Source: Acaryochloris sp. IP29b_bin.176
GTDB lineage: Bacteria > Cyanobacteriota > Cyanobacteriia > Thermosynechococcales > Thermosynechococcaceae
Direction of reading: 5' to 3'
DNA: 44,596 nucleotides
NCBI GenBank assembly: GCA_028285315.1
Contig: JANQPU010000176.1
Coordinates: 1-44,596 of the forward strand
The notes under the pieces were generated by a model, which had not been told where the DNA came from, searched no databases, and saw only the letters and a program-made list of their open reading frames with translations. The translations under genes were made by a program, and so were the position numbers. This document shows positions 1-44,596 of this stretch, piece by piece. Position 1 is the first letter of the stretch; every line of letters begins with the position of its first letter.

Positions 1-217
1 TTGAATTTGTGCATAATGCTAGAAAAAGGGGGAAAGCCTTGATGAGTAGCCTATTAGGCACCTTGCTTAGCTAACTCCCTGAAACACCGATTGAGCCAAA
101 GAAATTAACCCGCTTCGTTGAGGGAGGGAACGAATACCAGTAGGATCTCTCTCAATGTATATATCCTGACCCTACTGTGAGACCTTCCAGGCCATCTGTA
201 GGGAGGCAAGATGATCT

Positions 218-1369
218 ATGACCTATTCCTATTCCTCGCAACGCTTTAATTCCCTAGACGTGTTTCGAGGGATCGCCATTGCTGGCATGCTCTTGGTCAA
301 TAAATCAGGTTTGGTCAAAGAAGCCTATCCTCAACTCCAACATGCAGACTGGCATGGGTGGACCTTCGCAGATTTGGTTTTTCCTTTTTTCTTGTTTGTT
401 CTGGGGGCCGCGATGGCCTTTTCTCTGGCTAGACATACTGCCTCTTTGACACAGCCGAAACGGGCAGTGTACCTGAAAATCCTGCGTCGCAGTATTGTGT
501 TGTTTGGCTTAGGGTTATTTCTGAATGGGTTTTGGTCTTACAACTTTAGTACGCTGCGGGTGATGGGTATCTTACAGCGGATTAGTTTGACCTATTTAGC
601 CTCTGCATTGGTGATCCTGAAATTATCTCGTAAGGGCCAATGGGGGGTTACGGGATGCTTATTGATTGGCTATTGGCTAGCACTATCCTTTATCCCAGTA
701 CCAGAATTCGGAGCGGGCAATCTCACCCGCACCGGTAACTTTGGGGCTTATGTGGATCGCCTTATTATTGGGACTTCTCATCTATATGCAGGGGATCAGT
801 TTAATTACATGGGAGATCCAGAAGGATTGTTCAGTACCTTGCCTGCGATCGCAACCGTGCTATTTGGCTACTTCGCTGGAGATTGGATCCGCAAACGGGG
901 CAGTGGCCTCAAGATTAAAACTAGTCGCCAAAGCCTAACTCTCGCCTTGTATGGCTTGATCAGTACGGACTTAGGACTGTTCTGGAGTCTCTGGTTTCCC
1001 ATTAATAAAAAGCTGTGGACGAGTTCCTATGTCCTATTTACTGTCGGCATTTCCCTCATTCTCCTAGCCGCTTGCTATGAATTAATCGAGGTGCGACGGA
1101 TTCGCCTCTGGAGTAAGCCTTTTGAGGTTTTAGGGCTCAATTCCATTGCCATATTCATCGCATCCGTGTTGGTGATTAAAGTCTTAGTCCTTACCAAACT
1201 GGGGTCTGGAGAGGATGCAATCAATGCCTTTACTTGGTTGTTTAAAACCCTATTTTTGACGTGGACCAGTCCAGCCTTTGGGTCTTTCTTATTTGCTTTT
1301 CTAACCCTCTGTTTTTGGTGGATCGTGGCCTATGGGCTTTATCGACAGCAATGGTTCTTCAAGATCTAA
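218..1369 (+). CDS. DUF5009 / HGSNAT-like membrane acyltransferase
   Basis: A 383-residue polytopic membrane protein resembling the COG4299 family, related to heparan-alpha-glucosaminide N-acetyltransferase. The N-terminus shows the family pattern: SLDVFRGIAIAGMLLVN at about residues 12-28, then HADWHGWTFADLVFPFF at about 42-58, with the usual histidine and aspartate before a membrane helix. About ten hydrophobic segments follow. The start at 218 sits about 11 nt after GGGAGG, an acceptable ribosome site; an overlapping ATG at 211 is in another frame. Members are thought to move acyl groups across a membrane onto sugars. The acceptor in cyanobacteria is unknown and nothing nearby identifies it. 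Confidence 0.75.
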   Translation: MTYSYSSQRFNSLDVFRGIAIAGMLLVNKSGLVKEAYPQLQHADWHGWTFADLVFPFFLFVLGAAMAFSLARHTASLTQPKRAVYLKILRRSIVLFGLGLFLNGFWSYNFSTLRVMGILQRISLTYLASALVILKLSRKGQWGVTGCLLIGYWLALSFIPVPEFGAGNLTRTGNFGAYVDRLIIGTSHLYAGDQFNYMGDPEGLFSTLPAIATVLFGYFAGDWIRKRGSGLKIKTSRQSLTLALYGLISTDLGLFWSLWFPINKKLWTSSYVLFTVGISLILLAACYELIEVRRIRLWSKPFEVLGLNSIAIFIASVLVIKVLVLTKLGSGEDAINAFTWLFKTLFLTWTSPAFGSFLFAFLTLCFWWIVAYGLYRQQWFFKI

Positions 1370-1567
1370 ATAGAGAATCCCTTGGTCCTAGGAGCCAAGC
1401 TAGGAGAAAACTAAATCTTTTGTTACTCAGCTTTCATATTCCCTTCGCTACTAGGGGACATGACAAAGACTTGAACGCCAAAACCGTGAATGGTGGCTCC
1501 TGGTAAAGCCCTCAGAGGACCATAAAATTGCTATCGTAGATATTCACAACATTTCATCTCTACGCTC

Positions 1568-2749
1568 ATGAGCTTCAACTTTGCATATCTTGCAGGTGGT
1601 AAATTACACCTCAAATTAGGCGACAATCCTATCCGCACGATTGATAGCCAATTTGGACAAGACGTCCAGGACAGGACGCTTAAAAGTCAGCAGCGAAATG
1701 CTTGGAAGGATAAGAGTCCCATGGCTGGAGTGATCCCTCAAGCCTTTCTGCAACAAATGGAAGCAATGGGAGAAGCTAAACTTCCGATAGCGATTCGTTC
1801 GGTAAGTCCCTGCAGTCCTGGCCAGTTGCTGTATACTCTGGCTGTGGGCGAAGTGACAGGTGTGTTTACGCTAGATGCAGCTCTAGAAAAGGAGCAGCGC
1901 CTGTTTCATAATTCCGATTTTGCGGTTCAGCACCTGCATGTTCATCCGCAGCAAAATGAGTTTGCCTGTACCGTCATGCATAAAGATGGTTCTGCCAATA
2001 TTGCGGTTATGCCCATTGACGGAGCAAGACCCAGAGAAATTACTGCAGGGGATTCAATAGACTTAGCACCGCAGTGGATTCCTGGATCTGCAAAAGCACT
2101 GGTCTTTCAGTCTGCAGGTATTGCTCGCAATCAAGAGGGGTTTGTACTAGAGCAAAGCCCCTTTACCATCGAGAAGCTGGACTTTCAGTCTGGCGAAATG
2201 ACCACGATTGCTGACAGTTCAAAATTTGATCTGTTAGCCCCTAAAATGACTGCTGATGGATCGCTGTATTACATTCGACGTCCTTATCAGTCTCGTCAAC
2301 GTCAATTGAATATCTTGACACTGATTAAGGATATTCTGCTGATTCCATTTCGGCTAATTCAAGCAATCTATGAATGGCTGAATGTGTTTACTCAATCCTA
2401 TACGGGTAAACCATTAGTGAAATCGGGACAGCCCCAAGTCCAAGCTAAGCAAGACCTTTTAATTTGGGGTAATGTCATCAATACTGAAGCAGAAGCAGAG
2501 AAGAACCGACGGTTTGGAGATGAAGACTCTCCAGCTCTAGTGCCCCGATCTTGGCAACTGATTTGTCAGCGTCCTGATGGTGAGATTCAGATGATTGGAG
2601 ATGGAGTCATCTCCTACGATGTCGATACAGATGGTGGCGTTGTGTATACGAATGGCAGCGCTATTTACGCAACCCATCCTGGTGGTATGCCTAAACGGTT
2701 ACTTCGAGATCGTCCAATTGAACAAGTGGTGATTGTTGCAGATCAATAG
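1568..2749 (+). CDS. TolB-like beta-propeller protein, function unknown
   Basis: This 393-residue protein has no signal peptide. Repeated blade-like segments with aspartate-rich turns (for example HPQQNEFACTVMHKDGSANIAV near residues 128-149 and APKMTADGSLYYI near 223-235) resemble TolB/WD40-like propellers. A hydrophobic stretch at about 247-275 (LIKDILLIPFRLIQAIYEWL) interrupts the propeller and could be a membrane-binding insertion. It converges on narM with only 4 nt between stop codons. No enzymatic motif is visible. I place it as a propeller with moderate confidence and give no function. Confidence 0.6.
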   Translation: MSFNFAYLAGGKLHLKLGDNPIRTIDSQFGQDVQDRTLKSQQRNAWKDKSPMAGVIPQAFLQQMEAMGEAKLPIAIRSVSPCSPGQLLYTLAVGEVTGVFTLDAALEKEQRLFHNSDFAVQHLHVHPQQNEFACTVMHKDGSANIAVMPIDGARPREITAGDSIDLAPQWIPGSAKALVFQSAGIARNQEGFVLEQSPFTIEKLDFQSGEMTTIADSSKFDLLAPKMTADGSLYYIRRPYQSRQRQLNILTLIKDILLIPFRLIQAIYEWLNVFTQSYTGKPLVKSGQPQVQAKQDLLIWGNVINTEAEAEKNRRFGDEDSPALVPRSWQLICQRPDGEIQMIGDGVISYDVDTDGGVVYTNGSAIYATHPGGMPKRLLRDRPIEQVVIVADQ

Positions 2750-2753
2750 GGGC

Positions 2754-3236
2754 TTACAACAGCTGAAATTCTTGTAGGGCTGGCAAAAAGTTTTTGTTTT
2801 CATGGCTGGGGCGACTAAGCTTGATTAAGGCAAATCGCTGGAGTGGACTCAAACCTTTCCACTGCTTGAGACTAATTTTGGCCTCACAAGACTTTGCTTT
2901 TTCCACTAATGCAGGTGGGATCTTAGAATCATCTAACCAAGGTGGATTCTCCTCGACTGGAATCTCGGCAGCTTCCGTTTCTGAATACATAAAGATCAAA
3001 TCCTTGAGGAATTCTCGATAGTCCTCAATCTCATCTTCAGAAGAGCAAGGTTGGAAGATGAATTGCTCACGTTCATCTTCGCTAAACTGGTTCCACTGTG
3101 CTAGCTTCAGCTTGATCCCGCAGGTATCGAGTTTGAAACGAACCACCATCGGAATACAGCGTAAATCTCCCACAAACTCATGTTCAAATTGGAAGAATAG
3201 GCTGTCTTCAATTGGACTATTGGATGAATTGGACAT
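2754..3236 (-). CDS. narM: Nitrate reductase-associated protein NarM
   Basis: The 160-residue protein matches the cyanobacterial nitrate reductase-associated family (Nitr_red_assoc). The best signature is FFQFEHEFVGDLRCIPMVVR followed by FKLDTCGIKLKLAQW, residues about 14-48. NarM is needed for active ferredoxin-nitrate reductase (NarB) in cyanobacteria and is presumed to act in cofactor insertion or maturation. The gene lies 4 nt after mobA, which makes part of that molybdenum cofactor, so co-transcription and a shared role are likely. narB itself is not in the window. It is the last gene of the ntcB > trpD-like > mobA > narM series. Confidence 0.9.
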   Translation of the reverse strand: MSNSSNSPIEDSLFFQFEHEFVGDLRCIPMVVRFKLDTCGIKLKLAQWNQFSEDEREQFIFQPCSSEDEIEDYREFLKDLIFMYSETEAAEIPVEENPPWLDDSKIPPALVEKAKSCEAKISLKQWKGLSPLQRFALIKLSRPSHENKNFLPALQEFQLL

Positions 3237-3240
3237 GGTA

Positions 3241-3855
3241 TTAAACCTCAGGTGGGATTAAATCTTGGGGAGAATTGCAATTCCATAACATCGCTGTGGA
3301 TGTGACATCTAAGGTGATCTTCTGGGTAGGAATTGTCGATAACCAATGTTGAAAGGACTGCCCGCCTTGATGGATAAAAGATTGCAGGGAAGAACGACTT
3401 TGATGATGGTAGAAGCCACAAAGGGGTTCCCATTGTTCAGCATGGTGAGGGACCACTGCTAATGCCTTGTTATCTGACAATATAGTCAACCATTGGCTGA
3501 GAACATCTGACCTGAGCAGAGGTAGGTCACAGGCTAACAACAATATCCAAGTTGTTTTAAGCTGACTCAATCCTTGTGCTAAGGCAACTAAGGGACCTCG
3601 TCCAGGAAGTGTTTCCTTCAGCATCAGACAGTTCTTCGGCAACACATGCTCATAGCGTTCAGGCCAAGGGGTGAGCACACAAACTGGGTCGCAACATTGT
3701 ACAGCGATCTGGCATACTCTTTGGAGCATTGGTATTCCTTGCCAACAGAGCAGGGCTTTATCAGTACCCATGCGTCTGCTTTGTCCCCCTGCCAGCACTA
3801 ACGCAGCGATAGAAAATTCCAAGTCATGGGGATCGAGCGAGGTAGACTGATGCAT
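3241..3855 (-). CDS. mobA: Molybdenum cofactor guanylyltransferase MobA
   Basis: The 204-residue protein starts with the nucleotidyltransferase motif LVLAGGQSRRMGTDKALL (about residues 18-35), which binds GTP; LLLACDLPLL near 106-115 carries the metal-binding aspartate. MobA joins GMP to molybdopterin to give the dinucleotide cofactor used by bacterial nitrate reductases. Length is normal for the family (about 190-210). Its stop lies 4 nt before the narM start, an arrangement that fits supply of cofactor to NarB. The next gene upstream, trpD-like, ends 77 nt away, so read-through from the ntcB promoter is possible. Confidence 0.93.
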   Translation of the reverse strand: MHQSTSLDPHDLEFSIAALVLAGGQSRRMGTDKALLCWQGIPMLQRVCQIAVQCCDPVCVLTPWPERYEHVLPKNCLMLKETLPGRGPLVALAQGLSQLKTTWILLLACDLPLLRSDVLSQWLTILSDNKALAVVPHHAEQWEPLCGFYHHQSRSSLQSFIHQGGQSFQHWLSTIPTQKITLDVTSTAMLWNCNSPQDLIPPEV

Positions 3856-3932
3856 TCGTCCTTGAAGTCAGATCTAAGAGACTAAACTAATTATGGGAAG
3901 AGGATCTCCCCAACCAGATGTTAGGAGCAAAC

Positions 3933-4985
3933 TTACAGGACTGATAGGATCTGCTGGACCTGGCAAAGGGTTTGTTTTGCAATGCCAGTGCGTAATAGAC
4001 GTTCTGCTTCTTGGATACCATTTTCTAAATCAGCACTGATACCCACATGCCAGAGATAGAAGCCTGCATTCCACAATACAGCGGGCATCAGTTCACTGGC
4101 TTGTCCATTGAGGACTGCATGCAGTTGCTTTAGCAACACTTCTGTAGAGTGATAGGGAACCTCAGAGCCGCCTAGATCATAATCTCGGGCAGATAGGATT
4201 AAACGTTGCCAGGTAGGATCTTGTTGAGGGTTATTAATGCCGATTATGGCTTTGCGATCGCGCGGCAAATCACAACTTCCTTCCAACCCCTTCACCGTTG
4301 TGAAACAATGGGTTCCCCGCAACGCTAACGCCTCTCGCATCATATTTTCCGTAGGCGGATGGACAAATCCTGAAATCAGGTGATGCTTACCCTCATAGGG
4401 ATGCCAGAGTAACTCAGTGGTCGCTAGCGGCGGACGCTTCCCCACCTGATCCCTAAACTCCACCAACCCTTGAGCCAATGGGAATTGATCCGGTAAATAC
4501 ACAAACCCTAGTCCACACTTAGATAGCACTTGATGAATTTGCGATAGGGATCGGTGGGACCAGTCCACCCCTAGCCCTTGCCAAAGATCAACCAAAGGGA
4601 CGCCATATTTCGTGGGCATCCGATCGCCCCCATGAAGGAGTACTGGACAACCAGAAGCAGCCAGAATCAACGCTGTAATCGGCAATACAGGAGCCGTACG
4701 TGATCGCCCGTCATAGGGCACACTAAACACCACCACTCGGGATAAATGAGACAGCGAAGGCAAGGTTGGCCCCAAATTCTCATAGGCATCCAGAAAGCCA
4801 GCCAACTCGGTCCCCGTCGGTCGCTTAATCCGGTGAGCAATTAAAAAAGCTCCAATTTGAGCCGGGGTTGCTTCTTGCTGCAACATCAATTCCAGAGCGG
4901 TTTGAGCTTCTATTCGGCTTAAATCTTTACTCGTATGCCTCCCACTACCAACCTTCTTCAAAAGTTCGCGAAACGTCTGACTCAT
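3933..4985 (-). CDS. TrpD-like (TrpD2/YbiB-type) protein, PRPP loop degenerate
   Basis: At 350 residues this has the size and fold signature of anthranilate phosphoribosyltransferases: an N-terminal helical domain (DLSRIEAQTALELMLQQEATPAQIGAFL, about 20-47) and a glycosyltransferase-3 domain. The glycine-rich PRPP motif of true TrpD (GTGGD) is not present; the matching place reads SVPYDGRSRTAPVLP (about residue 88), with HGGDRM further on. It is therefore probably a TrpD2-like paralogue rather than the tryptophan enzyme. It lies between ntcB and mobA on the same strand, so a nitrogen-linked role is an inference from context. Gap to ntcB is 81 nt. Confidence 0.75.
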   Translation of the reverse strand: MSQTFRELLKKVGSGRHTSKDLSRIEAQTALELMLQQEATPAQIGAFLIAHRIKRPTGTELAGFLDAYENLGPTLPSLSHLSRVVVFSVPYDGRSRTAPVLPITALILAASGCPVLLHGGDRMPTKYGVPLVDLWQGLGVDWSHRSLSQIHQVLSKCGLGFVYLPDQFPLAQGLVEFRDQVGKRPPLATTELLWHPYEGKHHLISGFVHPPTENMMREALALRGTHCFTTVKGLEGSCDLPRDRKAIIGINNPQQDPTWQRLILSARDYDLGGSEVPYHSTEVLLKQLHAVLNGQASELMPAVLWNAGFYLWHVGISADLENGIQEAERLLRTGIAKQTLCQVQQILSVL

Positions 4986-5066
4986 GGCTGTTTACTTTGC
5001 CAATTCTAGAATCAAGGTTCCCCTTGATGCTGTGCAGCAATAAACCCATCGCTCCTTTAGTGGGCA

Positions 5067-5996
5067 TTAAGGAATATTGGAGATGAATGAATCATGAACC
5101 AAACGTCGGAAATTAGCAATAGGTGGAATTAACAAGCGGTCTTGAGTCGTCACCATCACCACCTCTCGGGTTAGGTTAAATTGAGAATCCATATCTTTAG
5201 CTTCCGGTGCTGCTAGGTCCCGAATCGCCAAGGAGGGATCGTTAAGGGAGTCCACCAATGCCCCTCTGGGCAACAGAGAAATCATTTCTCCTTGGCGAAT
5301 CACGCCCCGGAACGCATCCAAGGTATTGAGTTCGAGGACCGCTTTTAAATCTAATCCTTGTTTTTTGAACTGCTCCTGCACTAACCGCTGCATCCCATAG
5401 CCATCCTTAAACATCACTTGGGGAAACTTTGCTAACTTTGGCCAAGGCACCACGGTAAATTCAGCCAACGGATGTTCCGCCGACATCAGCACTTGGATCG
5501 GTTCGTTATAGAGCCAGTCCACAACATTTTCTGAGCGACTGGTAAGTAAGGGATTGTTCATCACAATCGCCAAATCCACCAGACCATCTTGAAGCACCTT
5601 CAAGGAGCGATCGCTGCCCAAAGATGTGACCCGTAATTGTACTTCGGGATAGAGCTGACAAAACTTCTGAAGGACAGGGGGTAAATAATGGGCGCAGACG
5701 GAATGAATGGCAGCAACACATAATTCAGGCTGTTTACCCGCCCGCAGATCATGGATCTCTTGCGTGGCATCTTGCCATTCGGTCAATATTTTACGGACAT
5801 GAGGTAACAACTGATCCCCAGCTAAGGTGAGTTTACTTTGAGCACCTCGATGCAAGAGGGGCAGTCCCAGTTCAGATTCTAGTCCTTGAATTTGCCGACT
5901 AACGGTCGATTGGGTTACCCCACATTTTTTGGCCGCTTGTTGGAAACTCCCGGTTTGGGCTACCGATAAAAATGCTTGCAGTTGCTCGAGCCGCAT
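5067..5996 (-). CDS. ntcB: LysR-type nitrogen assimilation activator NtcB
   Basis: A 309-residue LysR regulator. The winged helix-turn-helix is at residues 1-60, with AAKKCGVTQSTVSRQIQGLE as recognition region, followed by an effector domain from about 90. The start MRLEQLQAFL and the overall sequence match cyanobacterial NtcB, which activates nitrate-assimilation genes when nitrite or cyanate is sensed. It is followed on the same strand by trpD-like, mobA and narM, consistent with that assignment. Its upstream region contains a complete NtcA-type promoter, annotated separately. Confidence 0.88.
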   Translation of the reverse strand: MRLEQLQAFLSVAQTGSFQQAAKKCGVTQSTVSRQIQGLESELGLPLLHRGAQSKLTLAGDQLLPHVRKILTEWQDATQEIHDLRAGKQPELCVAAIHSVCAHYLPPVLQKFCQLYPEVQLRVTSLGSDRSLKVLQDGLVDLAIVMNNPLLTSRSENVVDWLYNEPIQVLMSAEHPLAEFTVVPWPKLAKFPQVMFKDGYGMQRLVQEQFKKQGLDLKAVLELNTLDAFRGVIRQGEMISLLPRGALVDSLNDPSLAIRDLAAPEAKDMDSQFNLTREVVMVTTQDRLLIPPIANFRRLVHDSFISNIP

Positions 5997-6001
5997 GAAG
6001 T

Positions 6002-6015
6002 GTAGTCTAGGTTAC
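6002..6015. promoter_or_regulatory. Second GTA-N8-TAC box next to the ntcB start
   Basis: GTAGTCTAGGTTAC fits the NtcA half-site pattern on both strands. It lies 6 nt upstream of the ntcB ATG and just downstream of the predicted start at about 6021, with no TAN3T 20-24 nt away on either strand. It is too close to activate ntcB in the classical way. It could mediate repression by NtcA, or be chance. Confidence 0.35.
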
Positions 6016-6027
6016 AGTCATGAGAGA

Positions 6028-6069
6028 ACAGTAACGAATTTAGCCCTGGTATTCGGTAAGAAGCGATAC
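6028..6069 (-). promoter_or_regulatory. NtcA-activated promoter of ntcB
   Basis: On the minus strand the order is GTATCGCTTCTTAC (6069-6056, fits GTA-N8-TAC), exactly 22 nt, then TACTGT (6033-6028, fits TAN3T). This is the established structure of NtcA-dependent promoters. A start at about 6021, 41 nt from the box centre, would leave a leader of about 25 nt before the ntcB ATG. NtcA is the global nitrogen regulator, so ntcB and the genes after it should rise on nitrogen limitation. Confidence 0.8.
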
Positions 6070-6295
6070 AACTTCGCTATGTGTTTGCAGCAAAAGCGAA
6101 TTCCTAATCTACCAAGACTTCAGTTGAGAGGTTACAAAACCACCCCTGGTGGGATATCCGCTGGACTGTTATCCCAGTCTAAAAATATATTAGGAGTCTA
6201 ATAATAGTTTACGCATTGCAGTCCTAGTAATGAGTCACCCAAGCCCTTACACTTAATAAGGCATTAACTTTAATCGAAACTTAGATAAAACTACC

Positions 6296-7021
6296 GTGCG
6301 AAAAATTGCGATCGCAGGCAACTGGAAAATGTATAAAACCCAGGCAGAAGCCCTGGAATTTTTGCAAGCCTTTCTTCCCCTGCTAGAAAACACCCCTGAA
6401 GATCGAGATGTGATTCTCTGTGCGCCCTTCACTACATTAACCGCACTCTCTAAAAACTTGCACGGTAGCCGGGTGCAAGTCGGGGCGCAAAATATTCATT
6501 GGGAAGACTCAGGCGCTTTTACTGGCGAGATCTCGGGCCCCATGCTGTTGGAAACAGGAGTACGATATGTTGTCATCGGTCATAGTGAGCGCCGTCAATA
6601 TTTTGGTGAAACGGATGCCACCGTTAATCAGAGGTTGAAGGCAGCCCAAAGTCATCGCTTAACCCCCATTTTGTGTGTCGGTGAATCTAAAGCCCAGCGT
6701 GATGCCAATCAGACAGAATCTGTCATCTTTGAGCAGTTGGAGAAAGGTCTAGTTGGAGTAGATCAAAACAACTTGATGATTGCTTACGAACCGATCTGGG
6801 CGATTGGGACTGGCGATACCTGCGCCAGCAGTGAAGCCAATCGGGTGATTGGCTTAATTCGCTCTCGCCTCACGAATTCCAAGGTCACGATTCAATATGG
6901 GGGTTCAGTGAAGCCTGACAATGTGGATGACATCATGGCCCAACCTGAGATTGATGGTGCCCTTGTCGGTGGCGCTAGTTTGGCTGGAGAGGATTTCGCC
7001 CGTATCGTTAATTACCAATGA
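6296..7021 (+). CDS. tpiA: Triosephosphate isomerase
   Basis: A 241-residue enzyme that interconverts glyceraldehyde 3-phosphate and dihydroxyacetone phosphate in glycolysis and the Calvin cycle. Visible landmarks are AGNWKM (about residues 7-12, catalytic lysine), VIGHSERR (about 92-99, catalytic histidine), [11 protein letters not shown] (about 162-172, catalytic glutamate and start of the flexible loop) and the phosphate-binding [10 protein letters not shown] (about 199-208). It starts with GTG at 6296. Length is normal. It is divergent from ntcB with about 300 nt between; no strong promoter was recognised for it. Confidence 0.97.
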
Positions 7022-7142
7022 TCCTCAAATATAGATCTCTTGTTCTAACCAGCCGTACCTCAGCGAATAGACGCATCAAAAGCTGACTGTTAGAGCATCT
7101 GGAATACCAACACTTTGGAACTGAGTCGCTAGACTAAGGGGT

Positions 7143-7718
7143 ATGGCTAAAAAATCCATCCGCACGACTCTTCTCAAGTTGGGAGCAGGGCTGACAGTGA
7201 TCACGGTTCTGACCACTGTTGTCTTGGGACCTTCTCTAACGATTCAGGGAGTTCCAGTCTCGATTATTCTCAAATTCTTACAGGATGGGCAAGCCCGAGA
7301 GGCTTATTTTTCTGGAAATAAGCAGGGCTTACATACTCGTCTGCAAGAGCTGGATGTCGAAGAAGAAATTAAGGATTTCTATCGACCTCAAATTCCAGAT
7401 GAGATCCAGCTAGATCAACATATCCACCAAATCTTCTATAACACCACAGGCTATGTCGGGAAAGCTTATCGGGTCAACGCTCAAGATACACTTGTCCTCA
7501 TTGACCGTCATTTTGAACAGTGGTATCGCTTGGCTTACCAAGCGGGTGTAGTGATTGATAGTGTTCATGAAAATGATACCCACTATGTGGTAGGTCCTGA
7601 TGGCACCATTGCCCCCTATAAGCAGATTGCTCAATTATTTCCGATTCAGACCTTGAAACAACTCATCAAATTGAAATCGGAGGAGTCTCTTCCACGCGAG
7701 CAAGAATTAAAGAACTAG
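7143..7718 (+). CDS. Unknown protein with N-terminal membrane anchor
   Basis: A 191-residue protein that I do not recognise. Residues about 10-30 (LKLGAGLTVITVLTTVVLGP) are hydrophobic after a basic start, a signal anchor or signal peptide, so the rest is probably outside the cytoplasm or in the lumen. The remainder is soluble, mixed in charge and without cysteine pairs or known motifs. It follows tpiA by about 120 nt on the same strand and converges on the ABC exporter gene. Confidence 0.6.
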   Translation: MAKKSIRTTLLKLGAGLTVITVLTTVVLGPSLTIQGVPVSIILKFLQDGQAREAYFSGNKQGLHTRLQELDVEEEIKDFYRPQIPDEIQLDQHIHQIFYNTTGYVGKAYRVNAQDTLVLIDRHFEQWYRLAYQAGVVIDSVHENDTHYVVGPDGTIAPYKQIAQLFPIQTLKQLIKLKSEESLPREQELKN

Positions 7719-7785
7719 AGAGAAGATGGGGCGATGTCGTCTGGGGCTTAGGACTGGAATCAGCAGATTGCTTGTAAACCGCGAA

Positions 7786-9549
7786 TTATTGCAACTGCTC
7801 TTCCAGTTTTTGCTGATTCCATAAGGTTTGGTAGAGACCCGGTTCTTGGACTAGATGATTATGAGTGCCGATTTGCACAATTTCACCCTGATCCATCACA
7901 AAGATTTGATCTGCGATCGCAGCGGCTGACAATTGATGGGAGATAAACACAACGGTTTTGCGCTGGGTATCACTAGATAAAGTCTTGAGAATTTCGGTTG
8001 CTGTCTGATTATCGACACTAGATAATGCGTCATCCAAAATCAGAATGGGCGCATCAACTAACAACGCTCTCGATAAAGCCGTGCGCTGCCGCTGTCCTCC
8101 AGATAGCGTAATACCGCGCTCTCCCACAATCGTTTTATACCGCTGCGGAAAGTTCAAAACCTCATCATGGATTTGAGCTTGCTTGGCCACATATTCCACC
8201 TCTGACGCATCGCTGAGGGGATTCCCATACCGAATATTGTTTTTTAAGCTGGTGCTGAACAGGAAACTATCTTGAGGGACATAGGCAATCGCGGTTCTCA
8301 GATCGCGCAAATGCACCTGAGTAATATCATGGCCATCGACAAAGAGTTGTCCAGCCGGAATATCTAACAAACGAGGTAGGGCATTGGCCAGGGTCGACTT
8401 ACCCGAGCCCACAGGACCCACAATTGCCACAGTTTCTCCAGGTTGGATCTGAAAATTAACCTGTTTCAGAGCAGGCGTCGTTGCACCTGGATAGGTAAAG
8501 GTCAGATTGTCAGCCGTTAATTGGCCTTGAACCTGTTCTTTATTCAGGCGTTTGGCTGGGTCCGCATTTTGAATATGAGGTTCTACCCTTAGAATGGCTT
8601 CAATCCGATCAATACTGACTTCACCTCGTTGATAGGCTGTGATCGTAAACCCTAAGAGGGCAGTGGGAAAAATCAATTGCTCAACGTACAGCAGCAAGGC
8701 CACAAAATCCCCGACACTGATGCTGCCGGATGGAATTGCCCGACTCCCGAGGGCCAACAGCACGAGCAAACTGATGCTGGCCATTCCCCCCAAAACAGGA
8801 AACAGCGTATTGCGTGTCTTTGCTAGCTTGAGATTAGCTGTTAATAACGCTTGATTCAGATGTTGGAACTCTGCCTGCTCATTCGTTTCTTGGGCATAGA
8901 TTTTAATTAACGAGATGCCACTCATGTCTTCCTGCACCAGCTCGCTCATGTCGGAGAGAGCCTGCTGTACCGCCAATTGCTCACTCCGTAAGCGATGACT
9001 AAAAACTTGTACCAAGAGCATAATCAAGGGATATACTGCGATCGCAGTCAGGCTCAACACCGGATCGATTGCCAGCATCACTGGCAATCGAAGGGCATAG
9101 GCAAATAAGGTATTCGCCAAACTGAGGACAGCAAAGCCAACCAGCCGACGAATATTGTCCACATCGCTAGTCGCACGGTTGATCAGGTCACCTGCCGTAT
9201 TGGTCGCAAAATATGAGGGTTCTAGGGATAGGAGATGCTCAAAAATGCGTTGCTTGAGATCAAATTCAACTTGTCGGCCCGTGCCAAATAATAAAATGCG
9301 GGAGGCCATACGGATACACCACATCATAGAGGCCAGCCCGCTAATGATTAAAATATTGCGGAGGATGGGGCCAAAACTAAAGGCGATCTCCAAATCATCA
9401 ATGGCATTGCGAATCAACAGTGGCAAGTAGGTTCCTAGACCATTGACAAGGAACAGCGCCAAAATTCCCAGAACAACGCTGCGCCAATGGGGTTGAAGGT
9501 ATTGGACTAGTTTGCGTAGTCGAGAATACTTACCGGTTGTCTTCGCCAT
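7786..9549 (-). CDS. ABC exporter half-transporter (MsbA/MDR type)
   Basis: A 587-residue fusion of a six-helix membrane domain (about residues 20-310) and an ATPase domain (about 345-580). The ATPase shows Walker A GPVGSGKST (about 379-387), signature LSGGQRQR (about 481-488), Walker B ILILDDALSSVD (about 501-512) and the switch histidine in VFISHQ. Length and order fit homodimeric or heterodimeric lipid/drug exporters. The substrate cannot be read from sequence, and no partner gene lies nearby. Confidence 0.93.
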   Translation of the reverse strand: MAKTTGKYSRLRKLVQYLQPHWRSVVLGILALFLVNGLGTYLPLLIRNAIDDLEIAFSFGPILRNILIISGLASMMWCIRMASRILLFGTGRQVEFDLKQRIFEHLLSLEPSYFATNTAGDLINRATSDVDNIRRLVGFAVLSLANTLFAYALRLPVMLAIDPVLSLTAIAVYPLIMLLVQVFSHRLRSEQLAVQQALSDMSELVQEDMSGISLIKIYAQETNEQAEFQHLNQALLTANLKLAKTRNTLFPVLGGMASISLLVLLALGSRAIPSGSISVGDFVALLLYVEQLIFPTALLGFTITAYQRGEVSIDRIEAILRVEPHIQNADPAKRLNKEQVQGQLTADNLTFTYPGATTPALKQVNFQIQPGETVAIVGPVGSGKSTLANALPRLLDIPAGQLFVDGHDITQVHLRDLRTAIAYVPQDSFLFSTSLKNNIRYGNPLSDASEVEYVAKQAQIHDEVLNFPQRYKTIVGERGITLSGGQRQRTALSRALLVDAPILILDDALSSVDNQTATEILKTLSSDTQRKTVVFISHQLSAAAIADQIFVMDQGEIVQIGTHNHLVQEPGLYQTLWNQQKLEEQLQ

Positions 9550-9815
9550 TACTTCAGTCTAACCTTGCCAGTCTTTCCCTTCACAAAAAGCGTGCTTTTA
9601 GGGCATATTACTCCTGATATAGACCCAGAAAAGTATGACTGCAATATTCCCAATCAATGAGTGCATACTGACGATACTGCTGAGTTGCAACTTGATGGAA
9701 CTGAGTGCTAAGCAGAGGAGTCAAAGGATTCAAACGTTTCTAACCTGTCAAGCTCAAAGTCCTCAGTAATAAGGATGTATTTGGGTGATTGAGTCAGCCG
9801 TCTGACTGACAGGCA

Positions 9816-9844
9816 TTGACAGATACTAGGCATGACGCTATAAG
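9816..9844 (+). promoter_or_regulatory. Near-consensus sigma-70 type promoter for the LytM gene
   Basis: TTGACA (9816-9821), 17 nt, then TATAAG (9839-9844). Transcription would begin near 9851, about 80 nt before the LytM peptidase start at 9932. The rest of the 380-nt gap between the ABC exporter (start 9549) and this gene shows nothing else I can support. Confidence 0.7.
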
Positions 9845-9931
9845 AGAGTTCATGTTTTCTTTATTGTTGTTGTTCGTTATTAGGCCATTGCCGGTTGGGC
9901 AAGTTGGGGTCATTTGCAAAGGAGTTCCGCA

Positions 9932-10534
9932 ATGAAACGCAACCGCTGGTTATTCGCTGTTGGTGCAAGTGTAGTAGGGCTAAGTGTGGCGTCCGTTATG
10001 GGACCCCAAGCTGTTGGTAATCAGCCGCCTCAAGTGGCAGTGGGTACGTCCATCTGGCGGAATGGTTCTTTCCCGGTGGAGAATTTTCAGGGATATACCT
10101 CTCCCTTTGGCTATCGCTCATCGCCAACCGGAGGCTATTCAACAGAATTTCATACGGGCCTTGATTTTGCAGCGCCTACTGGTAGCTACATCCGCAACTG
10201 GTGGTCTGGCCGAGTCGTCAGAGTATCTGACAACACAGCTTGTGGTACCTCTGTGCGCGTACAGTCAGGATCTTGGGTTCATGTCTACTGCCATATGAAG
10301 GGCTATGTTGCTAGAGATAGCAGAGGGCCTTATGTCGTCGATGGTGGACTGCGTATTCGCCAGGGGCAAACGGTAAAAGCAGGTCAACGCATTGGTCGAG
10401 TCGGCATGACGGGTCGCACGACTGGTCCTCACCTCCACTGGACCCTTAAATATCGAGGTAAATTAGTCGACCCTGCGGCAGTTTTGCGAGCGATGCATCG
10501 TGCTCAAAGCGGCTCTATTAGCCAAAATCTCTAG
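9932..10534 (+). CDS. Secreted M23 (LytM-type) peptidase
   Basis: I chose ATG 9932 because AAGGAG lies 8 nt upstream; a TTG at 9914 in the same frame would include that ribosome site. The 200-residue product has a signal peptide (about residues 1-28, LFAVGASVVGLSVASVMG). Its LytM domain has zinc ligands in EFHTGLDFAAP and GPHLHW, plus HVYCHM between them. Such enzymes cut peptidoglycan cross-bridges or act as amidase activators. All visible catalytic motifs are intact, so an active endopeptidase is likely. A strong promoter lies about 80 nt upstream. Confidence 0.9.
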   Translation: MKRNRWLFAVGASVVGLSVASVMGPQAVGNQPPQVAVGTSIWRNGSFPVENFQGYTSPFGYRSSPTGGYSTEFHTGLDFAAPTGSYIRNWWSGRVVRVSDNTACGTSVRVQSGSWVHVYCHMKGYVARDSRGPYVVDGGLRIRQGQTVKAGQRIGRVGMTGRTTGPHLHWTLKYRGKLVDPAAVLRAMHRAQSGSISQNL

Positions 10535-10581
10535 TTAAGCGGCCATAAGACGTAAGCCGATCCCCTTTTTGGCTATCATGC

Positions 10582-10842
10582 CTATTTTTCGAGGCGAACA
10601 ACATACCATTGCAAAAATTCACCCGGCCCCAAGTCTAGTTCGCATGCTGTCGAGACAAGATGTTTTGCTTGCTCAGGAATGGTAGGAATCGCTTGGAGAT
10701 CCTGGGGAAGGTCAGCCTGCTGAGTGGATAAAACAGACTCTAGCTTGGCGATGAGTTCTGCAGTCGTTACAAATTGCTCTGGCTGATTGGTTTCCAGGAC
10801 AACATACGTATCTTCATCGCCATACATGAGGGGATCTGGCAT
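10582..10842 (-). CDS. Crr7-like protein (chlororespiratory reduction 7)
   Basis: This 86-residue protein matches my memory of the Crr7 family, found in cyanobacteria and chloroplasts: MPDPLMYGDEDTYVVLE at the start, PEQFVTTAELIAKL near 21-34, and the ending ELDLGPGEFLQWYVVRLEK. In plants Crr7 is required for accumulation of the chloroplast NDH-1 complex, which drives cyclic electron flow. It starts 5 nt after the stop of the TPR gene on the same strand, so the two are probably co-transcribed, which is apt since both would serve assembly of photosynthetic complexes. Confidence 0.75.
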   Translation of the reverse strand: MPDPLMYGDEDTYVVLETNQPEQFVTTAELIAKLESVLSTQQADLPQDLQAIPTIPEQAKHLVSTACELDLGPGEFLQWYVVRLEK

Positions 10843-10847
10843 TAGAC

Positions 10848-11429
10848 TTATCCCGAAACAGCTACTTGTTTCCGTAGCGATCTAGATCGTCGCTTTGCCG
10901 TATCATTTTTTGGATCTTGGGATAGCACCTCATCATAGGTCTCTAAAGCTTGCCGCATAAGTTTTTTACGCTCATAGGCATGGGCCAGATTATTCATCGC
11001 CACGAGATAATCAGATTTACACTTCAGGGCTTCTTTATAGTGGCGGATCGCCAAATCAAACTGTTCTTGACCAAAGTAGGCATAGCCGAGAGCATTATAT
11101 AACGGGGCTAAGGGCTCAATGATAGGTGTATTGTCTGAGATATCGGCACTGTCTTCTGAGGGTAGAGTGCCAATCTCAGACTCTGCGGCCTTCAAAGCCT
11201 TTTTGAGTTGAGTCACAGCTTGAACGAATAGCTTCTTCTGCAAATAGATACTGCCTAGCTCAAAATATTCTTCGACAGTACCAACATCTTTCTTAAACTT
11301 TGTTTCTAGCCTGGAAATCGTGAGTTCATTCTTGCGGGTTCTTAAAACTTGGCGAAACACAAACCACCCTGCAAAGCAGAGCAAGACCAAGAATAGTGCC
11401 AAATAGAGGGTTGCTAAAGAGTTATCCAT
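10848..11429 (-). CDS. TPR membrane protein, probably Ycf37-like (PSI assembly)
   Basis: A 193-residue protein with one N-terminal membrane helix (about residues 6-26, ATLYLALFLVLLCFAGWFVF) and three TPR units (about 57-80, 107-140 and 142-174; for example LGYAYFGQEQFDLAIRHYKEAL). Size and layout match Ycf37/Pyg7, which helps assemble or stabilise photosystem I at the thylakoid membrane. TPR repeats alone do not prove the family, hence the moderate confidence. A crr7-like gene follows 5 nt downstream. Confidence 0.65.
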   Translation of the reverse strand: MDNSLATLYLALFLVLLCFAGWFVFRQVLRTRKNELTISRLETKFKKDVGTVEEYFELGSIYLQKKLFVQAVTQLKKALKAAESEIGTLPSEDSADISDNTPIIEPLAPLYNALGYAYFGQEQFDLAIRHYKEALKCKSDYLVAMNNLAHAYERKKLMRQALETYDEVLSQDPKNDTAKRRSRSLRKQVAVSG

Positions 11430-11502
11430 TATCGTTTGATTTCAACAGTTCCTTGATACATTCTTGATGTCATTCCAGCCTATCAAATCCACCGAAAATC
11501 TT

Positions 11503-11517
11503 GTACCAGCATGGTAC
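11503..11517. repeat. Perfect inverted repeat GTACCA-GCA-TGGTAC
   Basis: Two 6-bp arms with a 3-bp spacer, in the gap upstream of the Ycf37-like gene (start 11429). The spacing is GTA-N9-TAC, one base longer than an NtcA box. It could be an operator or chance; no promoter hexamers were clearly placed around it. Confidence 0.35.
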
Positions 11518-11689
11518 CGCAGGTCTACAGTGCCATTGATGAGTTTTGACCTGAATTCTCAGAGTATAGATCCAAGCAACAGACGTCGATAGCAGAGCTA
11601 TCCCACCGCATACAGTCATGAGGGTCGAATTACAACATCGGCAGAAAGCCTTTCTCGTTGAGAATGGAGCGACCCTTATCTATAAACCT

Positions 11690-11983
11690 CTATAAACCTA
11701 ATTGAGTTAAACGAGGTAGAAAATCTTCCCAGGACAACCCTTGCTGTAAGTACTGCGGATGAGCTGGATCATATGGGCCTTGTAAGCGATCAATCGACAG
11801 GATAGTGGTACCATCAGGCAAGATGGGAATATCGACATCAAAGGCAGTAGGCCGCATGAGTGAGCTAGAGAAGCCTCTAAAAATCGCTATCTCATCTGGT
11901 TCACCTTCAATCTCAGCTTTCACAATCAACACTTCCTGAGGGCATTGAAGGGTGTATTGCTCTAATCTATCCCCTACGGTCAT
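11690..11983 (-). CDS. Small conserved protein, DUF7734-like
   Basis: A soluble 97-residue protein. QEVLIVKAEIEGEPDEIAIF and RGFSSSLMRPTAFDVDIPIL (about residues 16-55) recall a small family shared by cyanobacteria and plant plastids that I know as DUF7734; the label is from memory. No catalytic motif is visible. It starts 23 nt after the stop of the DUF3177 membrane protein on the same strand, so they are likely one transcript. Confidence 0.6.
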   Translation of the reverse strand: MTVGDRLEQYTLQCPQEVLIVKAEIEGEPDEIAIFRGFSSSLMRPTAFDVDIPILPDGTTILSIDRLQGPYDPAHPQYLQQGLSWEDFLPRLTQLGL

Positions 11984-12006
11984 GACTCGACTTACTCGAA
12001 ATATTG

Positions 12007-12597
12007 TTAATAGCCTGTGGCTGAACGTCCCTGTTTAGACAAACGAAACAGCAGAAAATAGCCAAAGTAAAAACCATATAGAACCAATGCCAGAGTTGCC
12101 AGGATATTAATTCGACTGACACCAGAGCTAGCGTGCGCAATAGCAGCAACGCCATAAGCAGGTTCTAACCAAACCTGACATTGATCAGCTGCGATCGCAG
12201 TTTTAGAACCTGCACATCCTAGATATGGGGAGAGTGCGGCGGCAGACATCAGGCAGAACAGGGTTGTTGCCCATCGCCACGAGGTCAGGGCTAGTTTTAA
12301 TTTGCCACGCCGATCGTCAATTTCTTCGTTGAGATCCACCCAAAACCAGAGGCTTACTGGAACCAAAAGCAAGGCTAGAAAAAGTGTTACAAAACTGAGG
12401 GGGACTTGAGCCATCATTAAATACATCGTGATCAGCAATAAACTCGCCACTCGCCAGTAAATCACTAAGAGCCGACTAATCGGCTGAGCATTTTCAATAA
12501 TGGCCCAAACCAGCAAACCCAAGGGAAAGAACACTAAAAAGACAAGCGCCAGTCGACAATCTGTCCATACTAGTGTTCGTAACATTTCAAGGGACAT
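12007..12597 (-). CDS. DUF3177 family membrane protein
   Basis: A 196-residue protein with five or so hydrophobic segments (about 15-36, 44-62, 65-88, 107-125 and 163-186). It resembles the cyanobacterial DUF3177 family. Residues between about 126 and 160 form a soluble loop with two cysteines (CAGSK and DQCQV), possibly a disulfide in the lumen or periplasm. Function is unknown. It is followed by the DUF7734-like gene. Confidence 0.65.
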   Translation of the reverse strand: MSLEMLRTLVWTDCRLALVFLVFFPLGLLVWAIIENAQPISRLLVIYWRVASLLLITMYLMMAQVPLSFVTLFLALLLVPVSLWFWVDLNEEIDDRRGKLKLALTSWRWATTLFCLMSAAALSPYLGCAGSKTAIAADQCQVWLEPAYGVAAIAHASSGVSRINILATLALVLYGFYFGYFLLFRLSKQGRSATGY

Positions 12598-12676
12598 AAA
12601 TTTCTCAAACGTTGGTTCAGCATATCTACTCTACCCAGAATTGGTCCTCCAAAAGCCATTCTGTAGTGGATATCTC

Positions 12677-13102
12677 CTAAGATGAAGAAATCGGTTGGTA
12701 AGTCCAAAGCTCTTCAATTTGGTCCTCTATTTCGGAGGTGAGAGAGGTGAAAAACACACCTTCTTCAGCATCGGGATGATGGGTCAGCCAAACTCCGCGC
12801 ATCATCACTTCAATGTCATGGCTAGTGAAGTTTGATGGCAATACTGATTCTGGGGATAAGGGTATGAGGGACTCCCTGACACTTAAAGAGACCGCATCAC
12901 AGTTGACTTGAGCTAGCTCCAATTCTAATGCTCTTAATTCAGGAATCTCGGAAGGCACAATCAGAGATACAACGCTAGGTTCCATATGGATAGGTTGTGC
13001 AGATCGTATGGCCAGCACAACACGCCGATGGATCACCTCTTCAATCGGATCGGTCACAGATTCTAAAATGGTGCCTTGTTTGCCGTAGTTAAACTTCAAC
13101 AT
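12677..13102 (-). CDS. Conserved-looking hypothetical protein
   Basis: I prefer ATG 13102 (MLKFNYGKQGTILE) because GGGGGGC lies about 8 nt upstream. A GTG at 13150 would add 16 residues that look untranslated. The 141-residue product is acidic, with a regular pattern of hydrophobic strands (VVLAIRSAQPIHMEPSVVSL), and no membrane segment or cysteine motif. I do not recognise a named family. It is separate from the neighbouring DUF3177 gene by about 80 nt. Confidence 0.6.
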   Translation of the reverse strand: MLKFNYGKQGTILESVTDPIEEVIHRRVVLAIRSAQPIHMEPSVVSLIVPSEIPELRALELELAQVNCDAVSLSVRESLIPLSPESVLPSNFTSHDIEVMMRGVWLTHHPDAEEGVFFTSLTSEIEDQIEELWTYQPISSS

Positions 13103-13257
13103 TGCTTTTAGCCCCCCACTAGATTTATGGCCCAACTCCCTGAAATTCACCCAGAACTGACTATTTTTAGGATTAATCCTAAAAATAAGACTTTCTTAAC
13201 CCGCTATTGACACACTTTTGTCCTTCACTTTTAGCCTAATGCGGTAACCAGGTCAAA

Positions 13258-13275
13258 TATACTACAATCGTAGTA
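13258..13275. promoter_or_regulatory. Candidate operator overlapping a -10 element
   Basis: A perfect inverted repeat TACTAC-AATC-GTAGTA (13260-13275) overlaps a -10-like TATACT (13258-13263), 44 nt before the start of a ribbon-helix-helix gene. ACAATC also occurs twice as a direct repeat here (13265-13269 area and 13275-13280). Small RHH proteins usually repress their own promoters through such repeats, so autoregulation is the natural reading. Confidence 0.5.
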
Positions 13276-13318
13276 CAATCTGCCTAAGCCGTTTAGAGTA
13301 TTGAGAGGAAATAATATA

Positions 13319-13654
13319 ATGTCTGTCACTCATTCCGTCCCTACCACTGAGATGCAGGTCACCAGTATTCGGTTGGAGCGCGAGTTGAAAGATAAGCTCA
13401 AAAATCTCTCTGGCCATCAAGGCTATCAGGCTCTGATTCGTGACATTCTTTGGAACTATGTACAGCAAAAGTCAGGTGACTTTACCCCTACGGTTGAACG
13501 AACGCAAATATCAGCATCTTTCCCTGCGACAGCTCAAACAGATACCCGTTGTGCCCTAACGGGTAAAGCGATTCGTTCTCAAGAATCCATCCAGTTAGGG
13601 TTGACCACTGAAGGAGTGCTGATTCCTCTGAGTTCAGGTAGTCTGCCGCAATAA
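13319..13654 (+). CDS. Ribbon-helix-helix (CopG/Arc-like) DNA-binding protein
   Basis: The ATG at 13319 has GAGAGGA 9 nt upstream; a TTG at 13301 would include it. The 111-residue product has an RHH core at about residues 12-48: strand MQVTSIRLE, then helices ELKDKLKNLSG and QALIRDILWNYVQQ. The rest has a cysteine (RCALTGKAIRSQESIQLGL) and might bind a ligand or partner. No toxin gene lies beside it, so it is not an obvious antitoxin. The upstream palindrome suggests self-repression. Confidence 0.7.
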   Translation: MSVTHSVPTTEMQVTSIRLERELKDKLKNLSGHQGYQALIRDILWNYVQQKSGDFTPTVERTQISASFPATAQTDTRCALTGKAIRSQESIQLGLTTEGVLIPLSSGSLPQ

Positions 13655-13866
13655 GCTTTTTGTCTGACTATCGGCCTCAGCAGTTGTGCGGTCTGGAATT
13701 CAGCCTAACTCTAAAGGAAGTCTGCAAATTCTGACGATTCATGAACAAAACGCACAGAATGAGAGGGTTATCTGGGCACACTTGAGAGTAGAGCAACTTT
13801 TACCGAAGTGTGCACGTCTGCCCAACTGATATGACGTCCACGTCGAGGGCGTTGAGGTGCAAGTTT

Positions 13867-14367
13867 ATGAATGACTATAGTCAATGGTGGCAATGGAGCC
13901 GATGGCAGATTCCCGTTACGGCTCTATGCCTTGTGATAGGTGCATTCGGTGAGTATCCTATTGTGGAGGCTAATCCTGCCAATTTTGCCAGTCTCAGCTT
14001 ATCTCCCGGTTTTAGTTCTCACACTATAAAAGGTTATGCAAAAGGCATTATCGCTCTCCATCGAATTGTGGGGGAGCGAGATATGCAAAAGAATATGTGC
14101 CTTGGCTATGGCTCACCTAGCCCAGATCATATGCTGGTGCTGAAGAAAAACGTCAATAAACTGAGACTGCAAGTCAACAGCCGTCGAGATACAACCTTAC
14201 TGATTAAAGGCCCAGGCAATCGCCTCTATTGCCTCGATGATTCAGCGAAGGGGAAAGATGCAGGTTGGGTGGCTAATCAACTGCCTGCAGGGAGGTATTC
14301 TATCTGGGTAGGCTCGTTTGAGCGAGGCCAACAATTTCGCTACACCGTCACAGTTGAAGAGCTCTAG
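13867..14367 (+). CDS. Secreted protein with PPC-like domain
   Basis: ATG 13867 is preceded by GAGGTG at a good distance; a GTG at 13810 is in frame but less likely. The product is 166 residues: a signal peptide or anchor (about 14-32, IPVTALCLVIGAFGEYPIVEA), then a beta-rich domain. The C-terminal half (TTLLIKGPGNRLYCLDD ... LPAGRYSIWVGSF) resembles bacterial pre-peptidase C-terminal (PPC) or similar jelly-roll domains. Two cysteines (CLGYG and YCLDD) could form a disulfide. It stands alone upstream of the cytochrome maturation genes; a functional link is not shown. Confidence 0.65.
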   Translation: MNDYSQWWQWSRWQIPVTALCLVIGAFGEYPIVEANPANFASLSLSPGFSSHTIKGYAKGIIALHRIVGERDMQKNMCLGYGSPSPDHMLVLKKNVNKLRLQVNSRRDTTLLIKGPGNRLYCLDDSAKGKDAGWVANQLPAGRYSIWVGSFERGQQFRYTVTVEEL

Positions 14368-14596
14368 GTTCTCTTGATCTGTATCTGGGGGTGATTTGGG
14401 CTTAAATATTGCCTTCGAAATCGATTGGAATAGTTAGCCCACCGCTCAATGAGGTTGGCATGCGATTTAGACATCATCTAAATGCCTTTACTGCATTGAT
14501 ACCCCGTGCTGGGTCATGACTTTGATAGATCCACTACATTTTAGGATGGCCAATTCAGACTAAATGGGAGCAGATTCCCGATTGTCTGAGGTCTGA

Positions 14597-16345
14597 ATGC
14601 TCGCCAAATTTATCCGCTTCTTGGGCTCAATTAAGTTAGCCGTACCAGTACTAGGTGCGATCGCAAGTATCTTAATTTGGGCCACGTTCTATGAAAGTAA
14701 AGTTGGGTCTCTCGTGGTCCAACAGCAGATCTATAAGAGTCCTTGGTTTGGGGCTTTAATGTTTCTGTTGGCGGTGAATTTAGGGGTCTCTACCCTATCC
14801 CGTTATCCCTGGCGAGGGCCGCGAAAAGTGGGTTTTGCCCTTGCCCACTTAGGGTTGATCGTACTGATTGCGGGCTCTGCGGCTGTGATTCACCTGGGTG
14901 TGGAAGGACTGTTGCTGGTTCGCACGGATCAGCCTGCCAACCATTTGGTGCGGGTAGAGGGTGAACTCCTGGAGGTGATGGATGACCAAGGCCAAGTTCA
15001 GCAGGCTACGGTGATGGTGGCACCTGACTATGTCATCTCACCCAAACAATTTGCCGGATTGACCTTACTGGACTATGACGAAAATTCCGTCGAAACGGTT
15101 GAGTATCGGGAAGGGGGTGCTCAAGATAATTCGGCAGTGCGGTTAGTATTGAGTAGCGATCGCATGGATCGAACCTTCGATCAGTGGCTGTCACCTGCAG
15201 CTGAAACGGTGGATTTAGGACCAGCCCAACTGGAATTACGGCTTGCTGCAAATGAGACGGCACTCCAACAACTGTTAGCGGATCCCACCCAAAAGCAAAC
15301 CCATCAATCTGGAAATTTGCTGATAAGGGTGGGGGACCGAGAAACCACGATTGCGATTGAGGATTTGCGCCGCCATGATGCCATCATCAATGACATCCAG
15401 GTTCATCTACTCAGTGTATGGCCAGACTTTCGGTTGGATGATCATAATCAGCCAATTACGGCTTCTCAGGATTGGCGGAATCCAGCCCTAGAAGTGTCAG
15501 TTACCCAGGCCGATCACCAAGAACGCTGGTTTGTCTTTGCCCAAGCCGAGCCGATCTTGGCTGGGAATGAAAGCTTACTCGATCTGAACTGGGAATACCA
15601 AGTTCCGCCTCCCCCAGCAACCGACTATTTTCGGGTAGTGGTGGCGAATCAACAACTGTACTATGCAGCCCGCTCTTCCAAGTCCTTTTCCTCAGGACCG
15701 TTGGCAATGGATCAAATGGTTCAGCCGGGCTGGGCAGATTTCCAGATCACCCTGGCAGACTGGCTCCCCCATGCCGAGGTAGTCCGAAACCGTCTACCTG
15801 CACCCCCTGGAGTTGAAGGAGTTCCGGCATTGCAAATTGTCTCAACCAACGGGCATCAGCAGTGGCTGACCTGGGGGAAATCGGCACTCATTACAGATGG
15901 CTCTTATTCGATGATGGCAGCGTTTGGCCCTCGAATGATGGCCTTACCCTTTGGGATTGGTTTGGATGACTTTATCGTTGAGCGGAATGAAGGTAGCGAA
16001 TCGGTAGCCATGTGGACCAGCCAGATTTGGATTGAAGATCTCCAGGGAGAAGCGACCCAACAACGGTCAGTTTGGATGAATCATCCCACCTGGTATCAGG
16101 GATGGAAAATTGCCCAAGCCTCCTGGAATCCGGGCGATTTGAACCAGTCCACGCTACAAGTCAAACGCGAACCCCTATGGGTAACTGCGTTGACCTGGAG
16201 TGGGGCCTTACTGACCGTATTGGGAATTGGCGTCATGTTCTATGGCCCTACCCTATTGAAAAAACGGGCAGCGGTGCCGGAAAAACTAACTGAGCCTATC
16301 GCATCTGATCCAGCCCCCATGCCCCTTGCAACTCAGGATAGATAA
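14597..16345 (+). CDS. System II cytochrome c maturation protein, ResB/Ccs1 family
   Basis: A 582-residue ResB-like protein. Three membrane helices lie in the first ~100 residues (LAVPVLGAIASILIWATFY; ALMFLLAVNLGVST; FALAHLGLIVLIAGSAAVIHLG, with a candidate haem-ligand histidine). A large extracytoplasmic domain follows (~115-520), with the family-like NHPTWYQGWKIAQASW near its end, then a last helix (~527-550). With ResC/CcsA it transports haem and attaches it to CXXCH motifs. Its stop overlaps the next gene's start by one base (TAATG). It lies upstream of genes for proteins with twelve c-haem sites in total, which it probably serves. Confidence 0.85.
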   Translation: MLAKFIRFLGSIKLAVPVLGAIASILIWATFYESKVGSLVVQQQIYKSPWFGALMFLLAVNLGVSTLSRYPWRGPRKVGFALAHLGLIVLIAGSAAVIHLGVEGLLLVRTDQPANHLVRVEGELLEVMDDQGQVQQATVMVAPDYVISPKQFAGLTLLDYDENSVETVEYREGGAQDNSAVRLVLSSDRMDRTFDQWLSPAAETVDLGPAQLELRLAANETALQQLLADPTQKQTHQSGNLLIRVGDRETTIAIEDLRRHDAIINDIQVHLLSVWPDFRLDDHNQPITASQDWRNPALEVSVTQADHQERWFVFAQAEPILAGNESLLDLNWEYQVPPPPATDYFRVVVANQQLYYAARSSKSFSSGPLAMDQMVQPGWADFQITLADWLPHAEVVRNRLPAPPGVEGVPALQIVSTNGHQQWLTWGKSALITDGSYSMMAAFGPRMMALPFGIGLDDFIVERNEGSESVAMWTSQIWIEDLQGEATQQRSVWMNHPTWYQGWKIAQASWNPGDLNQSTLQVKREPLWVTALTWSGALLTVLGIGVMFYGPTLLKKRAAVPEKLTEPIASDPAPMPLATQDR

Positions 16346-18039
16346 TGAATCAACTGAAATTTTTATGGGGACTCTGTCTCGCCTGTGCCTTGATGGTCAC
16401 CCCTTTGAGTCAATGGCAGCCTACAACCCAAACAGCGGTTGATACGCTGGCGGTCCAGCTGGATGGTCGCAAAAAGCCGTTAGATACGGTGGCGAGAGAA
16501 ACGGTGGCGACTATTCATGGGTCAGGGCAATATCAGCTGACGAGTGGTGAAGTTTTAGATGCTCCACAAACCTATTGGTCCCTTTGGCTGAACAGTCGGG
16601 ACTGGAATGATGAACCCTTTATTCTCGTCAACTATCGTCCCCTCAAGACCCAATTGGGACTGCCCTTAGAGCAAAAGTATTTTAGCTTCTCTACTCTGAT
16701 CAATTCCGAGTTAGGTGGCATCTTGCAAAAAGCCCATACCCAACAACTGCAAGAGCAACCCCTAACGCGGGATGAACGAGAAGCCTTCACCCTCGAAGAT
16801 CGCCTCAATTTAATGTTGGATACGGTTGGCAGCCAAACCTTGCCGCTAGTGCCCTATCCGAGCGATATCAAAGGCGCTTGGGTAGGAATTGCGGAAGCAC
16901 AACAGCTTTATCCCCCTGAGATCGCAGCCAGGATTCAAACTGAGTTTGAGCGGCTAAATCAGCAGTATCAAGAGAATGGTGATGATTTAGGTCGTTTGCA
17001 GGATACGACCGCCATGTTGCAGAAATCCTTAGCTGACTTGAGCCCTGAGATTTATCCAGATTCGGCCACCTTACAACGGGAAGTGTTTTTCAATTATTTC
17101 CATCCCTTTGGGAAAGCTTGGCAACTGTATGCGATTGCATTCCTCACCCTCCTCACCAGCCAACTCATTCCTACCCTCAATTTATATTGGAGCGGCATGG
17201 GACTATTCCTAGGGGGCATATTAGTCCAAATCTTTGGTTTTATCCTGCGCATGCAAATTGCAGGCCGCCCTCCAGTTACCAATATGTATGAATCCGTGGT
17301 GTGGGTCGGCTTTGGGATTGCGGCTTTAGCCTTTTGCTTTGAGTTACAGACCCGAGCCCGATCCTATCTACTAGCGGCGGCACCGCTGGCAGTGGTTTGC
17401 CTCCTGCTAGCAGATAGTCTGCCTGCCGTTTTAGATCCGAGTATTGAGCCTTTGGTGCCTGTTCTGCAGGATAACTTCTGGCTCAGCATCCATGTCCCCA
17501 CGATTACCCTCAGTTATGCCAGCTTTGCCCTGGCCATGGGCTTGGGACATCTAGCATTGGTGCAATATTGGCGACAACCGCAGGGAGGTTCAACCGCAAC
17601 TATCTTGTCCCGTTTAAATACCCGTGTGATTCAAGTGGGGATATTGCTGCTGACGGCGGGCATTATTTTGGGCGGTATCTGGGCGCATTTTTCCTGGGGA
17701 CGATTTTGGGGTTGGGATCCAAAAGAGACCTGGGCTTTAATTGCCTTACTCTGCTACTTGGCTCCAGTCCATGGTCGCTTAGCGGGCTGGTTAGGACAAT
17801 TTGGTATGAATGTTGCCAGTGTCTTAGCCTTTAATGCCGTGTTGATGGCTTGGTATGGTGTCAATTTTGTCTTGGGAACCGGACTACATAGCTATGGGTT
17901 TGGCACAGGGGGCTCGGAATTGCTGATTGCCAGTATCGTGGGCCTGGATACTTTTTTTGTCCTAGCAACTATCCTCCGCCATCGTTCACGCCACGATGCC
18001 TCTGTTCCCGTGCCGGACGTCCAGACTGTAGATGCATAA
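16345..18039 (+). CDS. System II cytochrome c maturation protein, CcsA/ResC type
   Basis: A 564-residue protein. An N-terminal hydrophobic segment is followed by a soluble extracytoplasmic region to about residue 250 (LDGRKKPLDTVARETV is typical of the extended type), then about eight membrane helices. The haem-handling WWD-type motif WGRFWGWDPKETWALI is at about 451-466. Flanking histidines are visible in LSIHVPTITLSY and YLAPVHGR. Usual cyanobacterial CcsA is only about 340 residues and lacks this N-terminal domain, so this pair looks like a second, specialised System II set. It overlaps resB by one base. Confidence 0.88.
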   Translation: MNQLKFLWGLCLACALMVTPLSQWQPTTQTAVDTLAVQLDGRKKPLDTVARETVATIHGSGQYQLTSGEVLDAPQTYWSLWLNSRDWNDEPFILVNYRPLKTQLGLPLEQKYFSFSTLINSELGGILQKAHTQQLQEQPLTRDEREAFTLEDRLNLMLDTVGSQTLPLVPYPSDIKGAWVGIAEAQQLYPPEIAARIQTEFERLNQQYQENGDDLGRLQDTTAMLQKSLADLSPEIYPDSATLQREVFFNYFHPFGKAWQLYAIAFLTLLTSQLIPTLNLYWSGMGLFLGGILVQIFGFILRMQIAGRPPVTNMYESVVWVGFGIAALAFCFELQTRARSYLLAAAPLAVVCLLLADSLPAVLDPSIEPLVPVLQDNFWLSIHVPTITLSYASFALAMGLGHLALVQYWRQPQGGSTATILSRLNTRVIQVGILLLTAGIILGGIWAHFSWGRFWGWDPKETWALIALLCYLAPVHGRLAGWLGQFGMNVASVLAFNAVLMAWYGVNFVLGTGLHSYGFGTGGSELLIASIVGLDTFFVLATILRHRSRHDASVPVPDVQTVDA

Positions 18040-18089
18040 TTCAGGGATGATATAGCCCTACTGATACACCCCCATTAGGAAACTAAACG

Positions 18090-19016
18090 ATGGCCGTTCT
18101 CACACCGGAAGAGGTACAAGCTAAAGTTCAACAAGGCATTTCTTTACAAGGGGCAGAACTCAGCAATATCAACTTGCAAGGATACTGCCTAGATGAAGGC
18201 CACTTCCCGCAAGCCTATTTACGGGTTGCTAATTTATCCGGGGCTTCCTGTAATCGGGCCGACTTTACCGAAGCCATCCTGGTCTTATCCACTCTTACAG
18301 GGATTAGCTTGCAGGATGCTCTGCTGACGGAAGCCCAGCTGACGTCTGCCCGTCTGGAGTCAGCCAACTTGATGGGCATTCATGGGGTGAAGTTAAAGCT
18401 GCATGGAGCGCTTCTGGATCAGGCGAATGCAGCGACAGCCATCCTGGAAGCAGTCGATCTGGCCGAAGCAACGGGGCACTATGCCTGTTTTCGCGATGCC
18501 ATTTTAATCAAGGCCGATCTGTCCCAGAGTGATTTCAAGGGGGCCAATTTCAATCGGGCGAAGCTCAATGATGCGAATTTGAGTCAGGCCCAATTCCCAG
18601 AGGCCATTTTTGCCCATGCCCGTTTGGAGCGATCGCAATTTGCACAGGCCGATTTACAAAAAGCAGATTTTACGGGTGCTGATTTAATCGGTAGTCACTT
18701 TGAGCAAGTCAATCTTAAGGGCGCACAATTACAGCAAGCTAGCTTAGATCACGTATCCTTAGTCCGGGCCTGTCTGGAGTCAACCAATTTTGAACGGGCT
18801 TCCCTGTATAGTGCCAATTTGGAACAGGCCGATTTAACTGGAGCCATTGTTGCTCAAACGGATTTCCGGGAGGCCAATCTGGAAAAGACGCAACTGCATA
18901 GCGTTAATTTTGCTGACAGCATTGTATCAGGTGCCCTCTTCACTGATGCTCAAGGGCTATCGAATGAGCAAAAGCAACTGCTCCGAAAACGAGGCGCTTT
19001 AAATATTCCCAACTAA
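18090..19016 (+). CDS. Pentapeptide-repeat protein
   Basis: A 308-residue protein made almost wholly of A(D/N)LXX-type repeats from about residue 20 to 285 (for example GANFNRAKLNDANLSQAQF). These fold as a right-handed square beta-helix. No signal peptide or catalytic domain. Cyanobacteria have many such proteins and few have known roles. It begins 50 nt after the ResC gene and may be in the same transcript, but there is no evidence that it takes part in cytochrome assembly. Confidence 0.9.
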   Translation: MAVLTPEEVQAKVQQGISLQGAELSNINLQGYCLDEGHFPQAYLRVANLSGASCNRADFTEAILVLSTLTGISLQDALLTEAQLTSARLESANLMGIHGVKLKLHGALLDQANAATAILEAVDLAEATGHYACFRDAILIKADLSQSDFKGANFNRAKLNDANLSQAQFPEAIFAHARLERSQFAQADLQKADFTGADLIGSHFEQVNLKGAQLQQASLDHVSLVRACLESTNFERASLYSANLEQADLTGAIVAQTDFREANLEKTQLHSVNFADSIVSGALFTDAQGLSNEQKQLLRKRGALNIPN

Positions 19017-19575
19017 TTTAGTTTTTACACAATTGATTGAATATTTCTTCAGGGTTCTTAAAATATGCTTTTCTGCATGCAATAAATACATAAACCCCAT
19101 GCAAAAGGTAGTGACTAGATAGTCTCAATGGTATTCATTGATACGATCCAAAGAATCATTATTTTTTACCTTGTAATTCATATTTTTCAATAGCAGCTAA
19201 ATTCTACTTATGAATATCTGAATATCAATTTTCATGGCTTTGGGTTAGTTCTTCTCATAGCCCAAAAGCATCTCAATGCAGATAGTTCTTTATTATTGGG
19301 TCGGTATTGCGATCGCAGGTAATTAAGCTTATCTTTCATCCTATTCACTTTTAAGGCATGGGAAAGTTGAGTCTGTTTAATTAGAACCCGTAAACCCTAT
19401 TCAGGAGCCATTGTTAGGCTTGATTTGTCATTTTTATTCCGTGTCTGAGGAAAAGAAATTCACCTCAATTGCCCCAGTTATTCCTTGCTCACCTTAAGCT
19501 TCAGCACAACTCAAGAAGAGTCCTTTTCATATTTTCATTGAGTGCCTCAACCCAATATCTTCAATAGGTAAATCT
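19017..19575 (+). other. 559-nt gene-free region, probable long leader of globin operon
   Basis: A+T-rich, no supported ORF. It contains the NtcA-type promoter (19131-19172), an imperfect hairpin GCTTTGGG (19237-19244) with CCCAAAAGC (19261-19269), and one HIP1 octamer near 19310. If transcription starts near 19179 the globin mRNA has a leader of about 400 nt, long enough for a structured regulatory RNA or a second promoter. Confidence 0.5.
19131..19172 (+). promoter_or_regulatory. NtcA-type promoter upstream of the globin/multihaem genes
   Basis: GTATTCATTGATAC (19131-19144) fits GTA-N8-TAC; exactly 22 nt later is TACCTT (19167-19172), fitting TAN3T. The predicted start is near 19179. This is the same geometry as the ntcB promoter in this window. 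It faces the double-globin gene, 397 nt away, with no other gene between. Chance occurrence cannot be excluded because both motifs are short. Confidence 0.6.
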
Positions 19576-20607
19576 ATGGCCTTACAAGTAGAACTTCTCG
19601 AAAATAGCTTTGAGAAGATTAAACCTCAAGCCCATGAGTTTATTCCCAGTTTTTATAGCAATTTATTCACCGACTATCCAGAGGTTCAACCGCTTTTTGC
19701 AGGAACCAATATGGAAAAGCAGGGAGCCAAACTCCTGAAATCCCTAGTCTTGGTCATTGACAATCTTCGCAAACCAGATGTGCTCAGTGATGCTTTGAAA
19801 GGACTTGGGGCACGACATGTCAAGTATGGTGCTTTACCAGAGCATTACCCATTAGTCGGGTCAACCTTGCTCAAAACATTTGAACAATATCTGGGAGAAG
19901 CCTGGACTGGGGATGTGCAGCAAGCTTGGGTAGATGCCTATGGGGCCATCACGACCATCATGCTGGAAGGAGCCGATTATTCGGAAGCAGATATTCAGCT
20001 CAAGCCATCATCAGAAACTCCATCGGCAGAAGTGAACTCACCATTGCCAGTGGAACTTCTCGAAAATAGCTTTGCCAAGGTGAAGCCAGTAGCCACTGAG
20101 TTTGTCGATCGCTTCTACGATAACTTATTTACTGACTATCCCGCCGCAAAACCTTTATTTGCGAATACTGACATTAAGCAGCAGGGCAAAAAGCTTTTGC
20201 AATCCCTAGTATTGGTCATTGACAACCTTCGCAAACCAGATGTGCTCAGTGATGCCTTGAAAGGACTGGGGGCACGGCATGTCAAGTATGGTGCCTTACC
20301 AGAGCATTACCCTTTGGTCGGCAATACGCTCCTCAAAACCTTCGAGGAGTTTCTAGGCGAAGCTTGGACAGATGATGTCAAACAAGCCTGGGTCGATGCC
20401 TATGAAGCCATCAGCACCATCATGTTGGATGGGGCCGATTACTCTCAGACAGATTTAGATCTTAATTCGACTCAACCGATGCCTCCCACACCCGAACCCA
20501 TTAGCTTTTCTAGTGAAGTATCGGGGACTGATCGACCGACAGGATTGTTATTAGGTCTGGCTGGTGGTGGCATTATTGCGGTCATTCTTGCCATTTTGTT
20601 GGTCTAA
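19576..20607 (+). CDS. Tandem double globin with C-terminal membrane anchor
   Basis: A 343-residue protein with two flavohaemoglobin/Vitreoscilla-type globin domains (about 1-137 and 156-291) and a terminal hydrophobic helix (about 322-343, LLLGLAGGGIIAVILAILLV). Each domain has the proximal histidine in ARHVKYG (His81, His235), followed by PEHYPLVG, a CD-corner phenylalanine in PLFA (Phe41, Phe195) and a likely distal glutamine in KQG/QQG (Gln49, Gln203). Residues 56-95 and 210-249 are identical, so the domains arose by duplication. No reductase domain is fused. It probably binds O2 or NO at the membrane, facing the cytoplasm, close to the cytochromes encoded downstream. Confidence 0.92.
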   Translation: MALQVELLENSFEKIKPQAHEFIPSFYSNLFTDYPEVQPLFAGTNMEKQGAKLLKSLVLVIDNLRKPDVLSDALKGLGARHVKYGALPEHYPLVGSTLLKTFEQYLGEAWTGDVQQAWVDAYGAITTIMLEGADYSEADIQLKPSSETPSAEVNSPLPVELLENSFAKVKPVATEFVDRFYDNLFTDYPAAKPLFANTDIKQQGKKLLQSLVLVIDNLRKPDVLSDALKGLGARHVKYGALPEHYPLVGNTLLKTFEEFLGEAWTDDVKQAWVDAYEAISTIMLDGADYSQTDLDLNSTQPMPPTPEPISFSSEVSGTDRPTGLLLGLAGGGIIAVILAILLV

Positions 20608-20625
20608 TCCTTTAGGGCAGTTGTA

Positions 20626-21273
20626 GTGGCCAAGACGCAAAGATCATTTTTGAGCCTTTCAGCTCTATTCAATGTCAGAAATACTGTGATTGTGCTGTGT
20701 TTAATCTTGATGGGTTGGTTGGGAGCCGCCTTTGCCTTAGATCACAAAACGATCTTTTTGCCTGGCGTAACGTCTAATGGGCATCTCCTGCTTGAAGCTT
20801 CCTGTGCCTCTTGCCATGAAGGTTTCAAGCCTGTGAGTAATGAAACCTGTATGCGCTGTCATGAGGCAGAAATGGCCACGGATGCCCATGGACCCAAGAA
20901 ATTTCGTGATCTGCGCTGGGCCGCTGAACTAGAGAAGTTGGAGGTATTAACCTGTACCACTTGCCACAACGAACATGTGCACATGTTTGGTCGAGGGGTA
21001 CATCTGAAACCGGATCTCTGCATGATTTGCCATGAAGGCATTATTCAAGGTGAATTAGCGAGTCATAAGGGTTTCTCACCGGATGGATGTTGGACGGCTG
21101 GTTGCCATAATTTCCATGACCATCGCAGCATATCAACAGGCTTCTTACGCCAAAACATGGGCCAAGCGGATATGTTGCCCAAGCCTGCGTTACCGACCCG
21201 AAGTATTCAGCCTGAACTCACAGCACCGCCTCAACCGGACTTAGGCAAGGAGTTCATAGGAGGGCGAGCATGA
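20626..21273 (+). CDS. Membrane-anchored pentahaem c-type cytochrome, one CX4CH site
   Basis: A 215-residue protein starting with GTG, 18 nt after the globin stop. One membrane helix (about 18-37, NTVIVLCLILMGWLGAAFAL) anchors it; the rest is extracytoplasmic. Haem sites: CASCH (60-64), CMRCH (75-79), CTTCH (110-114), CMICH (132-136) and the unusual CWTAGCH (155-161). Additional histidines (HVHMFGRGVH, HNFHDHRS) can supply distal ligands, giving bis-His haems as in cytochrome c3-like electron carriers. The C-terminus is proline-rich. It overlaps the next gene by 4 nt (ATGA), so the two are made together. Confidence 0.88.
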   Translation: MAKTQRSFLSLSALFNVRNTVIVLCLILMGWLGAAFALDHKTIFLPGVTSNGHLLLEASCASCHEGFKPVSNETCMRCHEAEMATDAHGPKKFRDLRWAAELEKLEVLTCTTCHNEHVHMFGRGVHLKPDLCMICHEGIIQGELASHKGFSPDGCWTAGCHNFHDHRSISTGFLRQNMGQADMLPKPALPTRSIQPELTAPPQPDLGKEFIGGRA

Positions 21274-22052
21274 AGCAGTTGGTTCTGGGAGGGCTACTGG
21301 TGTTGGTGCTGTGGAGTGGGTGGCCTGATTCCGCTGTGGCTGTTGATCAGGCTCAGCTCCAATCCATTAATCAAAGCTGGTCACAAAGTGCCCATGCGCT
21401 GGCCAATGTGAACTGCTCAAGCTGTCATCAAAATAATTCCGCTAAACAGGTGATTCAGCAGCCCACCCACGAGAGCTGTCGATCTTGTCATGAAGCGCAG
21501 GTGGATACCTTTTTACTGGGCAAGCATGGTATTCGCTTGCTGGAAGGGCAACCAGCTTTAACACCAGCCTTAGCCCATTTACCGATGCAGGCTGCTGCTC
21601 ATGACAAGCAAATGAACTGTAATGCCTGTCATGATGTGCATTCAGTGAAAACCCTCCCAGCCTCCGTTGATTCTTGTCTGACCTGTCATCAGGACACCCA
21701 TTCCCTGAATTACAAAAACTCTAGGCATGCTCAATTACTGCGAGAAGAGGGGGCACTCCCCCGTCCTTCAACCGCTTCAACGACTTGTGCCACTTGCCAT
21801 CTGCCCCGACAAACATCGGCATCGGGGACGGTGATGGTCAACCACAAAAATACCTATACGTTATTGCCGCGCGATCGCATGGTGAAAGAGGTCTGTATGA
21901 ATTGCCACGGCATGGAATTTGCCTACAACAGCATTTTTGATGATGACTTAGTGGAGTCCAATTTTGCCCGACCCCCCACCTTATCGATGGACACTCTGAA
22001 AATGGTGCGTGCTCTAGAAAAACAACGGTCGGGCAATTCCACGTCAGAGTAG
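21270..22052 (+). CDS. Hexahaem c-type cytochrome, secreted
   Basis: A 260-residue protein with a signal peptide (about 1-24) and six CXXCH sites: CSSCH (49), CRSCH (70), CNACH (117), CLTCH (136), CATCH (173) and CMNCH (209). NYKNSRHA and the stretch RDRMVKEVCMNCHG recall the C-terminal half of hydroxylamine-oxidoreductase-like multihaem proteins, though it is shorter and has no CXXCK active-site motif as in NrfA. Translation is coupled to the pentahaem gene by an ATGA overlap. The likely role is electron transfer or a redox reaction on a small nitrogen compound; the substrate is not shown. Confidence 0.88.
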   Translation: MKQLVLGGLLVLVLWSGWPDSAVAVDQAQLQSINQSWSQSAHALANVNCSSCHQNNSAKQVIQQPTHESCRSCHEAQVDTFLLGKHGIRLLEGQPALTPALAHLPMQAAAHDKQMNCNACHDVHSVKTLPASVDSCLTCHQDTHSLNYKNSRHAQLLREEGALPRPSTASTTCATCHLPRQTSASGTVMVNHKNTYTLLPRDRMVKEVCMNCHGMEFAYNSIFDDDLVESNFARPPTLSMDTLKMVRALEKQRSGNSTSE

Positions 22053-22103
22053 TCCATTCCCTATCTAACGAATTGGATGCATGTCATTGAGAGGAGACAC
22101 AAG

Positions 22104-22754
22104 ATGAATTTGACACGAAAATGGTTAGGCAATTTGCGTTCACGAACCCTTGCCTTTTTGGCCCTAGCTGCAGCGATTTGCTTTACCGCTGTAGCTTGCA
22201 GTGGGGGGGCTGAATCCCAATCTACTGGAGGGGTTAAACCTGAATTGGTTGCGGATTATATTCATACCGCTTTAGCCTCAGACCGCACTGCCTATACCAA
22301 GCATGTGGTGAACCGCGCCAAAAAACTAGAGGGGAAGCCTAAGGAAGATGGAGTTTTGGAGGTAGAAGCCACCGAAGGCTGGGAAAACAGTAATGGCATC
22401 CCCCTACCCGCCCAAATGTTTCGTCTCGGGTCCGAAATTGCATCCGAAGACAGCGCCTTCACCTACAACCTGATTTCAACTTGGTATATTAACGACGCTC
22501 AAGGTCCTAAGAGTGAGTTTGAGAAAAAAGCAATGGCAGAAGTTGAGAAAACTGGAGAGCCTTTCAGAGATTATCAGGAGGTTGGTGGGAAACAATATTT
22601 TTCTGCCCTCTATCCAGACAAGGCAGTAGCTGAAGCCTGTGTCACTTGCCACAATACCCATCCTATCCATAAGGAACGGTATCCCGATAAGGTTTTCAAG
22701 ATGGATGACGTCATGGGAGGTGTGATGATCAATATTCCTTTGGAAGGTGCTTAG
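22104..22754 (+). CDS. Tll0287-like (DUF3365) monohaem c lipoprotein
   Basis: ATG 22104 is preceded by GAGAGGAG; an upstream ATG at 22077 has no such site. The 216-residue product has a lipoprotein signal with TAVAC at 28-32. The rest fits the Tll0287-like/DUF3365 domain, a PAS-like fold carrying covalent haem c; the site is CVTCHNTHP (from residue 179). Such domains occur as stand-alone haem proteins and as sensor inputs. Here there is no kinase or other output domain, so it may be a small electron carrier or gas-binding protein on the membrane, matured by the adjacent System II proteins. Confidence 0.85.
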   Translation: MNLTRKWLGNLRSRTLAFLALAAAICFTAVACSGGAESQSTGGVKPELVADYIHTALASDRTAYTKHVVNRAKKLEGKPKEDGVLEVEATEGWENSNGIPLPAQMFRLGSEIASEDSAFTYNLISTWYINDAQGPKSEFEKKAMAEVEKTGEPFRDYQEVGGKQYFSALYPDKAVAEACVTCHNTHPIHKERYPDKVFKMDDVMGGVMINIPLEGA

Positions 22755-22803
22755 ATCCTTGCCATAGCACAATTTTCAAAGACTGATGACGTTCTGTGGG
22801 GGA

Positions 22804-22843
22804 AGGGGATTGCGCCACCAGTCGATCCCCTAGAACATTTTTT
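22804..22843 (+). terminator. Terminator-like hairpin after the haem lipoprotein gene
   Basis: AGGGGAT (22804-22810) pairs with ATCCCCT (22825-22831) across a 14-nt loop, followed six bases later by six T residues (22838-22843). The offset T-run makes it a weak candidate; it may attenuate transcription into the cytochrome b gene. Confidence 0.4.
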
Positions 22844-22897
22844 ACATCTTCGTGGGGACGAACCCATCGTTCAAAGTCCTGTCACTCTTGTTGAGCT

Positions 22898-23506
22898 ATG
22901 AAGCCCAAGTTTTCCACCCTTATTATTCTGACACTGGTTGTAGCAGCCATTTTGACCCCCTTTGCTTTGAGTGGGGTATACATTCCGTTGTTGCGAGATC
23001 GCAACTTCAATGCGTTGATCGTTCTTCAAACGGATCTCTACAAGCTAATTACTGGCTTTGTTGTTCTGGCCTTAGTCTTCTTTGAACTCGTGCTAGCACT
23101 CCGTAAGCGAGGGCGGCGATGGAAAATTGCGGTGCCGGGCTCCATTATGCTGTGGCGCAGTCTGCATATCTTTGTGGGGGTAGCACTAATAGCCACCGTT
23201 TTGCTCCATACAGGCGGAGCCGTTGGCGACAACTTCAATGCAATATTTCTGTGGGTTTTCTTTGGAGTTGCCCTATCTGCCCTAATGGGAGTTGTGGCGG
23301 AGACAGGAATTTTAGAGTCTTCCCAGAAATATTTTGGTTTGGTTCCTCAAAGCTGGCATGGTTTGGCCAAGCGTTTACCTCAGGTCTCAAAGGGGCCGCT
23401 CATTCGCAAACTTCGTTTGATTTGGCTATCAACCCATATCATCCTGGTCAGTATGTTTTGTGTCATGTTGGGCTTTCATATTTTCTTGGCCTTTTATTTT
23501 CAATAA
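22898..23506 (+). CDS. Di-haem b type membrane cytochrome (b561-like)
   Basis: A 202-residue protein with about five membrane helices (about 7-27, 48-68, 87-105, 115-135, 174-200). Two helices carry histidine pairs 14 residues apart: His90/His104 (LHIFVGVALIATVLLH) and His180/His194 (THIILVSMFCVMLGFH). That layout, two haem b stacked across a four-helix core, is typical of cytochrome b561-type and related quinol or ferric reductases. As the last gene of the block it would provide the route between the quinone pool and the multihaem c proteins. It is separated from them by 143 nt and a weak terminator. Confidence 0.75.
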   Translation: MKPKFSTLIILTLVVAAILTPFALSGVYIPLLRDRNFNALIVLQTDLYKLITGFVVLALVFFELVLALRKRGRRWKIAVPGSIMLWRSLHIFVGVALIATVLLHTGGAVGDNFNAIFLWVFFGVALSALMGVVAETGILESSQKYFGLVPQSWHGLAKRLPQVSKGPLIRKLRLIWLSTHIILVSMFCVMLGFHIFLAFYFQ

Positions 23507-23531
23507 TCCCACCATTAAATCAAGATCAAAA

Positions 23532-23557
23532 AAGAGGGCGGTGTTTGCCGCCCTCTT
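23532..23557 (-). terminator. Rho-independent terminator of groESL
   Basis: A perfect 10-bp stem AAGAGGGCGG / CCGCCCTCTT with a 6-nt loop. On the minus strand it runs directly into a T-run (the plus strand reads AAAAAA before it), so it terminates groEL; it may also stop plus-strand transcription from the cytochrome b gene, which converges on it. Confidence 0.9.
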
Positions 23558-23605
23558 CGATTAGTTCTCTTCGATTAGTTGAAAAGCAACTTAGGCTCAG
23601 GGACT

Positions 23606-25237
23606 TTAGTAGTCAAAGTCTCCGCCCATGCCGGCACCCGCTGGGGCATTTTCCTTCGGCTCAGGCTTATCAGAAATAATGCACTCAGTGGTAAGGACCA
23701 TGCCAGCAATAGAAGCGGCATTTTGCAATGCCGAACGAGTTACCTTAGCAGGATCGACAATCCCAGCGGCAAACATGTCAGTAAACTCATTGACAGAGGC
23801 ATCGAAGCCGACATTGAACTCCTTCTCGCGAACTCGCTCAGCAATGACAGCACCATTTTGACCGGCATTCTCAGCAATTCGCTTCAAAGGCGCAGTTAAG
23901 GCGCGCTCTACGATTGTGGCACCAATCAACTCTTCACCTGTCAGGTTATCCGCAGCCCAACTTGCAAGTTGAGGGCCTAGATGAGCCAAAGTGGTACCAC
24001 CACCAGGAACAATCCCTTCTTCAACGGCGGCCTTAGTAGAGTTGATCGCATCTTCTAGGCGCAGCTTCCGATCTTTCATTTCAGTCTCAGTGGCAGCACC
24101 AACTTTGATGACGGCAACACCCCCTGCTAGTTTAGCCAAGCGCTCTTGCAGCTTTTCTTTATCGTAGGAAGAATCGGTTTCGTCCATTTGGCGACGAATT
24201 TGCTCACAGCGGGCTTGAACAGCGGTTTCATTACCTTCGGCCACTAAAGTGGTCGTGTCTTTAGTGATGGTGATCCGACGGGCTTGCCCCATCATCTCCA
24301 GCTTAGCGCTCTCTAGTTTGAGGCCAGCATCTTCAGTAATCACCTGACCGCCCGTCAATACGGCAATATCTTCGAGCATGGCTTTACGACGATCGCCAAA
24401 GCCTGGTGCTTTCACCGCCGCGACATTCAAGACACCGCGCAAACGGTTAACCACTAATGTGGCCAAGGCTTCTTTCTCAATGTCCTCGGCAATCACCACC
24501 AAAGGCTTACCTGCACGAGCGGCTTGTTCCAGTACAGGAACCAAATCTTGCACAAGGGTAATTTTCTTGTCGGTTAACAACACATAGGGCTCGTCAAGAA
24601 CAGCCTCCATCCGCTCTGTATCCGTTGCAAAGTAAGGAGAGATATAGCCTTTGTCAAAGCGCATCCCTTCAGTAACCTCCAGTTCGGTGGTCATAGATTT
24701 GCCCTCTTCGAGGGAAATGACACCCTCTTTGCCCACCTTGTCCATCGCATTGGCAATCATCTGGCCGACTTCATCATCGTTACCAGCGGAAATGGTACCG
24801 ACTTGGGCGATGGCTTTGGAGTCTTCGACAGGGCGTGCATGCTCGGCAATCTTATCAACCAGAAAAGCAGATGCTTTTTCAATGCCTCGTTTGAGGGAAA
24901 TGGCATTAGCGCCAGCCACAACATTGCGCATCCCTTCTTTCACCATCGCGTGAGCGAGAACGGTAGCCGTTGTCGTTCCGTCCCCAGCTGCATCGTTGGT
25001 TTTAGAGGCGGCTTGACGAATCAGGGCAACTCCTGTGTTCTCAATATTATCCTCAAGCTCAATTTCCTTCGCAATAGTGACCCCATCATTCACAATCTGA
25101 GGAGCACCAAACTTCTTTTCTAAAACAACATTTCGACCTTTAGGGCCTAATGTCACAGCCACAGATTCACAAAGGATATCCATTCCTTTTTCAAGGGCGC
25201 GACGAGCATTTTCGTTGTAAATAATGCGTTTAGCCAT
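23606..25237 (-). CDS. groL: Chaperonin GroEL
   Basis: A full-length 543-residue GroEL, the 14-mer folding chamber that works with GroES and ATP. Key motifs include [14 protein letters not shown] (about 29-42) and the ATP-site [10 protein letters not shown] (about 86-95), with GIVPGGGT near 411-418. The C-terminus ends MGGDFDY rather than with the usual GGM repeats, as in some cyanobacterial GroELs. It follows groES by 101 nt with the CIRCE/K-box promoter upstream of groES, so it is the groESL-operon copy (GroEL1 type), not the solitary GroEL2. Confidence 0.98.
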
Positions 25238-25338
25238 GGAAGCTCAACCTCAAACTTAAAGGAGTAACAGCGTAGTTAGACAAAATAAAATTGCCCAGTT
25301 GAATGGGCAGAACGAATCGGACGACGGTACAGGTCTAT

Positions 25339-25650
25339 TTAATTGACAATTGCCAAAATATCTTTTTCAGACAGCAACACATACTCTTCACCACCAAGCT
25401 TGACATCCGTGCCAGCATACTTGGAGTAAAGGACTTTGTCGCCTTCTTTTACATCTAAGGCTTGGCGAGAACCATCATCACTCCGCTTGCCTGGTCCAAC
25501 AGCAGTGATTTCACCAACCTGGGGCTTCTCTTGAGCAGCGTCAGGCAGGATAATACCACCAGCCGTTTGCTCTTCTGCCGCACTGACTTTGACAAACACG
25601 CGATCGCCCAAAGGCTTGACTGTAGAGACGCTTAAGGAAATAGCTGCCAT
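25339..25650 (-). CDS. groS: Co-chaperonin GroES
   Basis: A 103-residue GroES, the heptameric lid of GroEL. It shows [12 protein letters not shown] (about 11-22), the mobile loop [19 protein letters not shown] (about 26-44) and the ending [15 protein letters not shown] strong GGAGGAG ribosome site precedes the ATG. It is first in the groESL operon. Confidence 0.98.
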
Positions 25651-25686
25651 ACCGGCTCCTCCAAACTAGATAATGATTACTGGGAT

Positions 25687-25713
25687 TTAGCACTCTCGAC
25701 TCCCGAGTGCTAA
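25687..25713. promoter_or_regulatory. CIRCE operator (HrcA site) of groESL
   Basis: TTAGCACTC-N9-GAGTGCTAA, a perfect copy of the consensus. It lies immediately downstream of a minus-strand promoter, TTGAAT (25741-25736), 17 nt, ATAAAT (25718-25713), so bound HrcA would cover the transcription start. Predicts heat-shock derepression of groESL. Confidence 0.97.
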
Positions 25714-25751
25714 TTTATCTGAGGTGATTGGCCAAATTCAATCTTTTGACT

Positions 25752-25767
25752 GTACGGGTTCCCGAAC
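25752..25767 (-). promoter_or_regulatory. K-box upstream of groESL
   Basis: On the minus strand GTTCGGGAACCCGTAC fits the cyanobacterial K-box consensus GTTCGG-NNAN-CCNNAC at every fixed position. In other cyanobacteria the K-box gives positive light/heat control of groESL in addition to CIRCE. It sits about 10 nt upstream of the -35 element. Confidence 0.8.
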
Positions 25768-25834
25768 TTGATGCTCAAAGCAGCTTAGGGACTTTTGCCC
25801 AGAGAGTTTCAGTACCTGGTATTGTCTGATCCCA

Positions 25835-26377
25835 TTAATGATCTCGGGTCACTAACTCGACCCCATCTCGCTGATCAGTGAGTTCCAAATAGACATTGAC
25901 CAGCTCCTCTCGCGCGGTGGGAAGTATCTTTCCTGTAAAGTCCGGATGAATGGGTAACTCTCGATGACCCCGATCAATGAGCACCAGTAATTGAATCAGG
26001 GTAGGTCGTCCATAATCGTGAACTGCATTCAAGGCAGCCCGGATGGTTCGACCACTGTAGATAACATCATCAACTAAGAGAACCGTTTTCTGAGATAGAT
26101 CAGTTGGCAGATCGGTTTTCCCAGGGGTCCTCACTGTAATTTGATCTAAGTCATCTCGGTAGAAAGTAATATCCAGACTACCGACAGGGACTTTGATACT
26201 TTCTAAAAGTTCTATCTGTTGGGCCAAGGCTATTGCTAAAGGGACTCCCCGTGTAGGGATGCCAAGGAGCACAAGCTGCTCCAGCACTCCCGTCCGTTCA
26301 ATCACTTCTGATGCCAACCGAGTAATTGTGCGGCGCAGTTCTTGAGGAGACAGGATTTCAACAATGTTAGAGGACAT
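25835..26377 (-). CDS. pyrR: PyrR: pyrimidine regulator / uracil phosphoribosyltransferase
   Basis: A 180-residue type I phosphoribosyltransferase with the PRPP loop [18 protein letters not shown] (about 98-115) and PyrR-specific [10 protein letters not shown] (about 39-48). In Gram-positive bacteria it binds pyr mRNA; in cyanobacteria it may act mainly as UPRTase. No pyr gene is adjacent here, and I saw no obvious PyrR-binding hairpin upstream. It lies about 185 nt beyond the groES start on the same strand. Confidence 0.92.
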
Positions 26378-26541
26378 GGATGTAACATCCTCGCAGTATT
26401 ATCACGCTGAAGACCTCATTGTGATGGAGAATAGAGAGTACTGCGTTGATTCTACGCATTTTTGCGGAAGCCAACATGCCTAAAACTTGCTATTTCTAGA
26501 TGGAGTACACAAACTTGTTGTCCTTTACCCATTGAGTTGCT

Positions 26542-26850
26542 ATGGTACCCAGCTATGACATAGCCAACAGCTACAAAAACATTATGGAAATTCTGGTTGA
26601 CGAAGAAATTGATCAGCAAACTTGTGCGTGGTCCTCTGAAGAGGCTCAGCAGGTTAACCGAATTGAGGTTGCGGCCCATGCCCTCAATCACCTACCCCCT
26701 CTTTATGCCTCCAGCCATGAAGGGGTAGTTCTACAGTATGAGCGTGCTCAACGGGACTATCGCCACAAGATTACATCAGCCGTGAGTGATGCCTTGGCGG
26801 CAGTCAAGCAAGTTCCTTGGAAAGGATCTACCCCCTTTGATGTTCGTTAG
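26542..26850 (+). CDS. ComFB family protein (cyclic dinucleotide receptor family)
   Basis: A 102-residue protein with the ComFB pattern: MEILVDEEIDQQ (about 15-26), NRIEVAAHALNHLPPLYASSHEG (about 39-61) and the C-terminal QRDYRHKITSAVSDAL. The family was named from the Bacillus late-competence operon; cyanobacterial members (CdgR/ComFB) have been reported to bind cyclic di-nucleotides and to influence cell size and competence. Single-gene transcript between divergent/convergent neighbours pyrR and argH. Confidence 0.85.
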   Translation: MVPSYDIANSYKNIMEILVDEEIDQQTCAWSSEEAQQVNRIEVAAHALNHLPPLYASSHEGVVLQYERAQRDYRHKITSAVSDALAAVKQVPWKGSTPFDVR

Positions 26851-26911
26851 CAAGCAATATATCTCTCATATTAGGTAAACCCTAGCCCCATCAATGCTTG
26901 TGAGGCTGCTC

Positions 26912-28351
26912 TTATGCTTCTAGAAGAGACTGCGCATGTTCCAGAGCATTTTGCACTTGGGTAAATCCCGTTCCACCAAAGCTCTTTCGGACCGCAACCA
27001 CTTGTCGAGGTGAAATCGCTTTATAGATATCGGCTGAGAACTGAGGATGAAAATGTTGCCATTCTTCTATGGTTAAGTCTTTCAGCAGTTTTCCTTGGGA
27101 GAGGCAAGTTTTTACCACTAAACCTACAATGTTGTAGGCTTCCCGAAAGGGCACTCCTTTTTTTGATAAATAGTCTGCCACATCTGTCGCATTCGAGAAA
27201 TCTTCACCCACAGCAGATTCCAGACGAGTGGTTTGAAACACCAGTCCTTCCATGACCAAAATGGTCATTGCCTCTAAACAAGCTTTAACCGTGATGACAC
27301 CATCAAAAATGGCCTCTTTATCTTCTTGTAAGTCCTTGTTGTAGGCCAAGGGTAATCCTTTCATCACCACCAATAGACTCTGCAAATGACCAAACACTCG
27401 TCCCGATTTACCCCGAACCAGTTCGGGAATATCAGGATTTTTCTTTTGGGGCATAATGCTCGATCCAGTAGCACAGCTATCCTTCAGCTTCACGAATCCA
27501 AATTCTTCCGAAGCCCATAGAATTATTTCTTCCGATATCCGACTGAGATGCACCATAATCAGACTGGCGGCACAGAGAAACTCTATCGCAAAGTCGCGAT
27601 CGCTAACGCCATCTAAGCTATTGCGATAGAGATCCACAAACCCCAACTGGTCAGCCGTATACTGGCGATCAATGGGGAAAGGGGTTCCCGCTAAAGCGCC
27701 TAGCCCCAAAGGAGACACATTGACCCGTTGATCAATTTCACGGAGGCGCTGCCAATCCCGTTCAGCCATTTCAAAATAGGCTAATAGGTGATGGGCTAAG
27801 CTGACAGGCTGGGCGCGTTGTAAATGGGTATACCCAGGAATCAACGTCTGAACATGATCTTGAGCTAAGTTAACGAGTGCCCATTGCCAACTCCGGATCA
27901 GTGTTTGAATGTGCTGAATTTGATCATGAAGATAGAGGCGAATATCGGTACCGACCTGATCATTCCGCGACCGTCCAGTATGGAGCTTCTTACCCGTGTT
28001 CCCAATGAGTTCAATTAAGCGATTCTCGACAGCAAAATGGACATCTTCCGCATCAGTCCCAGGGTGAAACTGACCTTGACGATATTCTTGACGAATGGTC
28101 TCTAAGCCCTGATCGATGGTATCTGCTTCAGACTGAGAAATAATACCAGTATGGGCCAGCATTTGCACGTGGGCCTGTGATCCGGTCAGATCGTATTCAA
28201 TTAAAGCAATATCAAAATGGATGCTGGCATTAAAAGCTGCAATGACAGGGTTTAAAGCAGATTCAAACCGTTGACTCCAAAGTTTTGGGTCAGGAGAGCC
28301 CGAATCATGGGCCGGGGGTATGGGAGATGAAGAGGAGGTCAAAGTTATCAA
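26912..28351 (-). CDS. argH: Argininosuccinate lyase
   Basis: A 479-residue enzyme for the last step of arginine synthesis (argininosuccinate to arginine and fumarate). It has LWSQRFES at the N-terminus, [12 protein letters not shown] (about 124-135), the superfamily signature [12 protein letters not shown] (about 296-307) and the catalytic histidine in [11 protein letters not shown]. No ATG lies in frame before the conserved part; the start is probably TTG 28351 (or TTG at 28342), and the first ~24 residues are serine/proline-rich and unconserved-looking. Confidence 0.96.
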
Positions 28352-28379
28352 GTCCAGCGTAACGGAGGTTTAGCGTCCA

Positions 28380-28610
28380 CTAATAGGACGTAATACTACG
28401 AAATGTGTAGCCGACAATAAAACCGATGATCAGTGCCCACACCTGTCCCGATTGGATAAAGTTGTCCCAAGCAGATTGGAACGAAGAGCCAAGATTATCT
28501 TCAAATTGAGCAATCCATAAGCCCTGTTGATAGGTCTGAAAAATGATTTTTTGAGCGGTATGGCTGTGATTGAGCACATCCAGGCTGGACTGAAGGAGAG
28601 CTAAGTTCAT
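28380..28610 (-). CDS. Small protein with C-terminal membrane helix
   Basis: A 76-residue ORF with an ATG start just upstream of argH on the same strand (28-nt gap). The N-terminal 50 residues are soluble; the end (about 55-72, WALIIGFIVGYTFRSI) is a likely membrane helix. I recognise no family. Position and composition look like a real small gene, but the evidence is limited. Confidence 0.5.
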   Translation of the reverse strand: MNLALLQSSLDVLNHSHTAQKIIFQTYQQGLWIAQFEDNLGSSFQSAWDNFIQSGQVWALIIGFIVGYTFRSITSY

Positions 28611-28731
28611 CTGCGGAGTCTCTCAAGGAATATCTTTATCTGTTATGAAAGCATGCCCAGAGGGTAACAGGAACTGTAGATGTTGTGAAGATTTTTGAGA
28701 AACAGCCTCATGGATGGGAGGTTCATGAGAG

Positions 28732-29628
28732 CTATCCTTTCAAGCCACTCCCAGCTTCAGAAGGAACAATATACCGCTGCATAATCAGGAAAAATAACAA
28801 GACTGGGGCAATTGAGATCACTGAGCCTGCCGCAATGAATCGCCAATTCAGACCAAAGGCACTAAATAGATTGGATACTGCCAGCGGAAGTGTGTAGTAT
28901 TCTGGCTGATCCAAAATAATCAAGGGCCATAGAAATTCTCCCCAGGAACCAATAAACACGAAAATGGCGAGGGTAACCAGAGCAGGTCGGACAGAAGGAA
29001 GCATGACATGCCACCAAATCCCTAGATCGGTACAACCATCGATCCGGGCTGCTTCTTCTAATTCTTTGGGCACCCCTTGAAAGGCTTGACGGAGTAGAAA
29101 AATGCCAAACGCAGATGCGATCGCAGGAAAGATCACGCCCAAATAGGTATTTTTGAGACCCAATTCAACGGCTAAAACATAGAGCGGAATCATCACAATT
29201 TGAAAGGGAATCATAATCGTAGAGATGACGATCGCGAAGACAAAATCTTTTCCCTTAAAATCCAATCTAGCCAATGGGTAAGCGGCGAGAGAGCTAAACA
29301 AAACGTTGAGGGTTACCGTTAGGGATGAGACCAACAGACTATTGAGGAAATATCGACCAAAGGGCTGCTGTTCCCAAACAGAGACAAAATTATGCCACGT
29401 GGGGTGAACTGGGAATAGCTGCTGCAGGAAGAAGATAATACGTTCTAAGGGTGATAGGGATAAGTCTCTGGATGCTGCGACCGGGAAAATATTATCTTCT
29501 TGACCTTTGAAGGCGGTACTCACCAACCACAACAGAGGGAGTAACATCGCTAGAGCAATGATGCTAAGGAGCAAATACACGACTCCTTGTGACAGCCACT
29601 TCCAGTATCGATCTTGTTTTAGCACCAT
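28732..29628 (-). CDS. Sugar ABC transporter permease, MalG/UgpE type
   Basis: A 298-residue inner-membrane permease with six helices and the family coupling loop EEAARIDGCTDLGIWWHVMLP split as EEAARIDG and WWHVMLP (about 196-215), which contacts the ATPase. Such permeases act with a MalF-type partner, a periplasmic binding protein and an ATPase; none of these is nearby, as is common for dispersed cyanobacterial transporters. A longer than usual segment (about 45-80) lies between the first helices. The sugar is unknown (glucosylglycerol/trehalose-type uptake is possible). Confidence 0.88.
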   Translation of the reverse strand: MVLKQDRYWKWLSQGVVYLLLSIIALAMLLPLLWLVSTAFKGQEDNIFPVAASRDLSLSPLERIIFFLQQLFPVHPTWHNFVSVWEQQPFGRYFLNSLLVSSLTVTLNVLFSSLAAYPLARLDFKGKDFVFAIVISTIMIPFQIVMIPLYVLAVELGLKNTYLGVIFPAIASAFGIFLLRQAFQGVPKELEEAARIDGCTDLGIWWHVMLPSVRPALVTLAIFVFIGSWGEFLWPLIILDQPEYYTLPLAVSNLFSAFGLNWRFIAAGSVISIAPVLLFFLIMQRYIVPSEAGSGLKG

Positions 29629-29818
29629 TGGACTATCAGCTCATGTAATCTTACTATCCTACCAGCGTCTTCTAAGCTGCAGTTGCTCTTGAGGAAGACG
29701 GATTGGAGGATGAAGACTTCAGAGAACATCAATGGTGCTGATGTGGTTTTGAGAACAGTGACGCAGTTATGCGATCGCAATCACTCTGAACAAATCTTTC
29801 AATCAGGGCAATTCCATT

Positions 29819-30208
29819 CTATTCTTCATCGGTAATCTGCTTTAAATGAATGTGCTTTCGCCCAAGAGAAATCTCAAATTCGTCACCAGGAGACAACTCC
29901 ATCTGTTTGGTGTAGGTCGATCCAATCAACAAATTTCCATTGGATTGAACGCTGATCCGATAACTGGCATTACGGCCCCCTCGACCATTACCATTTTGGC
30001 TTTTACCGTCTAACTCTACACCTTCAGCATCAATCAGAGCATTGAGAAATTTCATCATACTAATACGCTCTGACCCATCCTCATTCAGGGTATAGTAACC
30101 GCATTCTTTCGCCTTTTCTTCACGACTTAGGTCTTCAAGTTGTTTGACCTTCTCAACTAAGGCTTGTCCACTTAAAGGTACCTTAGCTTGTTTTTGCTTT
30201 TTAGCCAT
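29819..30208 (-). CDS. cyAbrB-type transcriptional regulator
   Basis: I chose ATG 30208 (MAKKQKQAKVPLSG), which has AGGA upstream and matches the family start; a TTG at 30250 is in frame. The 129-residue protein has the cyanobacterial AbrB layout: a conserved N-terminal domain with AKECGYYTLNEDGSERISM and a C-terminal AbrB swapped-hairpin domain (YRISVQSNGNLLIGSTYTKQ, then LSPGDEFEISLGRKHIHL). Relatives (Sll0359/Sll0822) regulate carbon and nitrogen genes, including some in the NtcA regulon. A large gene-free region lies upstream. Confidence 0.9.
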   Translation of the reverse strand: MAKKQKQAKVPLSGQALVEKVKQLEDLSREEKAKECGYYTLNEDGSERISMMKFLNALIDAEGVELDGKSQNGNGRGGRNASYRISVQSNGNLLIGSTYTKQMELSPGDEFEISLGRKHIHLKQITDEE

Positions 30209-31021
30209 GAGTTTATCAATCCTATTCTGCAATATCACCTGTTGAGACAAGCATAATATATGCTGCTTCTAGTCATCAATAAAGAAAAAGCTTACCTCAA
30301 AATTTTGACTAGACCAAATATACAGTTTTTACATTTCCTGGACCTAGATTACGTGGCAATTATCTGCAATTTTTTAGAAAAAGCGCGAGAATAGCAGCTC
30401 TAGTGAGTTTTATACGGCAAATAAATCATATTTTGGATTTGAAACTATAAAAACTGCCTTCTTCTGATTACATGCTATTTTTTTAATCGCTATCCCTGTG
30501 ATCCTTCATGTCTATGGTATTGAAATCTCACTATTAGGTAATGAATCCGTAGAATTCTCTAACAACAAATTAGTAATAAACGCTATAGTTTGTCATGTCT
30601 ACCAGTCCTATGCCTATAGATAAGTGTTGACTCGCATTTGCTAGTTTAGCAGTAGACTAAGGTACGATATTCCTTTCGCCTATAGACTGGCGATTATCAG
30701 CAGTTCAGATGCTACCGATGGCTAAGTATATTTTCGGAGTTACCGACTAAAACCGCTTCTGTAAATGGCAGCTCATCTATTGCTGAAAATCTAGCAGATG
30801 TCTTGCCGACATCCTCAGTTCAACTCTTGGGTTTAGGGATTTTGCCGTTGGCCAAAATGGCCGATAAATCTAGGATGTAACTTTCTTGAGATTAATAAAG
30901 TATTTTCAGGGATAAAATAAGCGCTTGCACCTAAAGTTCATCCTGTTTCCCAGCCTTGAGTTGAGATTGAGTAGTGGTTTATTGAGGACCAAGACCTTAG
31001 TTGGGGACACTTCGATAGGTC
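30209..31021. other. Gene-free region of about 810 nt upstream of cyabrB
   Basis: I see no supported coding sequence. The half nearer cyabrB is A+T-rich. There is one NtcA-like box (30652-30665), a small hairpin GATGTC-TTGCC-GACATC (30795-30815 area) and TGGCCA-AAA-TGGCC close to 30850. The region is long enough to hold a non-coding RNA or a long cyabrB leader. Confidence 0.4.
30652..30665. promoter_or_regulatory. NtcA-like box GTA-N8-TAC upstream of cyabrB
   Basis: GTAGACTAAGGTAC fits the NtcA consensus. No TAN3T lies 20-24 nt away on either strand; TAGACT lies 17 nt away on the plus strand (30683-30688). So it is weaker than the ntcB and globin promoters. It is 444 nt upstream of cyabrB. 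Confidence 0.3.
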
Positions 31022-31453
31022 CTACAACCACTGGCCTCCACGAAAACGCCAACGCGGGAAAATCAGGCGCATCAAACTTTGCGAGGTAACGAAAACCGCA
31101 ATCCAGACAAAACTGTAGTGCACAATAAACCAGCCTAAGTGCCAATCCTCTGCTGTTCCAGGCAACTTGACACCCACAATCTCAATGAGTAAAACAATGA
31201 ACACCCCTTCCCATAAGGCCGCTAACCATTGCAACGCGGCTGGCCAATCTTGATCCCAACGGAAGGTTTGGATTTGAATATACACATAGTCCCACCCCAA
31301 TCCAAAGACCACAATATATTGCAATAACCATAAAAAGATGGCACTTTCTGGACTACCTAAGATTCCTCCACTAAAAAGGAGGGTAACCACAAGGCCCACA
31401 GTTTCCATGAGTAAGATACGAGTTTGCCAGCGACCGAGAAGGGTGGGTGTCAT
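31022..31453 (-). CDS. Unknown four-helix membrane protein
   Basis: A 143-residue protein with about four hydrophobic segments (about 13-32, 38-57, 73-95 and 107-127) and many tryptophans and aromatic residues. No cysteines or recognisable motif. It begins 13 nt after the stop of the FHA-oxidoreductase gene and is very likely its operon partner, so it may be the membrane component of the FHA system. Confidence 0.65.
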   Translation of the reverse strand: MTPTLLGRWQTRILLMETVGLVVTLLFSGGILGSPESAIFLWLLQYIVVFGLGWDYVYIQIQTFRWDQDWPAALQWLAALWEGVFIVLLIEIVGVKLPGTAEDWHLGWFIVHYSFVWIAVFVTSQSLMRLIFPRWRFRGGQWL

Positions 31454-31466
31454 TCTTTTTGAACCG

Positions 31467-33422
31467 TTAAGGAGCTTGATTTTGAGCCCATTTCAGCCAT
31501 TGCAATAATGAGCCAATGCCATTCAGACGGCGTAGATTAGGGGCACGAGCCGCGACTAATCCATCAACCGCTCGCAAGGCAGTGTATTGCAATCCCAAAA
31601 AACTGTCTACTGCAGCGTAGGGTCCTCCAAAGGTGATGGCACCAGCGCCATACATTCGCCCATTTTGATTGCGCATTTCTAGCAATTCAAAATCATTGGC
31701 AACAGCCAGGCGACCGGCTGGGTTGAGGGGCAAATTGTAATGGGTGACGAGATCGTTAAGTAAAGGACTTGCCTTCACCTTGCTATCTAGACCTGTGGCG
31801 TCAATGATGAAGTCTGCTTCCAGCTTAATTTCTCCCCGAGGCCCTTTCTCTTGGATATAGGTCGTGGGGCGAGATTGAGCATTGGGAACCACTCGGGTCA
31901 CTTCGCCAAAAGTGATTTGATACCATCCCTGATCGAGTCCCTGTTGAACAATCTCTTTCCAATCCTTGCGATCGGCAGTGGTTGTCCCACCCCAATCTGC
32001 GAGCAAGTTAGTCCGTTGTTCAGGCGTGGCTTGCTCAAGCTCGTCTCGCAAGGTTCCACCCCAACAGGCTTTGGGCCAATTGAAGGGTTGAAATTCAAAA
32101 TGGTTATCGACGGGCCGCTGAGCTTTGCGAAACCGATTGCCTTTGGGTTTAGGAGACCGCATCAAGTGCAAAATCGCAATATTGGAATTGCGATGGCGGG
32201 CTTCATGAATCCGCTGAATAATGCGGGAAGCCACAATTCCCCGTCCTCGCAGCACCACCGTTCCCCCTTGACGCTCTAGGGTTTCATAGACATGGTTATG
32301 GTCTTCATAGGCGTTGACTACGGATTTAAAGTCTCGGGTTTGTTCCCGATATGCCTTGAGATCCGGCAAGAATTGCAAAACGGGATAGCCAGTCGCCAGA
32401 TGGACATAACGAGCGACGACAAAGGCTGTTTGTTTGCGACCTGGGGAATAGGCGATCGCATAGCGGCCATCATGGGTTTGCCGAATCGCTCGCACTCGAC
32501 CAAACTGATAAATTTGGGGCCAGCCAATCCGAACGGCCTCGCGATCAATGGAGGCAAACACGTTGCCTGCTCTGGGGGTGTAAGTTTGGGCAAAGGTAGG
32601 CTCGGCAAAGACCTGCCACAGATACTGCAAGGCAGGATTAAGTTTGCCTTTATTAAACTCATGCCAAGCTTCTCGCAGGGCATAGCCCGGCCAACCCCAA
32701 ATATTGTCAGGACAGGAATCCGAATTGGATCTTAAGCGCTCATGAGGCGGAATCTGGGAATTGAGGCAGAGCCGTTGATAACGAGCATAGGGTCGATTTT
32801 CGATGCCCAACGCCCGAATTTGTTGAGGGGCTGCACCGAAAATGCGCAGAAAATCGACCCAAATGAAACTGCCTAACCCTGCCCCTACAGCTAAGTAATC
32901 GATCTCTTCAACAGGGAGTTGGGTGGCATATAAATCTTGAACGACAACTTGGTGGGCTTGACAAGCTGGAGGTAAAACGTTGGCTGGAGCAGCGGCAGGC
33001 TCAGCCGGTACCGGAGAGTCTGGCTCGGGGACTTGGATAATGGACTGCTCACTGGCTTCGGCTGTGGGTAGCCCTGTCCCGTCCAGCGTAAACATTAAGG
33101 TGATTTCGTAAGGGCCAATTTTGAGCAGATCGCCATTGCTGACATTGCAGCTCGGCTGTAGTACCCCATTCACCCAGGTGCCATTACTGCTGTTTTGATC
33201 GGTAACACGAATATGACCTTGTACCCATTCAATCAGGGTGTGATAACGAGAGACTTGGCTGCTATTCAGTACGATCCGCGCCACCCGATGATTATTGAGT
33301 TCTGCAGGCATCCGCGCAAATTCGCGGCCAAAGGCAATTGGACAAGTTAACAGTGGGCTTCGTTGCTCACCCGTGACGGGATCTTGCCAGCTCAACCGCA
33401 CTTGCCCAGGGATCGTGCTCAT
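31467..33422 (-). CDS. FHA domain fused to FAD/NAD(P)-binding oxidoreductase
   Basis: A 651-residue fusion. Residues about 8-112 form an FHA domain with the phosphothreonine-binding signature: FGREF (31-35), SRYH (58-61), NSSNGTWVNG (77-86). An alanine/proline linker (~120-155) follows, then a flavoprotein with dinucleotide-binding GAGLGS (180-185), a second nucleotide-site region GGTVVLRGRGIVASR (~395) and ADFIIDATGLDSK near the FAD end. The fold resembles SidA/IucD-type N-hydroxylases or flavin monooxygenases; the substrate is unknown. It lies 12 nt after the FHA-zinc ribbon gene and 13 nt before the membrane gene. Confidence 0.82.
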   Translation of the reverse strand: MSTIPGQVRLSWQDPVTGEQRSPLLTCPIAFGREFARMPAELNNHRVARIVLNSSQVSRYHTLIEWVQGHIRVTDQNSSNGTWVNGVLQPSCNVSNGDLLKIGPYEITLMFTLDGTGLPTAEASEQSIIQVPEPDSPVPAEPAAAPANVLPPACQAHQVVVQDLYATQLPVEEIDYLAVGAGLGSFIWVDFLRIFGAAPQQIRALGIENRPYARYQRLCLNSQIPPHERLRSNSDSCPDNIWGWPGYALREAWHEFNKGKLNPALQYLWQVFAEPTFAQTYTPRAGNVFASIDREAVRIGWPQIYQFGRVRAIRQTHDGRYAIAYSPGRKQTAFVVARYVHLATGYPVLQFLPDLKAYREQTRDFKSVVNAYEDHNHVYETLERQGGTVVLRGRGIVASRIIQRIHEARHRNSNIAILHLMRSPKPKGNRFRKAQRPVDNHFEFQPFNWPKACWGGTLRDELEQATPEQRTNLLADWGGTTTADRKDWKEIVQQGLDQGWYQITFGEVTRVVPNAQSRPTTYIQEKGPRGEIKLEADFIIDATGLDSKVKASPLLNDLVTHYNLPLNPAGRLAVANDFELLEMRNQNGRMYGAGAITFGGPYAAVDSFLGLQYTALRAVDGLVAARAPNLRRLNGIGSLLQWLKWAQNQAP

Positions 33423-33434
33423 ATTTCATAACCC

Positions 33435-33947
33435 CTAAGGCTTGCCAATAAAGACTGTGTTGGACGTGGCCATCGAGTGACCACACATGGGACAGTCCTG
33501 TTTGATTGCATCATTACTATAGGCAGAGACATGATGACATTGAGGGCATTGCAATCCATAGGCCGCCGTAGACGGGGGGCCACTTTTGGGAAAAACGGGT
33601 GGGCCTTCGGGAGGAGTGATGGTCATGGCCGTGATTTGCAGCTCCACGCGCCCTAACTTAATCCGACTTCCCGCCCGTATTGGCAAATCTCCCTGTTTGA
33701 GTAGAGTACCATCCACCAGTGGGGGATTTTGTAGACGTAAGTTCCGAATAAAAAACTGCTGGGCTTGGGGCTGAAAGAAGATTTCTACATGCAACCCAGA
33801 AACTGAACGCTCTTGAAACACGATGTCACACAAGGCTGGATCGCGGCCTAAGCGAATTTTACCCAGCTGCTTGCTGGGTTGTTGATCCCGCAAAACTTGG
33901 ATTTTAGGTTGGCCGAATTCTGACCATTGGAGTGTTAATTCACTCAT
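33435..33947 (-). CDS. FHA domain protein with C-terminal zinc ribbon
   Basis: A 170-residue protein. The FHA domain spans about residues 25-105: LGRDPALCDIVF, then SGLHVEIF in place of the usual S-x-x-H phosphopeptide motif. A linker with PPEGPPVFPKSGPPS follows, then a zinc ribbon with CPQCHH and CPMCGH (about 135-160). It presumably docks on a threonine-phosphorylated partner. First gene of a three-gene unit (12 nt to the FHA-oxidoreductase). Confidence 0.8.
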   Translation of the reverse strand: MSELTLQWSEFGQPKIQVLRDQQPSKQLGKIRLGRDPALCDIVFQERSVSGLHVEIFFQPQAQQFFIRNLRLQNPPLVDGTLLKQGDLPIRAGSRIKLGRVELQITAMTITPPEGPPVFPKSGPPSTAAYGLQCPQCHHVSAYSNDAIKQDCPMCGHSMATSNTVFIGKP

Positions 33948-34267
33948 GGATGCCGCCAGCTGGTTAAAGTCTGATCAAGTGCAGAAGCAGTATTCCCTAT
34001 TAATAGTCAGGATCTTGCCCACAGCAGGATAAGGTACCAATTGTTTTAAGGACTCTTTGGATCCTTACCTTCCCCTCAGCATACCCGCGCCGCCGTGACA
34101 ACCATCACCGCGATTGCAGTCTGCTACGCGCTATAGATGGCTGAATGAGGGGCATGCTTATAGATTGCAGCAATATCCCAATCCTGCTAAGAAATAAGAC
34201 AGGCTCCTAATCTATGCGTCAATATATCTAGCGCCATCATGATCAGTACTCAGCAGCGGACCAACCC
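33948..34267. other. 320-nt divergent intergenic region between FHA genes
   Basis: Divergent spacer between the FHA-zinc ribbon gene (minus) and the FHA-PrsW gene (plus). Apart from a small inverted repeat TAAGGA/TCCTTA (34047-34067) I see no clear promoter hexamers or ORF. It must hold promoters for both units, which may be co-regulated. Confidence 0.4.
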
Positions 34268-35692
34268 ATGGTGAATTATCAGCAGAGTGGTTTACTCAGA
34301 CTCATCTCGGCTCAGTCTAGTGCTGATGCAGCCCAGTCTTGTTATTCCTTATCTGAAACGGGTGAAACAGCAATTGGTCGAACGGCAGACTGCCAAGTCA
34401 TTATTGATTCCAATCTCTATGGCGGGGTCTCGCGCCGTCATGCGGTCGTCAAACCTACAGGATCTCGTACTCCTCAAGGCGCTCCAATCTGGCAAATCTG
34501 CGATCTTAATAGTGCCAATGGCACCTATGTGAATGGTCAGCGAATTCAAGGCTGTCAAACCTTGACTGTGGGCGATCGGATTATGCTCAGTCACAACGGC
34601 CCTGAATTTCTATTCGAGCATCGAGCGACTCAGCTTGTGGATAAATTTGCGGCGACAGGCAGCCCTACGCCATCATCGCCCCCACCTTCTTATCCTCCAC
34701 AACCGCCCGTTTATCCACCCCAGCCTCCACCTGTTGCTGTGTCTAATCAGGTAACAGCCAGCCAGCTCTTTCCTGTTGTTTCTGCGCGTAAAGATCTCCT
34801 ACGCAAAGGGTATTTGATACCAGGCATTCTCACTGTAATGATGGTGGTGCTGCTATTCATCTTTGCCAGCAGCCCACCTGTATTTAATTTGCTTTTGGCT
34901 TTGTATTTAGGGGGAGGTGGGTTTTATTTCATCTATCGATTGTGCGGTAAACAAAAGCCATGGTGGGTGTTGTTCCTCAGTACTCTGTTCACAATGGTGA
35001 TCCTGGTAACGCCTGTCTTGAGCCTGTTTATTGTGGTTTTTCGAGGAATTTTGCCAGGAAATGTCCAAGGTGCTTCTCCAGATTTTATTTCCCAGCTAAT
35101 TAGTCACTTTTTTGGTGCGGGGTTGATGGAGGAATTACTCAAGGCTCTCCCCATCTTCGGCTTCTTCTATTTGGGATCACAGTTGCGTCCTCCCAGTCGA
35201 CAAAAAGTGGGGGTTTGGGAACCCCTGGATGGCATTGTGATTGGCGCGGCTTCGGCCTTAGGATTCACATTGCTAGAAACCTTAGGACAATATGTTCCCG
35301 GCATTGCCCAACAGGTCGCTCGATCCTCTGCCAATGAGTTTGCGGGGGCTCTAGCAGCAGTGCAACTGCTCATTCCCAGAATTTTAGGGTCTGTTGCGGG
35401 ACACATGGCCTATAGCGGTATCTTTGGCTATTTTATTGGCTTAAGCATTCTCAAGCCGACCCAGAGATGGAAGATTTTAGGCATTGGCTATCTCACTTCT
35501 TCCGGGATTCATGCCTTTTGGAACGCTTCAGGCAGTTTAGCCCGAAACTTCGGAGACTTAGCTGTTGTTTTAGCACTTATGATCGTCGGCGTATCGTCCT
35601 ATGTCTTTTTGACGGCTGCCATTTTGAAAGCCCGCCAACTCTCACCAACGCGATCGCAAAATTTTGCCACTCGTATCGCTCCACCCAATTAA
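34268..35692 (+). CDS. FHA domain fused to PrsW-type intramembrane protease
   Basis: A 474-residue protein. The FHA domain (~25-117) shows IGRTADC, SRRHAVV (55-61) and NSANGTYVNG (81-90). A proline-rich linker (~133-157) leads to about eight membrane helices with PrsW signatures: MEELLKALPIF (Glu288, Glu289), LDGIVIGAAS with LLETLG (Glu337), VAGHMAYSGIFGYFIG (His379) and GIHAFWNASG (His415). PrsW-like enzymes cut membrane proteins; in Bacillus PrsW starts release of SigW from its anti-sigma factor. The FHA domain suggests that substrate or partner recognition depends on threonine phosphorylation. Confidence 0.85.
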   Translation: MVNYQQSGLLRLISAQSSADAAQSCYSLSETGETAIGRTADCQVIIDSNLYGGVSRRHAVVKPTGSRTPQGAPIWQICDLNSANGTYVNGQRIQGCQTLTVGDRIMLSHNGPEFLFEHRATQLVDKFAATGSPTPSSPPPSYPPQPPVYPPQPPPVAVSNQVTASQLFPVVSARKDLLRKGYLIPGILTVMMVVLLFIFASSPPVFNLLLALYLGGGGFYFIYRLCGKQKPWWVLFLSTLFTMVILVTPVLSLFIVVFRGILPGNVQGASPDFISQLISHFFGAGLMEELLKALPIFGFFYLGSQLRPPSRQKVGVWEPLDGIVIGAASALGFTLLETLGQYVPGIAQQVARSSANEFAGALAAVQLLIPRILGSVAGHMAYSGIFGYFIGLSILKPTQRWKILGIGYLTSSGIHAFWNASGSLARNFGDLAVVLALMIVGVSSYVFLTAAILKARQLSPTRSQNFATRIAPPN

Positions 35693-35706
35693 TAGGTGTG
35701 AATTTC

Positions 35707-36549
35707 TCAAACCAAGCCAATCTCCCGTAACCGCTCTTGCAGATACTGGCGGGCGGTCTTGCCCTCGGCTAAAACCACCTCTGGCCGAGGATGAAGAAAG
35801 AGGGGCATAGATAACCGCGATTGATGTTGAGCCGGACCGTCGGGATTAACGACGCGATGGGTGGCAGAGCGGTAAAAGCCTTGGCTAGCCAGTTGCAGCA
35901 TATCCCCAACATTGACGACAATATCGCCTCGATCGCAAATCACGGACTGCCACTGCCCCTCTGCATCCAACAGCTCCAGGCCCATACCTGTCGCAGCAGG
36001 CAACAGCGTGATCAGGTTGATATCCTCATGGGCAGCGGCGCGAACCGCTCCTGGCGGTATCTCTTGAGGTAACGGTGGGTAGTGCAGCAATCGAAACAGC
36101 GTTTCTTGGCTATTGGCGATCATGGAGCCTAGGGGTTCTGTAAAGCTCGAACGAATGCTGGGCGGAGCCTGTGCTTCTATCCACTCCAGTAGTTCCGTTG
36201 CCAAACACCGGAGTTGGTCAAACAAGGCCCAAGTTGCATTGCTCATACCGCGCGGGAGAGGATGTCCCTCGTAGATATGAAAGAACTCTTTTAAGTCTGG
36301 AGTGGTATGCCCCTTGGCTTGTTCCGTGTGCAAAGGAAAGTAGCCCGCTTGGATCTCTGGATCAAAGGTATATTGGACCTTATCGTCACTCTTAAAAAAG
36401 GCGTGCCAGTCTTGATAAGTGTGCTCCACTAGCGCCGGGTCAATCGGACTATGGCTGAGAACAGCAAACCCAGACTGCTGGAAAGACTGAGCAAACTGCT
36501 GGGGTGCATCGGCGGATCGATAGTTTAGGGTGGGTAAGGCGTTAATCAT
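35707..36549 (-). CDS. 2-oxoglutarate/Fe(II) oxygenase, isopenicillin-N-synthase-like
   Basis: ATG 36549 is chosen because it overlaps the kinase stop as ATGA (stop 36548-36546); an upstream in-frame start at 36618 would lie deep in the kinase gene. The 280-residue enzyme has the facial triad HED (in AAHEDINLITLL) and a distal histidine (SATHRVVNP), with 2-oxoglutarate-binding R-x-S in QSRLSM. It resembles plant-type hydroxylases of the 2OG-Fe(II) superfamily; the substrate is unknown. Translational coupling to a sugar kinase suggests, but does not prove, a shared pathway. Confidence 0.85.
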   Translation of the reverse strand: MINALPTLNYRSADAPQQFAQSFQQSGFAVLSHSPIDPALVEHTYQDWHAFFKSDDKVQYTFDPEIQAGYFPLHTEQAKGHTTPDLKEFFHIYEGHPLPRGMSNATWALFDQLRCLATELLEWIEAQAPPSIRSSFTEPLGSMIANSQETLFRLLHYPPLPQEIPPGAVRAAAHEDINLITLLPAATGMGLELLDAEGQWQSVICDRGDIVVNVGDMLQLASQGFYRSATHRVVNPDGPAQHQSRLSMPLFLHPRPEVVLAEGKTARQYLQERLREIGLV

Positions 36550-37820
36550 AAAGGTGATCCGTGGGCTGCAAGTAGGGCAGTACCATAGGCCGCTTGCTGA
36601 TGCTGAGCCACATAACAAGGAGCCTGAAGATGACGTTGACGAATGGTTTGCCAGACGGAGTTTTGGGCACCACCGCCAGCCGTATAAACTGCCCTCAACG
36701 GAGGAGCGCCATGCGCTTGCAACAGATGATATCCTTGAGCTTCGATGCGAGCCAAGCTTTCTAGCAGACCTTGCAAAAATTCCACAGAATTATCTGGTCG
36801 AGGGGTGAGTTGTGGCTGCATGTGGGGATCGTTAATGGGAAATCGTTCTCCAGGCTGGAGAAGCGGATAGTAGATCAAGGGACTGGGCTGGTTGGGGTCG
36901 ATGTGTTGACTGAGTTCCACCAGTTCTGCGGTTGAGAAAAAAGACTGAAGCACAGCCCCACCCGTATTGGATGCACCACCCACTAACCAATAATCACCAA
37001 GGCGATGACTATAGATGCCGTAGTCAGCCACATCCACCCGAGTCAGACTTAACAGTTTGAGCACAAGGGTGGAACCTAAGGACGTGACGGCCATTCCAGG
37101 CTGGTTAGCACCACTGGCAATGAAAGCGGCAATGCTATCCGTGGTGCCTGCACAGATTTGGCACTCTGAGGGGATGCCAAAGCGATCGGCGAGGTGCGGT
37201 TGAATGGGACCGATATTTGAGCCGGGTTTGAGGACTTGAGGCAGCAGGGGAAGAAGCTGACGGAGGGGTGGTTGTTGAAACCAATTGGGATAGGCTGCGA
37301 TCTCAGGGTCGTATCCTAGCTTCAAACTGTTGTGATCATCGCTCAGGCCCAAACGACCTTGTAATAACCAGGCCAGCCAATCTGCTTGATGCATCAGATA
37401 GCGCACAGCGGTCATATCCACCATGCGACTCATCCCCAACAATTTCGCCAAACTGGAGCTGGCACTCAATACAGGATGTCCCACAGGTGCTAAGGTGGTC
37501 AGCAACTCTAAGCTATCTGGATCGCAGGTATCGTTATACATCTGCGGTGGATAAAGGGGTGTGCCGTCAGCGTCGCAGAGCAAAATAGTGGAGGAAGTGC
37601 CGTTAATGGCGATGGCTTGTAGGTGCGATCGCGTGCCTTCAGGAATCTCACTAATCAGCTCCCATAAGGTCCTCTCCCAACAGTTGGCCCACTCTTCTGA
37701 ACCGACAGAAGGGAACGTACGACTCTTCTCTGTCAAGAGGATGTCATGCTGATCAATAACAATCGCTCGGGCACCCGATGTGCCAAAATCAATCCCTAAG
37801 GAATAGTCCATAGGTCTCAT
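36546..37820 (-). CDS. FGGY-family sugar kinase, candidate D-ribulose kinase
   Basis: A 424-residue kinase with the family start LGIDFGTSGARAIVID (about 7-22), INGTSSTILLCD (about 73-84) and CAGTTDSIAAFIASG (about 223-237), and AVYTAGGGAQNSVW near the end, the ATP-site part. It is shorter than typical xylulokinase (about 490). Cyanobacterial homologues of this size, like plant XK-1, have been described as D-ribulose kinases, so that is my preferred substrate. An alternative start, ATG 37811, drops three residues. It overlaps the oxygenase gene by 4 nt. Confidence 0.85.
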   Translation of the reverse strand: MRPMDYSLGIDFGTSGARAIVIDQHDILLTEKSRTFPSVGSEEWANCWERTLWELISEIPEGTRSHLQAIAINGTSSTILLCDADGTPLYPPQMYNDTCDPDSLELLTTLAPVGHPVLSASSSLAKLLGMSRMVDMTAVRYLMHQADWLAWLLQGRLGLSDDHNSLKLGYDPEIAAYPNWFQQPPLRQLLPLLPQVLKPGSNIGPIQPHLADRFGIPSECQICAGTTDSIAAFIASGANQPGMAVTSLGSTLVLKLLSLTRVDVADYGIYSHRLGDYWLVGGASNTGGAVLQSFFSTAELVELSQHIDPNQPSPLIYYPLLQPGERFPINDPHMQPQLTPRPDNSVEFLQGLLESLARIEAQGYHLLQAHGAPPLRAVYTAGGGAQNSVWQTIRQRHLQAPCYVAQHQQAAYGTALLAAHGSPL

Positions 37821-37837
37821 TTCGCATGGCGTGACAT

Positions 37838-38779
37838 CTAACCTGCCTGACTGGTACCGGATTCACTGTTATCTGGTCCAGGTGGGGCGGGAATGGCCTC
37901 AGTCAACTGTAAGGTTTGACGATGGGATAACATCCCCAATAAAACTTGCGAGCGTTTACCTTCCCCTTTCTTGTTCTCAGAATAACGTTGAACCTCAAGG
38001 GCGACTTCTCCCTGGTCGCATCCTGGACACTTGCGGAGGTCAACTTCTAAACGAGGGATAGTTGGTACCGTCCTCGTCTGAATATGGGTTGCGGCCTGGA
38101 CCATCTGATCGGCCTGTACCGTATTGAGGAAAATCTCTGATTGATCGTTTGTGACTGTACCAATCCTCTGGCCCTCGGCATACCACTGAGCGCAGGTTTC
38201 GCAAAACGGGTCTTCCACTGCAGGCTTTGCCATGGCCAAGCTGATGGCTTCAATAATGGCTAACTCAATCAGCCAATATATCCAGGTAAACGTTTCGTTT
38301 AGGGGCAGTCCATCGCTACTACTACCGACGCGACCAATGCTGATACCCTGTTTAGCTGAATATTTGAGATACCCCAAAAAGCCAGATGATCCGGTTTGTT
38401 CCTGCAAAAAGGCATTCATCAGTGCGTTTGTCTCTGCCGCATCGATTTCTTGGCCCAGCTCAGCCTCAATTTGTTTGGAAAAGGACTGCTGAGTAAAGAA
38501 ATATTCTCCCCCATGAAAGGCCCCATAGGTGATCAAGCCTGTTAAAGCCCCAAACACTACACCGACCAATGGATGACGAACTTTGCCCTTCTTAACGGCG
38601 ATTGCCGTGCAACCTCCACTGGTAAACTCCATCAGGGCTGGGAAAATAAGCAGCAAATAAATCCAACGGGCGACAAAGGCGATGACCCCTCCTACAACTG
38701 CACCACCCAGAGTTGATAGTGCCAGTAGCCATACCCACCCTGTCCCCGGCACTTTGTTGCTAGGTCGATATGGTTTCAT
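37838..38779 (-). CDS. Unknown membrane protein with two cysteine pairs
   Basis: A 313-residue protein with four or so hydrophobic segments in the first 185 residues (about 15-36, 38-55, 68-88, 163-183), then a soluble tail. The tail has CETC (about 193-196) and CPGC (about 252-255), which could form one zinc site; it ends in a proline-rich stretch. I recognise no family. It is 17 nt upstream of the sugar kinase on the same strand and may share its transcript. Confidence 0.65.
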   Translation of the reverse strand: MKPYRPSNKVPGTGWVWLLALSTLGGAVVGGVIAFVARWIYLLLIFPALMEFTSGGCTAIAVKKGKVRHPLVGVVFGALTGLITYGAFHGGEYFFTQQSFSKQIEAELGQEIDAAETNALMNAFLQEQTGSSGFLGYLKYSAKQGISIGRVGSSSDGLPLNETFTWIYWLIELAIIEAISLAMAKPAVEDPFCETCAQWYAEGQRIGTVTNDQSEIFLNTVQADQMVQAATHIQTRTVPTIPRLEVDLRKCPGCDQGEVALEVQRYSENKKGEGKRSQVLLGMLSHRQTLQLTEAIPAPPGPDNSESGTSQAG

Positions 38780-38948
38780 AAGTTTGCTTCCTGTTCAATA
38801 GTCTTTGAATGGGTCGATTGTATTGCAGTGTTAATCAAGTTGGGAATTTTTAGACAGCAGACTTGAATCATATGCCATCCCCCCCTCACACCTGCAATGC
38901 GGAAAGAAAACCATAGAAAAATAGATGGCTTAGACAGATCGATCCATA

Positions 38949-39614
38949 ATGTCTTCGACAGTAAGATGTTTATGTCTTCTAACTAGATGGCCAATGCTCA
39001 GCGTTCTTCAACGCCTGGGGAAGCCACGTTTCCGCTCTATTTGTGAACCCATTGCTGTGAAATTCAACAATAGACCCAACCGTTGTATTGAAGTTGCAGG
39101 TAAAACCTGCTGGATTAGCCGAGACGTGACGGTCTTAGCCGTAGTCTTTTTTGTGATTGGAAAGACAGCTTATGTGCCCTTAGGCTTACGAGGCGATCAA
39201 ATGCCGACCGAGTCAGGGAAGTGGGGATTGCCTGGTGGGTATCTGGATTATGATGAAACAGCTGGCGAAGCGATTATCCGAGAAACCTGGGAAGAGCTGG
39301 GACTGAATATTCCCCATCTCCAGCAGGAGTATCCCTTTAAAGGGTCATTGGACCAACCCTATTATGTCGGGTCGCAGCCCCTGAGACTCCAAAATGTCTC
39401 TCTACGGTTTCCGATGATGTTTTTCTTGGAGAACATGACCCAACTTCCCCCGCTCCAACCTCAAGTCGCAGTTAATGAAGTTGCAGACACTCGATGGTAC
39501 GAGTTGGAAGTAGCGATCAATATGAAGCTGGCATTTAACCATCAGGCTATTATGCAGCACTGTCTAGAAAGCTATTACAAGGATATTTGGTCGCCCGCTC
39601 TCTTCTCCGCCTAG
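38949..39614 (+). CDS. Nudix hydrolase
   Basis: A 221-residue protein with a complete Nudix box, starting GGYLDYDETAGEAII and ending RETWEELGL (about 97-120), which binds the metal for pyrophosphate bond cleavage. The N-terminal ~60 residues before the fold contain cysteines and basic residues (CIEVAGKTCWISRDV) and may be a substrate-specific element. The substrate is not predictable. The start could be 38949 or the internal ATG at 38991. A terminator follows at 39687. Confidence 0.85.
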   Translation: MSSTVRCLCLLTRWPMLSVLQRLGKPRFRSICEPIAVKFNNRPNRCIEVAGKTCWISRDVTVLAVVFFVIGKTAYVPLGLRGDQMPTESGKWGLPGGYLDYDETAGEAIIRETWEELGLNIPHLQQEYPFKGSLDQPYYVGSQPLRLQNVSLRFPMMFFLENMTQLPPLQPQVAVNEVADTRWYELEVAINMKLAFNHQAIMQHCLESYYKDIWSPALFSA

Positions 39615-39934
39615 TCTGAGTGTTAACGGACTAGATTGCTCAAACATCCCTTAGCTATGGCTTTCTGCTAAGTGGCCTTTACTTATAGCTCCCTCGGTGC
39701 TGGTTTGCGAGTAGCTACAGCTTATGCCAAGGGAGCTTTTTTTGACTATGAGGCTTTTCATCAAGTCTCATAGGGATTCTCCAACGAATGATGGAGGCTT
39801 GGTACGGGAATGTTAAAAAGACTTTACCTGCATTTGTCTTGTCATAGCCATCGATGTTTGCCGTGTGATTGAGCCCCAGGATTGGACTAGAAACAGGTAG
39901 ACAAAGTGTGTAAGCTTGGCACCAGTTGTAATCG
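39615..39934. other. 320-nt spacer between nudix gene and purU
   Basis: Apart from the terminator at 39687-39743 and a weak hairpin CTATGAG/CTCATAG just after it, I see no gene. An 86-codon minus-strand reading frame here overlaps the purU start and the terminator, and I do not accept it. Confidence 0.5.
39687..39743 (+). terminator. Long-loop terminator after the Nudix gene
   Basis: AGCTCCCT (39687-39694) pairs with AGGGAGCT (39730-39737) across a 35-nt loop, followed by a run of T (39737-39743). The loop is longer than usual for an intrinsic terminator, so a conditional (riboswitch-like) hairpin is possible, but the position after the Nudix stop fits simple termination. Confidence 0.65.
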
Positions 39935-40801
39935 ATGGGAACGGCTATGTCTTCACCAACAGCAACGCTACTCATTTCCTGCCCTGATCAGAAGGGGTTG
40001 GTGGCTAAAATCGCCCATTTTATTGCAACCCATCACGGTAATATCATTCACGCCGATCACCATACAGATTTTACGAATCAGTTATTTCTCAGTCGTTTGG
40101 AATGGAGTTTAGAGGGATTTCAATTATCGCGATCGCAAATCGGCACCCAATTCTCCGAACTAGCAGAATCCCTCCAGGCCAACTGGCAACTCCACTTTTC
40201 CGACAGCAAACCCCGCATGTCCATCTGGGTGAGCAAACAGGAGCATTGCCTCCTGGATCTGCTGTGGCGACAACAGGCAGGCGATCTGCCCGTTGAAATT
40301 CCCCTGATCATCAGTAACCATGACACCCTCCAGCCTATCGCCGAGCAATTCAAAATTGACTTCTACCATTTGCCGATCACCAAAGAGAGTAAACCTCGGC
40401 AAGAGAAACAGCAGCTCGCCTTACTCAAACAGTACAAAATTGATTTGGTGGTCCTCGCCAAGTATATGCAAATCCTCAGCCCTCAATTTATTGCTGCCTT
40501 CTCGTCCACAATCAATATTCACCATTCGTTCCTACCGGCCTTCCCAGGGGCAAATCCTTACCAGAGAGCCTATAAACGAGGCGTCAAAATTATTGGAGCC
40601 ACAGCCCATTACGTCACCGAAGATCTGGATGAAGGCCCCATCATTGAACAAGAAGTGGTGCGGGTTAGCCACCGCGATTCCAGCGCTGAATTTATTCGCA
40701 AAGGCAAGGATGTAGAACGCTCAGTGCTAGCAAGAGCCGTCCGTCTCCACCTGCAAAACCGAGTCTTGGTATATAGCAATCGCACCGTTGTCTTTGATTG
40801 A
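39935..40801 (+). CDS. purU: Formyltetrahydrofolate deformylase PurU
   Basis: A 288-residue enzyme: an N-terminal ACT domain (about 10-85, LLISCPDQKGLVAKIAHF) and a formyltransferase-fold domain with the catalytic motif region INIHHSFLPAFPGANPYQRAY (about 206-226; HH and the asparagine before it) and GATAHYVTEDLDEGPIIEQ. It releases formate from 10-formyl-tetrahydrofolate, balancing the one-carbon pool and supplying formate for purine synthesis. ATG 39947 (MSSPTATLL) is an alternative start. Confidence 0.95.
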   Translation: MGTAMSSPTATLLISCPDQKGLVAKIAHFIATHHGNIIHADHHTDFTNQLFLSRLEWSLEGFQLSRSQIGTQFSELAESLQANWQLHFSDSKPRMSIWVSKQEHCLLDLLWRQQAGDLPVEIPLIISNHDTLQPIAEQFKIDFYHLPITKESKPRQEKQQLALLKQYKIDLVVLAKYMQILSPQFIAAFSSTINIHHSFLPAFPGANPYQRAYKRGVKIIGATAHYVTEDLDEGPIIEQEVVRVSHRDSSAEFIRKGKDVERSVLARAVRLHLQNRVLVYSNRTVVFD

Positions 40802-40904
40802 GCCGATTCAATGCATTTAGGTTAGGATTGAGTTCGGTCTGCACTGAACGGCCTTTTCTCTGGGTCTGATCGCGGCTGCTACTGCTGATAAACCAGAGAA
40901 CACC

Positions 40905-41205
40905 ATGATGAATACTAAACGCGATCGCGCTTGGAGGCGACGACAACGGGCCGTCAAAATTCGGCAACGCCAAACACGTCGGTTGGGGGGCAAACCACAT
41001 CTGATCGAGGTCGTTTTGCAAAGTCAAGGGCTACCCATCCTATTGAGAGCCTTTGCAGGGCCGCCCCAGTAAAGACTGGAAGCTGCTCTATTGGCGCTCC
41101 AGAAAGCTGAAAAGAGCAGCCCAACTTGGGTTTGAATATCCTCGTAAATCCTGGCAAGATCTTCTTCTAGAGTGGGAAGAGACCTGTAACATCCCCAAAT
41201 GCTGA
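40905..41205 (+). pseudogene. Frame-disrupted small basic protein gene
   Basis: ATG 40905 opens a 55-codon frame rich in arginine and lysine (MMNTKRDRAWRRRQRAV) that stops at 41072. A second frame, open from 41047 to the stop at 41205, reads on as SKDWKLLYWRSRKLKRAAQL and GFEYPRKSWQDLLLEWEE. Removing a single G/C in the run GGGCCGCCCC (about 41058-41067) joins them into one ~99-residue protein. The second frame ends 7 nt inside the next gene's start, like a coupled gene. Either a disabled gene, a programmed shift or a sequencing error. No family recognised. Confidence 0.45.
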
Positions 41206-41561
41206 AAGTATTGTTTGTCTGTAGTCGCAACCAATGGCGCAGCCCAACCGCAGAGCAAATCTGGAAAAATTATCCAGGCTTGCAGGTGCGATCCGCAGGC
41301 ACCAGTCCCAAGGCAAAGCGGACCCTTTCGATGGCCGATATTCGCTGGGCCGATCTGATTTTAGTGATGGAGAAAAAGCACAAAAATCGAATTTTGGCCC
41401 AATTTAAGCAATGGGCCGACCCTACCTTCATTTATGTCCTGGATATTCCCGATGACTATCAGTACATGGACCCAGAATTAGTGGTGCATCTCCAAGATGT
41501 CGTGCCCTGGTACATAGAGGAAAGGCTGAGAGTTCACTCCAATGATGCTCAGTTTACATAA
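41199..41561 (+). CDS. Low-molecular-weight protein tyrosine phosphatase-like protein
   Basis: A 120-residue protein starting LKVLFVCSRNQWRSPTAEQIW, with the phosphatase loop C-X5-R-S (CSRNQWRS, about 8-15). It is shorter than standard LMW-PTPs (~150) and its loop has SRNQW instead of the usual xGNxC, so it belongs to a short bacterial subgroup. The usual general-acid DPY-type motif is not evident; DIPDDYQYMDPEL (about 87-99) is a candidate. Activity on phosphotyrosine is uncertain. It overlaps the disrupted small gene by 7 nt. Confidence 0.8.
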   Translation: MLKVLFVCSRNQWRSPTAEQIWKNYPGLQVRSAGTSPKAKRTLSMADIRWADLILVMEKKHKNRILAQFKQWADPTFIYVLDIPDDYQYMDPELVVHLQDVVPWYIEERLRVHSNDAQFT

Positions 41562-41592
41562 ACTCTCCACGTATGATAGCTTTAATGTCTAC

Positions 41593-41666
41593 GGACGCAT
41601 AGCTCAGTTGGTTAGAGCACCACGTTGACATCGTGGGGGTCTCCCGTTCGAGTCGGGATGTGTCCA
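41593..41666 (+). tRNA. tRNA-Val (anticodon GAC)
   Basis: A complete 74-nt cloverleaf: acceptor GGACGCA/TGTGTCC with one G-T pair, D-arm AGCTCAGTTGGTTAGAGC, anticodon stem CCACG/CGTGG with loop TTGACAT (anticodon GAC, valine), T-arm TCCCG-TTCGAGT-CGGGA, discriminator A. CCA is not encoded. It marks the left edge of an A+T-rich segment. Confidence 0.95.
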
Positions 41667-42727
41667 TTGGTTGGAAAGTTATAACAGATAAGGCTTTTGG
41701 GAGTTCCAGGCAACTTCTGAAGGTCTATTATATTGTCAATAAGATGTTAAATATGGGCTGTTAAGGGTTGTTTGGGCTGTAAATTTACCCCGTTTTTTAC
41801 CCCGCTATGAAAGTATCCCTCTTTTGTTATTCTGGCCAGATAAAATCTGTAATGACGATTTTTCGTTATTATTCTTCGGCAAAAAATATGAGAATAGACG
41901 AGAAACAATCAAGAATTTATCCTCCCCCTAAAGTGACAAAAGAGGGACAAGTTGCGGATGCGACTGCTGTAATGAATCGGTTGAGGAAACATACTGGCTA
42001 GACGAGCCAGTTGGATTTGGTGATGACTTTGCAATAGCAGTATCAACAATTGCAAGGTCAAATATTGGCTTTCGCTTAGGTACGCACGTAGAACTTTTTG
42101 GTAGCATATTGGCAACGTATTTTGGATAGGGTAGTCTGTTTCGGCCACCCTATTTTCTTTGAAATCACACTGTCTAATCTACTGCTGACTCTGGTTCCAA
42201 AGTGCCTTGTCATCCCCAAAGTGTTTGCAGACAGAGTCTGAAATGCATGTTTTTCGTAGAAGACAGGTCTTATCAAACAGCCTCTTAGTGTTTTGTAAAA
42301 ATTCCTCTCGTTCTTGAATAATGGAAATGTATAGTTTGTCAGCATGCAATCTATACATTTCCATTATTTTTGCTCATATCTGTAATTTTAAACCCTTAAG
42401 ATTACAGATAACGCTACTATATTCACTTTGGAAAGATAAGACCATAATTCTAGAACTTTAGGCGGAATTTAAGGAATATAGTCATTATTAAGTCAAAATA
42501 TTAATACTAGGGGAAATAAACTTTCATTGGTATCTAATTAATAACTAAATGAATTTTAGTCAATGCTTTATAAAATCTGTTAAACGGTAATCCTACTGGG
42601 GCACTAGTAGTTCAAAAAAATAAGTCCCTGAATCTCTTAATAACGTTCTATTCACTCTTGATGAAATAGATAGATAACTTGATATACTTTTCCCTGTATC
42701 AATATTTACAATGAGGTTGTATAAATA
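41667..42727. other. A+T-rich, gene-poor region downstream of tRNA-Val
   Basis: No gene I can support. A 64-codon frame at 41807-42001 (end KQSRIYPPPKVTKEGQ) has no family likeness. Minus-strand frames at 42076-42364 overlap the large hairpin and are unconvincing. AGAGGCTGTTTGATAAGA near 42277-42294 (read on the minus strand) recalls some IS ends, without a transposase. The region is unlike the preceding 41 kb in base use. Confidence 0.4.
42317..42368. repeat. 18-bp perfect inverted repeat with 16-nt loop
   Basis: AATAATGGAAATGTATAG (42317-42334) and its exact complement (42351-42368), followed on the plus strand by TTTG. It could be a terminator, the hairpin of a small RNA, or the end of a mobile element. 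No gene ends close by on either strand. Confidence 0.85.
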
Positions 42728-43460
42728 GTGACTTCTACGGTTGACTTACCATTTTCTGAAATTCTTTTAAATCTCAGTGAAAAAATTTTCAATATCACTT
42801 TTATGCATCCTATAATTTCTTCTCTCAACGGAAGCAACAATATTTTGTCAAAAGATACATTACTCAAAGTTCGAGATAATTTTTTTATACAAGATTATTA
42901 TTATTTGGTTTATGCACATAAAGTCCCAAAATTTCTTTTGGTTGACTCAACTAAGAAAGATGAATTAAGAAAGAAAATATTAAGGTTGAGAGAACCTTAT
43001 GAAAGGCAAAGACATAACCCAATACAACTACAATGCAACCCTTTCATACCTGAGGCTACGTTGCTTATTAACTTAATTCTTCATCTTCTAGCTACAGTTA
43101 GTCATATTACAATGTCCGATATCCAGCCTAATTCCATAATTAGTGAATATATTCAATTTAAAATTAAATGTGCTCTTGAGGGTGAGGCAGAAACAATAGT
43201 TTCCAATCTACCTTGCTTATATATATTCTCGATTTTGTGAAATTTTAAATAATAGCCAATATGATAACGATCCTGAACTGTCAGGATGGATCAATATTCT
43301 TAGAGATTCAAATAATGAAGCTACATATGAGCTGTATAGGTCTTTATGTGATGAATTGCCTAGAGATATATTAGAAAGATACGAAATTAGACTAAAAGCA
43401 ATATTTCTTCAAGCAAGTAGATTAGAGTACCAATTTCTAAATTCACTGTTGACACACTGA
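42728..43460 (+). pseudogene. TenA/thiaminase-II-like gene, split by a frameshift
   Basis: A GTG start at 42728 opens 170 codons, ending at 43240. The reading then continues in the +1 frame (SRFCEILNNSQYDNDPELSG ... ASRLEYQFLNSL) to TGA 43458-43460. Rejoined, it gives ~244 residues, the length of TenA proteins. Family marks are QDYYYLVYAHKV (Asp56), LPCLYIY with the catalytic-type cysteine (Cys163) and LEYQF with the conserved glutamate. The break lies at a TATATATA tract (43218-43225); one more TA would restore the frame. TenA hydrolyses thiamin breakdown products. Divergent and A+T-rich, so probably acquired. Confidence 0.7.
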
Positions 43461-43479
43461 AACTATCTGGCAAAGATAC

Positions 43480-44583
43480 TCAGCAGCATGAGTAACCACT
43501 CATGGTAATAATAGTCCAACCCTGTGAATTTAGACAACTGATATAAGCATCATCAAATTTATGGTTTGGTACGAATTTGAAATTATTTTCACTCTCTTGA
43601 GGTATTTCTCTTCCTTTGGAGTTCAAGTCTTCTATAATTAAACTTAAAGTGTGACGTACTGCTTTTTCATAATCTTCGGATGGAATGCGAAAAACAATTT
43701 TATCTCCATCTAACAATGCCTTATATAGTGGAGATGGCGATTTATGAATTTTGCTGCTAATTTCATTAGGTTGACTACTATCACCCGATAATTTTCCATA
43801 CCTTTTATCGAATTCAAGTACAGCCTTTTCATGCAGAGCAAGTTCCTGAGAAAGAAATTTATCATCTTCAATCCTTTCAAAGATGAACTTGCTGTTTTTA
43901 TGAACTTGTTTAGAAGTCTCTTTTAATCCTTGGGTTGCTATATCATGTTTTCGATCTTCAAGATTGCCCAAACGACCTTCAAGAGACTTCAAATATTTTA
44001 TAAATTCCTTTCTATCACCTTCTAACTTCTTGAGCACCAGAGCTTTGGTTTTTTCTAATTCTTTTCTATCATTTTCTAATTCTTTGTACACCAAACTTTT
44101 TGTTATTTCCAATTCCTCCTGCATTAGCTGCATTAGCTTTTTATAGTCATTAGAAATATCTTGAATAAGAGCTTGGTTATTCTTATTTAAAGCTAACAAG
44201 ATCTCTTCATTCTGATCTCTATTATAATCAATCAGAGTATTTATTTTTTTCCTCATGCTTTCAAATCTAAAAACCTGAATTATCATTCCAGCTACTATGC
44301 TAGCTAGCATAGTAGCTGGAATGAAGTCAGTTATTTTTTCTGAAAACAAAAAATTATCAGAAATATCTCTTGAATTATTTATTTTTGAGTTATGGTTATA
44401 TATAAAAAAATTTATAGAAACAGTAGATGCAACAATAATTCCAAAGAAAGCTGCAATTCTTAAAATGGCACTTAGTTGAAATATAGGATTTGGAGTCTTA
44501 AGAGGCCATTTATAAAGTAAGTGTGAAATAGGGTCTAGATGTGTGGATTGTAGGTTTAGGTTCAAAGTGCTGTGCTGAGCCAA
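43480..44583 (-). CDS. Membrane protein with long coiled coil, unknown
   Basis: Two membrane helices (about 38-62 and 87-105) are followed by a coiled coil (about 110-270) and a ~95-residue C-terminal domain with a final CC. Inside the coil an 18-residue unit is repeated, compare KSLVYKELENDRKE with KALVLKKLEGDRKE. I recognise no family. The listed start is TTG 44583; the frame stays open to the window edge at 44596, so the true start may lie outside. Helix 2 is encoded by a perfect 42-bp palindrome. A+T-rich, like the neighbouring TenA-like gene, with which it converges (19-nt gap). Confidence 0.6.
   Translation of the reverse strand: MAQHSTLNLNLQSTHLDPISHLLYKWPLKTPNPIFQLSAILRIAAFFGIIVASTVSINFFIYNHNSKINNSRDISDNFLFSEKITDFIPATMLASIVAGMIIQVFRFESMRKKINTLIDYNRDQNEEILLALNKNNQALIQDISNDYKKLMQLMQEELEITKSLVYKELENDRKELEKTKALVLKKLEGDRKEFIKYLKSLEGRLGNLEDRKHDIATQGLKETSKQVHKNSKFIFERIEDDKFLSQELALHEKAVLEFDKRYGKLSGDSSQPNEISSKIHKSPSPLYKALLDGDKIVFRIPSEDYEKAVRHTLSLIIEDLNSKGREIPQESENNFKFVPNHKFDDAYISCLNSQGWTIITMSGYSCC
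44283..44324. repeat. Perfect 42-bp palindrome without spacer, inside a CDS
   Basis: The left 21 bp (from TCATTCCAGCTACTATGCTA to G44303) are exactly complementary to the right 21 bp, centred between 44303 and 44304. It codes for IPATMLASIVAGM in the second membrane helix of the coiled-coil protein. Long spacer-free palindromes are unstable in many bacteria, so its presence in a gene is unusual. Confidence 0.97.
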
Positions 44584-44596
44584 ACCGATGTCTGTC

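Follow-up and report, generated by a model that had tools for sequence, protein, structure and literature searches.

What does a cyanobacterium do with a run of haem-protein genes that includes two multihaem cytochromes? Cyanobacteria are generally considered poor in multihaem cytochromes, and assimilatory users of nitrite. Such a run lies in the window analyzed here (the whole stretch of 44,596 nucleotides, contig JANQPU010000176.1 of Acaryochloris sp. IP29b_bin.176), and the eight plus-strand genes described in the initial annotation (14597-23506) were all found as open reading frames:

14597-16345, + strand: ResB/Ccs1-like half of a putative second, dedicated System II cytochrome c synthase (Pfam ResB, 2.2e-16)
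16345-18039, + strand: CcsB/CcsA-like half, N-terminally extended by a long stretch (Cytochrom_C_asm, 3.5e-31)
18090-19016, + strand: pentapeptide-repeat protein (Pfam Pentapeptide, 1e-47)
19576-20607, + strand: double globin ending in a transmembrane tail (two Globin stretches, Pfam)
20626-21273, + strand: C5, N-terminally anchored pentahaem cytochrome, four CXXCH and one CX4CH (motif count in aligned rows)
21270-22052, + strand: C6, exported hexahaem cytochrome, six CXXCH (motif count; PDB profile matches)
22077-22754, + strand: Tll, Tll0287-like (sCache_heme) monohaem lipoprotein (Pfam Tll0287-like, 3.3e-20)
22898-23506, + strand: CytB, five-helix membrane cytochrome b (two H-x13-H pairs; structure model)

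Pfam recognized ResB, Cytochrom_C_asm, two Globin stretches, Cytochrom_c3_2 (in two proteins), and Tll0287-like domains; seven of the eight genes are haem-related, and the predicted c-haem sites add up to twelve, as had been counted (4 CXXCH and 1 CX4CH in C5, 6 CXXCH in C6, and 1 CXXCH in Tll). The gene run holds as a module but probably comprises two transcription units, since a conserved promoter sits in the 559-bp gap at 19017-19575. Relatives of the pentapeptide-repeat protein also occur near the module in other genomes, but this family is common.

The order of the last five genes is kept throughout the 52 cyanobacterial loci compared: wherever the contig permitted the test, the globin gene precedes C5 (46/46), C6 follows C5 (51/51), Tll follows C6 (48/48), and CytB follows Tll (46/46). 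Among 386 cyanobacterial genomes, C5 and C6 co-occur in the identical four (source genome included), and CytB is present in six, two of which hold decayed copies; the N-terminal 285 aa of the CcsB-like protein were detected in six at E<1e-78, plus one marginal match, i.e., in the six CytB genomes and a marginal one. Carriers of the module include Moorena bouillonii PNG, Leptolyngbya sp. PCC 7375, and Xenococcus sp. PCC 7305. In the alignments (the window included; shorter, cut-off rows excluded), the haem-motif counts are invariant for C5 (50/50), C6 (52/52), and Tll (50/50), and histidines H90, H104, H180, and H194 of CytB are kept in 48 of 48 rows; as the counts are identical in every aligned row, the motifs are not due to chance. 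The idea of one functional module, which predicts that homologues are kept together rather than mostly apart, is thus strongly supported, and, judged by comparative genomics, the globin-C5-C6-Tll-CytB block is a real conserved module. The membrane thioredoxin and the Rieske protein that the module adjoins in other genomes are both missing beside it here. A haem-binding ChaN protein was also found among the module neighbours in six loci. Among the literature matches listed, no description of the module was found, in line with the earlier statement that no such cyanobacterial system had been described.

A clue to the role of the module is the promoter preceding the globin gene, which comprises the following elements:

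19077-19102, + strand: LysR-type (NtcB-like) block ATGCA-N7-CAT-N8-TGC; the same block occupies the same place in nirA promoters
19131-19144, + strand: NtcA-type site GTATTCATTGATAC (GTAN8TAC, the consensus given in the available excerpt of PMC3898017)
19167-19172, + strand: -10 box TACCTT (TAN3T), 22 bp past the NtcA-type site (architecture as in the same excerpt)

In NtcA class II promoters, as outlined in that excerpt of PMC3898017, GTAN8TAC lies about 22 bp ahead of a TAN3T -10 box, and the region 19077-19172 has exactly this layout (gap of 22). The GTAN8TAC site is present in 30 of the 44 non-redundant globin-upstream regions (5.6 expected from base shuffles) and the composite site in 16/43, compared with 3/462 controls. 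A promoter model trained on 11 nirA promoters only (all 11 training genes encode NirA, with 61-100% identity to NirA L104 and at most 27% to Sir by BLASTP) was applied to 46 globin-upstream regions, of which 37 exceeded the 99th percentile of 461 control regions and nine fell short of it; 28 of the 46 outscored the top control, and the window ranked second. The null controls passed this model in 1/46 (reversed), 15/460 (block-shuffled), and 7/46 (reverse complements) cases. The exact composite pattern was found 19 times across 11 of 25 whole genomes and was absent in the other 14, while its reversed form gave 0 hits in all 25; these sites precede nirA (eight; BLASTP calls, three also by NCBIfam), NarK-type nitrate/nitrite transporter genes (three), the module (five, i.e., four globin and one ResB genes), a porin gene (one), and other genes (two). 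The source genome holds the exact site only twice, before nirA and at 19077.

The NtcB motif TGCAN5TGCA is exact in 3/43 module regions vs 2/462 controls, and the looser TGYAN5TGCA occurs in 12/43 vs 7/462; neither is present in the window. The blocks and their spacing are the same as in the promoter of the nirA operon, served by NtcA and a LysR-type activator, although that one drives nitrate-assimilation enzymes and the globin promoter a haem-protein unit. By these sequence comparisons, a place of the module in the nitrate/nitrite regulon is well supported. The promoter tells when the module would be used, not what it does, because NtcA governs many genes.

It may be asked whether the promoter reflects general NtcA control under nitrogen starvation only, the module being a respiratory or redox-balance chain without an N-oxide substrate. 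NtcA binding sites are indeed very numerous, as stated in the available excerpt of PMC3898017, and no catalytic haem was recognizable in the aligned rows of C5 or C6. Yet the LysR-type block is located at an equal distance in nirA, NarK-type, and module promoters, and 16 of the 19 exact sites in the 25 genomes precede nirA, a transporter, or the module, which looks narrower than NtcA control; we consider this explanation unlikely.

The multihaem proteins themselves were compared with known families. C5 carries an N-terminal hydrophobic segment in 50/50 rows. The best PDB profile match of C6 was 6h5l (2.8e-8), an HAO-like protein that we take to be of the kustc0694 type, followed by 6r2q_A (2.2e-6; labelled cystathionine beta-synthase in the results, presumably the MtrABC entry) and NrfA 2j7a (7.1e-6); the octahaem nitrite reductase profile gave 0.005, and the DmsE decahaem model 4.8e-11 (42.6 bits, with a cut-off of 192.2 in NCBIfam). 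Since MtrA-type, cytochrome c7-like, and Alternative Complex III chains are also matched in part, the similarity is unspecific for N-oxide enzymes. C6 resembles the NrfA/HAO/octahaem nitrite reductase superfamily only in parts of its profile, and differs from it in having six CXXCH motifs, no CXXCK, about half the length, and no active site that could be recognized, other multihaem families matching comparably.

Defining features of several families are absent from C6. It has six CXXCH in 52/52 rows, without the CXXCK (or equivalent) catalytic haem of the pentahaem NrfA cytochrome c nitrite reductase; the HAO/octahaem family has eight c haems, one of them in the active site, vs six motifs in C6 (the 6h5l match being partial), and an MtrA/DmsE decahaem conduit would have ten haems. 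The predicted structure of C6 (pLDDT 54) gave no usable fold. Conserved histidines outside the motifs number six in at least 51/52 rows of C6, vs six haems, and six in 50/50 rows of C5, vs five haems; as these suffice for the haem count, all haems of both proteins may be bis-His carriers.

An anchored C5 and an exported C6 would form a p-side wire, which, together with the DmsE and 6r2q_A matches, speaks for electron export (extracellular or trans-periplasmic), whereby CytB and the multihaem chain hand surplus electrons from photosynthesis over to an external acceptor and the globin merely senses O2 or NO. Among the 21 neighbour families present in at least four loci (12 of them inspected by Pfam and the rest by eye), however, no outer-membrane porin-cytochrome pair was recognized, eleven c haems in two proteins would seem short for crossing the envelope, and nirA-type control is unexpected. 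Electron export had been offered in the initial annotation; the similarity of parts of C6 to MtrA/DmsE-type cytochromes hints at it weakly, and we regard it as quite improbable.

A further relationship leads to plasmid operons encoding an FAD/2Fe-2S reductase, a cytochrome b ('iron reductase'), and a cytochrome c3, found in Bradyrhizobium BTAi1 (pBBta01), Sphingobium, Variovorax, Spirosoma, Alteromonas, and others. As in the module, a multihaem c protein adjoins a small membrane cytochrome b with two H-x13-H pairs, and the c3 proteins have in common with the first half of C5 the PG..S.GH start and the first haem sites (hhalign probability 98.0, E 2.2e-13, 68 columns), whereas their second half is different. 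The operons also possess their own FAD/NAD/2Fe-2S reductase, and a globin, C6, Tll0287 protein, or System II pair is not annotated beside them. Among the literature matches listed for these operons, only an unrelated paper was found. Seven of ten records show a metal or hydrogenase context, with copper/heavy-metal genes near six, which would suit a chain that serves metal uptake or tolerance by reducing Fe(III) or Cu(II) on the outer side of the membrane. Against metal handling, no such reductase was present among the 20 window proteins scanned or recognized among the conserved neighbours, where, apart from ChaN, no metal gene was recognized either; a Fur-like box occurs in 0/44 regions, the promoter being nirA-type, and the link between CytB and the operon cytochrome b is a weak one (probability 66%, 28 columns, albeit with the double H-x13-H pattern in both). 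We hold this explanation to be very unlikely. Oxidation of sulfide or hydrogen feeding the photosynthetic chain via C5/C6 is scarcely credible: one of the ideas reportedly voiced for Tll0287 in its 2017 structure paper was a place among the cytochromes of H2S oxidation, and in Alteromonas a related operon is adjacent to a hydrogenase, but no such gene was recognized among the conserved neighbours (families annotated in part), and the promoter is nirA-type.

Relatives of the globin comprise one to five domains, with a membrane tail in 37/46 and none in 9/46; no signal peptide was seen in the double globin, which would thus be membrane-tethered and cytoplasmic. The pocket residues F, Y, Q, and H are kept in 85, 82, 84, and 85 of 85 domains, respectively, the latter three presumably corresponding to Tyr B10, Gln E7, and His F8, i.e., to the Tyr/Gln/His pocket of flavohaemoglobin NO dioxygenase, which is also common to single-domain globins (HGb, VHb). 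The top NCBIfam match was the NO-inducible flavohaemoprotein (153 bits, with a cut-off of 432). Unlike these proteins, the module globins form tandems of one to five domains, mostly with a C-terminal membrane tail; Pfam and NCBIfam revealed no fused FAD/NAD reductase domain, nor was a reductase for the globin found among the module genes.

Tll belongs to the Tll0287-like/sCache_heme (DUF3365) family (73.4 bits, Pfam cut-off 24.1; CXXCH in 50/50 rows), with a lipobox-like Cys41 in 50/50 rows. It corresponds to the stand-alone members with CXXCH described in the accessible part of a preprint (PMC12889525), and differs from other members in belonging to an invariant multihaem/globin/cytochrome b module. 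For the one stand-alone sCache_heme protein tested in the preprint, from P. putida, strong binding of neither O2 nor NO is described. CytB gave no Pfam match at E<=0.1 and no NCBIfam match, although some relatives match DUF4405 (best 7e-6) or cytochrome b561 (0.0012) models. Its predicted model consists of five long helices (mean pLDDT 79), and the H90/H104 and H180/H194 pairs probably hold two stacked b haems.

The claim that the locus has its own System II pair agrees with the rest of the genome, as an ordinary Ccs1 (462 aa, contig C388) and an ordinary CcsA/CcsB (340 aa) lie on other contigs. The ResB and Cytochrom_C_asm domains both exceed the Pfam cut-offs, as expected for a System II synthase, and WGWDPKE in the translation is presumably the haem-handling motif. 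With 157.2 bits against TIGR03144 (NCBIfam), the CcsB-like protein misses the equivalog cut-off of 187.6 and is thus a divergent member. Dedicated System II synthases exist elsewhere, e.g., Wolinella NrfI and CcsA1. Here, too, a second ResB/CcsB pair stands beside unusual c-haem proteins, with the differences that the genes are split and that the CX4CH pentahaem protein is a possible unusual client.

Because a conserved module carries a nirA-type promoter, it probably represents a so far undescribed system that transfers electrons at the membrane and helps the cells to handle nitrite or NO; this promoter also supports the role with nitrite, NO, or hydroxylamine suggested before. The reading we favour, and believe to be somewhat more probable than all others together, is a transmembrane haem relay of the nitrate/nitrite regulon with a membrane-tethered globin of the NO-dioxygenase type, handling nitrite and NO. 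NtcA and a LysR-type, NtcB-like factor would switch on the five genes under nirA-inducing conditions (no ammonium, nitrate or nitrite present), and ResB and CcsB would act as a second System II synthase loading the c haems, which the CX4CH site of C5 possibly requires for its haem. CytB, with its two b haems, would span the membrane, meeting the anchored C5, C6, and the lipoprotein outside and the tail-anchored globin inside, an order proposed earlier that agrees with the signal and membrane segments; quinol may be the electron donor, as also proposed. The sequences establish the composition, the joint conservation, and the promoter type; from these, the localisation, haem content, activation, reaction, and direction of flow are inferred. 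The most likely job of this relay would be the handling of nitrite and of the NO arising as nitrite accumulates: at the cytoplasmic face, the globin may convert NO to nitrate. The electrons required may cross the membrane through the wire in one of two directions, inwards to the globin, a movement that would oppose the membrane field, or outwards with the field, reducing nitrite or NO at the multihaem proteins. Several observations weigh against this reading: the lack of a recognizable catalytic haem in C5 and C6, the unspecific similarity of C6, the lack of strong O2 or NO binding by the P. putida protein, the nine tailless globins, the nine promoters under the threshold, the 14 genomes without the exact composite pattern, the scarcity of the exact NtcB motif, the reductase missing from the module, and the metal genes among which the closest C5-like operons elsewhere often lie. 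A bolder version, possible though on the improbable side, is a nitrite-regulon respiratory chain in which the two-haem cytochrome b feeds an eleven-haem relay reducing nitrite/NO outside and the tethered globins oxidise escaped NO to nitrate inside; if true, organisms thought solely to assimilate nitrite would possess a nitrogen-oxide respiration/protection loop with its own cytochrome-assembly machine.

The match to nirA promoters makes the role of the module directly testable in the carrier strains named above. Tll0287-type haem proteins, for long unexplained, are thereby placed in a context, and a second System II synthase gains a possible client. That five haem-protein genes recur as a fixed unit in dozens of species, with a maturation system of their own and a nirA promoter type, suggests that oxygenic phototrophs have a so far unrecognized branch of nitrogen-oxide metabolism or of defence against NO.

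The window is one complete contig of 44.6 kb, belonging to a genome of 5.35 Mb that is distributed over 438 contigs and is 87% complete. Its DNA is cyanobacterial, and the closest named relative in a scan performed with the pentahaem cytochrome (C5) was an Acaryochloris metagenome bin, with 94% identity in this protein. The GC content of the region 42001–44000 is 32.6%, compared with 43–52% in the remainder of the window. The initial annotation had proposed a haem-protein module of eight plus-strand genes, seven of them haem-related; the ORF check and domain profiles recovered all eight ORFs at the coordinates claimed and the haem assignment of seven.

14597–18039, plus strand: ResB and CcsB, a System II pair
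18090–19016, plus strand: pentapeptide-repeat gene
19077–19144: exact nirA-type composite promoter site
19576–23506, plus strand: globin, C5, hexahaem cytochrome (C6), Tll0287-type lipoprotein (Tll) and membrane cytochrome b (CytB), the haem unit

According to the ORF coordinates, ResB and CcsB overlap by 1 base and C5 and C6 by 4 bases, while globin and C5 are separated by 18 bp, C6 and Tll by 24 bp, and Tll and CytB by 143 bp. The pentapeptide gene, relatives of which are recurrently found near the module on either strand, is followed by a 559-bp gap before the globin. The pair of System II proteins is indeed the module's own, as had been claimed, with a separate normal Ccs1 (462 aa, contig C388) and a separate normal CcsA/CcsB (340 aa, contig C150) encoded in the same genome. 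The CcsB-like protein of the window carries about 285 additional N-terminal residues compared with the ordinary form and scores under the curated cut-off of the NCBIfam CcsB profile. Of the 386 cyanobacterial genomes sampled, seven carry this extension; the match is strong in six (E<1e-78) and marginal in the seventh (26% identity, E 2.6e-4).

The C5 scan, applied to one genome per species with a single-sequence query that reaches close relatives only, yielded 52 loci, all 52 under cyanobacterial names, with many hosts in marine, mat or symbiotic genera. Wherever the contig permitted, the globin preceded C5 (46/46), C6 followed it (51/51), and Tll (48/48) and then CytB (46/46) came next, the genes of this unit sharing one strand across the loci. 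ResB or CcsB was found at 31 of the 52 loci, and at 16 of the 21 that span at least 20 kb; the position of this nearby pair varies: it may lie upstream in divergent orientation, or share the strand of the unit and lie either downstream or, like the pairs of the window and of its nearest relative, L010, upstream.

As these loci were found with C5, its presence in them is by selection, and the unselected counts come from searches with C5, C6, CytB and CcsB in an evenly drawn sample of 386 cyanobacterial genomes that includes the window's own. C5 occurred in four of them, C6 in the identical four, CytB in six, and the special CcsB in those six plus the marginal one. The two extra genomes with CytB (G054 and G211; stretches L073 and L074) hold decayed copies of the module, in which a broken CytB adjoins CcsB, membrane thioredoxin, ChaN and pentapeptide genes; globin, C5, C6 and Tll were absent from both stretches, and neither C5 nor C6 was found anywhere in the two genomes. 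This co-occurrence, together with the decayed copies, indicates that the parts of the module are gained and lost together.

The DNA upstream of the globin gene was then compared with known promoters. The motif GTAN8TAC occurred in 30 of 44 non-redundant globin-upstream regions (5.6 expected from shuffles), and in 21 of 44 it was followed at 20–24 bp by the −10 box TAN3T (1.7 expected from shuffles), compared with 71 and 20, respectively, of 499 control ORF-upstream regions from the same loci. This architecture matches the definition of the canonical NtcA-activated promoter given in PMC3898017. A second block, with the half-sites ATGCA/GCAT/TGC, lies about 22–30 bp upstream of the NtcA-type site; the palindrome TGCAN9TGCA, considered as the site of a separate regulator, was rejected as belonging to this LysR-type block. 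Within the 44 regions there were no CRP, HcpR-like, HLR1, Fur-like or NsrR-like boxes, and neither the FNR/Dnr-like boxes (2/44, 0.8 expected; strict FNR 1/44) nor the NorR-like ones (14, 16.3 expected) gave support for other regulators.

The same combination precedes nirA. NIR_SIR genes were located in 20 carrier genomes and their upstream DNA was examined: out of 20 nirA loci, 12 had a strict site with a −10 box, two a relaxed one and six none, and at the strict and relaxed sites the upstream block stood at the same spacing as in the module. A whole-genome search then revealed the exact composite site at three of the six first negative loci (L105, L110, L112), and none was found at L101, L109 and L119. 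Among ten sulfite-reductase loci, two had, at a distance of about 590 bp, a strict NtcA-like site that the block does not accompany, and eight had none.

A weight model built from 11 nirA promoters (module sequences excluded, near-identical L107 dropped), in which the spacer was free by 4 bp either way, was used to score 46 module regions along with 461 controls. Its AUC was 0.94, with 37 of the 46 module regions above the controls' 99th percentile and 28 above the control maximum, and the globin promoter of the window ranked second of 46 (score 37.6). Only one of 46 reversed regions and 15 of 460 block-shuffled ones passed; seven of 46 reverse complements did so, some of them facing a divergent ResB. 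Some ResB-upstream regions also score as nirA-type (e.g., L019, 25.5; L046, 23.4), but that of the window does not. With fixed spacing, the AUC was 0.90, 24 of 46 regions exceeded the 99th percentile, and the window was missed (−10.6), owing to a spacer that exceeds that of the nirA set by 2 bp.

Searching 25 whole genomes for the exact composite pattern gave 19 sites in 11 genomes, and the reversed pattern gave none in the same 25. The sites precede nirA (8), the module globin (4), a NarK-type transporter (3), the module ResB (1) and an SLH/OprB porin (1), with two in other places; the window's genome has two, before nirA and at 19077–19144. The porin gene (L148:1501–3066; NCBIfam 'iron uptake porin') possibly encodes an outer-membrane entry for nitrate/nitrite. 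The motif of NtcB is TGCAN5TGCA, and the LysR-type block is most simply read as a candidate NtcB site; since the exact motif is rare (3 of 43 module regions), the name of the factor is tentative. PacR, another LysR factor, is also reported to bind nirA (PMC12052932).

The encoded proteins are strongly conserved in their motifs; rows shorter than set lengths were left out of the alignments, as were some near-duplicate or short rows of alignments A1–A3 (44, 47 and 45 sequences). C5 has a hydrophobic N-terminal segment, four CXXCH and one CX4CH in 50/50 rows, C6 has six CXXCH in 52/52, and Tll one CXXCH and a lipobox-like Cys in 50/50. Conserved non-motif His residues (six in C5, 50/50 rows; six in C6, at least 51/52) are enough to make bis-His ligation possible for all haems, a pattern that fits electron carriers, with no catalytic haem evident. 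In CytB, four His spaced as two H-x13-H pairs are conserved (48/48 rows), and the AlphaFold model of this protein, of fair quality, has five long helices; judging by the positive loops, H90/H180 would face the cytoplasm and H104/H194 the outside. The His spacing alone suggests a bc1-like or ferric-reductase-like arrangement. Foldseek with the CytB model returned nothing at E≤0.001, so the family is left without a name, and PDB searches with the Tll protein and the C5 and CytB profiles gave nothing meaningful. The C6 model (mean pLDDT 54) was set aside. Tll is likely a redox partner, as the stand-alone sCache_heme member tested in a preprint (PMC12889525) binds NO weakly.

The 46 proteins preceding C5, some of them cut by contig ends, contain one (19), two (23), three (2), four (1) or five (1) globin domains; the pocket residues are conserved, and 37 of 46 have a hydrophobic C-terminal tail. 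Tandem globins with a membrane tail comprise five (L018:7406–9769), four (L031:8006–9964) or three domains (L029:2109–3668), and L010 has three compared with two in the window. At five loci, CytB is followed by another globin, which is soluble and has a conserved TFYEWLDLYGE-type tail (L022:4126–4656, L024:14215–14898, L025:7036–7605, L030:13277–13810, L059:4066–4596).

Twenty-one neighbour families were present in at least four loci. A membrane thioredoxin lies within 1.5 kb after CytB in 33 of 47 CytB-bearing loci (its cluster of 34 loci includes ordinary thioredoxins), and a Rieske protein with a twin-arginine and lipobox-like start (e.g., L013:4066–4515, L015:18893–19348) stands beside CcsB in 19 of 27 CcsB-bearing loci and at one locus lacking CcsB; both are missing beside the window's module. 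L019:3082–4290 is a tandem pair of Rieske genes adjoining CcsB. Pfam confirmed representative thioredoxin, Rieske and ChaN neighbours, possible counterparts of which exist elsewhere in the window's genome (Rieske, 48% identical, C202; thioredoxin, 38%, C137; ChaN, 54%, C438). The further Pfam-checked families (ABC transporter, AAA/HTH, HEAT, PAS, LysR and unassigned proteins) included, like these, no substrate hint.

The C6 profile matched, in order, the PDB entries of HAO-like 6h5l (2.8e-8), 6r2q_A (2.2e-6), a cytochrome c555 construct (3.3e-6), NrfA (7.1e-6), Alternative Complex III subunit A (6.9e-5) and octahaem nitrite reductases (0.005). All of these matches were partial, and the top NCBIfam match of C6 was the decahaem DmsE (4.8e-11, under the cut-off). 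Entry 6R2Q corresponds to the MtrABC complex; the label of chain 6r2q_A, 'cystathionine beta-synthase', is at odds with its match to multihaem cytochromes. On these matches, C6 is a multihaem cytochrome whose affinities are mixed, its link to HAO/NrfA being no more than suggestive.

In its first half, C5 shares homology with a c3-type protein encoded in plasmid operons, together with a FAD/2Fe-2S reductase and a small cytochrome b. This reductase–cytochrome b–cytochrome c3 operon (L090–L099) recurs on plasmids of Proteobacteria and Bacteroidota; ten records were compared, the c3 protein being aligned from nine. Copper/heavy-metal genes lie near six (Rhizorhabdus, Sphingobium, Spirosoma, Variovorax, Caulobacter, Sphingomonas), the Pontibacter record has an RND efflux pump only and that of Alteromonas a hydrogenase, and Bradyrhizobium and Methylocystis have neither metal genes nor hydrogenase. 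For these operons, NAD(P)H on the inner side would be the expected source of electrons. The inner position in the cyanobacterial module would be that of the globin, and no reductase turned up there. Plasmid tblastn searches with C6 and with CytB gave no match.

A membrane cytochrome b with a multihaem relay and a dedicated System II is a kind of system already known, and the component families are known singly. Their assembly, co-conservation and promoter, and the module as such, were not found described among the matches listed in the literature searched, subscription papers lying mostly outside it; PMC12154649 and PMC10734462 turned out to concern other subjects.

The strongest conclusion concerns regulation: judged by its promoter, the haem unit would belong to the nitrate/nitrite assimilation regulon in many hosts, including the window's genome. 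Taken with the NO-dioxygenase-type globin and, with less weight, the partial resemblance of C6 to HAO/NrfA, this promoter makes nitrite/NO handling more likely than electron export, metal reduction or sulfide use, and a general role of the module in handling nitrogen oxides seems to us somewhat probable. Two versions of nitrite/NO handling are not strongly separated. The relay could be the enzyme system, reducing nitrite or NO outside with electrons from inside while the globin mops up NO, which agrees with the membrane field and with the likely direction of the related plasmid operons. Alternatively, the globin could be the enzyme, converting NO to nitrate with electrons from the relay, in line with its having the only ligand-binding pocket that could be recognised.
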